Below, piece by piece: positions 1-49,228 of a stretch of 49,228 nucleotides of DNA. The DNA lies in assembly GCA_016188575.1 (NCBI GenBank), contig JACPHN010000214.1, positions 1 through 49,228 of the forward strand, given 5' to 3'. Under the pieces are notes generated by a model that saw only the letters and a list, made by a program, of their open reading frames with translations, made no database searches and was not told the DNA's origin. Each line of letters begins with the position of its first letter. The stretch's first letter is position 1. Position numbers and translations under genes: made by a program. This DNA comes from Candidatus Schekmanbacteria bacterium (GTDB lineage Bacteria > CSSED10-310 > JACPHN01).

Positions 1-97
1 CCGTGGCGCAGCCGGCGAGGACGGCGCGGCTCATCAGCTTGGCGAGTCGGTCATGGTGCAGCCGCAGCGGATGGTTGGTCGTGGGGTCGTCGGACAT
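1..97 (-). CDS. 5' part of a second copy of the unknown gene at 356-1273 (cut by window edge)
   Basis: Reading leftward from the ATG at 97-95, the first 32 residues (MSDDPTTNHPLRLHHDRLAK and onward to AGCAT) are identical to the start of the complete gene at 1273-356. The surrounding DNA is a 155-bp direct repeat with one mismatch, so this is a recent tandem copy rather than a distant paralogue. The gene runs off the left edge, so it is not visible whether it is full length. The function is unknown. Both copies face the same way, the complete one lying upstream, with 258 bp between them. Confidence 0.6.
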   Translation of the reverse strand, partial: MSDDPTTNHPLRLHHDRLAKLMSRAVLAGCAT

Positions 98-155
98 GGC
101 AAGCAGCGCATGCTACCATTGCGGCCAGTCGATTGCGAGAAACGCGAGCATCGCC
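1..155. repeat. Direct repeat copy A (155 bp)
   Basis: Positions 1-155 match 1177-1331 with a single difference (T at 120, C at 1296). Each copy covers the first 97 bases of a minus-strand gene plus 58 bases upstream of its start codon, so the presumed promoter and start region are duplicated with the gene. Confidence 0.95.
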
Positions 156-355
156 ACGTTCGTCCAGGGACACGGAAACGCATCGCCGGTCGACGCTCCT
201 GGCCAACGGCATCCGCCCCTTCGCGATCGGCGCTGCGCCGCTGGCCCGGCACCCACCGCGCGTCTTCGAGCTCGGCGCCGCGGGCCCGGTGCTCCAGGGT
301 CAGCGCTATGGGATCGACTGATCAACTCCGGGTTCGGAGCTCGGAGTTGGCCCGC

Positions 356-1273
356 TCAGCTCTGCCCGCCCAGCGCCTCTGCCACCGACGACGCGGTGAT
401 CGCGCGCCGGAGCCAGCGATCGAGCTGCGCGAGATCGCGGCATGACACAACTTGGGACCGCTGCTTGGGGGTAACCGGCAGGCCGCGGGCTTCGAAAACG
501 GCGAGCACGGCCTCGGCCCTTCCCCGCGCCTCGCCCCGCGCCTCGCCGAGCGCCAGCAGCACGTCCCGCCGGGTGTCGACGAGCTCGCGCAAGTCGGCCG
601 CCTCCTCTGCGTCCACGGCCGCGAGCACCTCCGGATGGCTGACTGCCATCTCCCGATACCTCCTGTCGAAGTTGTCCAATACCGATTCGTATGGCTCAAT
701 CTTATCACGGTACACCTGGACCACCGCAACTCGTCTCACGGCGCCGCGGGCCTGCAGGCGGAAGAACAGGGTGTCGAGCCGCTCGCCGACGCGATCTGCT
801 CGGACGACGAAGACCGGGTCGAGGTTGCCCCAGCACCGGACGCCGGGCGCGACCGCGCCGCCGCGCCCGCCGAGAACCGCCGCGATGGCGCTGCCGGCCG
901 ACTCGGGCGTGACCACGACCAGGCACCCGCGCGCCGGCGGAGCACCGGGCTGGCGCCGCTGCTCGCAAAGACGCAGCACCAGGTGGAGCTTGGCCACCGC
1001 CGAGCGCAGCGCCAGCGGCGCGACCGCGGCGGAGAAGCTCTCCAGCAGGGCAAGCCGCGACCCGACGAGGCGGCTCAGCAGGCCGGCGCCCGGCAAATCC
1101 AGCGGCAGCGCCGCGCGCGGCTCGACCAGGACGTCGGCGGTGAGCGAATCCGGCAGTAGCTCCCCGCCAATCTGCACCGTGGCGCAGCCGGCGAGGACGG
1201 CGCGGCTCATCAGCTTGGCGAGTCGGTCATGGTGCAGCCGCAGCGGATGGTTGGTCGTGGGGTCGTCGGACAT
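356..1273 (-). CDS. Unknown protein with Rpn/DUF4351-like helical tail
   Basis: A 305-residue protein with no motif I can assign to an enzyme. The middle holds a beta-rich stretch (FVVRADRVGERLDTLFFRLQ) followed by a long charged helical region. The C-terminal part (ARGEARGRAEAVLAVFEARG, then a segment ending in DRWLRRAITASSVAEALG) resembles the tail found in many Rpn/PD-(D/E)XK transposase-like and DUF4351-type proteins of high-GC deltaproteobacteria, where it occurs in large lineage-specific families. The head lacks a clear D...ExK nuclease centre, so nuclease activity should not be assumed. There is no obvious Shine-Dalgarno sequence before the ATG. A near-identical copy starts 258 bp downstream. 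Recognition of the tail is from memory of the family and is moderate at best. Confidence 0.7.
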   Translation of the reverse strand: MSDDPTTNHPLRLHHDRLAKLMSRAVLAGCATVQIGGELLPDSLTADVLVEPRAALPLDLPGAGLLSRLVGSRLALLESFSAAVAPLALRSAVAKLHLVLRLCEQRRQPGAPPARGCLVVVTPESAGSAIAAVLGGRGGAVAPGVRCWGNLDPVFVVRADRVGERLDTLFFRLQARGAVRRVAVVQVYRDKIEPYESVLDNFDRRYREMAVSHPEVLAAVDAEEAADLRELVDTRRDVLLALGEARGEARGRAEAVLAVFEARGLPVTPKQRSQVVSCRDLAQLDRWLRRAITASSVAEALGGQS

Positions 1274-1331
1274 GGCAAGCAGCGCATGCTACCATCGCGG
1301 CCAGTCGATTGCGAGAAACGCGAGCATCGCC
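1177..1331. repeat. Direct repeat copy B (155 bp)
   Basis: Second copy of the repeat at 1-155, offset 1,176 bp. Identity stops abruptly at 155/1331, which marks the right breakpoint of the duplication; the left breakpoint is outside the window. Confidence 0.95.
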
Positions 1332-1899
1332 TCGATGCTGGCGCTCGGACTGGCGACCATCGAGGAGGAATGAGACTTGGCGAAAGGGCTTCGATGTCGT
1401 CCCCAGGCCCGGCACGGAAAGAGCCCGGCCGGCGGAAGAATCATCTCCCACCGGTCGGGCCAGACAGCCGGGGCGTCGCGACGCAAGAAACGGAGACGGA
1501 TTCGCAAGCAGAGGCGACGCGGGCGTCTCCCGCGGGATGACTTACCAACCGCGCCCGCCCCCCGGCGAGCGGGCTGCACCAAGGCTTCCGGGTGCTGCAC
1601 GATGCCCTTGCCGCTCGATTCCGCAGTGGTTGCTCAGACGCCTCGCGGCGGCGCACTCAGCCTGGCATAGCCGATGCAAGATGCCGGCGAGCGCGGAGCA
1701 TGGACCTGCGTGACGGAGGATGCTCGTTCCGGCAGGCGGGCCGCTGGCGGGGGCTGCGAGGCATGGCCTGCATGGTGAGCCGGCCGCGGACATCCCGGTG
1801 GCCGGACGATCGCCGGCACCTGATTCCGCATCTCGGCAGGGTCAGGACTCGCTGGCCCGCGCGACTGCAAACCAGGAAACGCATGCAGGAGGAATGGGA
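1332..1899. other. No supported gene
   Basis: About 570 bp with several overlapping open frames on both strands, none with good codon pattern or family resemblance. A short frame at 1372-1540 has a GAGGAGGA just before its ATG but with almost no spacing and an unconvincing product. Confidence 0.5.
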
Positions 1900-2088
1900 A
1901 TGATTTTCCCGGCGAACGGGATCAGGCAGGTCAGTCGAGGTGCATTCGGTACTGCCGGCAAACCAGGCGCGCTAACGCTTGGGGGCTTCGGACCAGGAGG
2001 GGCAAAATCAATAGGCGAGTGGCTGGCGGGAGGTTGGGGTACCCAGCTCGGAAAAGCAGTCGGCAGCGCTTTAGAGGGCCTTTTTTGA
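1900..2088 (+). CDS. Possible small glycine-rich peptide (62 aa)
   Basis: An AGGAGG at 1887-1892 sits 7 bases before the ATG at 1900, the best ribosome binding site in the first 3 kb. The predicted product is 62 residues: a short polar head (MIFPANGIRQ) and a glycine-rich, tryptophan-containing C-terminal half with helix-packing spacing (GPGGAKSIGEWLAGGWGTQL, then a tail ending ALEGLF). Such GxxxG-rich amphipathic tails are seen in small membrane-active peptides (class II bacteriocins, holin-like or toxin peptides). No immunity or export gene is adjacent. An ATG at 1894 is in frame but too close to the ribosome site. The call rests on the start site and composition only. Confidence 0.4.
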   Translation: MIFPANGIRQVSRGAFGTAGKPGALTLGGFGPGGAKSIGEWLAGGWGTQLGKAVGSALEGLF

Positions 2089-2594
2089 GGCGGGTAGTGG
2101 ACGCTGTGAAAGAGCTATCGCTAACTTCTCGGGTCCGCAAGCCGCCGGGGCACGGGGGAGATGCGCTCCCGTGGCTCGTCGAGCTCCCGTGGATGGCGGA
2201 GCGAATCTCGGAGTCTGCCGCCGGCGGCGGCCAGCGACCCGGCTTCCGGCGGCCCGATGCCCCGTTGGCATCTTCACGGTCCCGACCCGCTGGATCCGGA
2301 GGCCTGCCACGGCCTCGTACGTCCTTTCGTCTATCGATGCGCCTGGGCAGGCCCCCGTGCCTGCCGAGGAACCGATCCGTCCGCCCGTTGGTGGGCGGCC
2401 ACGGGGGGCCGCCCCTACCACCGGCCGGCGCTGGTCACCTGGGCCCGCGTCGGCTGCTGCCGTGTCGTACCGTACGTCGCGGGCGAATCCTCCGCAATTG
2501 CGGAGCGGTCGCCCGACACTCTCGGCTAGCGGTTCCGAGCTTTCCGAATCTGTCCCCGCGCGTGTCGGGCAGCCGTTCCGCGGATGCGGAGCGC
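2089..2594. other. No supported gene
   Basis: About 500 bp of GC-rich sequence; the open frames on both strands overlap each other and have arginine- and proline-rich products typical of non-coding high-GC DNA. No hairpin or promoter of note was seen. Confidence 0.5.
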
Positions 2595-2969
2595 TTACAC
2601 GACATCCTCGGGTGTGCCTTCGGCGTTTGCGGGATCAGTGCCGGCATCCTTCGGGCGCCTCTTCCTCGTTGGCCGTCCCGACGCCAGGGTCGCCCGCACC
2701 AGGTCGCGCCGTCCCGGGAATCGCGTCAGGATCTGTACTTCGCTGTCGGCTATCAGCGCGTGCACCTCGGCCAGAATCTTGCGGCGCCGGATGTCGTGCA
2801 GCAAGGACTTCTCCTCCGCCAGGGTCCGCGCTTCCATTGCTGCGGCGAGCGCCGCGCTTGCCTCTTCCACCGCGGCGAGATGGGCCGCCAGATCCGGATG
2901 CGCCAGCTCGCGGCCTCGGGCCAGGAGCTTTCCGGCGACGACCGTGGCCTTGGCAGCGCCCAGCTCCAC
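2595..2969 (-). CDS. Hypothetical helical protein, probably 5'-truncated
   Basis: The stretch from a GTG at 2969 gives 124 residues, mostly alanine- and leucine-rich helix (AEEKSLLHDIRRRKILAEVH), then a basic tail (RPTRKRRPK). Protein-like sequence clearly continues upstream in the same frame to about 3115 (YLAAGKSGTAEPYVSLFGAI and further), but no ATG, GTG or TTG was found there before the divergent gene at 3158. Either the GTG at 2969 is used, or the 5' end has been lost and this is a remnant. No family recognised. Confidence 0.5.
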   Translation of the reverse strand: MELGAAKATVVAGKLLARGRELAHPDLAAHLAAVEEASAALAAAMEARTLAEEKSLLHDIRRRKILAEVHALIADSEVQILTRFPGRRDLVRATLASGRPTRKRRPKDAGTDPANAEGTPEDVV

Positions 2970-3112
2970 CGCCTCGGCGGCGGGAATCGCGCCGAACAGC
3001 GAGACGTAGGGCTCTGCGGTGCCGCTCTTGCCCGCGGCGAGATACGCCGTGCCCGAAAGCGTTCGCCAAACCCCACCGGCAAGTCCCCGTGCTTTCGCGC
3101 CCGTGTCCGATG

Positions 3113-3118
3113 TATGAT
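3113..3118 (+). promoter_or_regulatory. Possible -10 element
   Basis: TATGAT preceded by TG lies 40 bp before the ATG at 3158. No good -35 hexamer is seen at the right distance, so this is weak. Confidence 0.25.
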
Positions 3119-3157
3119 GTGTCTTGAAACCGCACGTCTTCGAGGTCGGAACCCGCC

Positions 3158-3880
3158 ATGATCCGCGACGCCCAGGAAATTCTCGAACAGTTGCCCGAGC
3201 TTCTGCGGGCGGCGCCCGAGCTGCGCTATCGCCTTTACGAGGTGATCGCGGACGAGTTTCCGCCGCGACGCGAGATGGAACGGTTGCTCGCCGAGCTGAC
3301 GGCGATGCGTGAGGAATCGAACCGGCGGTTCGAGGCGATGGATCGGCGGTTCGAGGCGGTGGATCGGCGGTTCGAGGCGGTGGATCAGCGGTTCGATGCG
3401 ATGGATCAGCGGTTCGATGCGATGGATCAGCGGTTCGATGCGATGGATCAGCGGTTCGATGCGATGGATCAGCGCATCGCCGATTTCGGGCACCACCTCG
3501 ATGTCGTCGTCGGCGGCCTGCAACGGCGCGCCGGTCGCAACCTCGAGGAAATGGTCGCCGGCACGCTCCGTTACGCGCTCGATCGCACGGATCTCAAGGC
3601 CGAGCACGTGCGCCTTCGCCAGCACGTGGAGGACCGCACCGGGCTGATCGGCCCCGCCGGCCGGCGATACGAGTATGACATTCTGGCGATCGACGGCCGC
3701 ATCTGCGTGTTCGAGGTGAAGTCCACCCCGGACAACGAGGACGTGGATCGATTTCGGGACAAGTGCGACCTGGTCGAGCGCGAGCTCGGTCGTGGCCCGA
3801 TCGAGCGCGTTCTCGTCACCCTCGACAAGACGCCGCGGCTTCGGCGGTACTGCGACGCGCGTGGGGTCGTGCTCGTCTGA
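3158..3880 (+). CDS. Coiled-coil protein with PD-(D/E)XK-like C-terminal domain
   Basis: A 240-residue protein. Residues 1-55 are helical. Residues 56-104 are seven exact or near-exact heptads (RRFEAMD, RRFEAVD, then four QRFDAMD), a textbook coiled coil. Residues about 110-240 resemble the nuclease-like domain of DUF3782-type proteins: an acidic residue in EYDILAIDG (E172, D174) is followed by FEVKST with E186 and K188, matching the D...ExK pattern of the restriction-endonuclease fold. These proteins are common in multicopy families in cyanobacteria and deltaproteobacteria; their role is not established. The start ATG follows a weak GAGG. The gene stands alone, 65 bp before the ABC exporter genes. 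Confidence 0.75.
   Translation: MIRDAQEILEQLPELLRAAPELRYRLYEVIADEFPPRREMERLLAELTAMREESNRRFEAMDRRFEAVDRRFEAVDQRFDAMDQRFDAMDQRFDAMDQRFDAMDQRIADFGHHLDVVVGGLQRRAGRNLEEMVAGTLRYALDRTDLKAEHVRLRQHVEDRTGLIGPAGRRYEYDILAIDGRICVFEVKSTPDNEDVDRFRDKCDLVERELGRGPIERVLVTLDKTPRLRRYCDARGVVLV
3323..3469 (+). repeat. In-frame 21-bp tandem repeat, 7 units
   Basis: Seven 21-bp units encode the heptads of the coiled coil. Units 4-7 (3386-3469) are identical in DNA sequence; units 1-3 differ at a few bases. Identity at synonymous positions shows recent expansion, so copy number may vary between strains without breaking the frame. Confidence 0.95.
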
Positions 3881-3945
3881 TGCGCTCGTTTCCGTCGGGC
3901 TGAGTGAGAGCATCCCGGACGGCTCGTCCAGGCGGGGATCGAAAG

Positions 3946-4854
3946 ATGGTGAATGAACCGATCATCCAGGTGTCGGAGCTGACGCGCCGATTCGGAGCCA
4001 GGACAGCACTGAGGTCAGTTTACCTGTCGATGCCGCGCGGGGCGGTCTACGGGCTCGTCGGCGCCAACGGGGCGGGCAAGACGACGCTCATCAAACACCT
4101 TCTGGGCCTGCTACGGGTGGAATGCGGCGCGGTGCGCGTCTTTGGCCTCGATCCCGTCGCCGATCCGGTCGGCGTCCTGTCGCGGATCGGCTATCTTTCC
4201 GAGGAGCACGACCTTCCGGGTTGGATGCGCGTCGACGAGCTCATCTGGTATTCGCGCGCCTTCTATCCCGCCTGGGACGATGCGTACGCGGAGGAGCTCC
4301 GGCGGGGCTTCGCGCTGGACGCCACGGCGCGAATCAAGAACCTGTCCAAGGGGCAGAAAGCGCGCGCGGGGCTGCTGATCGCGCTGGCCCATCGGCCCGA
4401 GCTTCTGGTGCTGGACGAGCCGTCGTCCGGCCTCGACCCCGTGGTTCGCCGCGACATCCTCGGGGCCATTCTCCGCACCATCGCCGATGAAGGCCGCACC
4501 GTGCTCTTTTCGTCGCACCTCTTGGAGGAAGTGGAGCGGGTTGCCGACCACGTCACCATGATCAGCCATGGCGCAGTCGCTCTGAGCGCGCCGCTGGACG
4601 CCATCAAGCAAGCGCACCGGTGGGTGACGGTGCGCTTTGCGGAATCGCAGCCTCAGCCTCCCGCGCTCGCCGGCGTGCTGCGCTGGGACGGTGCAGGACG
4701 GGAATGGACAGCGGCGTGTCGAGACGGTTCGGGGGTGCTGGCGGCCGCTGTCGCCAACTGGGGAGCGCGCATCGTCACCGAACGCGTTCCGTCGCTCGAT
4801 GAGATTTTCGTCGCCCACGTCGGGACGCCCGCCACGTCCGCCGCGGATGCGTGA
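3946..4854 (+). CDS. ABC transporter ATP-binding protein
   Basis: A 302-residue ABC ATPase that powers the adjacent membrane protein. Visible motifs: Walker A GANGAGKTT with K45, a Q-loop region, the signature LSKGQKAR, Walker B LLVLDEPSSGLDP and the switch histidine in SSHLLEE. The signature and the linker-poor fold match the YhcG/YtrB-type subunits of ABC-2 exporters. About 75 residues after the nucleotide-binding domain form a small C-terminal extension. I start it at the ATG at 3946 (MVNEPIIQVSEL), which begins the conserved domain; an upstream in-frame extension to 3904 adds only unlikely sequence. The next gene starts 3 bp after its stop, so they are one operon. Confidence 0.88.
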   Translation: MVNEPIIQVSELTRRFGARTALRSVYLSMPRGAVYGLVGANGAGKTTLIKHLLGLLRVECGAVRVFGLDPVADPVGVLSRIGYLSEEHDLPGWMRVDELIWYSRAFYPAWDDAYAEELRRGFALDATARIKNLSKGQKARAGLLIALAHRPELLVLDEPSSGLDPVVRRDILGAILRTIADEGRTVLFSSHLLEEVERVADHVTMISHGAVALSAPLDAIKQAHRWVTVRFAESQPQPPALAGVLRWDGAGREWTAACRDGSGVLAAAVANWGARIVTERVPSLDEIFVAHVGTPATSAADA

Positions 4855-4857
4855 ATC

Positions 4858-7476
4858 ATGCGTTCCCCCGCCCTTGCCATCGCCTGGGAGCTGTGCCGGC
4901 GGCACCGCCTCGGGCTCGTGGCCCTCGCCGGATACCCGCTCGTCGCCGCCGCCTTCAAGCTTCTGATCCTCGGACCGGAATACACCGTCACGCTCGATCC
5001 CCCCGATGGCATGGCCGCCGTGGTGCTCGTGCCCTTCTTCGCGCTGTTTTTCTATTTCCTGGCGGTGTTCAGCTTCGGCTTCGACGGTGACCTCGCCGCG
5101 CGCCAATCCATTTATCCGGCGCGCCTGTTCGCGCTGCCGATGACGACCGCCGCGCTAACGGCCTGGCCGATGCTCTATGGAACGGTGGCCATGTCGGCCC
5201 TGTGCCTGGCCACGGCGCTGCTGGCACGGTGGGCATGGGGAGTCGAGGTGCCCCTGATCTGGCCGATGCTGTACGCCGCAACCTTCCTCGCGTGGACGCA
5301 AGTGCTGGCGTGGATGCCATACGGTGCGCGAGGGCTGCGCCCGATCGTCGCCGTGCTGTGGCTGACGACGATAAACGCCGTCGTCTTCAGCGCGATCTAT
5401 TACCAGGTCCCCGAGCCTGCGATGGTCGCCATCCTGGCGCCGCAGCTTCCCCTCGCGTATCTCTGTGCCCGATTTGCCGTGGCCCGCGCTCGCCGCGGCG
5501 AGCTGCCCGATTGGTGGCGAATGGTCGCCCGACGCGGACACCTCGGGCCTGCCCTGCCGCGCCGGCGAGACCAGTCGCCTTCCCCCGCACGCGCGCAACT
5601 GTGGTTCGAGTGGCGGCGGCACGGGCGGTCGCTGCCAATATGGGTCGGGATCCTGCTGCCATGCGAGCTGGCCTTGCTCCTGGTCCCCGGAAACGACGCC
5701 CCCGCCGTCATCGCCTACACACTTCTCGCCGGGCTGTCGACGCCGCCCTTCATGGCTGCCTTCGCCGCCGCGACCGGGCGCACGTCCACTTCCGCTGCGA
5801 GCGTTTGCTCCGGCGTGACGCCATTCATCGCGACGCGGCCGCTGACCAGCGCGGCGCTCGTCCTCGCCAAGCTGACCATGGCGATGTGGAGCACGTTGGC
5901 CGCCTGGCTGCTGGTGCTCGTCGCCATCCCGCTCGGGCTCACGGTGTCAGGCACCTGGCCGGTGGTGATCGCATGGGCCCGTCAGGGAAGCGCTGCCATC
6001 GGCGCACCCCGCATGCTCGCCGTCGCGCTGCTGTGCCTCTCGGGATTGATGGTGTCGACGTGGAAGCAGCTCGTGCAGGGGCTGTGCATTGGCCTGACCG
6101 GCCGCGAATGGCTCATCAAGTCGAGCGTGTTTCTTCGACTTTCGCTCCTCGTCTTCGTCCTGCCGACGGCCCAATGGATTTTCGCGAGCCTCAGCTCGCT
6201 GGCGGCGTTCGTGGACGCCCTCCCCTGGCTCCTCGCCGCTCTGGTGAGCGTCAAGATGTCCGCCGCGGCCTGGATTGCCACACGCCTCAGTCGCGACCGG
6301 ACGTTGAGCGACCGGGTGCTCGTGGGCGGTGCCGCCTGCTGGCTCGCCGTCGTGCTGGCGCTCTACGGCCTGCTCGTGTGGCTCGGCTCCACGCCGCGGG
6401 CCATTCCGCGCTACCTTCCCGCGCTCATCGCGATCCTGGCCGTCCCCCTGGCGCGACCCGCGGCGGCGCCGCTGGCGCTCGCGTGGAATCGGCATCGCGG
6501 AGCACGGCGGGAGGCGGCCGCAGCATCGACAACCTCCGTCGCGAGCACCCGGAGGGTCATCGGCACCGTGCTGGTGCTCATCGGCGTGCCGGTGGCTCTG
6601 GCGCTGGTCGAGGCGATGTCTTTTTCCGTCCTGAATCGGAACAACGGCACGATCGTCTCCTCCAATCGAGAGCGCGAGTATCTGCTGTATGTGCCGAGGA
6701 GCTACGACCCCGGCACGCCGGCGCCACTCGTGATCAGCATGCACGGCGGGGGCACGTGGCCTGCGCTGCACAGAAGCATGAGCCGGTGGAACCGGTTGGC
6801 CGATGAGCACGCGTTCATCGTGGTGTACCCGTCGGGAACCGATTTCCCCCGGATGTGGCATACGCAGCAGCCGGGAACCCGCCTGACGGAGGATATCAGA
6901 TTCATCTCGGAGCTCATCGACACGCTGGAGGCAACCTACAACATCGACCCTGGCAGGATCTACGCCGACGGGCTTTCCAATGGCGGAGGCATGGCGTTCG
7001 TCCTGTCGTGCACGCTTTCCGATCGAATTGCGGCGGTTGGGATGGTGGCGTCGGCTCAGTTTTTGCCATGGAGCTGGTGTCCAGACCCGCGACCCGTGCC
7101 GGTGATCGCGTTTCATGGGACGGCCGACAAGCTTGCTCCGTATCGGGGCGGTCTGTCATGGGTGGCTCCCAATCTGCTTCCGGACATGGCGACATGGATG
7201 GCGAATTGGGCTCGAAGAAACCGCTGCGCGCCGGCGCCCGTCGATTCCGAGGTGGCGCCGGGCGTCGTCCGCCGCAACTATGCGAGCTGCACGGACCGCG
7301 CGGACGTGGTGCTGTATACGGTCGAGGGAGGAGGTCATTCGTGGCCGGGTGGCGAGCCGGCGCCGGAATGGCTGTGCGGCCCCACGAGCCGCAGCATCGA
7401 TGCCACGCGCCAGATGTGGTCGTTTTTTCGTGAGCATCGGCTTGTGGAGGCGCAGACCGTGGGGCAGCCAAGGTGA
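4858..7476 (+). CDS. ABC-2-type permease fused to PHB-depolymerase/LpqC-type esterase
   Basis: An 872-residue fusion. Residues 1 to about 555 are a polytopic membrane protein with about a dozen hydrophobic segments and the QSIYPARLFALPMT motif seen in ABC-2 permeases partnered with YhcG/YtrB-like ATPases. A further membrane span at about 565-587 leads into residues 600-870, which match the LpqC/poly(3-hydroxybutyrate) depolymerase family: REYLLYVP start, HGGG oxyanion motif, nucleophile S707 in GLSNGGG, D757 in HGTAD and H827 in GGGHSWPGG. The esterase would be placed on the outer face of the membrane. The catalytic triad is complete. No frameshift or internal start is needed to join the halves. 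The substrate is unknown; ester-linked phenolics or short polyesters are the usual ones for the family. Confidence 0.82.
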   Translation: MRSPALAIAWELCRRHRLGLVALAGYPLVAAAFKLLILGPEYTVTLDPPDGMAAVVLVPFFALFFYFLAVFSFGFDGDLAARQSIYPARLFALPMTTAALTAWPMLYGTVAMSALCLATALLARWAWGVEVPLIWPMLYAATFLAWTQVLAWMPYGARGLRPIVAVLWLTTINAVVFSAIYYQVPEPAMVAILAPQLPLAYLCARFAVARARRGELPDWWRMVARRGHLGPALPRRRDQSPSPARAQLWFEWRRHGRSLPIWVGILLPCELALLLVPGNDAPAVIAYTLLAGLSTPPFMAAFAAATGRTSTSAASVCSGVTPFIATRPLTSAALVLAKLTMAMWSTLAAWLLVLVAIPLGLTVSGTWPVVIAWARQGSAAIGAPRMLAVALLCLSGLMVSTWKQLVQGLCIGLTGREWLIKSSVFLRLSLLVFVLPTAQWIFASLSSLAAFVDALPWLLAALVSVKMSAAAWIATRLSRDRTLSDRVLVGGAACWLAVVLALYGLLVWLGSTPRAIPRYLPALIAILAVPLARPAAAPLALAWNRHRGARREAAAASTTSVASTRRVIGTVLVLIGVPVALALVEAMSFSVLNRNNGTIVSSNREREYLLYVPRSYDPGTPAPLVISMHGGGTWPALHRSMSRWNRLADEHAFIVVYPSGTDFPRMWHTQQPGTRLTEDIRFISELIDTLEATYNIDPGRIYADGLSNGGGMAFVLSCTLSDRIAAVGMVASAQFLPWSWCPDPRPVPVIAFHGTADKLAPYRGGLSWVAPNLLPDMATWMANWARRNRCAPAPVDSEVAPGVVRRNYASCTDRADVVLYTVEGGGHSWPGGEPAPEWLCGPTSRSIDATRQMWSFFREHRLVEAQTVGQPR

Positions 7477-7511
7477 GCGTGACGCCCGCAGTCTGTGCGT
7501 ACCTTTCCAAT

Positions 7512-7544
7512 CCTTCCCCCCGCAAGCAGGGCGGAGGTGAACAG
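7512..7544. repeat. GC-rich hairpin repeat, copy a
   Basis: Imperfect hairpin ending in GGAGGTGAACAG between two convergent genes; the same 12-base end occurs in copy c (13506-13537). Related hairpins lie at 11842, 22792 and 48526. It may serve as a bidirectional terminator. Confidence 0.55.
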
Positions 7545-7581
7545 GTCGCGCCCGCGCCCCGGCGCCGGGACGCCGCAGGGG

Positions 7582-8610
7582 TCAGACGTCCGGGCACGGG
7601 TAGGGTTCGGTGGACGCGAGCTCCTTGGTGTCGAAGCGGGCCTTCCCCGACGCGACTCGGTTCCCCTTGTCGTCGGTCCCCAGGATCCACGCTTCGATGC
7701 GGCCGTTGGTCTGCATGGGAGCCTTGAAGCAATATCCCTTGAAGGCGGACAACGAGGCCATGGTGCCGCCGGCGCGCAACGCGGTGGTGCCGAACACGCG
7801 CGCGGGCGTCAGCTCGGGATAGTCGGCGACCTGGATACCAGCCCAATCGTAGGCCACGGCGTGAAGCTCTGCCAGAGCCACGGCGCGTCCGGCCGTCTCG
7901 CGCACCGTCAACGTGACCGGCCAGAGCATGTTGGCCGCGCAGCCTTCGCTCGTTGGCACGCAGATCTTCTCGCCTTGGGTGGGGTCGTGTGCCAGCGTGA
8001 GCACCGCCTGCGCCGGCCCCCCTCCGCCGCCTCCGCCGGCGCTCGCCTGACTGGCGATGACCGCGGCCAGCGCCGCGCCGGCCGCGGCCCACACCCACCA
8101 CCGCCGGTACCAGGTCGCGCGGATCCGCTCGTGCTCATTGGCCCCTGCGAGTAGCCCGGGCGGCAGCTCCTCCGCCGGCGCCAGCAGGAGGCGGGGCGGG
8201 GTCGCGGTTACGGGGAGGCTCTGCAGTATCTCCTCGCGCACGCTGTCGAACGGTCCGACGTACTTGGGCGGGTACTGGGCGGGATCGAGGCGCAGCGCCG
8301 GGTCTCGCTCCAAAGCCCTGCGGAGCTCCAACGCTGCCTCCGCAGGGGAACCGAGCTCGATGAAGCAGAACCCCCGGAACAAGGACGCTTCCGCTGCCAG
8401 CGCTCCGTGCGGCGCCTGCTCGAGCACGCTGGCGAGCTTCTCGATGGCGGCGTGGTAGCTCCCGTGGGTGAAATCCGCCACGCCCGCATTCAGCAGCTCG
8501 TGACCGGCGTCCGCCGCTTCGGGTGGCGCCGCCGACCCGAAGGGAACGAAGGCACGCCACAGCAGCAGGAGCAACGCTGCCGCACGTGCTCGCGGGGATG
8601 AAAGCTTCAT
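7582..8610 (-). CDS. TPR protein with signal peptide and internal membrane segment
   Basis: A 342-residue protein. I start it at the ATG at 8610 (MKLSSPRARAAALLLLLWRA), which follows GGGAGC at good spacing and opens a signal peptide; an upstream in-frame start adds nine residues ahead of it. Residues about 40-115 hold tetratricopeptide-like helices (LASVLEQAPHGALAAEASLF). A hydrophobic segment (WVWAAAGAALAAVIASQ) at about 168-188 is followed by a run of glycines and a beta-rich C-terminal domain of 140 residues with four cysteines, probably outside the inner membrane. Such TPR-plus-transmembrane proteins are frequent beside kinases and secretion genes in myxobacteria; here the neighbour is only the convergent exporter, so the job is unclear. 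Confidence 0.75.
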   Translation of the reverse strand: MKLSSPRARAAALLLLLWRAFVPFGSAAPPEAADAGHELLNAGVADFTHGSYHAAIEKLASVLEQAPHGALAAEASLFRGFCFIELGSPAEAALELRRALERDPALRLDPAQYPPKYVGPFDSVREEILQSLPVTATPPRLLLAPAEELPPGLLAGANEHERIRATWYRRWWVWAAAGAALAAVIASQASAGGGGGGGPAQAVLTLAHDPTQGEKICVPTSEGCAANMLWPVTLTVRETAGRAVALAELHAVAYDWAGIQVADYPELTPARVFGTTALRAGGTMASLSAFKGYCFKAPMQTNGRIEAWILGTDDKGNRVASGKARFDTKELASTEPYPCPDV

Positions 8611-9111
8611 GGTGATGCTCCCTGGTGGGGTTTGCACCGCGCCTGCGCCTCAGTATGAGGCCTGCGGTGGGGCGAATTCAATGCGGCAGAGGCCCTGCGG
8701 CCAGCGCGCCAGAGGGGCCAGCCGAGCAGGATCACGAGCAGCACTTCTGCTGGCAGTCCGAAGGGAACCGCGGCTCGGGCGCCTGCCCTCGCCGGTGGGT
8801 CGGCCGGACGTTTTCGTCGTTCGCTACGGCTCCGGGCCGCCGCAGCCCACGGCGACACCGGGGGCTCCGGCCGAGGTTCCCGCTCCGTCAGCCGCCGGCC
8901 TGATTGTGGCGATCACGCTCGCGGGTGCATGCCTCCGGGCGATCACGCCACCGGCTGCCCGTCGCTCGGGCCTCTTCGCGGCTTGCGACTGGTTGGCGAG
9001 ACGCCGCGGCCGGTGACCGCGTTGCTCTGGGGACGCCGCACCGCCGGTCGGCCGCCGCCCCGCCCCGCAACCGCGCGGCGGCGTTTCTTCGCAGCGCTGC
9101 TGGCGGGCGCG
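8611..9111. other. 500-bp gap with one weak minus-strand frame
   Basis: A minus-strand frame at 8858-8607 (83 residues, GTG start) would end in an ATGA overlap with the TPR gene and contains one hydrophobic stretch (AEVLLVILLGWPLW), but the rest is arginine- and proline-rich and I do not trust it. Nothing else is supported here. Confidence 0.4.
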
Positions 9112-10332
9112 TCACCTGAGATCCCGCGAGGTCTTTCCGAGCAACCGGCGCGCGATGATCAGTTGCTGAATCTGTTGCGTGCCCTCGAAGATGTCCAGAA
9201 TCTTCGCGTCGCGGGCCCATTTTTCCAGCAGCTCCTCCTCGCTGTAGCCGACGCTGCCACATAACGCCACGCAGCGCAGCGTGATCTGACTGCCGACGCG
9301 GCCCGCCTTCGCCTTGGCCATCGAAGCCTCCATGCTGTTCGGCCGGCCGTTGTCCGCCATCCACGCCGCCTTCAGCGTCAGCAGCCGCGCCGCTTCGAGC
9401 TCGGCTTCCATGCGGTGCAGCTCGGCGGCCAACGCGTTGGTGTGAGCGAGGTTCGCCACGTAGCCCGTCGCGATTCCCTCCTTCGCGAGCAGGCGCTGTG
9501 TCGTCTCCAGCGCCGCGCCGGCGATGCCCACCGCCATCGCGGCGACCAGCGGCCGCGTGTTGTCGAAGGTCTCCATGACCCCGGCGAATCCCTGCGCGAC
9601 CTTGACCTCCTCGCTTCCCAGGATATTGGATCGCGGGATGCGGCAATCTCGAAACAGCAGTGTGGCCGTGTCCGAGGCCCGGATTCCGAGCTTCTTCTCG
9701 AGGCCGACCAGCTCCATTCCAGGCGTGCCCCGTTCCACCACAAACGACTTGATGGCGGCGCGGCCGAGCGCCTTGTCGAGCGTCGCCCAGACGACGATCA
9801 GCGCGGCCCGCTCCCCGCACGTTACGAAGATCTTTTCGCCGTTGAGCACCCAGCAATCGCCGTCCAGCACCGCCGTAGCACGGATGTTCGCGGAATCCGA
9901 TCCGGCCTCCGGCTCGGTGATCGCCATGGCCGCCCACTTGCCCCCGAACCGCTGCTTTTGCTCGGGAGTCGCCACCGCCGCGATCGCCGCGTTGCCGAGG
10001 CCGTGGCCGGGAATCGTCAGGAGCAGCCCGACGTCGCCCCAGGAGAGCGCCTCGATGTTGAGCACCGCCGCCATGTTGCGCCCGTTGCGCACTTTAGGCC
10101 GGCCGCCGGGGGCCGCCTCGGGCGCCGCCTGCTTGCGCAGCTCCCGGGCCCCGACCGCGGCCCCTCCGTCGTCGATCCCGCTCAGCATCGCGTGGAGCAT
10201 CTCCAGCTCCCGGGGATACTCGTGCTCGGCGGTGTCATACTTGCGCGAAATCGGGCGAAACATCCCGGCGCCGATCTCGTGCGCCGCATCCGCAACGGCC
10301 TTGAGCTGCTTGGGGATTTCCAGGTTTAGCAT
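9112..10332 (-). CDS. Acyl-CoA dehydrogenase
   Basis: A 406-residue flavoprotein of the acyl-CoA dehydrogenase family, which removes two hydrogens from the alpha-beta bond of an acyl-CoA and passes electrons to ETF. Visible: the FAD/substrate segment AITEPEAGSDSANIRATAV, the middle beta domain (DGDCWVLNGEKIFVTCGERA), and the C-terminal helical domain ending IFEGTQQIQQLI, where the glutamate is at the place of the catalytic base of medium-chain dehydrogenase. GGAGG lies 8 bases before the ATG at 10332; an ATG two codons upstream (10338) is only 2 bases from it and less likely. It is the second gene of an operon, 39 bp after the next entry. Substrate length cannot be told. Confidence 0.92.
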   Translation of the reverse strand: MLNLEIPKQLKAVADAAHEIGAGMFRPISRKYDTAEHEYPRELEMLHAMLSGIDDGGAAVGARELRKQAAPEAAPGGRPKVRNGRNMAAVLNIEALSWGDVGLLLTIPGHGLGNAAIAAVATPEQKQRFGGKWAAMAITEPEAGSDSANIRATAVLDGDCWVLNGEKIFVTCGERAALIVVWATLDKALGRAAIKSFVVERGTPGMELVGLEKKLGIRASDTATLLFRDCRIPRSNILGSEEVKVAQGFAGVMETFDNTRPLVAAMAVGIAGAALETTQRLLAKEGIATGYVANLAHTNALAAELHRMEAELEAARLLTLKAAWMADNGRPNSMEASMAKAKAGRVGSQITLRCVALCGSVGYSEEELLEKWARDAKILDIFEGTQQIQQLIIARRLLGKTSRDLR

Positions 10333-10371
10333 GCCCATTTCCTCCTCGACTCGACGGCGCCCGCGGCCCCG

Positions 10372-11685
10372 TCAGATGCAAAAAACGCCTTCCAGCACCG
10401 CCACGGAACGTAGGTCCCGAAACCACATCTCCACCGGGTGCTCGCACACGTAGCCATGGCCGCCGAGCACCTGGACGCTGTTGGTGCCGATTTCGGCGCT
10501 GTGCTCCGCGCAGCTCAGACGCGCCAGGTGGGCTTCGCGGTGGCAGGGCATACCTTGCTCCGCGCGACTCGCGGCGCGGTAGGTGAGCAGCCTCATGCCT
10601 TCGAGCTCGGTCGCCATGTCGGCGATCATGAAGGCGATCGCCTGCCGGTGGCTGATGGGCTCGCCGAAGGCGATGCGGCCGTTGGCGTAGGCGATGACGT
10701 AGTCAACCGCCGCCTGGCAAGCCCCCACCGCGAGCGCGCACACGCCCAGGCGGCAAAGGTCGACGAGCCTGCCATGGTCGTAGGCGCTGTCGTTCTCGCC
10801 GAGCAGTGCGTCTTCCGCCACGTGCACACCGCGCAGGACGAGCCGGCCGAGGCCGGCACCGGCCAGACCCATGTTGCGCTCGTCCTGCATCTCCAGGCCG
10901 AGCGCCTCGCGCTCGACGACGAACCCGCGCGGCCCGACACCGGCGAGGTCGGCGAAAACCAGGAAGGCGCCGGCTCTGCCGATGAGCGGAACGCCGCACT
11001 TGACGCCGTCGAGCGTGAAGCCGCCGGCCTCGCGCCGGGCGCTGGTCGCAAGCTGCAGCGGATCGAAGATGGCGCGCGGCTCCGCCAGCGCGAGACTCGC
11101 CTGCAGGGCCGCATCCTGGCAAAACGCGGGCAGGATGGCCGCCTTTTGTCGCCGGCTCCCGAGCTCGCTGACGGCGTTGATGACCCCCAAGGTCGACAGC
11201 GCGGCGATTGCCAGGCTCATGTCGCCGCCCGCCAGATCTTCGGCCATGAGCACACTGGTGACCGGCGATCGGTGCTCGCCGGCGCCGCCCAGCGCCTGCG
11301 GAATCGCAATGTCGTGGATCCCGAGCTCGTGGACCTGGGCGAAGAAACTGTCCGGCGCCCCGCGCTCCCGCTCCGCCTCGCGCGCCCGCGGCCGCAGCTC
11401 GGAGGCGGCGAGCTCGCGGAGCATGTCGCGCGTCATCTGCTGCTCCTCGGTCAGGGTCAGGTCAAACAGCCCGGTCGGCTTTACCTGCTGCAAATCCTCG
11501 TCCGGAACCAGGCTCGCGCCGGCCTTGAAGCGCGTCCGCATGAGGGTGGCCGCGCGCACCCCCGCCTTCGTTCCCTGATAGAGCACCTGCGCCGCGATCT
11601 TGTCCAGCCCGAACCGGCTCGCGACCGGCGAGCCCGAAAGCGTGTTGAGGAAGCCGAAAAAGCTCCCCATGGGAGAAAACGACAT
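10372..11685 (-). CDS. Acyl-CoA dehydrogenase family protein, first gene of pair
   Basis: A 437-residue member of the same fold as the gene that follows. AAGGAGG stands 7 bases before the ATG at 11685 (MSFSPMGSFF), which decides the start. An N-terminal extension of about 85 residues precedes the usual helical domain (LTLTEEQQMTRDMLRELAAS). The middle region is weaker than in the partner: it has DGVKCGVPLIGRAGAFLVFA rather than the standard FAD-binding text. The C-terminus has the family motif VQVLGGHGYVCEHPVEMWFR and ends in AVLEGVFCI, so the chain stops right after the usual catalytic-glutamate region. The pair probably forms a heteromer or acts on successive substrates; paired divergent dehydrogenases of this kind are common in deltaproteobacteria. 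Confidence 0.87.
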   Translation of the reverse strand: MSFSPMGSFFGFLNTLSGSPVASRFGLDKIAAQVLYQGTKAGVRAATLMRTRFKAGASLVPDEDLQQVKPTGLFDLTLTEEQQMTRDMLRELAASELRPRAREAERERGAPDSFFAQVHELGIHDIAIPQALGGAGEHRSPVTSVLMAEDLAGGDMSLAIAALSTLGVINAVSELGSRRQKAAILPAFCQDAALQASLALAEPRAIFDPLQLATSARREAGGFTLDGVKCGVPLIGRAGAFLVFADLAGVGPRGFVVEREALGLEMQDERNMGLAGAGLGRLVLRGVHVAEDALLGENDSAYDHGRLVDLCRLGVCALAVGACQAAVDYVIAYANGRIAFGEPISHRQAIAFMIADMATELEGMRLLTYRAASRAEQGMPCHREAHLARLSCAEHSAEIGTNSVQVLGGHGYVCEHPVEMWFRDLRSVAVLEGVFCI

Positions 11686-11841
11686 GAGCTGTCCTCCTTC
11701 ATGAACCATGGGTCCGGCCGGGCTGCACCGTCGACCGGCGCGCCGCCGGCACTATACGTACAATCAAGGAGCGCGGAATCCAACTGGCCTGCCTCCGGCC
11801 TGAAGGCCGAAGCTTGCGGCGCGAGACCGGGTCACCTGCCA

Positions 11842-11875
11842 CCCTCCGTCCCCCGGCGCGCGGGGGGAGTGAGGT
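11842..11875. repeat. GC-rich hairpin repeat, copy b
   Basis: Imperfect inverted repeat (CCCTCCGTCCCCCG paired with CGGGGGGAGTGAGG) between the divergent dehydrogenase and glycosidase genes. It belongs to the same family as the copies at 7512, 13506, 22792 and 48526. Confidence 0.5.
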
Positions 11876-11949
11876 GGGGGGCCGCATGCCACACGCGTCG
11901 CGGTCGCCATGGTGTAAGGCACATTCGGCCGACGCCGGTTATCCCGGGA

Positions 11950-11978
11950 TTGCCAGTCCACGCGCGGCTTCCTATAAT
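11950..11978 (+). promoter_or_regulatory. Sigma-70 promoter
   Basis: TTGCCA (11950-11955), 17-bp spacer, TATAAT (11973-11978). The -10 is perfect and the -35 matches five of six bases if TTGCCA is compared with TTGACA. It lies about 100 bp before the GTG at 12078 and is the best promoter in the window. Confidence 0.75.
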
Positions 11979-12077
11979 TTCCCTGCCATCGGCAAGATCC
12001 ACGTTATTTTACCACCGCTCTCCGGCTCGGCGGTGTCGGCAGGACACGCGCGAGCCCGCTTCTTTGCGAGGACCGAG

Positions 12078-13310
12078 GTGTCTGTAGCCCGCGCTCTTGT
12101 TACCGTTGTTGCGCTATCTGGTGCGGTGTTGCTCGCGCGGCTCGGGGCTGGTGCAGGCGCCGCGGCGGCACCGCCGGCGAAAACCGGGGCGGCGTTGTCT
12201 CCGTCCTTCGCTGCTCTCGGGGCGCGCCCCACGCTCGCTTCCACCGTGAACGCCGGCGTCTTCTACTACACGTGGTATGCCCCCATCGTCCACCCGGGCC
12301 ACTGGTGGCAGGGATACGCCAATAATCCGAAGCTCGGCGAGTATTCGTCCGCGGACCCCGCGATCGCCGAGCTTCACAACGGCATTCTTGACATGGGGGA
12401 CGGCCCCACGAAGAACATTCTCCTCATCGAGTGGTGGGGGTCCGACACTCCTGCCGGCAAGTGGCTCGAAGAGGGCTGGCTCCTGGCTCCTTCCAGCCAA
12501 AAGCTGCAGTTCGCCGTCGTCTACGACGTGGCGGTGCGGATGTGGGAGAAGTTCGGGACCGTTCCGGAGCGAGGCTTCGACCTGGCCAACGACACCGTTC
12601 GTTTCACCATCATCGAGGACATCGTCGACGCCGTCGATCGCTTCGCCAAGCTGCCGAACTACCTCCACATCGGCGGCGAGCCGGTGATCTACATTTACCT
12701 CGCGCGCGAGATGCGCGGGCTCGTCCGCGAGGTCATGCCCGCCGTCCGCCGCCACACCGAAGCCAGGACCGGGAAGGTGCCCTATATCATCGGCGACGAG
12801 CTGCAGTGGAGCGCCCTGGGAAATCCACCGGCCTTCATGGAACGCGCCGTCGCGTACGACGCCGTGACGTGCTTCAGTTGCTACGACAAGCGCGTCGCCG
12901 CGCAAGCCGCGGGGAGCGCGGAGAGATACGCCGGCATGCTCGCCGAGCACCTCTACCCCGCCGTGCTCGAGATGGTTACCCAGGCGACCACCGATCGCGC
13001 CCGGCCACTCGCGTTCGTCCCGTCGGTGTTCCCCCAGTTCGACGACCATGCCATTCGCGTCGGCAACCCGAGGCTGCACCTCGTCGAGTACGAAAAGCAG
13101 TTCTCGCGGATGCTCGAGCGCGCCGCCACCTTTGCCACACCGTTGTGGCCAGAGAGCTGGGGGATGGTCGCCGTCTATTCCTTCAACGAGTGGCACGAGG
13201 GCACCACGATCGAAGAAACCGCTGCCGGAACGGTGACCAACACCGGTCACGCTCAGTATGGGACGAGCTTGCTGAGCTCGCTGCAGGCGTATCACGCGAG
13301 CCGGCGATAA
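12078..13310 (+). CDS. Secreted GH99/WbsX-like glycoside hydrolase family protein
   Basis: A 410-residue exported protein. The GTG at 12078 follows GCGAGGA at 5 bases and opens a signal peptide (VSVARALVTVVALSGAVLLA). The mature part begins GVFYYTWYAPIVHPGHWWQG and ends with YSFNEWHEGTTIEET; this FYYTWY start and the NEWHEG(T/S)xIE motif are hallmarks of the GH99-like/WbsX group, whose enzymes act on mannose-rich or related glycans. Between them are the expected TIM-barrel strands (EPVIYIYLAREM, KVPYIIGDELQWS). The reaction in this organism is unknown. It is transcribed alone from the promoter at 11950 and is followed directly by a palindromic element. Confidence 0.8.
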   Translation: MSVARALVTVVALSGAVLLARLGAGAGAAAAPPAKTGAALSPSFAALGARPTLASTVNAGVFYYTWYAPIVHPGHWWQGYANNPKLGEYSSADPAIAELHNGILDMGDGPTKNILLIEWWGSDTPAGKWLEEGWLLAPSSQKLQFAVVYDVAVRMWEKFGTVPERGFDLANDTVRFTIIEDIVDAVDRFAKLPNYLHIGGEPVIYIYLAREMRGLVREVMPAVRRHTEARTGKVPYIIGDELQWSALGNPPAFMERAVAYDAVTCFSCYDKRVAAQAAGSAERYAGMLAEHLYPAVLEMVTQATTDRARPLAFVPSVFPQFDDHAIRVGNPRLHLVEYEKQFSRMLERAATFATPLWPESWGMVAVYSFNEWHEGTTIEETAAGTVTNTGHAQYGTSLLSSLQAYHASRR

Positions 13311-13475
13311 GGACCCGTAACGAAATAACTGTGTCAAGCACCGAGGCCGAGCGAGAAGGCCGCTTTCGAGGAACGACGACGAAGCGTATCAATGGAGCGA
13401 TACGGTGAGGAGGAGAGACGAAGCCGGCGGCCTTCGCAGCCGGCCGAATGCAACAGTTATTTCGTTAACGGGTCC
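13311..13475. mobile_element. MITE-like palindromic element (165 bp)
   Basis: Terminal inverted repeats at 13311-13332 and 13453-13475 are complementary over 22 bases with one extra T on the right; both begin GGACCCGT from outside. Inside, GAAGGCCGC (13355-13363) pairs with GCGGCCTTC (13427-13435) and CGTATC (13385-13390) with GATACG (13399-13404), giving three nested stems. It codes for nothing. It begins one base after the stop codon of the glycosidase gene. No clear target duplication is seen. It could be a miniature transposon, a structured RNA or a long terminator. Confidence 0.6.
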
Positions 13476-13505
13476 CAAGGTGCCGCCCCGCGCAACCGTT
13501 CACTG

Positions 13506-13537
13506 CTACTCCGCGCAAGCGGAGGGGAGGTGAACAG
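13506..13537. repeat. GC-rich hairpin repeat, copy c
   Basis: CTCCGC (13509-13514) pairs with GCGGAG (13519-13524) around GCAA; the element ends GGAGGTGAACAG exactly as copy a at 7512-7544. Confidence 0.55.
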
Positions 13538-13632
13538 GCGCCGGTGGATGGGCGGCGGATTCAGGAGGCGCCGGTCGCTTTGCGCGAGGACAGCGTTGGC
13601 GATACACTGGCTGTTGGAGTCCCCGATTCGCC

Positions 13633-14727
13633 ATGCACGAAAGTTACCGGACATTCCTGCGGCTCTTCAGCATGCGGACCGAGGTTCCCACCTGGGTGTC
13701 CGTGCTGGTGCTGGGGTCGGCAGCGGCGATGGTCTTGTACCTGGTGGCCCACTATCTCCTGGAACGTGCGCGGCAGCGCCGGGCTCTCTGGGACGAGTTT
13801 TTTCGCGCCGCTCGGGTGCGTGGGCTGTCGAGCGACCAGAGCAGGTTTCTAGCCGGGCTCGGTGACTCCCGGAGAATGAAACGGCCCACCTCGATGCTGA
13901 TGTCGCGGGTCGTATTCGATCAGATCGTGGGGAATCACGCGGCGCGCCTGGTGGCCGAGCGCCTGCCGGGTCAGAACAGGAAGCTGATGGAGATCTCGCG
14001 AATTCGCGCGAAGCTCGGGTTCGACCACCTCAGAGACGGGCAGATGTTGGAATCGACGCGGCAGATCGAGCCGGGATGGACGGTCTCCATCCGGCGACCG
14101 GGCGGCGACGGTGGCGCGGTCATACATTGCGTCGTGGCGGCGCGCGACGAAGGGGGAATCGACATCGTCGCGCTGTTGGACGAGGACGAGCCGCGACTGG
14201 CGCGGATTGGAGTCGGTGACACGGCCGACGTCCACCTCATGCGGCAGGCCGACACCGAATACAGCTTCCTGACGCGCGTGATCGGCGCCGACCGCGACTC
14301 GGGCAGGGTGGTGATTGCCCACGCCGATGCGGTGAACCGCAACCAACGCCGGCAGTTTTTCCGCATCGAGACGGAGTTCGAGCTCGCGCTGTTTCCCGGC
14401 GTCGTGCTAAACGGAGTCGAGGGCGAAGCGGTTTTCGCCGACACCAGCCGCGGACCGGCCGTCGTGGGTCAGGTCGTCAATCTCAGCGCCGGTGGGCTCG
14501 CCATCCAGACCGGCGAGCCGAAGACGCTGGAGACCCGCATGGTCGTCGACCCCGACTTCGATGGGGCTTTTCGCGTCGCGGGGATTCCCTGCCACATCGT
14601 GAGCGTCCGGCAGGAAGCCCATGGCTGGCTGATCCGCCTGCGTTTCATCGACCTCGATCCGCAGCGCCAGGACCTGATCGTTCGCGACATCTACAAGTAT
14701 CAAGTTCAGTCTGGGGCCGTGGTCTGA
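13633..14727 (+). CDS. PilZ-domain protein (c-di-GMP receptor), membrane-anchored
   Basis: A 364-residue protein. Residues about 18-42 form one membrane span (WVSVLVLGSAAAMVLYLVAH); residues 130-225 look like a YcgR-type PilZN domain; residues 235-355 are PilZ, with the c-di-GMP-binding RNQRRQFFR (RxxxR) and NLSAGGLAI (the D/NxSxxG motif). Both binding motifs are intact, so it should sense cyclic di-GMP at the inner membrane. Targets in the family include flagellar motors, polysaccharide synthases and sporulation or gliding factors. The next gene starts 5 bp after its stop. A possible promoter lies just upstream (TTGCGC at 13580, TACACT at 13603, 17-bp spacer), but its -35 is poor. Confidence 0.85.
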   Translation: MHESYRTFLRLFSMRTEVPTWVSVLVLGSAAAMVLYLVAHYLLERARQRRALWDEFFRAARVRGLSSDQSRFLAGLGDSRRMKRPTSMLMSRVVFDQIVGNHAARLVAERLPGQNRKLMEISRIRAKLGFDHLRDGQMLESTRQIEPGWTVSIRRPGGDGGAVIHCVVAARDEGGIDIVALLDEDEPRLARIGVGDTADVHLMRQADTEYSFLTRVIGADRDSGRVVIAHADAVNRNQRRQFFRIETEFELALFPGVVLNGVEGEAVFADTSRGPAVVGQVVNLSAGGLAIQTGEPKTLETRMVVDPDFDGAFRVAGIPCHIVSVRQEAHGWLIRLRFIDLDPQRQDLIVRDIYKYQVQSGAVV

Positions 14728-14732
14728 CCGGC

Positions 14733-17700
14733 ATGCTGACCTATTCCGATCTCACCGGCTTGGCGCCGTTCACGGACGTCGTGCAGCTCGTCAGCGCGGA
14801 CGAACCGGCGCGCGCGCTCGCGCTGGCCTGCTCCTTCGAGTTTTCGCCGCGGCTGCTCGGGATGCTGCGCGATCGCGTCGTTCCGCAGCTCGCGCTGGCC
14901 CCGGTGGGCGCGGCGCAGCCCGGCAAGGGCGTGCTCGTCGTCGGCACGTATGGCACCGGGAAATCGCACCTCCTCGCGGCGCTCTCCGCCGTGGCGGAGC
15001 TTCCCGAGCTGGCGCAAGCGTTGCCGAACGGTGACGCCGCCAGCGTGCTCTCCCCCCTGGCCGGCGCGTTTTTCGCAGTGCGCATCGAGCTCGGGGCGAC
15101 CGACATGGGGCTGCGCGAGGTGGTCGTGAACGCCATCGCACAGCGTCTCGCGGGGCTGGGCATCGATTTTCGCTTTCCGTTGGCCGATGCGGTGTCGGAG
15201 AGCAAATCCGCGCTTGCCGGCGCCTGCACCGCGCTCGCCTCGCGGGGCGACGGCAAGGGGCTGCTTGTCGTCATCGACGAGCTACTGGACTATCTGCGCG
15301 CTCGCGCCGTGCCGGACCTGGCGCGCGACCTCGTGTTCTTGCGCGAGCTGGCGGAGGTTTCCGCAACCGCGCCGGTGCGGCTCGTCGCCGGATTGCAGGA
15401 GTCCATCTTCGAATCGCCGCACCTGAGCGGTCTTGCCGGCGAGATGGCGCGCATCCGCGACCGCTTCGTGCAGGCGGCCATCGATTCCACCGACCTGGCC
15501 TTCGTCGTTGGTCGCCGCCTGCTTCCCAAAACAGCGGAGCAGCGCGGCCGTGTCCGGCAGCACCTGGAGCGGATTGCGCCGTTATACGAAGGCATGTCCG
15601 AGCGCCTCGACGAGCTCATCGATCTTTTCCCGCTCCACCCTTCCTTCCTGCGCCGGCTCCGGGAGCTAGCCCACGTGGAGAACCGGCACGTTCTTGGTGC
15701 GGTCGCGGCGCTCGTCAGCTCCGCGCCCGGTCGGCCGCTGCCCGATCTCGACGGCGGCGGTTCCGCGGTTGCGGCGGCCGACGAGTTTTCGGCCTCTCCA
15801 CCCGGACTGCTGACCTTCGATCGCTACTGGGATCTCCTCGTCGCCGATCCGTACGCGCGCTCGGCGCCGGGTGTCGCCACTGTCATCGATACCGTGGAGC
15901 AGCTCTGCCAGCGCCTGCGCGCAGCGTTCCCGCGGCGCGCCTACCTGGCCACGGCCATCCGCATCGCCAAGGCCCTGGGGCTCGCGCGCCTGGCGGATCG
16001 AGACCTTTCGCGGCCCGTTCCCCTGACCGCCGCGGCGCTCCGCGACGAGCTTTGCGTCTGGCATGCCGGCGCCGCCGCCATGGGAGGAAGCCCCGCAGAG
16101 AACCTCCGCACGCACGTGCAAACCGTGCTCCGCCTCATGCGCAGCACAGCCGAAGGGCAGCTTGTGGCGGCGACGATGGACGGGGACGCCTTTTATCTCG
16201 ATCTGGAGCGCGTCGTCGACTTCGACGCCGTGATCGCCGCGCGCGACCTCCCGGACATCACCGCGCCGGCGGTCCGCGAGTGTTATTTCGAGCTCCTGGC
16301 CGAGGCGTTGCCAGACTGCGACACCCGCGCGCCGTATTACGGCAAGACGGCGATGGTGGAGCTGGTCTGGGCGGCGCGCAACGCCTCGCGCGCGTGCCGG
16401 ATCTGCTTCGGAGCGGCGGCCGCGCCGGAAACTGTCGCCGCGGCACCAGGCGAACCGGTGGCGGCGATCTTCCTGGGGCCGGATGAGCCGGCATCGGCCG
16501 TGCCGCCCGCGGGAAGCGCGCTTCTGGTCATTGCCGTGGACCTCTCGCGGCGGCTCCCCGCGCTTGAAGATGCGCTCGGCAACGCCTTGCGCCGGGCCGC
16601 GGCGATCCGCGAGCTGCGTGACCTGGCCGCGGGCGACGGCCGGCGGAGCCTCGACAGTCGCTACCAGGACCTCATGCGGCGCCTCGGCGAGGAGCTCATG
16701 GTGGCGGCCCCCCAGGCTCTGTACCTGGTGGGCGCGGAGGGCGAGCCGAAGCCTGTTGGCGAGTCGATGGCCGGGGGGGCGGAGGGGGAGGCTGCAGGGT
16801 CAGCTCTCGCTGCGGTGCTGGCGCGGTGTTTCGAGCCGTGCTTTGCGGCTGCAGCGCCCGAGTACCCTCGATTCTCGTGCTACATCGCCGGGCGTGATCG
16901 CGCCGGTGCCGCGCGGGACGCACTGGCGGCGCTCGCCGGGGCGCCGCCCGGTGCCCGTGCCGCGGCCGTGCTCGACGCTCTGGAGCTGCGCGCCGCCGTT
17001 TGTCCGCCGGCGCCCGAAGCCTCCCGATTCGGCCGCCACGTGCTGGCCGCCCTCGCGGCAAAACCCGCCGACCGCGTCCTGACGCGCGAGGAGCTCCTGG
17101 TGGCGCCTCCGTCCGCCGCCGCCGCCGCCGGCCCTGACGCCGGCGCGGCGGTCTTTGCGCCGGGCCTCTATTCTCTGGAAGCCGAATGGCTCGCGGTGGT
17201 CCTCGCCGCCCTCGAAACGGCCGGCACTCTGGAAGTCGCCCTGCCCCATGACAGCGGCGATGCGCTTGGGGCCAGACGGGAGCGCCCCCACTCCCTGGAG
17301 GAGCTGCTGCGCTTCCGCCACCTCACCCGCCCGCGGGAGGATGACCGGAGCGTGCGCGCCAGGCTGCTCGAAGCCGTCTGCAAGGCTTCCGGGCTCGCGC
17401 CCGGCGGCGCAGCCGCCCTCGACATCGGCGGTGCTGCCGCCGCCGTGATCGCGCGCATCGCGGCGTGGCGCCGGGACCTTGCCGACCTTCACCTCATGTG
17501 GGCGTTCGTGCCGACGCCGATTCCCGAGCCGCGACCGGTAGCCCCAGCGGCGGCTGCCTTCGCGGCGCTCTGGACGACATTGGACAGGGTCGCAAGCTGC
17601 GCCCGCGGCGAGGCACTGGGGAGCTTGCGACCCGCCGCCGCCGAAGTGAACGCGGCGATTCGGGAGCTGGCGCGGCTCACGGAGCTCGAAATGTGGCTCA

Positions 17701-18104
17701 CCGCCGTCCGCCGCCTCGATACGCGTTACGCGTTTCTGGCCGTCGCCGAGGTGGCGCTCGGCGCGAATCATCCGTGGTCGTCCACCTGGCGCCTGTTGCG
17801 CCGCGAGGTGTGCGCCGAGCTGCTCAGCGCCGCGCGAGACGAAATGCCTACCGCGGACGTGCGTGCCGTCGCCGCGCGCCTGGAAACCATGGAGGCACAT
17901 TATCGCGGGCTCTACGCGGCCCTGCACCGCGGTGGTGCTCCCGGCGGCCCACGGCCGCTCTGTGGCCACCACTTCGACCCGGCGACATCACCTTCCCCTC
18001 TCTGCCCCTGCTGCGCCGCCGTGTTTGGCGCCGCCAGAGCACGTGCCCCGCGCGCGACCCGCAAGCGGGGCGACTCAACCGCAAACAGGAACAGGACTGC
18101 ATGA
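14733..18104 (+). CDS. Large P-loop ATPase, PglY/BrxC (DUF6079)-like
   Basis: A 1,123-residue soluble protein. Walker A is GTYGTGKSHL at residues 71-80 (K77) and Walker B is LLVVIDELLDYL with D182 and E183; GTYGTGKSH is typical of the DUF6079/PglY and BrxC group of ATPases found in BREX phage-defence loci. Next come helical repeats rich in alanine. Near the C-terminus CGHHF (C1077) and CPCC (C1091, C1093, C1094) could form a zinc ribbon. None of the other BREX genes (pglX methylase, pglZ phosphatase, brxA/brxB) is in the window. The stop overlaps the start of the tal-pgi gene by ATGA, so the two are co-translated. Family assignment is from memory and moderate. Confidence 0.65.
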   Translation: MLTYSDLTGLAPFTDVVQLVSADEPARALALACSFEFSPRLLGMLRDRVVPQLALAPVGAAQPGKGVLVVGTYGTGKSHLLAALSAVAELPELAQALPNGDAASVLSPLAGAFFAVRIELGATDMGLREVVVNAIAQRLAGLGIDFRFPLADAVSESKSALAGACTALASRGDGKGLLVVIDELLDYLRARAVPDLARDLVFLRELAEVSATAPVRLVAGLQESIFESPHLSGLAGEMARIRDRFVQAAIDSTDLAFVVGRRLLPKTAEQRGRVRQHLERIAPLYEGMSERLDELIDLFPLHPSFLRRLRELAHVENRHVLGAVAALVSSAPGRPLPDLDGGGSAVAAADEFSASPPGLLTFDRYWDLLVADPYARSAPGVATVIDTVEQLCQRLRAAFPRRAYLATAIRIAKALGLARLADRDLSRPVPLTAAALRDELCVWHAGAAAMGGSPAENLRTHVQTVLRLMRSTAEGQLVAATMDGDAFYLDLERVVDFDAVIAARDLPDITAPAVRECYFELLAEALPDCDTRAPYYGKTAMVELVWAARNASRACRICFGAAAAPETVAAAPGEPVAAIFLGPDEPASAVPPAGSALLVIAVDLSRRLPALEDALGNALRRAAAIRELRDLAAGDGRRSLDSRYQDLMRRLGEELMVAAPQALYLVGAEGEPKPVGESMAGGAEGEAAGSALAAVLARCFEPCFAAAAPEYPRFSCYIAGRDRAGAARDALAALAGAPPGARAAAVLDALELRAAVCPPAPEASRFGRHVLAALAAKPADRVLTREELLVAPPSAAAAAGPDAGAAVFAPGLYSLEAEWLAVVLAALETAGTLEVALPHDSGDALGARRERPHSLEELLRFRHLTRPREDDRSVRARLLEAVCKASGLAPGGAAALDIGGAAAAVIARIAAWRRDLADLHLMWAFVPTPIPEPRPVAPAAAAFAALWTTLDRVASCARGEALGSLRPAAAEVNAAIRELARLTELEMWLTAVRRLDTRYAFLAVAEVALGANHPWSSTWRLLRREVCAELLSAARDEMPTADVRAVAARLETMEAHYRGLYAALHRGGAPGGPRPLCGHHFDPATSPSPLCPCCAAVFGAARARAPRATRKRGDSTANRNRTA

Positions 18105-20884
18105 ACGCCATCCGCTCTCTTACCGCGCTCGGACAAAGTATCTGGTGCGACTACTTGTCGCGGGAGCTCCTCGACTCCGGGGAGCTGGGCCGCTGGATCG
18201 CCGCCGGCGACATCACCGGGATCACGTCCAATCCGGCCATATTCCAGTCCGCCATGTTGCGCGGCACGGCCTACGCCGGCGCTCTGGGCCACCTGGTAGC
18301 GCGCGGCATGAGCGCTTCGGAGGTCTACGAAGCGCTGGCCGTGCAAGATATCCGCGGCGCGGCCGACGCCCTGACCCCGGTGCACGAAGCGACGGGCGGC
18401 AGGGACGGCCACGTCAGCCTCGAGGTTGCACCGGGTCTGGCATACAACGAGGCGGACACCGTCTCCGAGGCGCGCCGCCTGTGGCACGCCGTGAACAGGG
18501 CGAACCTGCTGATCAAGGTCCCGGCCACGGCTCCGGGCGTGCGCGCGCTGGAAACGCTGATCGCGGAGGGCATCTCGGTCAATGCCACGCTGATCTTCTC
18601 GGTAGCTCGCTACGTCGAGATCGCGCGCGCCTACGCGCGGGGTTTGCGGCGGTGGCGCGAAGCGGGCGGCCAGGTGGGCTCCGTGGCCTCGGTGGCGAGC
18701 TTTTTCGTCAGTCGCATCGACACCGCGGTGGATAGCCGGCTCCCGGCCACGTCGCCGTTGCGCGGGCAGGCCGCCATCGCCAACGCCAAGCGCGCGTTTC
18801 GCGCCTATCAGCAGCTCCTCGACGCCGCCGACTGGCGAGAGCTCGCCGCCGCCGGCGCCCAGCCCCAGCGGCTGCTCTGGGCGAGCACGAGCACCAAGAA
18901 TCCTGCGTACCGCGACGTGCTGTATGTCGAGGAGCTGGTCGGGCCGGGGACGGTCAACACCGTTCCGGTCGATACGCTCGCCGCGTTCAAGGATCATGGA
19001 CGGGCGGAGCAGACCTTGCAGCGCGGGCTCGCCGAGGCGGACCAGGTCGTAAGCGAGCTCGCGGCCGCCGGCATCGACTTGGAGGCGGTGTGCGCGGAGC
19101 TCGAGCGCCAGGGGGTCGAAGCCTTCTCCAAGGCGTTCACGGGGCTGCTGTCCGGAGTCGGCGACGCGTGTCGGGCTCACGCCGGCGCCGCAGCCGCCGC
19201 AAGCCCGGCGTCCACCGTCCATGCCGCCGCAGTCAGCGAAGAGCTGCAGCGCACAATTGCCCGCCTGCAGGAGGATGCCGCGGTGCAACGGCTGTGGAAC
19301 CGGGACACGAGCCTGTGGGGCGGCGATCCGCAGGCGCGCCAGGCGATCGGCGAGCGGCTCGGGTGGCTGTCCGCCGTCGCGGATATGCGGGCACGCGTGC
19401 CAGAGATCGAGACCTTCGCCGCCGAAGCGCGGCAGGCGGGCTTTCGGTCGGCGCTGCTGCTCGGCATGGGCGGATCGAGCCTGTGCACCGAGGTCATCCG
19501 CAGCGTCTTCGGCGTGCGCGACGGCTTTCTCGACGTGCGCATCCTCGATTCGACCTCGCCGGAGGCGGTGGCCACGGCGCTGGCCGGCTGGCAGGAACGC
19601 TCCACCCTGTTCCTTGTCGCTTCCAAGTCCGGCACCACGACCGAGGTGGACGCCTTCTACCGCTATTTCCGCGGGCGGGTCTCCGCCGGGGCGAGCTTCG
19701 TGGCGATCACCGATCCCGGAACCCCGCTCGCCCGTCTCGCCGCGGAGGAGGGGTTCCGCAAGACCTTCCTGAATGCGCCCGACATCGGGGGCCGGTTCTC
19801 GGCGCTCTCGTACTTTGGTCTGGTGCCCGCCGCCTTGCTCGGCGTGGATCTCCCTTCGTATCTGGCGCGCGCCGAGGCCATGGCGGCGGCGTGCTCCCCG
19901 TGGCGCGCCGGCGAGGAAAACCCGGGTCTGGTGCTCGGCGCGCTTCTTGGCGCGGCGGCCGCGGCTGGGCGGGACAAGCTCGCGCTCGTGTTCGATTCTC
20001 GCATTCGCGCCTTGGGGGCGTGGGTCGAGCAGCTCGTCGCGGAAAGCACCGGCAAGATGGGGAAGGGAATCCTGCCGCTCGTCGATGAGTCCCCGGCAGC
20101 TCTGGCGCGCCCGCGCGCCGACGAGCTTGCGGTGGTGCTGACGATTGGCGAGGAAAGCGCCGCGCTGGCGGGGAGCCGGCTCGCGGCGATGGCCGAGACG
20201 GGCCTTCCGGTCCTGCACGTCGCGTTGCGGGAGCCGGCGGACGTCGGCGCGGAGCTTTTTCGCTGGGAGGTCGCCACGGCGATGGCGGGCGCGGCTCTCG
20301 GCATCAATCCCTTCGATGAGCCCAACGTCAAGGAAAGCAAGGTGCTCACGGCGGAGTTTCTTTCTCGCCATGCCGCGGCGGGCGGTTTCGGTTCGGAGCA
20401 CGTGCAGGCGGAAAGCGAGGAGCTGCGGGTAGTGGGAACCGGAGCGGCCGGCGACGGCGGCGGGGAAGTGACCGGGCTCCTGCGCGCGCACGTGGCTTCC
20501 GCCGGGCCCGGCGACTATATCGCGCTGCTCGCGTACCTTCCCCCGACGCCGGAAATCGCGCGCGGGCTGCACGGGCTGGCCGCTCGCCTGGCCTCGGAAA
20601 CGGGAGTTGCCGTCACCTACGGCTTCGGACCGCGATTCCTGCATTCGACGGGTCAGCTTCACAAGGGAGGGCCGAACACGGGGGTCTTCCTGCAGCTCAC
20701 GTGTGATGAGCAGCGGGACGTGCCCATCCCCGGCCTGCTCTACGGGTTTTCGGTGCTCAAGCAGGCGCAGGCGCTCGGTGACTTTTCCGCGCTGGAGCGG
20801 CGCGGCCGCCGCTTGTTGCGCTGTCACCTCAAGGGAAGCAACCTGGCCCGCGGCCTGGAGCGGCTTGCGCGGGTCTTGCTGTGA
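18101..20884 (+). CDS. tal-pgi: Bifunctional transaldolase / glucose-6-phosphate isomerase
   Basis: A 927-residue fusion that joins pentose phosphate and glycolytic steps in the cytoplasm. Residues 1 to about 370 are transaldolase: DITGITSNPAIFQ, the Schiff-base lysine K139 in LIKVPAT, GISVNATLIFS and WASTSTKNPAY. Residues about 380-927 are glucose-6-phosphate isomerase: GMGGSSLCTEV, the sugar-phosphate loop SKSGTTTE (508-515), GGRFSALSYFGLVPAALLG, STGKMGKGILPLVDE and HSTGQLHKGG. Tal-pgi fusions are known from several bacterial groups. The ATG at 18101 lies inside the stop of the preceding ATPase gene (ATGA, 18101-18104), with AGGA upstream. Both active sites look complete. Confidence 0.92.
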   Translation: MNAIRSLTALGQSIWCDYLSRELLDSGELGRWIAAGDITGITSNPAIFQSAMLRGTAYAGALGHLVARGMSASEVYEALAVQDIRGAADALTPVHEATGGRDGHVSLEVAPGLAYNEADTVSEARRLWHAVNRANLLIKVPATAPGVRALETLIAEGISVNATLIFSVARYVEIARAYARGLRRWREAGGQVGSVASVASFFVSRIDTAVDSRLPATSPLRGQAAIANAKRAFRAYQQLLDAADWRELAAAGAQPQRLLWASTSTKNPAYRDVLYVEELVGPGTVNTVPVDTLAAFKDHGRAEQTLQRGLAEADQVVSELAAAGIDLEAVCAELERQGVEAFSKAFTGLLSGVGDACRAHAGAAAAASPASTVHAAAVSEELQRTIARLQEDAAVQRLWNRDTSLWGGDPQARQAIGERLGWLSAVADMRARVPEIETFAAEARQAGFRSALLLGMGGSSLCTEVIRSVFGVRDGFLDVRILDSTSPEAVATALAGWQERSTLFLVASKSGTTTEVDAFYRYFRGRVSAGASFVAITDPGTPLARLAAEEGFRKTFLNAPDIGGRFSALSYFGLVPAALLGVDLPSYLARAEAMAAACSPWRAGEENPGLVLGALLGAAAAAGRDKLALVFDSRIRALGAWVEQLVAESTGKMGKGILPLVDESPAALARPRADELAVVLTIGEESAALAGSRLAAMAETGLPVLHVALREPADVGAELFRWEVATAMAGAALGINPFDEPNVKESKVLTAEFLSRHAAAGGFGSEHVQAESEELRVVGTGAAGDGGGEVTGLLRAHVASAGPGDYIALLAYLPPTPEIARGLHGLAARLASETGVAVTYGFGPRFLHSTGQLHKGGPNTGVFLQLTCDEQRDVPIPGLLYGFSVLKQAQALGDFSALERRGRRLLRCHLKGSNLARGLERLARVLL

Positions 20885-20896
20885 AGGTGTGGTCGA

Positions 20897-20926
20897 TTGC
20901 TCAGACCGGGCGCGTGAGCCTATAAA
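20897..20926 (+). promoter_or_regulatory. Probable sigma-70 promoter
   Basis: TTGCTC (20897-20902), 18-bp spacer, TATAAA (20921-20926), about 90 bp before the gene at 21016. The -10 has five of six consensus bases. Confidence 0.5.
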
Positions 20927-21015
20927 CTAGGGCGGTCAATTTCAGGGTCCGGGGCGGCGGCAGCGCGCCAGTTGCCGATACCGCATGGTTCGTTGGCGCG
21001 GAGGAGCTCAGGCAA

Positions 21016-22770
21016 ATGGCACAACTGGATTCGAGTCATCACGCGGGGCGCGCGAGCCGTGGCGGCGCCGCGGTCCTTGCGGTAATTGGGCTGCTGCTGG
21101 TCGTCGTGCTCGGCGTCGCCGCGTATGTCCTCATGAGGGGCCGCACCGTCATGCCGGCAGGCGATGCCTCTCCGTTCATGGCGCGCGCTCTCGGCATTGC
21201 CCCGGCGGATACCAAGGTGTTCTTCGCGCTCGACCTGGAGCAGTTCGGATACGGTCCCGCGGAACAGCAGGCGCTGCTCGTGGCGATCACGCAGTCGGCG
21301 CCGTTCAAGGAAGCGATGAAGAAGTCGACGGAAGCGGGCGGCGGTGCCGTTGACGCGCAAACGCTGAGCTGGCTCGGCCTGCGCTATGCGGTGTCGATCA
21401 GTGGTGATCTCGAGCGCATCGCCGCCGCAGCGAAGTCGAACGAAACTACCAGCCCCGAGCAGATGCGCAAGCTGCTGAAGATCGGTCTGCTGCTCGCGAG
21501 CACCGATGATGCGGCGGCCACCGCCGCGCTCGAACGCCTCTTTGGTGTCAACGGCGTCGCCGGACAGTTCACCCAGGAGACGCACGGCAAGGCGACGGTG
21601 CACGTCCCCGCGCCGTCCAGCGACAACGTCTGCTGGACGGTGCACGCCAACTTCGCGGTGCTCGGGTCTGACTGCGACTTCGTGCGCACGACGGTCGACC
21701 GGCTCGAAGGACAAGACGGGCCGTCTCTGGGCGAGCAGGCGGAGTACCAGGAGGCAGCACGGCAAATCCGCTTCGCGCAGGGTATGGTCGCCTACGTGGC
21801 CGCCGGCGAGCTGGCGCGAGCGATCTCGGTGGCGTCCGCGGCGGAACCCGGGGTCACCTCGCTGCTCGAAGCGCTGGGACCGCTTGCGGCGGGCTCCGGG
21901 CGGCGCGGCGAGGACATCGTCACCGAAGGCCGCCTCGCCGTCAAGGCCACCTTCGGCGGCGGGCTCCTCAGCGCCATCTTCAACGCCGCCTACGGCCTGA
22001 ACATGGACACCGCCAAGGTGCTGCCGTCCGACTCGAGCACCTACGCCGCCATCAACGTGAAGCTCGTTTGGGCCCTCGTTTCGCAGATCATGGACAAGAT
22101 TCCCGAGGCGCAAACCGCCAAGAACCAGGCACTCGGACAGCTCCGGCAGCAAGGCATCGATCTGGAGCGGGACGTCATGGAAGCGATCTCCGGCGAGCTC
22201 GCTTATGTCGTCAATGGCCTGGACGCGCTGTCGTCGCTGCCGCCCGGGGGCGACCCGAGCGGCCAGCAGGTGCTCGGCGCCCTGCAAAGAATGCAGATGA
22301 TCATAGCCTTGCATCTGGCTGACAAGGCCAAGTTTCAGCAACTGATTACGCGCTTCACGCCCCCGGCGCTCGCCCAGGCCATGCAAAAAACCACCTACGA
22401 AGGCGCCGAAATCCTGGCGATGGGAACCAACTTCGCCTACGCCTTTGTCGATGACATGCTGCTGGTTTCCATCAACAGCGGTGCCGACGGCATCAAGCAA
22501 GTCATCGACGCGAAACTGGCTCACCTCACGCTGGACCGCTCGCCGGGCTTTGAAGAGATGTGGGATCTGGTCGGCCGCAGCAAGCCGATTCTGGTCAGTT
22601 TCTCCAACGTCAACGAGTGGAACGACGTGTATCTGAAGTCGCTGAGCAGCGACCCGGCCGCGGCACAAGCAATGCAGACCTTGAAGGACAAGTTCCGCTA
22701 TTCGGGGGTCTGGAGCTCGCTGGTGCTGAACGGAGAGGGATTGTATTTCGCCGCGTTGGCCAAGAAGTAG
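21016..22770 (+). CDS. DUF3352-like membrane-anchored protein
   Basis: A 584-residue protein with a single N-terminal membrane span (residues about 18-40, AVLAVIGLLLVVVLGVAAYV) and a large domain outside the cytoplasm. The phrase PADTKVFFALDLEQ just after the anchor, followed by repeated strands of the type TYAAINVKLVWAL and ILVSFSNVNEWN, fits the DUF3352 family, whose members are surface-exposed proteins of unknown role in cyanobacteria and deltaproteobacteria. GGAGGAG before the ATG supports the start. It has its own promoter at 20897 and is followed by a GC-rich hairpin. Confidence 0.68.
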   Translation: MAQLDSSHHAGRASRGGAAVLAVIGLLLVVVLGVAAYVLMRGRTVMPAGDASPFMARALGIAPADTKVFFALDLEQFGYGPAEQQALLVAITQSAPFKEAMKKSTEAGGGAVDAQTLSWLGLRYAVSISGDLERIAAAAKSNETTSPEQMRKLLKIGLLLASTDDAAATAALERLFGVNGVAGQFTQETHGKATVHVPAPSSDNVCWTVHANFAVLGSDCDFVRTTVDRLEGQDGPSLGEQAEYQEAARQIRFAQGMVAYVAAGELARAISVASAAEPGVTSLLEALGPLAAGSGRRGEDIVTEGRLAVKATFGGGLLSAIFNAAYGLNMDTAKVLPSDSSTYAAINVKLVWALVSQIMDKIPEAQTAKNQALGQLRQQGIDLERDVMEAISGELAYVVNGLDALSSLPPGGDPSGQQVLGALQRMQMIIALHLADKAKFQQLITRFTPPALAQAMQKTTYEGAEILAMGTNFAYAFVDDMLLVSINSGADGIKQVIDAKLAHLTLDRSPGFEEMWDLVGRSKPILVSFSNVNEWNDVYLKSLSSDPAAAQAMQTLKDKFRYSGVWSSLVLNGEGLYFAALAKK

Positions 22771-22791
22771 GGGGAAAAGCGCAATCGTGCT

Positions 22792-22816
22792 CCTCCCCGC
22801 GTTCGCGGGGGGGAGG
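22792..22816. repeat. GC-rich hairpin repeat, copy d
   Basis: CCTCCCCGCG paired with CGCGGGG...GAGG, 22 bp after the DUF3352 gene. The IS607 element starts immediately after it. Confidence 0.6.
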
Positions 22817-22880
22817 TTCGCAGCTGCTGCAGGAATTGCTAGTCCCGGACTGCATTTGCTGTTGATTCGAGAGGGCCAAT

Positions 22881-23612
22881 GTGCCATGCTCAGGAGGTAT
22901 GCGAAAACCTATCGAGATAACTGAACGTTGCTATACTCCCGGTCAAGCCGCCCAACTTCTTGGTGTCAACGTGTTCACGCTTCGAACTTGGGCCCGCGAT
23001 GGCAAAATCGCCTCGGTCAAGACGGTAGGTGGCCATCGAAGAATTCCTCAGTGGGTCGTCGACCAAATGCTTGGCAAGCAAACTCAGCGTGGCGCTCGGT
23101 TGCGAGTGGCTATCTATGCGCGTGTCAGCACGAAGAAACAGGCTGAGATGGGCAATCTCGTGCGCCAGAAGGACCGACTATTCGAACATGCGATTAGCAG
23201 TGGGTATGACGTGGTGGCAAGCTTTTCCTAAGTCGCGAGCGGAGTCAATGAGAAGCGCCGTGAGCTTGGAAAGCTTTTGGACCTGGTTTTCGGACGCAAG
23301 ATCGATCGGGTCATCGTTGAGTATCGAGACCGCCTTGCTCGGTTCGGATACGATTACCTCGAGCGGACCTTCGGCGCATTCGACGTGCGGGTCGAGGTAC
23401 TCGAGGCCGAAAAGAAGGAACATACAGAAGAACTGGCCGACGATTTGTTGGCTATTATCCGTTCCTTCGCTGCGCGCCTTTATGGAGCCCGCGGCGGTAA
23501 CGCAATAAAAAAATGGCAGAGGATCTACTGGCGGGGCAGTTTCCACCGTCGGATCTCGACAATTGCGCGTAGTACGACGGAATTTGTTTTCGGGACCAGA
23601 AGATGTCGGTGA
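22881..23612 (+). pseudogene. tnpA: IS607 TnpA serine recombinase, interrupted by in-frame stop
   Basis: The frame from GTG 22881 (or ATG 22899) gives an N-terminal MerR-like helix-turn-helix (YTPGQAAQLLGVNVFTLRTW) and a small serine-recombinase domain with the catalytic serine in IYARVSTKKQ (S77 from ATG 22899). At 23229-23231 a TAA stops it after VVASFS. The same frame then continues without another stop to 23612 with conserved recombinase text (VASGVNEKRRELGKLLDLVF, then IVEYRDRLARFGYDYLE). One base change, probably GAA to TAA, explains it. The full product would be about 237 residues. It overlaps tnpB by 10 bp. The element is therefore likely unable to move by itself. Confidence 0.85.
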
Positions 23613-25141
23613 AAAAGAAAAAGGTTGTGTCGAGGCCGAAACGGACGATCCAAAGTGAGTGGTTCCCTGAGGCGGATCCCACCCTTGAAGCGATGCCGAA
23701 CCCGTGGAAAGCACTCGGAGAAACCGTGCTTGAAACGGAGCTGCGGCTTTTCTGTCGAGCGGCCAGGTGGGCTTACAACGCGTTACGACAAGGGCGAAGC
23801 CGGGAAGACCTCAAGATACAAGGTCAGGATCTTCACGGCCTCAATAGTCGTTACGTAGATGAGGCCATACAATGGGCAACCGAGATCCTGGCTTCCCAAA
23901 AGGAGCGTCTTCCGGGCCAGATAGCAGACCTCGAGGAGAAGATTGCTCGTACTGAGAAGAAGCGATCGAAAGCCGAGCGCCTCGAACGAGCACTCGGAGG
24001 CTATGATTCCCGGCTGAAGAAACTACGCAAGGATCACGACGAGCTGGTAGCCCACCAAAAGGCCGGAACGGTTCCGCCCGCGATCTTCGGAGGCCGCAAA
24101 GCGTTTGAGGAACGATGCCAAGGCAAGATCTCCAGGGCCGAATGGCGTGCTCGACGGCGCAATCGCCTGATCTGTCGCGGCGACAAGACCAAGAACGGCA
24201 ATCCGCACCTACGCATTTTCGTGGACGACACAGGCCATTTTCGCTTGGAAGCGGCCCTTTCGCATCTTGTCGACAAGGGAAAAAACGCACCCCGCATAGG
24301 TGGCGGTCTTTTCGTGCCACCCAAATATCGACAGGATCTGCATTTCGCCGTATTAGACGGATCTCCCTACACCGTTGAGATCCTCCGAGGAGAAGATGGA
24401 CGCTACCGGGCACACATCACGATCGAGGTAGACGTAGCGGTCTTGGCCGTGCGCGTGGGCCCGAAAGCGTTGGGAGTGGACCTCAACCCCGACCGAACCT
24501 CGCTGGTGGAAACGGATGCCTCTGGCAACGCGATCGACCGGCGGACGGTCCTTCATCCCGAGCTCGAACATGCGCGACGGAACAAGCGAGACGTACGGAT
24601 CGGGGAGATCGCGGCCGAAATCGTCGAATGGGCGTGCGCGTGTCGAGCCGGCTTGGTGCTGGAGAACCTCTCTTTCACGCAAGGCCGTCTCGATACGGAC
24701 AAGCGTTTCAATCGCATGGCGTCGCAGTTTGCCTACCGGCGCTTACAGGCGGCGATTCTTCGGCAGGCCATGGAGCGAGGCGTTGAGGTCGTGTTGGTGC
24801 CAGCAGCCTACAGCTCGGCCGAGGGCGTGCTGAAGTATGCCCGAGACCGAGGCATGAGCGACCATGAAGCGGTCGCGTACGTTCTCGCGCGGCGAGGTCT
24901 AGCAGGCAGAAAACACGGACGAATGCCGCGAGAACGGGTCACTGCCAGCGTGCGGGCTCGGATCATGGAGCTCGTCAGGGACCTGACGAATCATCGGCGA
25001 GAGGTCAAGGCAAAACTCCTAAATTCTGAGCCAAGCGATCAAGAAAGGCTCAAGAATCGTATTCGAACGGTGGGCCGCTGGATCGGGCGGCTCGCGAAAT
25101 GGCAACAACTCAATCACGGCGGTCGGGCATGGTTTGTCTGA
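23603..25141 (+). CDS. tnpB: TnpB RNA-guided nuclease (IS607 family)
   Basis: A 512-residue TnpB, ancestor-type of Cas12. RuvC acidic residues appear intact: D293 in ALGVDLNPDR, E354 in GLVLENLSF and D420 in GMSDHEAVAYVLARRGL. In many relatives of this IS607 branch the third residue is replaced, so its presence is notable. A basic N-terminal part and a coiled region (residues about 95-150, rich in K and E) precede the catalytic core. The usual CxxC zinc finger is not seen. TnpB cuts DNA guided by an RNA from the element's right end, which helps the element persist. The start ATG at 23603 lies within tnpA. Confidence 0.88.
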   Translation: MSVKKKKVVSRPKRTIQSEWFPEADPTLEAMPNPWKALGETVLETELRLFCRAARWAYNALRQGRSREDLKIQGQDLHGLNSRYVDEAIQWATEILASQKERLPGQIADLEEKIARTEKKRSKAERLERALGGYDSRLKKLRKDHDELVAHQKAGTVPPAIFGGRKAFEERCQGKISRAEWRARRRNRLICRGDKTKNGNPHLRIFVDDTGHFRLEAALSHLVDKGKNAPRIGGGLFVPPKYRQDLHFAVLDGSPYTVEILRGEDGRYRAHITIEVDVAVLAVRVGPKALGVDLNPDRTSLVETDASGNAIDRRTVLHPELEHARRNKRDVRIGEIAAEIVEWACACRAGLVLENLSFTQGRLDTDKRFNRMASQFAYRRLQAAILRQAMERGVEVVLVPAAYSSAEGVLKYARDRGMSDHEAVAYVLARRGLAGRKHGRMPRERVTASVRARIMELVRDLTNHRREVKAKLLNSEPSDQERLKNRIRTVGRWIGRLAKWQQLNHGGRAWFV

Positions 25142-25559
25142 GTCATTTCCGAAATGCGCAGATGCCGTTGGTCGCGTGTTTTCCTTCTTGGCGGTAGCAA
25201 CGGAAGCAAGGATGCCGCCAAGAAGCAGGGCGTCTTACGGACGGCCGGGGCTGGGAAGCGGTACCCTAACCTGACGGGGGCGATAAGAAGAGCATTCTTC
25301 GGAAGGAACCGTCTGAGTTTTACTGCTCCGGATCAGGATCTACCCCAAAGGCCAGTTGGGCGCAGCACACATGACGGGGTAGAACCGAGCGGGTTGGAGG
25401 CCCGCCCCGAGGGACCTAACGAGTCGGCCGCGAGGCTGCTGAACCTGGTCTGGTCCCGGCGAGATCAAGCTCGCTTCTTCCGTGTGAACCCGAGTGAACC
25501 CCCACTTGTCGATTTACCACGGAAAAATTAACCAGGCATGCGACTGCAGGAGGTTCGCA
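25142..25559 (+). ncRNA. Candidate omega-RNA (TnpB guide scaffold)
   Basis: The 418 bp between the tnpB stop and the element's right end have no convincing gene but are strongly structured: CTTCTTGGCGG (25184-25194) pairs perfectly with CCGCCAAGAAG (25215-25225). In IS607 and IS605 elements the guide RNA spans this place, starting in or after the tnpB 3' end and running past the right end, where the flanking bases act as guide. The guide would begin around 25560. The 5' limit is unknown. Confidence 0.55.
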
Positions 25560-25565
25560 AACGCC

Positions 25566-25588
25566 CGCGGCCCACTTCTCGGGCCGCG
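25566..25588. repeat. Hairpin next to IS right end
   Basis: CGCGGCCC (25566-25573) and GGGCCGCG (25581-25588), 8-bp stem with a 7-base loop. No T-run follows, so it is not a clear terminator. Confidence 0.45.
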
Positions 25589-25660
25589 CGGCGTGAGCTC
25601 GGGGCTTTCTTCTCGAGGTTGCTTCGTCATCCCTTCGTCGTCAGCCGGTCCGACCACTCA

Positions 25661-25690
25661 TTGACAGGTTGGGCGGCACCAGCCTAATCT
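25661..25690 (+). promoter_or_regulatory. Possible sigma-70 promoter
   Basis: A perfect TTGACA (25661-25666) followed after 18 bp by TAATCT (25685-25690); the -10 is weak. It is 72 bp before the ATG of the activase gene. Confidence 0.4.
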
Positions 25691-25761
25691 CCGGCACGCC
25701 TCCTATGGGTGGGAGCATCGGTGCTCCAACCCCAACCTGGTCTCCAACCACGGAGCTGGTC

Positions 25762-28700
25762 ATGGACAGGCGATATGTCGGCATCGATATCGGGGCCGAG
25801 ACCATCAAGGTCGTCGAGCTCGATCATACCCCCGAGGGCCTGCGAGGCGGCCGGCGCGCGTGGGCAGAGCACCACAAGGAACCCGCGAGCGTTTTGCTCG
25901 AGCTGCTCGAGCGCTTCGCATGGCGCACCGTGACCGGTGCTGCCGTTACCGGGCGGTTCGCCCGCCTGCTCAGCTTGCCACGAGTGCCGTTGAAACAGGC
26001 TCAGGCGCGTGGCTTTCGCTACGTGTACGGGGCAGAAGAGCCCGCGACGATCGTCGCCATCGGCGCGCATGGCTTTTCCGTGCTCGAGCTGCGTGCGAGC
26101 GGGGTCGAAGTGCTGCGCGAGAACAGCCGCTGCTCGCAGGGAACCGGCAACTTCCTCCGCCAGCTCGTCGCCCGCTTCGACCTCTCCATCGAGGAGGCCA
26201 GCGCGCTATGCGAGACCGTGGACAACCCCGCGGCGCTCTCGGGGCGCTGTCCCGTCATCCTCAAGACGGACATGACCCATCTCGCCAACAAAGGGGAGTC
26301 GCGCGCCAACATCCTGGCCGGCCTGTACGATGCGGTGTGCGAGAACGTGCAGGTGCTGATCAAGCCTCGTATCAGCCCGCCGCGCGTGCTGCTGATCGGC
26401 GGGGTGAGCCGCTCCCGGCGGATTCGCGAGCACTTTGCGCGCTTCCTCGCGCGGCACGACATGTGCTTGCTCGATGCGGCAGGCGAGGACCTCGGCGCGA
26501 GCGGCGAGGATGACCGGCAGGACGAGGCGATCTACCTCGAGGCGCTGGGTTGTGCTCTGGTGGCAGCCGAGCAGCGTAGCGCCGCACCGCCGCGCGACGA
26601 GCTGCTGGCGGCGGTGGAGCCGGCCCGCCTGCATCGCGTCGCCGGTCTGAGCGCCTATCTCGGGCAGGTCGAACGCATGCCGAAGCCACCCCAGGGCGAG
26701 CTCGACTGCACCGCCCGCCGGCTGATTCTGGGCTTCGACATCGGCTCCACCGGCTCCAAGGCGGTGGCTCTGGACGCCACCTCGCGCGCCGTGGTCTGGG
26801 AGGGATACCTCAGCACCAACGGCAACCCGGTGCGCGCGGCCCAGGCTCTGATGCAACAATTTGCCGCCGGCCCTGTCGGGGCGTATCCGGTGCTCGCGTT
26901 CGGCGCGACGGGAAGCGGTCGAGAGATCGTCGGTTCACTGCTGTCGACCTGTTACGGCGTCGAGGCGGTCTACGTGCTCAACGAGATCGCCGCTCACGCT
27001 GAAGGGGCGCTCAGCTTCGACCCCCGCGTCGATACCATTTTCGAGATCGGCGGGCAGGACGCCAAGTACATTCGGCTGGCGGAAGGTCGTGTGGTCGATG
27101 CCGCGATGAACGAAGCGTGCAGTGCCGGCACCGGTTCCTTCATCGAGGAGCAAGGCCGAAAATTCTCCGGCATTCAGGACGTCGTTCAGCTCGGACAGGA
27201 AGCGATGGAGGCCGACGCCGGGGTGTCGCTCGGCCAGCATTGCTCCGTCTTCATGGCCGAGATCATCGACGAAGCGGTCGCGGCCGGCGTGAAAAACGAG
27301 TCGATCATCGCCGGGATCTACGACTCGATCATTCAGAACTACCTCAACCGAGTGAAGGGAAGCCGATCGGTTGGGGACGTCATTTTTTGCCAGGGAATGC
27401 CGTTTTCCGCCGACGCGCTGGCCGCTGCGGTGGCCCGGCAGACCGGTGCAACGGTGATCATTCCCCCCAATCCGGGCACCGTCGGTGCTTTGGGAATCGC
27501 CTTGCTCACGCTCCGCTCGATTGCGCTCGACGGACGCTCCGCCGCCGACCCGCGGCGCTTTCTCGAGGCCACTGTCGAGTCGAAGGACGTGTTCGCCTGC
27601 GGCGCCACCAAAGGCTGCGGCGGTGCCGGCAACAAGTGCAAGATCGACCGGATCTCGACGCTGGTGGAAGGGCACAAGCAAAAGTTCACGTGGGGCGGTG
27701 GTTGCTCGCTGTGGGATCACGGCACCGGCAAACGGAAGCTGCCCGATTGCAGCCCGGATCCGTTTCGCGAGCGCGAGCAGCTCGTGGCGCAGCTCGCGGC
27801 CGAGCTTTCGGTGGCGCGCGGCAACGAGCGAATCGTGCTCACCGACGGATTTCAGCTCAAGGGGCTGTTTCCCTTCTTCGCCACCTTTCTGCACCGGCTT
27901 GGCTTCGACCTGCTGTTCGAGGCACCCGCCGGCCACTCCACGCTCAAGCGCGGCATTGAGGAGGCGAACGTGCCGTTCTGCGCGCCCATGCAGCACTTCC
28001 ACGGGCTGGCCAGCGCCATGGCCGAGCGCGATGCGGAGTGGCTGTTCCTGCCGATGCTGCGCAACATGCCCCGGGTCGGCGCGGAGCGCAATGCGGTCTT
28101 CTGCCCCATCGTTCAGGCGAGCCCAGACCTCGTCCGCTGGGATCTGGGGAGCAAGGGGAAAGGCAGGATCGCGTCGCCGCTAGTCGATTTCGGCCCGGGC
28201 AACCTCCGCTCGGAAGCCTTCGTCGCCAGTTGCGGGCGGGTCGTGACGGAGCTCGGGCGGGCCGGGATGGAGTGGGGAGAGGCCTATCACGCCGCCCTCG
28301 AGGCGCAGGAGCGGTTCGACGCGGCGTGCGGCGAGCTCGGCGGTAACGCGCTCGCCTTCTGCCAGGAGAACGCGATCATCCCGGTCGTCGTTCTCGGCCG
28401 TACCTACACCATCTACAATACCGTGCTGAGCTCCAACGTCCCGGCGATCTTGCGCGAGCAGGGGGCGATCGCGATTCCGGTGGATTGCTTCGAGGTGCGC
28501 GCCGAAACACCCATTTTCATGGACATCTATTGGGGATACGGCCAACGCAACCTGCGCGCGGCTCACCAGATTCGCCGCACCCCGGGCATCTACAGCCTGT
28601 GGTGCTCCAACTACGCCTGTGGCCCGGACAGCTTCAACCTTCACTTCTACAGTTTCATCATGGAGGGCCGGCCGTACGCCGTGATCGAGACCGATGGCCA

Positions 28701-30222
28701 CTCCGGAGACGCGGGAACCAAGACGCGGGTGGAGGCCTTCCTGCACTGTGTCCGGGAAGATCTGGCGGCGACTCGTGTCACTGCGGCTGTCGGTTGCTCT
28801 GCGCAGGCACGAGAGCCGAACCGGCTGCGGGAGATCGAGGAGCGCAAGGAGGGCCTCGCAGACATCATCCGCCGGCAGTCGACGGTGCTGATCCCGCGGA
28901 TGGGAGAGGGCGCCGAGGCCTTTGCCGCGTGCTTGCGCGGGATCGGCGTACGGGCCGAGGCGCTTGCTGAGCCCGACCGCGAGGCCGTGGCGCTCGGCCG
29001 GCGCTATACGTCGGGCAAGGAATGCGTGCCGATGTGCATCACCCTGGGGAGCTTCCTGCAGCGCCTCGAAAAAGGGCGCCACAGCGACGAGCGGTTCACT
29101 CTCTTCATGCCCACGGCGAACGGCCCCTGCCGATTCGGGACCTACAACCTGCTGCACAAGATCGTCATGCAACGGCTGGGGTGGCACGAGCGGGTCGGCG
29201 TCTGGTCGCCGGCGGATCGAGATTATTTCGAAGGCGTGCCGAAGGGGCTCGGGGCGCTGGTCTTCACCTCATTCGTCGCCTCGGACATGTTGCTCGAAGC
29301 GTTCTACGATGCGCGCCCCGCGGAGCTTCAGCCGGGAGCGGCAGCGGCGCTCTACCGGCGATACATGGATGAGCTGGTTGCGCGGCTCGAGCAGGCGGCT
29401 CGCGGCAACCTGACGCTTTCGAACGCGCTCACGCAGGTCACGAGCGGCCGGCTGTTCGGCTGCGCCGCGCTGCTGCGGCGGGCGGCGCGGGATTTTGCCA
29501 GCGTCCGCGGCCCGGGCCACGGGCCAACGGTAATGGTGGTGGGCGAGATCTACGTGCGGTGCGATCCCTTCGCCAACGACTACGTGGTCGATCGCCTGCA
29601 GAAGCGCGGGATTCGGGTGCGGTTCGCGCCGTTCACGGAGTGGCTCGAGTATACGGACTGGATCAACCAGCTCGACGGCATGCGGCGCGGCTTTGGTGCG
29701 TGGCTGAGCAGCGCGGTTCAGGTCCGCATCCAGCGGCTGGGGCATGAGCTGATGCGCGGCGAGCTCGACTGGCCGCCCCGAACGACGGCGGCCCAGAGCG
29801 TCGCCGCAGCCGAGCCCTACGTGCGCAGCGCGCTGACCGGAGAGGCCGTGCTCACGCTGGGCGGACCGCTGCACGAGTGGCGCCAGGGGCTGATCGATGG
29901 TGTCGTGAGCGTTGGTCCGCTCGAGTGCATGCCGAGCAAGATCGCGGAAGCACAGTTCTTTCATGTGGCCGAGCGAGAGGGTCTGGCCTCGCTGACAATT
30001 CCCGTGAACGGCGACCCCATCGACCCGGAGCTCCTCGACCGCTTCGTCTTCGAAGTCCGCGAACGCTGCGAGCAGCGAAGGTCGGCGCCGGTGCCACCGG
30101 CGACCGAGCGCCGGTGGCGGCTGTCGCTACCGGCCGCGTGGCGGCGGTTCGTGAGCGCCATGCCGCGCCCGCAGGCCAAGGCGCCGCGGGTGCGCTCTAC
30201 GGACGACGCGCGGAGGGAATGA
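25762..30222 (+). CDS. Acyl-CoA dehydratase activase (double BadF/BcrA domain, DUF2229)
   Basis: A 1,486-residue protein, the usual size of the giant 2-hydroxyacyl-CoA dehydratase activase-related proteins. The ATG at 25762 follows CGGAG and starts the first ASKHA ATPase domain (RRYVGIDIGAETIKVVELDH, residues about 3-265). A second one begins near residue 321 (ILGFDIGSTGSKAVALD) and carries GGQDAKYIRL and NEACSAGTGSF, whose cysteine near 453 is at the position of the bridging [4Fe-4S] ligand. A cysteine-rich patch (CGATKGCGGAGNKC, about 613) and the DUF2229/HgdB-like regions (VPFCAPMQHFHG near 735; SGKECVPMCITLGSF near 1085) follow. Activases use ATP to inject one electron into a partner dehydratase. 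No separate dehydratase gene is nearby, so the partner may be its own C-terminal half or elsewhere. Confidence 0.88.
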   Translation: MDRRYVGIDIGAETIKVVELDHTPEGLRGGRRAWAEHHKEPASVLLELLERFAWRTVTGAAVTGRFARLLSLPRVPLKQAQARGFRYVYGAEEPATIVAIGAHGFSVLELRASGVEVLRENSRCSQGTGNFLRQLVARFDLSIEEASALCETVDNPAALSGRCPVILKTDMTHLANKGESRANILAGLYDAVCENVQVLIKPRISPPRVLLIGGVSRSRRIREHFARFLARHDMCLLDAAGEDLGASGEDDRQDEAIYLEALGCALVAAEQRSAAPPRDELLAAVEPARLHRVAGLSAYLGQVERMPKPPQGELDCTARRLILGFDIGSTGSKAVALDATSRAVVWEGYLSTNGNPVRAAQALMQQFAAGPVGAYPVLAFGATGSGREIVGSLLSTCYGVEAVYVLNEIAAHAEGALSFDPRVDTIFEIGGQDAKYIRLAEGRVVDAAMNEACSAGTGSFIEEQGRKFSGIQDVVQLGQEAMEADAGVSLGQHCSVFMAEIIDEAVAAGVKNESIIAGIYDSIIQNYLNRVKGSRSVGDVIFCQGMPFSADALAAAVARQTGATVIIPPNPGTVGALGIALLTLRSIALDGRSAADPRRFLEATVESKDVFACGATKGCGGAGNKCKIDRISTLVEGHKQKFTWGGGCSLWDHGTGKRKLPDCSPDPFREREQLVAQLAAELSVARGNERIVLTDGFQLKGLFPFFATFLHRLGFDLLFEAPAGHSTLKRGIEEANVPFCAPMQHFHGLASAMAERDAEWLFLPMLRNMPRVGAERNAVFCPIVQASPDLVRWDLGSKGKGRIASPLVDFGPGNLRSEAFVASCGRVVTELGRAGMEWGEAYHAALEAQERFDAACGELGGNALAFCQENAIIPVVVLGRTYTIYNTVLSSNVPAILREQGAIAIPVDCFEVRAETPIFMDIYWGYGQRNLRAAHQIRRTPGIYSLWCSNYACGPDSFNLHFYSFIMEGRPYAVIETDGHSGDAGTKTRVEAFLHCVREDLAATRVTAAVGCSAQAREPNRLREIEERKEGLADIIRRQSTVLIPRMGEGAEAFAACLRGIGVRAEALAEPDREAVALGRRYTSGKECVPMCITLGSFLQRLEKGRHSDERFTLFMPTANGPCRFGTYNLLHKIVMQRLGWHERVGVWSPADRDYFEGVPKGLGALVFTSFVASDMLLEAFYDARPAELQPGAAAALYRRYMDELVARLEQAARGNLTLSNALTQVTSGRLFGCAALLRRAARDFASVRGPGHGPTVMVVGEIYVRCDPFANDYVVDRLQKRGIRVRFAPFTEWLEYTDWINQLDGMRRGFGAWLSSAVQVRIQRLGHELMRGELDWPPRTTAAQSVAAAEPYVRSALTGEAVLTLGGPLHEWRQGLIDGVVSVGPLECMPSKIAEAQFFHVAEREGLASLTIPVNGDPIDPELLDRFVFEVRERCEQRRSAPVPPATERRWRLSLPAAWRRFVSAMPRPQAKAPRVRSTDDARRE

Positions 30223-30584
30223 CCGCTGACAGCGCCAGGGCGGCGATCAGCAGCACGAGGCGCGCGGGTTCCCGCCAGCTCGGCGAGATATGGGGCTGAC
30301 CAAGATTCGGCCATGGCGCGAGGCACCGAGCGCAAGCGAGAAGTCCGGCGTCGGCCGAATGTCGGGTTTCGTCCTTTCCATTTCTTCCTGGCAAAGCCTG
30401 CGGTCAGCAGAGGCGCGATCCATCGCGCCCCAATGCCGGGCTGGGGATAATCGCGACCGGCTGGAAGCCGGCCCCACTGTCAAGCTCCTCCAAAGTGTGG
30501 AGCCGGCTTCGAGCCGGCGGTTGGCGGCGCAAGGTGCAAAGCCGATTCGGGCGACGCCGGTTGTTGTCCCGCGCGAATCAGCGA
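30223..30584. other. Intergenic region with a pair of similar hairpins
   Basis: No gene is supported. Two small hairpins built on a CCGGCT/AGCCGG core (about 30459-30477 and 30501-30521) lie on either side of about 25 bp whose ends also pair, which looks like a bacterial interspersed palindromic pair. Confidence 0.45.
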
Positions 30585-30698
30585 GTCGGAACAACCGGGC
30601 TTTTCCCGCAGCCCCGTTCTTCCGACGCGCGGCCTCGGAAGAAAGTGCGGCTTCAGCGGCGCCGGTCCTCCGGCCTCCCCTGAAAGCCGTTGTTCGGC
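30585..30698 (-). other. attC-like site 3 (downstream of hicA)
   Basis: Read on the minus strand it opens with GCCGAACAACGG at 30698, 9 bp beyond the hicA stop, and closes with GTTGTTCCGAC at 30585. The ends are complementary over about 18 bases with small bulges. An internal 9-bp hairpin (TTCTTCCGA with TCGGAAGAA, 30627-30653) lies in the loop. The end-to-end pairing is fuller than in a standard attC and the right core is poor, so this site is less sure than the other two. Confidence 0.4.
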
Positions 30699-30707
30699 AG
30701 TCGATGC

Positions 30708-30926
30708 TCACTCGAGCTCCGACCTTGCCAATCCGGACTGCCGAATGATGGAGCATAGGGTGCCGATCTTAATCTCCTTGTGGTCAGGCACCGGGACAGT
30801 CACGGTGCTCTCCCCTACCTTCTTCTGCATGACCACGTGACTGCCACGCATGCGCACTTCCGCAAAGCCGTGCCTCTCGAGGATTCTGCAGACCTCTGCC
30901 CCGGAGAGCTTCCGGAGCTTACCCAA
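30708..30926 (-). CDS. hicA: HicA mRNA interferase toxin
   Basis: A 72-residue HicA. It has the double-stranded-RNA-binding-like fold pattern (LSGAEVCRILERHGFAEVRM) and the catalytic histidine H30 in RGSHVVMQ, followed by the conserved strand VPVPDHKEIKIGTL and IIRQSGL. HicA cleaves mRNA and stops growth until HicB is restored. The TTG start at 30926 follows GAGG at 6 bases and overlaps the end of hicB by 8 bp, so the toxin is translated after its antitoxin. The pair is flanked by attC-like sites and is probably an integron cassette, a common home for toxin-antitoxin genes. Confidence 0.88.
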   Translation of the reverse strand: MGKLRKLSGAEVCRILERHGFAEVRMRGSHVVMQKKVGESTVTVPVPDHKEIKIGTLCSIIRQSGLARSELE

Positions 30927-31140
30927 GTGCGACCTCGACTTGAGTCACGTAGACCTCGGTGTGGAGCCTCTCCCGAATCTCGTCGGCGGACGCTGTCTCG
31001 AAGAACAGCTCCAACGCTTCCTGCAGGTTGGCCCGCGCCTCGCCCACGGAACTGCCTTGGCTGGCGACATCCACTTCTGGACACAGTGCGACATAGCCAT
31101 CGCCCTCCTTCTCAATGATCGCGGTCAGTTGCCTTGTCAT
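30919..31140 (-). CDS. hicB: HicB-family antitoxin (short form)
   Basis: A 73-residue antitoxin with the HicB/UPF0150 core (IIEKEGDGYVALCPEVDVAS, then GEARANLQEALELFFE). It is the short form without a C-terminal DNA-binding domain, so autoregulation, if any, is not through a visible helix-turn-helix. GAGGAGA lies 5 bases before the ATG at 31140. The attC-like site 1 ends only about 20 bp upstream of the start, as expected for the first gene of a cassette. Confidence 0.88.
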   Translation of the reverse strand: MTRQLTAIIEKEGDGYVALCPEVDVASQGSSVGEARANLQEALELFFETASADEIRERLHTEVYVTQVEVALG

Positions 31141-31161
31141 ATCTCTCCTCGCTCTTTCTCT

Positions 31162-31243
31162 GCCGAACGGGGCGCCAGGTCAGCGGCAGCGCGGAGGTAG
31201 TTTACTACTGCAGGGCGCTGTCCGCTGCATGCCGTTGTTAGGC
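31162..31243 (-). other. attC-like recombination site 1
   Basis: On the minus strand: R'' core GCCTAAC (31243-31237), then GCAGCGGACAGCGC, a short loop, GCGCTGCCGCTGACC, and R' core GTTCGGC (31168-31162). The inner arms pair over CAGCGG and CAGCGC with one unpaired A, the extrahelical base that sets strand choice in attC. The arm text GCAGCGGAC and the arm ending GGCGCCCCGTT are shared with site 2. Confidence 0.7.
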
Positions 31244-31379
31244 GTCTACGTTCTGGCGCAACTGTACATGGTCACCATGCTGAGGCCCGCACTCTACTGC
31301 CTCCCGAACCTGTGTGCAGGACTGTCCACCGATATCACTCCAGGAGGTAGTGCCTTGCCGAACGCCAGGTCACCCCCTG

Positions 31380-32011
31380 TTACGTGGCGTGCCCAATGTC
31401 AGAAATCGGCCGCGTCCGTTGCAGAGTGAGCGTCAGTCGATCGGTGCTGGCACACTGGCGGCGCAAATTCGCACAAACGTGGTCGTTCTCTCTCCCCACG
31501 GGGGCGCGTGGTTTATCCCCGGTCTCTGGCAAGGCTTTTCCTGCTGACATCGCGCGTGCAACGAGGTCAGGCTGGGGGCATGCAACGCAACAACCCCCTC
31601 GATGGGTAAGAACTAGCACCATCAACGCTGCGTCCTTGGTCCGGCCGGCACTAGCGAGAGCTCCTGCCGCCTCGAACACCGATTCATGACTCCGCTGAAC
31701 CCGGGCCGGAACTGGCCGCCCGTTGAAGTTCTGCGCCATAAGCGCATCGATCCCGTTGTTGCGATGCACCGGAATGCGGTCTAGGCCGTCCAGCAGCGCG
31801 AGTACGCCGTCGTCCGCGGTCCGACATGACTCGCGGCCCGCTTCGAGTAGTGGCGATTCCGTTTTCTCCGGGTTGGCAAGTCGTCGCCTGGCGAGGGCAA
31901 CGGCTTCCTCAGAGCTGTCGATGCCGAGTCCTCAACGCGCTCGTCGATCTTCTCCTTGAGCAGCCGTGCGTACTCCTCTGCTAGGGCACGGACTTCGTCT
32001 CATACGCTCAT
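31380..32011 (-). pseudogene. Decayed unknown cassette gene
   Basis: An ATG at 32011 with GGAG before it starts MSV, then an in-frame TGA at codon 4, then good coding text in the same frame (DEVRALAEEYARLLKEKIDE). Near 31925 the coding frame shifts by one base and continues as IDSSEEAVALARRRLANPEK, on through VHRNNGIDALMAQNFNGRPV to a stop at 31380. One nonsense change and one frameshift therefore explain it. No family recognised. It occupies the interval between attC-like sites 2 and 1. Confidence 0.6.
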
Positions 32012-32045
32012 GATCTCCGTTCTCCAGCCTGCACGGCCTGCAGAC

Positions 32046-32113
32046 GCCTAAACGGGGCGCCGGGTCAGCGGCGAGACGCTGAGCGGACCGTCCGCTGCAA
32101 CCGCTTGTTAGTC
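32046..32113 (-). other. attC-like recombination site 2
   Basis: On the minus strand: GACTAAC (32113-32107), GCAGCGGACGG, loop, GCCGCTGACCCGGCGCCCCG and TTTAGGC (to 32046). The stop codon TAA of the upstream ATPase fragment lies inside the R'' core, as is usual for cassette genes. The arm pairs with one unpaired A as in site 1, and the last 21 bases before the R' core are almost identical to site 1. Confidence 0.7.
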
Positions 32114-32701
32114 CAAATCGCCGACTGTATTCCATCGGATGCAGCCGTCCGGGGCAGGACGGTGCGGATCAAGCAGGCAGTCCAACAGCGCTTTCACTCG
32201 GCCCTTAATGTACTCGTCCGTTCGGACTCGGACCAAGGCGTTGTATGGCTTCTCGTCCTTCGCCTCCTCGCCAAAGAGCGCCACCTCGAAGCACGGTTTA
32301 CACGCAACGAGATGAACTTTTCCGCTCGCGTTTTGCCACGACAGAATGCTCTCGATCGTCCGGTTCATTCCCCAGTCCGGATTCGCTTTTCCGCTTCGGG
32401 TCTGCAGGGTGTCTGTATCGTGCAGGATCGAGAAGGACTTGGAGAACTGAAGCAGCACCCTGGCGATGGATGGAATGATCCCCTTCCCTCTAGCTCGAAT
32501 CACCTGCAAGTCCTGGTACTCGTCTGGGTACAACTCTCGCAACATGGAAAAGGCGGTGTACTCCGTGTCTCCTTCCACAACAAGCTGCCGCCCGCCAAAG
32601 AAGAACTCGTGCAGGTACGGATCACAGATGTTCAGCAGCTTCATGTTACGCTTGTCGTCTTCGCCCAGTTTGGCGCGTGAGAAGTGGTCATTACTTGCCA
32701 T
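32108..32701 (-). CDS. C-terminal TOPRIM half of a broken OLD-family nuclease
   Basis: A 197-residue frame from an ATG at 32701 that overlaps the N-terminal half by 61 bp in another frame. It begins in mid-domain (RAKLGEDDKRNMKLLNICDP) and holds a TOPRIM nuclease signature: VVEGDTEYTAF with the first glutamate, and ILHDTDTLQ for the DxD. In intact relatives the two halves are one chain of about 600 residues. It may be translated by re-initiation but lacks its own ribosome site. The stop sits in attC-like site 2. Confidence 0.65.
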   Translation of the reverse strand: MASNDHFSRAKLGEDDKRNMKLLNICDPYLHEFFFGGRQLVVEGDTEYTAFSMLRELYPDEYQDLQVIRARGKGIIPSIARVLLQFSKSFSILHDTDTLQTRSGKANPDWGMNRTIESILSWQNASGKVHLVACKPCFEVALFGEEAKDEKPYNALVRVRTDEYIKGRVKALLDCLLDPHRPAPDGCIRWNTVGDLD

Positions 32702-33741
32702 ACTCCGCCGGCAGGCAAGTTGTACAGAACAGCACGCGCCTCGCGAATCGCGGACGGGTGCAGGCAGATCTCCGGTTCATCGAGCAGCAGAACGTGCGGC
32801 CTTGCCCCTACCTCGTCGGTCGCTTCCGACAAGTATTTTAGTATTGCCCAGAGCAACGTACGTCGCGCCCCACTACCTTGATAAGCCATCGTTGAGAAGT
32901 AACCATCTTCAGTTCCCATCAGTACGTCGGGATTCGCCTTGAACGGTGAGTAGGTCTTGTCGAGATCGGTCTCCGGCCTAGCGTCAAACTTGACTTTGTG
33001 TTTTGGAAAGATCTTCTGCAAGTAGCCGGAAATCTCATTCTCAATCTTCTGGACTTCTCCTTCAGTCGCTGCTACGACTCGCGTTTGCAGGTCCTTGATA
33101 TTCTCAAGCACCAGCTCATAGTCGGACTTGTCGGCATTTGGATCTGTCTTGACACTACTGAGTTTATCCTTGAGTAGCCCAGTGATGAGCTTGGCGATTT
33201 CAGCTGCCTGCGCGTCGGGTGATGCAAACGCGTCGATACGGTGAGGCCGCGGACGCCGAGCGTTCGCAACGTTTGGCGCGCCCCAAGGGACCTGATCATC
33301 CCAGTCCTGCTTCACTACGTCATATCCGCGCCTAATCGGGTCCTTGTTTGGGCTGTCCCATGTCCACTTCTCGCGGATCAGCCATTCATTGTCTGCAGTC
33401 TTCTGAATCCACCGCATGCCGGGTGCATCGCTAAAGACAATCGTCTGCAGCTCGACCTCCGGTAGGTTGGTCGAATCCACAACGCCATTCGGGAAGTCAT
33501 CGGTGGCAAGCTTTCCTTCCTTCGAGCCTTGCTGCATCACGATTTCATAGGCGCGAAGGATGGTGCTCTTTCCCGTGTTGTTCGGCCCCACGAGGACCAC
33601 GATATCGTCTAGCTCAATCTCGACCGGCGACGCGCCGATCGACCTGAAATTCTTCACGATCAATTTGTGAAGGCGCGGCCGGCTGGCACCCTTCGGCGCC
33701 AACGGGATCGATTCAGCATCTACCTTGTTCTTGGCTGCCAC
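32641..33741 (-). CDS. N-terminal ATPase half of a broken OLD-family nuclease
   Basis: A 366-residue frame from a GTG at 33741 preceded by GGGAGGA. It is an SMC-like AAA (AAA_21/OLD) ATPase: Walker A VGPNNTGKST near residue 52, a coiled middle part, the signature region MAYQGSGARRTLLWA, Walker B HVLLLDEPEICLHP and the switch motif VMTTSHAPN. The chain then runs out of frame after about seven residues. OLD-family proteins combine this ATPase with a TOPRIM nuclease and act in phage exclusion (P2 Old, GajA of Gabija). No gajB-like helicase is adjacent. A deletion of roughly 40 codons near 32668-32679, within an 11-base sequence readable in both frames, best explains the break. Confidence 0.75.
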   Translation of the reverse strand: MAAKNKVDAESIPLAPKGASRPRLHKLIVKNFRSIGASPVEIELDDIVVLVGPNNTGKSTILRAYEIVMQQGSKEGKLATDDFPNGVVDSTNLPEVELQTIVFSDAPGMRWIQKTADNEWLIREKWTWDSPNKDPIRRGYDVVKQDWDDQVPWGAPNVANARRPRPHRIDAFASPDAQAAEIAKLITGLLKDKLSSVKTDPNADKSDYELVLENIKDLQTRVVAATEGEVQKIENEISGYLQKIFPKHKVKFDARPETDLDKTYSPFKANPDVLMGTEDGYFSTMAYQGSGARRTLLWAILKYLSEATDEVGARPHVLLLDEPEICLHPSAIREARAVLYNLPAGGVWQVMTTSHAPNWAKTTSVT

Positions 33742-33837
33742 AACGTGTCCTCCCGGTGTCCGTCCGGATTACCGGACCTTGCCAGCTTGGCCGAATTCAG
33801 AGCGGAGGCCTTGACGAAGCACAATGGGACCGTCCAC

Positions 33838-33874
33838 GGTGTCAACTACCTACGATGAAGTAGTATTTGACACC
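33838..33874. repeat. Palindrome between the ATPase gene and the ISKra4 remnant
   Basis: GGTGTCAA (33838-33845) and TTGACACC (33867-33874) with inner CTAC/GTAG. It could be an operator or the terminal repeat of the decayed transposon. Confidence 0.5.
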
Positions 33875-33893
33875 CTTTGAGAAGGACAGTCCC

Positions 33894-34648
33894 GTGACAT
33901 TGTTGCAGAATTCGCGTCTCGAGTCCATGTCCGATGCCCACTTCAAGCTCGAGTCGAGCGAAGCCTCTCGGTGCTTGTCGGCGTGTGTCGAGCAGGAAAT
34001 GAGTCGTGCAGCGGACGAGATCGCAGAGGATTTCGCCGGCATCGAGGTGCGTCTCCGGGATCTTCTGAATCGCTGCGGCAGCGAGATTACCGCGGCGCTA
34101 GCCGACCGGCTCGACGTGCGAGCGAATGGTGTCGTCGTCGACGGGAAGGCATTCCGCCGACGGCGCGAGGATGGCTCGGCTGAAATCATGTCCATCCTCG
34201 GCCCGATGCAGATTACCTACGCTGCTCATGAAGAACGCGGGGGCCATGGGGGAAAGCAGGTAGCACCGCTCAAGATGCGCATCGGTTTGGTAGGCGACTT
34301 CTGGACGCCTCGGGCGGCGAGCACCGCCGCCCTATTTGTCTTGGCAACGACGCCTGCCGAAGCGCATCGGCTGCTCGCCGCCGCTGCCGGGATCACCGGG
34401 TCGGAGAGGAGAACCGTCAGGACATCGAAGCGGTAATCGGAGCCGTGGAGATGCTGCCCGAGGTGTCCCGCGTAGCCTGCATTGCAACCTCGCTGGATGG
34501 CGTCATGGCACCTCTCAAGGACGCGAAGAAGGAGCAGGGTGGGGGCTGGAAAAGCAGCGCCCACGCAGCGGTTCAAGGAGGCGGGTTGCGCGACCGTTTC
34601 GTTGTACGATGAAAAAGGAAAACGACTTCACACCATCCGTTTCCTCAG
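33894..34648 (+). pseudogene. ISKra4-family transposase remnant
   Basis: Three consecutive frames give pieces of one ISKra4-type transposase. Frame 1 (33894 to about 34400): VDGKAFRRRREDGSAEIMSI, GPMQITYAA, LKMRIGLVGDFWTPRAASTA. Frame 2 (about 34405-34560): ENRQDIEAVIGAVEMLPEVS and CIATSLDGVMAPLKD, containing the first acidic residue of the DDE centre. Frame 3 (about 34563-34648): RFKEAGCATVSLYDEKGKRL and HTIRF. After that the resemblance ends. So it has at least two frameshifts and lacks the C-terminal half; it cannot work. Confidence 0.7.
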
Positions 34649-35003
34649 TCAAAATCTCATCACGCTTCTTGTCCTGCTCATCTGATCTCTTTATCAGACC
34701 ATCGACAAAGGTAAACCGTTCCTCTGGCCTACAGTTTCATCGCCTCATCTAGCAGCTATTTCGCACTCATCGTGTTGCACCTCCAGTTTTCATGAAACAT
34801 AACGTGCGGCGCCGCTGCCGACTTGCGGCCAGGCACCTCACTATTCTCCCGCGGATCGCGAGCCGCAAGCCCGAGTTTGGGGAGCATCAGCGGCAGCGGT
34901 GCGATTCATCGCGCCGCAACGCTCGAGCGTAGGCGACAATTCGCATCGCGCGCCAGTTTCGACGGGAGAGTTGCGCAGGGGGGAAGGATGCCAAATCGCG
35001 CCC
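34649..35003. other. Gene-free stretch with an imperfect inverted repeat
   Basis: No gene is supported. CGTGCGGCGC and CCGCTGCC (34804-34820) pair with GGCAGCGG and GCGCCGCAACG (34890-34921). The left side has ATAAC and resembles an attC arm, but no GTT-type core is found on the right, so I do not call it attC. Confidence 0.4.
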
Positions 35004-35031
35004 TTGACAGTCGTCGCTCCGCGCTTATCTG
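35004..35031 (+). promoter_or_regulatory. Probable promoter of the ABC-F gene
   Basis: TTGACA (35004-35009), 16-bp spacer, TATCTG (35026-35031). The -35 is perfect and the -10 is partial. Transcription would start near 35038, giving an untranslated leader of about 160 bases. Confidence 0.45.
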
Positions 35032-35057
35032 CACGGAATGCCGGCTTGCCGCCACGC

Positions 35058-35084
35058 ATGAAAGTTGTCCCCGCGGGTGAATAA
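35058..35084 (+). CDS. Putative leader peptide MKVVPAGE
   Basis: ATG at 35058 and TAA at 35082-35084 encode eight residues. The last codons lie in the left arm and loop of the terminator hairpin, so a ribosome stalled here would affect its folding. No clear Shine-Dalgarno sequence is seen, which is the weak point. A seven-codon alternative (MPACRHA) starts at 35038. Confidence 0.35.
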   Translation: MKVVPAGE

Positions 35085-35099
35085 CCCGCGGGCTTCTTT
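35070..35099 (+). terminator. Intrinsic terminator / attenuator
   Basis: CCCGCGGGT (35070-35078) pairs with ACCCGCGGG (35084-35092) around a 5-base loop, followed by CTTCTTT. A second small palindrome, CCCTCCGGAGGG (35104-35115), is followed by TTTT. Both lie between the promoter and the ABC-F start. Confidence 0.65.
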
Positions 35100-35196
35100 G
35101 GTTCCCTCCGGAGGGTTTTGGATGAGGATGGCGATTTTCCACTAGCAGCGTATTACGGACCTGCTTGCCCGGTTTCGGGAGATATGGAGAATCGTC

Positions 35197-36840
35197 ATGT
35201 CACGTACCTTATCCGCTCGCGGAGTCTCTTTTTCCTTTCCTCAGCTCTTTCGGCCGCTCCTTGTCGACGTCGACCTGGACGTATCGCTGGAAGCCTCCCC
35301 GCCGGAACGGATCGGCTTCATCGGCCCGAACGGCCACGGCAAGACGACCCTGCTGCAGATCCTGATGGGAATTCGGCGGCCGGACCGTGGCGTCGTGACG
35401 GTTCCCGCGCGGGGTATTGGGTTTGCGTATCTGCCCCAGGCAGTGGTCGAGGGCGATCTCGACATGTCGTGGTGGGAGGTGGTCACGGAGCCCCTGGCCG
35501 ATTTGTTGGCTGCGCGCGACGAGCTCGCGGCCGTGGGTGAGCTCATGGCCTCGTCTGCGGGCGTCGCGCCGGGCGACCCGGCGCGGCTGCTCGCTCAATA
35601 TGGGGAGATCCAGTCGCGGTTCGAGGCGCACGGGGGGTACGAACTCGAGGCGCGTATCGACCGGGTGCTTACCGGGCTGGGTCTGGGCGAGCTTGCTCAT
35701 GACCGGCAGCTCGGCGAGCTTTCGTGCGGGCAGCGCACGCGCCTCGGTCTGGCGCGCGTGTTGCTCACACCCGCCGAGATCGTGCTGCTGGACGAACCGA
35801 CGAACCACCTCGACGCGGAGGCGCTCGCATGGCTCGAGTCGTACATTGCGTCGATGCGCGCCCCGGTGGTGCTGGTATCGCACGACCAGCGCTTTCTCGA
35901 ACGCACGGCGACGAAAATTTGGAGCCTGGAGTACGGCATCTTCGAGCAGTTCCGCGGGACCTTCGCAGAATATGAGACGTTGTGCCGAGAGCGGTTCGAG
36001 CGGCAAAAGCACGAGCATGAGATGCAGGCCCGCGAGATCCGTCGCCTCGAGGATGCGTATCGAAAGCGCATGGGTTGGTCGGTGGACAAGGAGAAGGAAA
36101 AGTATGGAGGACCACCGTGCAATCGCGGCTATATTTCGCACAAATCTTCCAAGCTCGCCAAGCGCGCGAAAGCCATTCGTTCGCGGATCGAGCAGACGCT
36201 CGAGACCCGGCGCAAGGAGCTTCCCAAGATCGACCGCGAGCTGGCGCTCACGCTGCCGGCGCCGGCGGATTCGCCGCCTATTCCTGTGCGCCTCGAGGGC
36301 GTTACCAAGGCATTCGCGGCGCAGGCGCTCTTTAGCGACCTGGATTTGACGGTGCGCGCGGGCGAGCGGATCGCCATTGTCGGCGCCAACGGCAGCGGCA
36401 AGTCGACGCTGCTCAACCTCATCGCCGGGCGCATCCCGCCGGATACGGGCAAGGTGCGCGTCGCGGCGAGATGCCGGTGGCACTACTACACCCAGACGCA
36501 CTTCGAGCTGCCGGTTGGCGAGGTGATCTTGGAGTGTGTCGCCGCGAGCACCCGGGACACGGCGGCGCGAACGCTGCTCGGCTGCCTCGGTTTTCAGCGC
36601 GATGACGTGCTCAAGCGCATCGCGGAGCTGAGTCATGGGCAACTGGCGCGGGTGGCGCTGGCGCGGTGCCTGCTGTCGGGGGCGAACCTGCTGCTGCTGG
36701 ATGAGCCGACCAATCATCTCGACCTGCGAGCGCGACGGGCGGTCGAATCGTTGCTGGCGGAGTATCGCGGGACAGTGATCTATGTGTCGCACGACCGGCA
36801 GTTTTGTGAGCGGCTAGGAGGGCGCGCGCTGCAGTTGTGA
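35197..36840 (+). CDS. ABC-F family ATPase
   Basis: A 547-residue soluble protein with two ABC domains and no membrane part, so it acts on the ribosome and not in transport. Domain 1: Walker A GPNGHGKTT (K49), signature LSCGQRTR, Walker B IVLLDEPTNHLD. A charged helical linker follows (about residues 255-345, including KEKEKYGGPPCNRGY). Domain 2: Walker A GANGSGKST (K402), signature LSHGQLAR, Walker B LLLLDEPTNHLDL. Both glutamates are present. GGAGA precedes the ATG. ABC-F proteins either tune translation or free ribosomes from antibiotics; the attenuator-like leader favours the second but does not prove it. Confidence 0.88.
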   Translation: MSRTLSARGVSFSFPQLFRPLLVDVDLDVSLEASPPERIGFIGPNGHGKTTLLQILMGIRRPDRGVVTVPARGIGFAYLPQAVVEGDLDMSWWEVVTEPLADLLAARDELAAVGELMASSAGVAPGDPARLLAQYGEIQSRFEAHGGYELEARIDRVLTGLGLGELAHDRQLGELSCGQRTRLGLARVLLTPAEIVLLDEPTNHLDAEALAWLESYIASMRAPVVLVSHDQRFLERTATKIWSLEYGIFEQFRGTFAEYETLCRERFERQKHEHEMQAREIRRLEDAYRKRMGWSVDKEKEKYGGPPCNRGYISHKSSKLAKRAKAIRSRIEQTLETRRKELPKIDRELALTLPAPADSPPIPVRLEGVTKAFAAQALFSDLDLTVRAGERIAIVGANGSGKSTLLNLIAGRIPPDTGKVRVAARCRWHYYTQTHFELPVGEVILECVAASTRDTAARTLLGCLGFQRDDVLKRIAELSHGQLARVALARCLLSGANLLLLDEPTNHLDLRARRAVESLLAEYRGTVIYVSHDRQFCERLGGRALQL

Positions 36841-37058
36841 GGCGGGGCGGCGGGGGGAGAGGCCGCGTGTTTGGAGTCTATTTGGCAAATTCTTGCCCGA
36901 CGGAGCACCTCGTCACGGTAACGGTCATGCCGGCGCACGCTGGAATTGGGACCACCGCGTCTGAGCGCCGGCGGTGCGGGTCGCGGCATGGTTCTTGCAA
37001 CTCTCCTGGTCGTTCGCTCACCACCCAGGAAAACGCCCACGCCAGGAGTGCTCCCTCC

Positions 37059-39491
37059 ATGAAATCCTCCCCCACCACCTCCCGCCGCCCCGCCACCCAC
37101 CGCGGATTCGCGCTCGCCGCGCTCCTCGCCGCCTGCCTCGGCGCCGGCGCCTCCGCCGCGAGCGCCCACGAAATCACCAACCACGAGGGCGTTTCCTTCG
37201 CTCATATTCACGACCTCCAGCGCGCCCCCCAGCAGCTCGGCTCCGTGCCGCGCCACTCTGGCTACAACCTCCTCTACAAGATCAAGGAAGTCCATCTGAA
37301 TGAGCGGCAAGACATCAGCGGCGCCGACGAGCTCAGTGTGCGCCTGCGCGCCAACGGACCCTTCAACGGCAAATACACCAACTGCTTCGACACCAAGAGT
37401 GACGGCACCTGCCTCGGCTTTCCATACATGAACGAAATCGCACCCGGCGAAACGCAGTACCCCGGCTCGCGCCCCAATCTGGTGCTCGCGGACATTACCG
37501 ATCTCGACGCCGACATCGCCCTGGACGTGACCGGGTGGGACGACGACGGCGACAGCAACTGCGACTACACCGCCGGCAACTACAACCAGTGCGTGGATTA
37601 CGACAGCTCCTACGATGACGGTTACGGGACGGCCGCCATCGGTTCCTACAGCGTCAACGACGTGCTCGCTGCCGGCAAGGTCACGGCCACGCGGGACCTC
37701 GGCGACTACGTGACCGTCAAGGTCGAGATCACCGCGAAGCCCGCGTCCACGGCGCGATTCTCGTGCGAATACGGCGTCTGCTTCCGGTTTCCCACCAACA
37801 ACGACAAGATCTACAAGCCGTGGATCGACAACAACCCGCTTGGCCTGCAGGGCCCCTACTTCATGGATCACGCGTCGCAACAAGGCGACGACTGGGATGT
37901 GGCCGACGACGATGGGTTCTGGCAGTGGGTCGACGACATCGAGAACTGGGACTGCGAAAACTACCTGGGCCGCTCCGTGGGCACGAGCGGAAACGGCGAA
38001 TGCTACGACGGCCACAAGGGCTCCGATTACATGCTCGAGGGCGAGAAGTGGGAGAACATGGAGGCCAAGGTGCCCGTGTACGCGGCCGCCCGCGGGCGTG
38101 TCATCGCTATTCAGGATGGCCTCTGGGATCGCTGCGAGTCTGGATCCGAAGATGAGGAAGGCAAGAGCACGATCGACTGCGGCAAGACGTCCGACGGCCA
38201 TCAGCGCCCGGAGAAGGCCAACTTCGTCGAAGTCAGCACGCGCGGGTCTGACGGCGCCGAGGTGAAGCATCGCTACTTCCACCTGATGACCAACGAGATC
38301 AAGGTCACCAGCGGCGACTGGGTCGAGTGCGGGGAGCTCCTCGGTTACATCGGCAGCTCGGGAATCTCCTCCGCTCCGCACTTGCACTTCGAGGTTCACG
38401 TCAAGCCCGCTGGCGGAAGCTGGGTCGTGACCGACCCCAACTTCTGGTCCGCCGCATACCACGATGACGAGGAGGCCGCGGGCGGCGTGCACCGCAGCAA
38501 GAGCATGTGGACCTCGCACCCCTACCCGGATCAGCTCCCCGCGGAAACCTGCCAGGATCCCTACGAGCTGTCGACGGGCGAGTACATTGCGGAACCGACC
38601 GGCTTTTCGCTCGGCATGGGCGATTTCAACGGAAATGGAGTGGCCGACGTTTTTTACGCCGGCGGCGAAAGCGGCTGGTGGGTTTCCGACGAAGGGACCG
38701 GAGCGCTGCGGCAACTGAAGACCGGCGCCTTCACGGGCTCGCCCTTGCGCAGCTATTACCTCGCGGATTTCGACGCGGACGGCAAGACCGACGTCTTTTT
38801 CGCTACGGGGTCGAGCTGGTGGATCGCCTACTCCGGCACTTCGTGGGTGAAGGTGCGGGCCGACGTGACCAAGACGCTCGACCAGCTCGGATTCGGGGAT
38901 TTCAACGGTGACGGCATCCTCGACATCCTGTGGGCCACCGAGTCGACGAGCTCGGGCTGGATGTGGTGGCACGGCAACGGCACTCGGGACAGCGCGGCGT
39001 TTTCCGGCTACTACGCGCTATACAGTGGCACCTACACGGGATTCAAGGCGAGCGACTACCTGTTCGCCGATTTCGACCGTGACGGGATCACCGATGTCTT
39101 CTACGCGGGCAGCGAGAACTGGTGGATCGCCTATTCCGGCAAGACGTGGGTGAAGGTGCTGGCGGACGTGTACGTGCGCCGCTCGGACCTGGCCGTCGGG
39201 CAGTTCTATGGCAGTTCCGCCCCGGATATCCTGTGGATGCCGGGTGAGGACCAGGATTTCGGCTGGAAGCTATTCGCGGGGACCGGAACGCGCGACACCG
39301 GCGCCGGATTCAGCGCCCAGCGGGCGTGGAAGACGGGCAGCGGCACGGACCTGCGGCGCAGCCAGTATGGCCTCGGTCGCTTCCTGACCACGAGCACCGA
39401 CGACGTGTTCCGCGCGACGGGAAGCACGTGGTATGCTGCGAAAAAGGGATACTACGACTGGACGGTGCTACAGAACAGCAGCGTGCGCTGA
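37059..39491 (+). CDS. Secreted M23-family peptidase with FG-GAP repeats
   Basis: An 810-residue exported protein. The ATG at 37059 (AGGAG 10 bases upstream) starts a signal peptide (FALAALLAACLGAGASAASA). After an acidic, cysteine-bearing domain of about 290 residues comes an M23 metallopeptidase domain: H319 and D323 in GHKGSDYML supply the HxxxD zinc ligands and HLHFEV (H441, H443) the HxH. Residues about 515-730 hold five FG-GAP/VCBS-type calcium-binding repeats (GDFNGNGVADVF, ADFDADGKTDVFF, GDFNGDGILDILW, ADFDRDGITDVFY, and one degenerate), probably a propeller for adhesion. M23 enzymes cut peptidoglycan cross-bridges; a secreted one may lyse other bacteria or act as a surface hydrolase. 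Not in an operon. Confidence 0.88.
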   Translation: MKSSPTTSRRPATHRGFALAALLAACLGAGASAASAHEITNHEGVSFAHIHDLQRAPQQLGSVPRHSGYNLLYKIKEVHLNERQDISGADELSVRLRANGPFNGKYTNCFDTKSDGTCLGFPYMNEIAPGETQYPGSRPNLVLADITDLDADIALDVTGWDDDGDSNCDYTAGNYNQCVDYDSSYDDGYGTAAIGSYSVNDVLAAGKVTATRDLGDYVTVKVEITAKPASTARFSCEYGVCFRFPTNNDKIYKPWIDNNPLGLQGPYFMDHASQQGDDWDVADDDGFWQWVDDIENWDCENYLGRSVGTSGNGECYDGHKGSDYMLEGEKWENMEAKVPVYAAARGRVIAIQDGLWDRCESGSEDEEGKSTIDCGKTSDGHQRPEKANFVEVSTRGSDGAEVKHRYFHLMTNEIKVTSGDWVECGELLGYIGSSGISSAPHLHFEVHVKPAGGSWVVTDPNFWSAAYHDDEEAAGGVHRSKSMWTSHPYPDQLPAETCQDPYELSTGEYIAEPTGFSLGMGDFNGNGVADVFYAGGESGWWVSDEGTGALRQLKTGAFTGSPLRSYYLADFDADGKTDVFFATGSSWWIAYSGTSWVKVRADVTKTLDQLGFGDFNGDGILDILWATESTSSGWMWWHGNGTRDSAAFSGYYALYSGTYTGFKASDYLFADFDRDGITDVFYAGSENWWIAYSGKTWVKVLADVYVRRSDLAVGQFYGSSAPDILWMPGEDQDFGWKLFAGTGTRDTGAGFSAQRAWKTGSGTDLRRSQYGLGRFLTTSTDDVFRATGSTWYAAKKGYYDWTVLQNSSVR

Positions 39492-39504
39492 CCCCGCGGC
39501 CGAT

Positions 39505-39537
39505 GCGGCGCAACGCGGCTCACCCGCGTTGCGCCGC
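39505..39537. terminator. Strong 14-bp hairpin after the peptidase gene
   Basis: GCGGCGCAACGCGG (39505-39518) pairs perfectly with CCGCGTTGCGCCGC (39524-39537), loop CTCAC, 14 bp after the stop codon. No T-run follows, so it may halt transcription with Rho or protect the 3' end. Confidence 0.6.
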
Positions 39538-39715
39538 GCCCGGAGGATGGCACTGCAGAATCCACCGCCGACTCGATGTCGACGCGACAGCTCGATCCGG
39601 AGTAGGCGGGGCGGCGACCGGGGCGCGGGCGAGCCGGTGCAAAAGCTCGCCCCATGGGATCTCGGCCTGCGAACGGCGAGCATCGAAGAGGCCGTAACGG
39701 CGCACTGCCGGCGTT

Positions 39716-39853
39716 GTGCCGGTTCGCGAGGTGGCAGCGCTTGCGGAGCTGCGCGAAGAGCTCGTGGAGTTGGTGGCGGGCGGCTCCGTGTCGCTCATCA
39801 ATTCCACACCGGCTCCGCCGACCCACGCCGGAGCTTGCGTCGCGGGCCGGTAG
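39716..39853 (+). CDS. Possible 45-residue peptide with double-glycine leader pattern
   Basis: From GTG 39716 the product is helical and acidic at first (ALAELREELVELVAGG) and then a short threonine/proline/cysteine tail (INSTPAPPTHAGACVAGR). The ELVELVAGG text fits the double-glycine leader of peptides exported by peptidase-containing ABC transporters. There is no clear ribosome site and no such exporter nearby, so this may be chance. Confidence 0.2.
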   Translation: MPVREVAALAELREELVELVAGGSVSLINSTPAPPTHAGACVAGR

Positions 39854-39918
39854 ACGGGCAGGGTGCCCCGAATCCACCGAGACGTGCGGTAGGGGGTCTT
39901 CGTGATGCGCTGTCGCGA

Positions 39919-39947
39919 TTGCACCTCTGCGTGCGGCCCGTCATACT
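39919..39947 (+). promoter_or_regulatory. Possible promoter of the RND operon
   Basis: TTGCAC (39919-39924), 17-bp spacer, CATACT (39942-39947), 35 bp before the adaptor's ATG. Confidence 0.35.
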
Positions 39948-39982
39948 GTACGAAATTCGTCGGTCCTCACTCGCGTTTCCAG

Positions 39983-41116
39983 ATGACTCGCCAGACGTTC
40001 CCCTGCCTTTTTTTCATCGCGCTCCTGGCACTCCCCGCCGGAGGCTGTCACGACTCGGGAAGTAACCGGGGCAGCGCCGATGCCGCGCCCAACCTCGGCG
40101 CGCCCGCTCCGACCCCAGACCCTACCGCCATCGCCGGCGAGGCGGTGCCCGTTGAGATCGCGGCACTTCGGACCGGGCGCGTCGAGGCAGTCTTGCACTT
40201 TTCGGCGAACGTAGACGCCGAGCGCAAGGTCAGCGTGCGCGCGCGCGCCGTAGGTCTGGTGGAGGAGCTGCCCGTGGAGGAGGGCGTGCGCGTCGGTAGC
40301 GGCGCTGTTCTGCTACGACTGCAAGGAGACGAGCAGCGCAGCGCCGTCGAGCGGGTGAGCGCGCAGCGCGAACGGCAACGCAAGGAGCTGGAGCGCCAGC
40401 GCCGGCTCCACGAGCAGGACCTCATCCCCGAGGAGACGATCGACACCGCCGACTACAACCTCGAGCAGCTCACACTCGAGCTCCGAGAAGCGACTCGACA
40501 GCAAGCTTACACGACAGTCGCAGCCCCCATCGCCGGAACCATTGCGCAGCGACTCGTCAACGTCGGCGATCTGGTGACCATCAACCAGGTGCTGTTCGAG
40601 ATCGTCGACTTCGATTCGCTGGTGGCACAGATCTTCGTTCCGGACCGCGAGGCGCGAAAGCTCCGTCTTGGGCAGCAAGCGCGGATCGGAGTCGCCGGCG
40701 ACGCGGCGTCGCCGCCGACGCCTGGAAAGGTGGCGCGCATTGCCCCCGTCGTCGATCCCAAGAGCGGCACGGTCAAGGTGACCGTCGCGCTCGGACGAGC
40801 GGCCGCGCTGCGTCCGGGCACGTACATCGACGTCGAGTTGGTTCTGGATGCCCACGAGGCGGCGGTCCTCCTGCCCAAGCGCGCCATCATCTACGAAAAC
40901 GACCAGACCTACGTATACCGCTTGCTCGCGGACGACAGCGTGGAGCGGCTCCACGTCGAGCCGCTGCTCGAGGACCGCGAGCACATCGAGCCGGCAGCGG
41001 GCTTTCGGGCCGGCGACAGGATCGTCCTCGCCGGTCAGGCGGGCTTGAAGCCGGGCGTGCGCGTGCGCTCAATCAGGCAGCCGGATGCCGCGGCCACGCC
41101 GGAGGCGGCGTCGTGA
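39983..41116 (+). CDS. RND efflux periplasmic adaptor (lipoprotein)
   Basis: A 377-residue membrane fusion protein that links inner-membrane RND pumps to an outer-membrane channel. The ATG at 39983 starts a lipoprotein signal peptide (CLFFIALLALPAGGC) with the lipid-bearing cysteine. Then come a beta-barrel/lipoyl half (VSVRARAVGLVEELPVEEGV), a helical hairpin (about residues 115-165, rich in E, R and Q), the second lipoyl half (TTVAAPIAGTIAQRLVNVGD) and the C-terminal barrel (VLLPKRAIIYENDQTYVYRL). Upstream in-frame codons to 39902 would spoil the signal peptide. The permease gene starts 6 bp later. No TolC-like gene is in the window. Confidence 0.88.
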   Translation: MTRQTFPCLFFIALLALPAGGCHDSGSNRGSADAAPNLGAPAPTPDPTAIAGEAVPVEIAALRTGRVEAVLHFSANVDAERKVSVRARAVGLVEELPVEEGVRVGSGAVLLRLQGDEQRSAVERVSAQRERQRKELERQRRLHEQDLIPEETIDTADYNLEQLTLELREATRQQAYTTVAAPIAGTIAQRLVNVGDLVTINQVLFEIVDFDSLVAQIFVPDREARKLRLGQQARIGVAGDAASPPTPGKVARIAPVVDPKSGTVKVTVALGRAAALRPGTYIDVELVLDAHEAAVLLPKRAIIYENDQTYVYRLLADDSVERLHVEPLLEDREHIEPAAGFRAGDRIVLAGQAGLKPGVRVRSIRQPDAAATPEAAS

Positions 41117-41122
41117 GCCGAC

Positions 41123-44100
41123 GTGCGTCCGGGCACACCAGCGAGTGGCGCGGGGCCGCGCGTGGCTGAGAGCTCTGCACCGGCCGGGAGCTTCGCGACC
41201 GACCGGCCAGTCGCGGTACTCATGGTGTGCCTGGCGGCGGTGGTTTTTGGATACTTCTCATACGATCGGTTGCCACTGGCGCTGATGCCGGAGCTGAGTT
41301 ACCCGACGCTCACCGTGCGCACCGAATACCCCGGCAGCGCCCCCGAAGAGGTCGAAAACGATATCAGCCGGCCGATCGAAGAGGCGCTGGGCGTCATTGG
41401 CGGCCTGCGGCGCTTGTCCAGCATCAGCCGCGCCGGGGTCAGCGATGTCGTGCTCGAGTTTTCATGGGACATGGACATGTCCGAGGTCATTCAGAGCACC
41501 GTCGAGAAGCTCGACCTCGTGACGCTCCCCGAAGAGGCCGAGCGACCGCTGATCCTGCGCTTCGACCCATCTCTGGACCCGATCATGGTCCTCAGCCTGG
41601 CGAGTGAGAGCACCGGCAGTGACGAAGCGTCGGAGCTCCGCCGCCTGCGCCGCCTTGCGGAGCTTCTCGTCAAGCGCGCCCTCGAGCCGATCAAGGGCGT
41701 GGCGGCGGTGCAGATCCGCGGCGGGCTGGAGGAGGAGGTGCAAGTAAACCTCGATCAGCGCTTGCTGCGCCGTTCCGGGATCTCGGTGCAAGTCGTGGCC
41801 GACCGCCTGCGCCAGGACAACGTCAACGTGGCCGGCGGGACGATCAGGGAGGGGCGCGCGGAATACATGGTCCGCACGCTCAACGAATACCGCACGGTCG
41901 ACGAAATCCGCGCCGCCGTCGTGCTCACGCGGGAGGGGCGCGAGGTGCGCGTGGCGGACCTCGGCGAGGTGGTCTGGGCGCACAAGGATCCCGAAATGAT
42001 CACGCGCGCGGACGGAAAACCCTGTGTGCTCCTCGAGATCTACAAGGAGGCCGATGCGAACATCGTCGCCGTGGCGGAGCGCGTCAAGGAGGTTGTCGGT
42101 GACTCGGCCGCCAGTCTCGGCGCCGGTGGTGACCCAGCGCCCCCGCATGCCACCACCATGCGGCGGCCCTGGCGCGCCGAGTCATTGGCGGAAACGCTCG
42201 CCGGCGACGCACAGGCGGCGCTACGCACGGTGGCCGATCGCTCGCTCTTCATCGTCGCAAGCATTCGTGAGGTCCGCGACACGGCCCTGTTCGGCGGCTT
42301 GCTGGCGATTGGCGTGTTATTTCTATTTCTTCGCGACATTCGCTCGACAGCCATCATCGCCGTCAGCATTCCGATCTCCCTGGTGGTCACCTTTGCGCCG
42401 CTGAACGCGCTGGGCGTCAGCCTGAACGTCATGTCGCTCGGTGGGCTCGCTCTCGGCGTCGGCATGCTCGTGGATTCGTCCATCGTGGTCCTGGAGTCGA
42501 TCTACAAGTGCCGCGAAGAAGGCGACGAGCTCGTGGCGGCCGCGTTGCGCGGCACCAGGGAAGTTACGATGGCGGTCACGGCGTCGACACTGACGACGAT
42601 CGCCGTGTTTCTCCCGATGGTCTTTCTCGAAGGGGTGGCCGGGCAGGCGTTCGCGGACCTCGGCCTGGCGGTAGTCATTTCGCTGCTTGCATCATTGATC
42701 GTGGCGCTGTTCTTTATTCCGATGCTCGCGAGCCGTCGCGGGAGCCGCCCGGCGCCAATCGCCGTTGCCATGGCCGGTACGTCGCTCCGGTGGCGGGTTT
42801 CGCTCGCCAGTATCAGCTCGTTCCGCGCCGACTGGCGGTGGGCGCTCGGCCCCAGGAAGGACGCGGCCGCCAGTCCCCGCGCGGTGCGTGTCGGTGCCGG
42901 ATTCGCGTTCGGAATCGGCTACCTCGTGCCGCGACTTGTTGCCGCCGTCAGCCTGGAGCTTGCGGCGCGGGCACTTTCCATGATGCTCCTCGGCGCGACC
43001 TGGCTGCTCGCCCAGGTCGTGATACCCGTGCTCAGTCTGGCTGCATGGAAGCTCGTTCAAGGTCCGACGGCACTGACCCAGTGGGGGCTCGGCCAGCTTC
43101 ACCGCAGCTACCGCCCCGTGCTCTCTTGCGCGATCTACCGGCCCGGACTCGTGGCGCTGGCGGTGGCCGCCAGCGTGGGCGTCACCGGCCTCATTCTGGC
43201 CAGGCTCGAGAGCGAGCTTCTACCCGACGTTCATCAGGGGGAGGTGACGCTGGAGCTGTCGCTGCCGGTCGGCACGCCTCTCGCCGAGACCAATCGACTC
43301 CTGGCGGCGGTGGAGCGCGAAATCCGGCAGCGGGTTAGCGGCGTCCGCTCCCTACTGGTCACCATCGGCCACGACCCCGCAAACACGAGGCGCTCCGACG
43401 AGGGGGAGAACACCGCCCAGCTCCGGCTCCTGCTGGCGGATTCTCGGCCGGAAACCGAGGCGGCGGCGGTCGCCGCGATCCGCGCCGCGATCGCGCGCGT
43501 GCCGGACCTGGAGGCGAGGCTCACGCGTCCCGTCTTGTTCAGCTTCAAGGCGCCGATCGAGATCGAGGTGCACGGCGAGGATCTCGGCAAGCTCAAGGTC
43601 CAGGGCGACCGCACCCGCCAGGCGGTCACGGCCCTGCCAGAGGTGGCCGACGTGGAGACGACGATGGTCACGGGTGCACCCGAGGTGCGGGTGGAGCTCG
43701 ATCGCGACCGTCTGGCGCGGTATGGCCTGGCGTTGGGCCCGGTTGCCGATCTGATCAAGGCCGCGGTCAATGGGACCGAGGCCACGCGCTTCAATCTTGC
43801 GGATCGCCAGGTTCCCATCGTGGTGCGCCTGAAGGAACAGGATCGCAGAACGGTGGAAGATGTAGCGGAGCTCGTGGTCAATCCTGGGGGAGAACGGCCG
43901 GTTACGCTGGCGGCGGTGGCCGCTGTGGGGCTGGCGGAGGGCCCGAGCGAGATTCGGCGGATCGATGGCCAGAGGGTGAACCTCACGACCGCGAACATTG
44001 CGCGCGGCTCGCTCAGCAGCACCGTGGCGGCAATCGAGAGGGTGCTCAGGACGGGTGTCTCCTGGCCCGATGGCATGGACTTCACGATTTCGGGACAGAG

Positions 44101-44614
44101 CCAGGAGTGGCAGCGCAGTCAGCGCAGCCTGCTTCTGGCGCTTGGGCTCTCGGTGTTTCTCGTGTATGTGATCATGGCCGCGCAGTTCGAGTCCTTCCTG
44201 CAACCGCTCATTATCATGCTCACGATTCCGCTCGCGTTCGCCGGCACGGTGACCGCGCTCTGGGTGCTTGGCATCAGCGTCTCCATCGTGGTGCTGCTCG
44301 GCATGATCCTGCTTGCGGGAATCGTCGTGAATAATGCAATCGTGCTTGTAGACTATGCCAATACGCTGGGACAGCGCGGGCTGGACGCGGCGGAGGCCGT
44401 GATCGCTGCGGGCAAGGCGCGGCTGCGTCCGATTCTGATGACAACGGCGACGACCGCGCTGGGTTTGATGCCGATGGCGATGGGCTTCGGCGAGGGCGCC
44501 GAGATTCGCAGCCCGCTGGCAATCGCGGTGCTGACTGGTCTGACGTCGTCGACGGTGCTAACCTTGGTGATCATCCCGACCGTCTATGCGCGCCTGGTGC
44601 GGCGCCGCCCATGA
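41123..44614 (+). CDS. RND efflux permease (first of two)
   Basis: A 1,163-residue proton-driven pump subunit of the HAE-1/AcrB-CusA superfamily, with 12 membrane spans and two large periplasmic loops. Visible: the first span (PVAVLMVCLAAVVFGYFSYD), PELSYPTLTVRTEYPGSAPE, the helix-4 motif GMLVDSSIVVLESI with D451 at a proton-relay position, and the second-half counterpart MILLAGIVVNNAIVLVDYAN. It is about 100 residues longer than AcrB; the extra text is mostly between spans 6 and 7 (residues about 545-650, with AALGPRKDAAASP-like sequence and added hydrophobic stretches). The GTG at 41123 is used here; GTG 41162 is an alternative. It overlaps the next permease by ATGA. Confidence 0.88.
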   Translation: MRPGTPASGAGPRVAESSAPAGSFATDRPVAVLMVCLAAVVFGYFSYDRLPLALMPELSYPTLTVRTEYPGSAPEEVENDISRPIEEALGVIGGLRRLSSISRAGVSDVVLEFSWDMDMSEVIQSTVEKLDLVTLPEEAERPLILRFDPSLDPIMVLSLASESTGSDEASELRRLRRLAELLVKRALEPIKGVAAVQIRGGLEEEVQVNLDQRLLRRSGISVQVVADRLRQDNVNVAGGTIREGRAEYMVRTLNEYRTVDEIRAAVVLTREGREVRVADLGEVVWAHKDPEMITRADGKPCVLLEIYKEADANIVAVAERVKEVVGDSAASLGAGGDPAPPHATTMRRPWRAESLAETLAGDAQAALRTVADRSLFIVASIREVRDTALFGGLLAIGVLFLFLRDIRSTAIIAVSIPISLVVTFAPLNALGVSLNVMSLGGLALGVGMLVDSSIVVLESIYKCREEGDELVAAALRGTREVTMAVTASTLTTIAVFLPMVFLEGVAGQAFADLGLAVVISLLASLIVALFFIPMLASRRGSRPAPIAVAMAGTSLRWRVSLASISSFRADWRWALGPRKDAAASPRAVRVGAGFAFGIGYLVPRLVAAVSLELAARALSMMLLGATWLLAQVVIPVLSLAAWKLVQGPTALTQWGLGQLHRSYRPVLSCAIYRPGLVALAVAASVGVTGLILARLESELLPDVHQGEVTLELSLPVGTPLAETNRLLAAVEREIRQRVSGVRSLLVTIGHDPANTRRSDEGENTAQLRLLLADSRPETEAAAVAAIRAAIARVPDLEARLTRPVLFSFKAPIEIEVHGEDLGKLKVQGDRTRQAVTALPEVADVETTMVTGAPEVRVELDRDRLARYGLALGPVADLIKAAVNGTEATRFNLADRQVPIVVRLKEQDRRTVEDVAELVVNPGGERPVTLAAVAAVGLAEGPSEIRRIDGQRVNLTTANIARGSLSSTVAAIERVLRTGVSWPDGMDFTISGQSQEWQRSQRSLLLALGLSVFLVYVIMAAQFESFLQPLIIMLTIPLAFAGTVTALWVLGISVSIVVLLGMILLAGIVVNNAIVLVDYANTLGQRGLDAAEAVIAAGKARLRPILMTTATTALGLMPMAMGFGEGAEIRSPLAIAVLTGLTSSTVLTLVIIPTVYARLVRRRP

Positions 44615-47600
44615 CTTCCGAATCGGGGCTGGAAACGGCGTTACCGCGGTTTTCGCTTGGGCGTCCGGTCACCGTGTTCGTCAGCGTGGCGGCGCTGCTC
44701 GTGGTGGGGCTCGCCGCCGCGGCCAGGATCCCCCTCGAGCTCATCCCGCGCGGTTTCGCCGCGCCGTTTCTGCTCGTGCAGGTGCCGTGGCGCGACGCCC
44801 CGCCGCGCGAAGTGCTGGACAAGATCGTGGTGCCGCTGGAAGCCGAGCTCAGCACCGTGCGCGGGCTCGATACGGTGCGCGCCACCGCCGATACGGGAGC
44901 GGCGCGCTGCTTTCTCTCGTTCAAGGCGGACACCGATATGGCCACTGCGTACCGCGAGGTACGAGACCGCGTCGAGCGGGCGCGCGCCCGCTTTCCCGCC
45001 GATGTTGAGCACGTGGTAATTCGCAAGCACGACGAATCGAGTGTTCCGGCATACGTCATTGGACTGGCCGTCGACGCCGAGCAGACCGATGCCTACGAGC
45101 TCATCCAAAACGCCATCGTCCAGCCGCTGTCGCGTATCGAAGGGGTCGCGGCGGTGCAGGCGCAGGGCGCCGAAAGGCGCGAGATCGCCATCGAGCTCGA
45201 CCGCGACCGCGCCGCCGCCAGCGGGCTGAACATCTACGCGGTGGCACAGGCGCTTGCCCGCGACAACTTTGCGCTGGCCAGCGGCGCCGTGAGCCTCGGC
45301 GAGCGCCGCGTCTTGCTGCGCTCCGTGGCCCGCTATGCCGACGTGGAGGCGCTCCGAAACCGGCTCCTGGCGCCCGGCGTCCACCTGCGCGATGTCGCCA
45401 AGGTTCTTTACCAGGAACCCGAGCGCGATTATCGAACGCGGGCGAACGGCCGCCCCGCCATCGGCATCATCGTTTTCAAGGAAGGCCAGGCCAACAGCAT
45501 CGCGGTTACACGCCGGGTCGACGCGACCCTCGAACAGCTCCGGCGGGATCCGCGACTACGCCGCATCGAGATCGTGCCCCTGTTCAACCAGGGAAAGACC
45601 ATCCTGGAGTCCCTGTGGACGCTGGTGGACAGCGGCCGGGTCGGCGCCCTTCTCGCCGTCCTCGTGTTGCTCTTCTTCCTTCGCCGTCTGCGACTCACGC
45701 TGATCGTCACCCTGGCGATCCCGCTGAGCCTGGTGATTGCGCTCACCGTCATGTTTTTTGCGGGCGAGTCGCTAAACGTCTTGACGCTTCTCGGCTTGAT
45801 GATCTCCGTTGGGATGTTGGTCGACAACAGCCTCGTTGTTGCCGAGAACATTCACCGGTTACACGGCGAGGGCATGCCGGCACGGGAGGCCGCGATCCGT
45901 GGCACCGGCGAGATCGCGCTGGCCATCACGATGGCGACGCTGACCACCATCATCGTGTTTCTGCCGATTTCGCTCGTCGAGGGAAAAGGGCAGTTCTTTC
46001 TCCGGCGGCTGGCCCTACCGGTATCTGTCTCGCTCTTGGGATCGCTTTTCGTTGCCGGCATCTTCGTGCCTCTCGCCGTGGCATTGACCCTGGCGGGGGC
46101 GCGGAGCGGCGGGGCGGCGCCGGTCTCGGAGCGCGTCTGGGCGCGCTGGCTGGCGTGCGCCTATGGCGCTACGTGTGGCCGGCTCAGTCGCTGGTACTGC
46201 ACCTGGTTGACCTTCTTTCTGCGCCATCGCTTCGATTTCGTCGTATTGCTCGCGACGGTGCTCGCGGCCACCGCCGTGGTTGGCCGAAAACACCTGGCGG
46301 TGGTGCCCGTTCAGGAGGAAGACCGTAATAGCTTCGAAGCCCACGTCACGTTTCCCGAGAGCACGACGCTGGCGCAGGCCGAGACGTGGTTTCTGAGCGC
46401 GGAGCACCTGGTCGCCGGGTTGCAGGCGGAGCTCGGGATTGCGGGCCAGTTCCTCTCCTATCATGCTACCGGGGGTCAACTGAGTGGGTGGTTCACGAGC
46501 CCGCGTTCCTCCGAGCTCACCCCGCGCGAGGTCACCAAGCGCGTCGTCGCGGCCCTGCCGGAGTTTCCCGGATTGACGGTGTATACGGGCACCGCGGCGG
46601 ATTCCGACGAAACCGATGCGCGCTCGACGTACGTCGCGGAGCTCTGGGGAGAGGACCCGGATTCTCTCGAGTCGGTGGCCCGCGCCGTTGAAGATCTTTT
46701 TGCGCATGTCGACGGCGTCCTTGGTGTCGTACAGGCAGGCTCCAGTCAGCCCAACGAAGCCGTGCTGCGCCTGAAGCGGACGATCCTGGAGCGGCAGAAG
46801 GTCGAACCCGGACTGGCAGCGGGAACCGTCGCTTATGCCCTGCGCGGGATGCCGCTGCCGAGCTTCCGCGCGGAGGGCCGAGAGGTTCCAGTGCGTATCC
46901 GCTTCGCGGAAAAGGACCGCGAGACGCTCGCCGACCTCGCCGATTTCACCATTCCCGCGGGCACCGGGTCGAGCGTCGCGCTGCGTGAGCTGGCTGACGT
47001 CGAGCTCCGGCCGGCGGCGCGAAGCATTCACCGCCGCAACAAGCGCATGTCACGGTCAGTCACCGTTGACCTGGAAGAGGGCCGCGAGAAACGCGCCATT
47101 GCCGAGCTGGGTCACCTCGTAAAAGCCATCGAGCTCCCGATGGGCGTCACCTGGGGTGGGCCTCGCGCCGGCGGCGACGTGAGCAGCGACACGAAAAACA
47201 TGACGTTTGCGGGGCTCCTTACCATCGCATTCATCTACTTGCTCATGGGCTTTCTCTTCGAAAGCTTCGTGCTCCCGCTGTCGATCGTCCTGACGATTCC
47301 ACTGGCAGCGATCGGCGTGGTCTTTGCCCATCTCGCGACAGGGCGCGACATCGACATCCTGGGTGTCGTCGGCGCCATCTTGCTCGTCGGTATCGTGGTC
47401 AACAACGGCATCGTGCTCATCGATTACGTCAACCGCCTGCGCGCAGAGGGCAGGGAGCGACAGCAAGCGATCCTCCTGGCGACCGCGCGCCGATTCCGGC
47501 CCATCATGATGACCGCGCTCACCACGGTTGGGGGAATGATACCGCTGGCCGTGTCGGGGACGACAAGCATTGGGATGAGCTACACGAGCTTCAGTCTGAC

Positions 47601-47799
47601 GTTGATCGGTGGTCTGACCGCGGCGACGTTGCTCACACTGCTGGTGGTGCCCGTCTTTTACACGCTTATTGACGATGCCCGGGAGCGCGTCACGGTTGGT
47701 CTGCGCGCCGCGCTGGCGCCGCGCCTGCGCGCCGGAGGGGAAAGTGCCCGAGGTCGCGTGGGCAGGCCGTCTCAAGTCTGCGGGTCGGTCGGCCGATGA
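44611..47799 (+). CDS. RND efflux permease (second of two)
   Basis: A 1,062-residue RND permease different in sequence from the preceding one. It shows PRFSLGRPVTVFVSVAALLV, the helix-4 motif GMLVDNSLVVAENI (D405), and the second-half GAILLVGIVVNNGIVLIDYV. Its ATG lies in the stop of the first permease (44611-44614), so the two are made in fixed ratio. Adjacent non-identical permeases with one adaptor are known from MdtABC, where MdtB and MdtC form a mixed trimer; the same is inferred here. Single D rather than DD at helix 4 recalls the CusA/MdtC-like side. Substrate cannot be read from the sequence. Confidence 0.88.
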   Translation: MTSESGLETALPRFSLGRPVTVFVSVAALLVVGLAAAARIPLELIPRGFAAPFLLVQVPWRDAPPREVLDKIVVPLEAELSTVRGLDTVRATADTGAARCFLSFKADTDMATAYREVRDRVERARARFPADVEHVVIRKHDESSVPAYVIGLAVDAEQTDAYELIQNAIVQPLSRIEGVAAVQAQGAERREIAIELDRDRAAASGLNIYAVAQALARDNFALASGAVSLGERRVLLRSVARYADVEALRNRLLAPGVHLRDVAKVLYQEPERDYRTRANGRPAIGIIVFKEGQANSIAVTRRVDATLEQLRRDPRLRRIEIVPLFNQGKTILESLWTLVDSGRVGALLAVLVLLFFLRRLRLTLIVTLAIPLSLVIALTVMFFAGESLNVLTLLGLMISVGMLVDNSLVVAENIHRLHGEGMPAREAAIRGTGEIALAITMATLTTIIVFLPISLVEGKGQFFLRRLALPVSVSLLGSLFVAGIFVPLAVALTLAGARSGGAAPVSERVWARWLACAYGATCGRLSRWYCTWLTFFLRHRFDFVVLLATVLAATAVVGRKHLAVVPVQEEDRNSFEAHVTFPESTTLAQAETWFLSAEHLVAGLQAELGIAGQFLSYHATGGQLSGWFTSPRSSELTPREVTKRVVAALPEFPGLTVYTGTAADSDETDARSTYVAELWGEDPDSLESVARAVEDLFAHVDGVLGVVQAGSSQPNEAVLRLKRTILERQKVEPGLAAGTVAYALRGMPLPSFRAEGREVPVRIRFAEKDRETLADLADFTIPAGTGSSVALRELADVELRPAARSIHRRNKRMSRSVTVDLEEGREKRAIAELGHLVKAIELPMGVTWGGPRAGGDVSSDTKNMTFAGLLTIAFIYLLMGFLFESFVLPLSIVLTIPLAAIGVVFAHLATGRDIDILGVVGAILLVGIVVNNGIVLIDYVNRLRAEGRERQQAILLATARRFRPIMMTALTTVGGMIPLAVSGTTSIGMSYTSFSLTLIGGLTAATLLTLLVVPVFYTLIDDARERVTVGLRAALAPRLRAGGESARGRVGRPSQVCGSVGR

Positions 47800-47937
47800 A
47801 TTAACCAAACAGAGGGGCACCCGCGGCGACGTGGGGTGGATTCAGAATGCACAGCCGCTCCGCCGATTCTTACATGGATCCGAGGAGAGCATGGACGCTC
47901 TCGATGGCGGATGCGGACCTTTCAAGGAGGAAAGGCC

Positions 47938-48513
47938 GTGGCATTTGCGCAGGCATCGAGTTACAGCTCAGTACACACACGCCCGCGTGGAGCCTCCGGG
48001 CACACTGGCCGGGAAGGCGCGCGAGACCCGCAGGTGCGGGCCCGTGAGGACGCCGTGGAGCGGGGCATTCGGTTTATCCCGGGAAGCGAGTCATTGCTGC
48101 GTCAGGTGCGCGCCCACATCGATGGCGAGGCACTGAGCTCTCTGGAGCTGGTCGCCTGGCTCGTGGAAGAGCTCGCACCGCACGAAGATGTCTGTAGATC
48201 GCTTTTCGAGGTCGCCGCTCGCACCTATGGAGTGCACGACGGCCTGGGGCGCTACCAGACAGTCGCCCCGGAGGAGCTGCGGAGAAACAGCCATTGGTGG
48301 GATGACCTGGCGAGCAACCTGTTCCAGGGTGTCGAGCTCAGCACGGAAATCGCCAGAACCTGTGGGCGGCCGGCGTCCGAACCGCCCGTCAGCGAGTGGC
48401 GGGAGCGCGCCGTGTGGAGCATGTTGCTGCTTGCCGGGGTTTGCCGCGTCGTGTGGGGGCACGCCCACATTCCTCGGCGCACCGTCAACGTGACGCGCAC
48501 AGCGATTTTGTGA
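47938..48513 (+). CDS. Hypothetical protein
   Basis: AAGGAGG lies 7 bases before the GTG at 47938 and decides the start. The 191-residue product has a disordered, arginine-rich head, a helical acidic middle (SSLELVAWLVEELAPHEDVC) and a tail with a short hydrophobic segment (VWSMLLLAGVCRVVWGHAH). It has no signal peptide and no family I recognise. It follows the pump operon by 138 bp and may be read from it. Confidence 0.6.
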   Translation: MAFAQASSYSSVHTRPRGASGHTGREGARDPQVRAREDAVERGIRFIPGSESLLRQVRAHIDGEALSSLELVAWLVEELAPHEDVCRSLFEVAARTYGVHDGLGRYQTVAPEELRRNSHWWDDLASNLFQGVELSTEIARTCGRPASEPPVSEWRERAVWSMLLLAGVCRVVWGHAHIPRRTVNVTRTAIL

Positions 48514-48525
48514 GCAGCTCCGCCA

Positions 48526-48547
48526 CTCCCCCCGCTTGCGGGGGGAG
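48526..48547. repeat. GC-rich hairpin repeat, copy e
   Basis: CTCCCCCCGC (48526-48535) pairs perfectly with GCGGGGGGAG (48538-48547), 13 bp after the gene at 47938-48513. It is the cleanest member of the hairpin family. Confidence 0.65.
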
Positions 48548-48800
48548 GCAGGGAAGGGGGCGCCTGCGACACTTGTAAGGGAGCATCACCCGAAATTCGG
48601 CCCTGACCGTTTCACCATGGCTCCGCCGCACCCTGTCATCCCTGCCAGCGACTTCCCCAATGCCAGGGGGGCGGACAAGGCTGGGGCATCGCGTCATGGG
48701 CCGCCCGTGGTGAAGGATCTGGGGGTAAGGCTCGCCGCTTGCGTCGTTCGCGGGGGCGAGCTAGCATCCTGGGCAACGGGTCTGATCGGAGGAAGTCCGA

Positions 48801-49228
48801 ATGCCGCGGCGCGTCATGTCTCGCGCTCTCTCTGTGGGGTCTTGCCTTGGGGTGGCGGCGAGCGTTTGCGCCATTGCCGTAACCGCCGCTCCGACCGTCG
48901 CTCTTGCCGCGGTCGAGTCGTTCGAGAGCGGTGACTACGCGACGCTGCCGTGGCGGATGAGCCCCGAGGGAGGATGACAGGTGCCCGCCGGTGACGCGGC
49001 CGACGGCACGTATGCGGTGCGTTCGGCGCCACTCGCCGATGGGGGCGCGGCGGTGCTGGAAGTTGAGCTCGAGCTGTTCGCGTCCGGAAGCGTCCGCTTC
49101 TGGCTGAAGACCTCGACCGAGGCCGGGAGCGACGCCACCGAGGGCCTGACCCGCTGGCGGTTTCGGTACCGCAACGACACGCCGCGCAGCTTCGTGCCGC
49201 TCGGCGACGTCGCCGCGCCGGGGCAGCC
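48801..49228 (+). pseudogene. Secreted jelly-roll-like protein with in-frame TGA (cut by window edge)
   Basis: GGAGGA lies 8 bases before the ATG at 48801. The product starts with a signal peptide (VMSRALSVGSCLGVAASVCA) and continues VESFESGDYATLPWRMSPEG, then a TGA at 48975-48977, then in the same frame QVPAGDAADGTYAVRSAPLA and LELFASGSVRFWLKTSTEAG to the window edge. This is the start of the beta-sandwich (MAM/jelly-roll-like) domain common in secreted deltaproteobacterial proteins, in which a tryptophan normally stands at the TGA site (TGG to TGA). It is either a recent pseudogene or a base-calling error. Confidence 0.65.

Follow-up and report, generated by a model that had tools for sequence, protein, structure and literature searches.

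We describe a region that is very probably a decayed CALIN, i.e. a cluster of attC sites lacking an integron integrase (IntegronFinder 2, PMC9024848), made of three cassettes in the same orientation followed by a truncated cassette devoid of an open reading frame (ORF). Its cassettes would have been moved in trans by an integrase of the type found on two other contigs of the genome, C140 and C88, via off-target insertion or through severance of the cluster from an integron. The window, i.e. the whole stretch of DNA that was analyzed (49,228 bases), is an entire contig (C67) of a 9.2-Mb draft genome of 275 contigs that is 93.8% complete. On the minus strand, the order is an OLD nuclease, attC, a methyltransferase remnant, attC, HicB-HicA, attC and the truncated ORF-less cassette (Table 1).

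Cassettes and attC sites of the window

Detection of attC sites was carried out using two covariance models. The general model was built from 16 sites of other organisms, found near integron integrases and in plasmid integrons, with the variable loops of these training sites shortened. The own-genome model was built from 18 sites of the genome studied here, including the site of the OLD cassette and excluding the other two sites of the window. The general model, run over both strands of the whole window with filters off, returned the three attC sites as its top three matches (E-values of 0.11, 1.6 and 1.7), a fourth match reaching 10.4 bits, near the score of the third. Single-site scores of this model are near chance, and its evidence is the grouping of the top three matches within 1.5 kb on one strand, an arrangement that agrees with the clustering rule for CALINs (at least two attC sites within about 4 kb). 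With the own-genome model the three sites scored between 42 and 50 bits, and the next match in the window 14.1 bits. Recognition by covariance models, weak for each site with the general one, is accompanied by imperfectly paired inner arms with extrahelical bases. The earlier note on this DNA had recognized three sites of attC architecture at junctions of minus-strand genes and had set a covariance-model search as the check beforehand; both models matched the sites, so the assignment was not refuted. General-model matches at E ≤ 0.01 were found in five of seven genomes of the same phylum, none of the seven belonging to the same class.

Table 1. Features of the cassette cluster and of its edges, by window coordinates.
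Feature	Position	Strand	Evidence
MITE-like repeat of 216 bp, 16-bp terminal inverted repeats (I10)	30345-30560	none	inverted repeat
Truncated 155-bp ORF-less cassette, unit positions 2-88	30557-30643	minus	89% identity, E 1.4e-25
attC of HicBA cassette, type B	30638-30698	minus	general model 10.9 bits; own-genome model 42.2 bits, E 7.7e-8; fold z −3.6
HicA toxin	30708-30926	minus	PF07927 E 7.5e-19
HicB-like antitoxin, overlapping hicA	30919-31140	minus	position beside HicA; UPF0150 E 0.004, HicB_lk_antitox E 0.084
attC of methyltransferase-remnant cassette	31162-31243	minus	scan score 16; general model 10.9 bits; own-genome model 43.4 bits, E 4e-8
DNA methyltransferase remnant, C-terminal fragment	31380-31769	minus	PADLOC MTase_II E 1.6e-9, profile positions 309-364 of 399
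attC of OLD cassette, type C	32047-32113	minus	general model 15.4 bits, E 0.11; own-genome model 49.6 bits, E 1.4e-9 (training site of the latter)
OLD-type nuclease, TOPRIM part	32108-32701	minus	OLD-like_TOPRIM E 2.1e-7; PADLOC Old E 1.1e-10
OLD-type nuclease, ATPase part	32641-33741	minus	AAA_15 E 7.4e-25; PADLOC Old E 2.4e-61; OLD structure 6p74 E 1.3e-7
ISKra4-family-like IS remnant	33755-34642	plus	88% to C43:47672-48601; NF033572 25 bits, far below cut-off

The cores of the sites were compared with the consensus R″ RYYYAAC and R′ GTTRRRY. In the site of the OLD cassette, R″ is GACTAAC and R′ is GTTTAGG with one extra T; this site is 88% identical over 59 nt to an attC at C43:48619-48685. 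The site of the methyltransferase remnant (R″ GCCTAAC, R′ GTTCGGC) keeps the GTT, with C rather than R as the fourth base. It combines a type A 3′ arm with a type B 5′ arm, matches the attC half of the A cassette at 91% and was picked up as a canonical site by a simple scan for R″ and R′ cores with complementary arms. In the site of the HicBA cassette, R″ is GCCGAAC, the inner arms CGGCTT and AAGCCG pair perfectly, and the crossover GTT is mutated to TTT in an R′ reading TTTCTTC. The common arms and the unpaired A of the inner arm pointed out previously were both recovered: the OLD and methyltransferase sites share the arm AACGGGGCGCC(A/G)GGTCAGCGGC (family D9), and an extra A is found in the inner 5′ arm. 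When the attC-sense strand was folded alone and compared with shuffles, we obtained z-scores of −3.6 for the HicBA site and −2.4 for the methyltransferase site, and the fold of the OLD site was not better than that of the shuffles (z −0.7).

Gene stops abutting or overlapping R″ had been noticed from the sequence: the OLD stop TAA falls inside R″, the HicA stop lies 9 nt ahead of R″, and the methyltransferase unit is decayed, without an ORF of 60 amino acids whose stop is at its attC. The units of the window are organized as gene cassettes, each with one gene unit, a stop beside R″ and the orientation of its attC, the methyltransferase unit being a decayed one. The cargo proposed by the earlier note, a HicBA pair, a decayed gene and an OLD nuclease, was borne out by profile matches to HicA, to OLD and, for the decayed gene, to a methyltransferase fragment that has no match in Pfam. 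Profile support for HicB is weak, as both of its matches (E 0.004-0.08) fall below the cut-offs. The ATPase and TOPRIM parts of the OLD nuclease overlap in different frames, reflecting either a frameshift or a split gene. Toxin-antitoxin, methylation and phage defence functions are typical cassette cargo, and the usual cargo of CALINs includes toxin-antitoxin and methylation genes (PMC8618304).

The feature reaches past position 30585, where it had been taken to start, to position 30557. Directly behind the HicBA attC is a copy of the ORF-less cassette that breaks off before most of its own attC. Its truncation point is adjoined, on the 3′ side of the cluster, by the 216-bp repeat, of which near-full copies lie at C39:45372-45585 (94%) and C238:100848-101059 (92%) and partial matches in about 40 places. 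On the 5′ side the ISKra4-like remnant abuts the OLD cassette, the 5′ boundary of which is not definable; the copy of this remnant on C43 likewise lies beside an attC. The cluster is decayed, with a lost crossover GTT, a split OLD gene, an IS remnant at one edge and a repeat-truncated cassette at the other. To judge from the cores, only the middle cassette, between the two surviving GTTs, could still be excised. A lower GC content had also been reported, and this holds in part: the 31-34 kb interval has 55-62% GC and its surroundings about 67%, but the IS remnant makes up part of the low-GC interval, and the GC content is also low at 22-26 kb.

attC sites and integrases across the genome

The initial reading of a cluster lacking an integrase proved incomplete, not only at the edges, where it had missed the gene-less remnant, the 216-bp repeat and the ISKra4-like remnant, but also at the scale of the genome. 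Using the own-genome model we detected at least 60 attC sites at E ≤ 0.01 on 23 contigs, a lower bound since scoring covered 150 first-look candidates. Linkage at 4 kb groups these sites into 30 clusters, with a single orientation in every multi-site cluster. Among the 48 sites with sequence, 30 have an ORF stop near R″, compared with 6 at the mirror-image position of the opposite strand. An ORF was counted if it has at least 60 amino acids, runs on the attC strand and stops in the interval from 60 nt upstream to 12 nt downstream of where R″ begins; some of these ORFs are read-throughs of the ORF-less cassette rather than genes. Several clusters are single sites deep inside long contigs. Given the fragmentation of the draft, clusters close to the end of a contig may belong to larger arrays, and a misassembly may affect the cluster of the window; this cluster and several others (on C162, C195, C102 and C115) lie more than 10 kb from contig ends.

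A profile search of contig C67 yielded neither a TIGR02249 match nor an integrase remnant. No attI is recognisable at the window cluster, which lacks the intI and attI beside the array that characterize a complete integron. The absence of an integrase claimed by the earlier note therefore holds for this contig but not for the genome, in which two complete integron integrases score above the TIGR02249 cut-off (C140, 476.7 bits; C88, 424.2 bits) and integrase fragments are found on C177 and C7. Alignment with IntI1 indicates that both complete integrases keep the catalytic residues, whose roles we take to be those generally attributed to this family, and the integron-specific insertion. Each of these intI genes has an attC within about 0.9-1.3 kb; on their 3′ side and in the same direction are attC sites at C140:1584-1658 and at C88:12051-12146 and 12346-12421, and both contigs end shortly beyond. 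Relatives of the integrase have 76% identity in a Planctomycetota metagenome-assembled genome and 73% in Nitrospiraceae, sequence similarities that show no more than an integrase family common to several phyla.

A repeated cassette without a gene

An alignment placed most A-type attC sites in a repeated unit of 155 bp that carries no gene. This unit is found at 41 places on 26 contigs (E ≤ 3e-15), and 19 of the copies are near-complete, spanning 148 or more of its 155 positions. In 17 copies the conservation runs from GTT to GTT and falls off outside, which is the pattern left by integron recombination at G/TT. With G/TT bounds, no ORF and a 3′ attC, the attC half scoring with the own-genome model, the unit has the features of an ORF-less cassette. 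About eleven near-complete copies lie directly behind another recognised attC, and a few have no recognised attC in front (C43:38663, C7:11180 and C197:26866).

Folded as a single strand, one copy does far better than its shuffles, with z −12.8 for one strand and −14.8 for the other. The fold predicted for it pairs the attC arms not with each other but with sequence elsewhere in the cassette. As for covariation in the hairpins, two or three cells show compensatory change, a number that does not clearly exceed that of shuffles, and a conserved structure is unproven. The A-type attC core had no match in 84,980 species genomes or in IMG/VR by exact pattern, a search that would miss diverged relatives. 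No Rfam family covers the window or the array, and the ORF-less cassette gives weak matches far below the gathering scores.

These observations could be accommodated, if rather speculatively, by a model in which the ORF-less cassette would be a selfish non-autonomous cassette, multiplied by IntI via its strong fold to about 40 places, mostly behind attC sites and in a few cases at an ordinary GTT (natural attG insertions). The 30 clusters, that of the window among them, would in this case mark where an integron system had seeded cassettes over its own chromosome. We regard this model as unlikely. Were the cassette truly amplified by IntI, it would lend itself well, as a substrate, to tests of natural off-target insertion.

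Origin of the cluster and comparison with known systems

The cluster of the window is one of many CALINs in this genome, of a known kind, and was probably filled in trans. In the sequence of events that we propose, three cassettes (OLD nuclease, methyltransferase remnant and HicBA), each ended by an attC, and then the now truncated ORF-less cassette would have been recombined in trans by an integron integrase of the C140/C88 kind, the crossover falling at the G/TT of R′ in the attC strand in its folded form. The cluster would have arisen from off-target insertion of cassettes at attG-like sites or have been severed from an integron, and would now be eroding. Off-target insertion or dispersal seems to us somewhat more likely than severance because the genome has its attC sites spread over 30 clusters, several of which consist of one site deep in a long contig. 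A search for the empty insertion site through CoA-activase synteny in 59 other genomes returned only distant homologues (about 25-43% identity) and no usable synteny.

A different history, under which the region would still be a CALIN, is that of a complete integron at the same locus, whose intI and attI, located upstream of OLD at higher coordinates, would have been lost when an ISKra4-type element entered and decayed. We consider this a real possibility, although not the expected one. The IS remnant occupies the place expected for attI and intI, beside the first cassette, and the integrase pseudogenes present elsewhere in the genome suggest that integron platforms get lost here. However, no integrase remnant was found on the contig of the window, and some 30 clusters would call for an equal number of lost integrases, compared with about five integrase loci.

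A reading of the palindromes as REP- or MITE-like repeats with a mere resemblance to attC, scattered by a transposase, is very improbable. The sites do belong to a palindromic sequence that is repeated in the genome, and genuine REP- or MITE-like repeats lie nearby, yet an attC model trained on other phyla recognizes the sites; they come after gene stops and in a single orientation, are adjoined elsewhere by intact integrases, and have diverse sequences with only attC features in common. We rejected this interpretation on the ground that, in the repeated unit, conserved sequence extends from one GTT to the other. Scarcely credible is an ordinary defence island with genes acquired otherwise and transcription terminators for hairpins: HicBA, methyltransferase and OLD genes are typical of such islands, but each gene unit has a single attC, which shows R″ and R′ cores in addition to a hairpin, and the same type of junction recurs at dozens of other loci of the genome.

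The decayed CALIN described here adds a barely sampled phylum to the integron carriers. This genome, in which two complete integrases and integrase pseudogenes occur along with about 60 scattered attC sites, is a natural case for asking how cassettes leave an integron. CALINs are common, with 2,961 reported in one RefSeq survey (PMC9024848), and off-target insertion, loss of intI and rearrangement have been proposed as their origins (PMC8618304). The cluster of the window resembles those of the survey: its attC sites, two or more within 4 kb, all point the same way, each goes with one gene unit, no integrase is near and the cargo is of the usual sort. It differs from them only in degree, being strongly decayed and one of 30 in a genome with its own integrases. 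In Xanthomonas, CALINs off the home integron likewise form clusters at other loci, with an integrase possibly elsewhere in the genome (PMC12444791); these occupy conserved loci across species, whereas we observed many more loci in a single genome. Insertion of cassettes at attG sites (Loot et al. 2024, cited in both PMC12444791 and PMC12901181) would account for cassettes remote from attI, and a few ORF-less copies do lie at a GTT without a recognisable attC before it; the use of attG at the window locus is putative.

Gene-less cassettes acting as promoters are known (PMC11014356, PMC6557892), and another is cited in PMC6557892 and PMC12444791 as encoding the small RNA sRNA-Xcc1. The 155-bp unit is similar to known ORF-less cassettes in that it has no gene and is ended by attC, and is distinguished from them by its 41 places in one genome, an extreme predicted fold and the lack of an Rfam family. 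For mobile integrons and Vibrio cholerae, a cassette repeated in tandem is described as uncommon (PMC12901181); this differs from the dispersed copies of the present cassette. As a CALIN the cluster of the window is ordinary, and against this background the one unusual feature here is the presence of a single ORF-less cassette at 41 places.

Integron integrase remnants

The integrase pseudogene on contig C177 appears to resemble closely the C-terminal part of the integron integrase encoded on contig C88 of the same genome, which suggests that integron platforms were copied and lost within this genome.

Repeated and mobile sequences

The 155-bp integron cassette without an ORF matches 41 places genome-wide, 19 of which are near-complete copies, and its attC cores are predicted to be hidden within an extreme fold. 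Outside the window, near-full copies of the 216-bp MITE-like repeat were found twice (contigs C39 and C238), and a part of about 107 bp is present at about 40 places in the genome. On contig C43, the best sequence match to the ISKra4-type remnant of the window begins 17 nt away from an attC site. The window's second low-GC stretch contains the gene for a TnpB-like protein, for which a Pfam search returned no match.

Coordinates of integrase pseudogenes and repeated or mobile sequences
Feature	Contig	Position	Strand	Remarks
Integron integrase pseudogene (L003)	C177	151678-152133		
Integron integrase pseudogene (L004)	C7	9898-10649		
Truncated ORF-less cassette copy	window	30557-30643	-	matches 155-bp unit
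MITE-like repeat	window	30345-30560		216 bp; 16-bp terminal inverted repeats
Best-matching copy of the ISKra4-type remnant	C43	47672-48601		
TnpB-like protein	window	23603-25141	+	512 aa; NF040570, 62 bits (below cut-off); TIGR01766, above cut-off
Short REP-like sequence	window	34895-34952		~58 bp; ~20 diverged copies across genome
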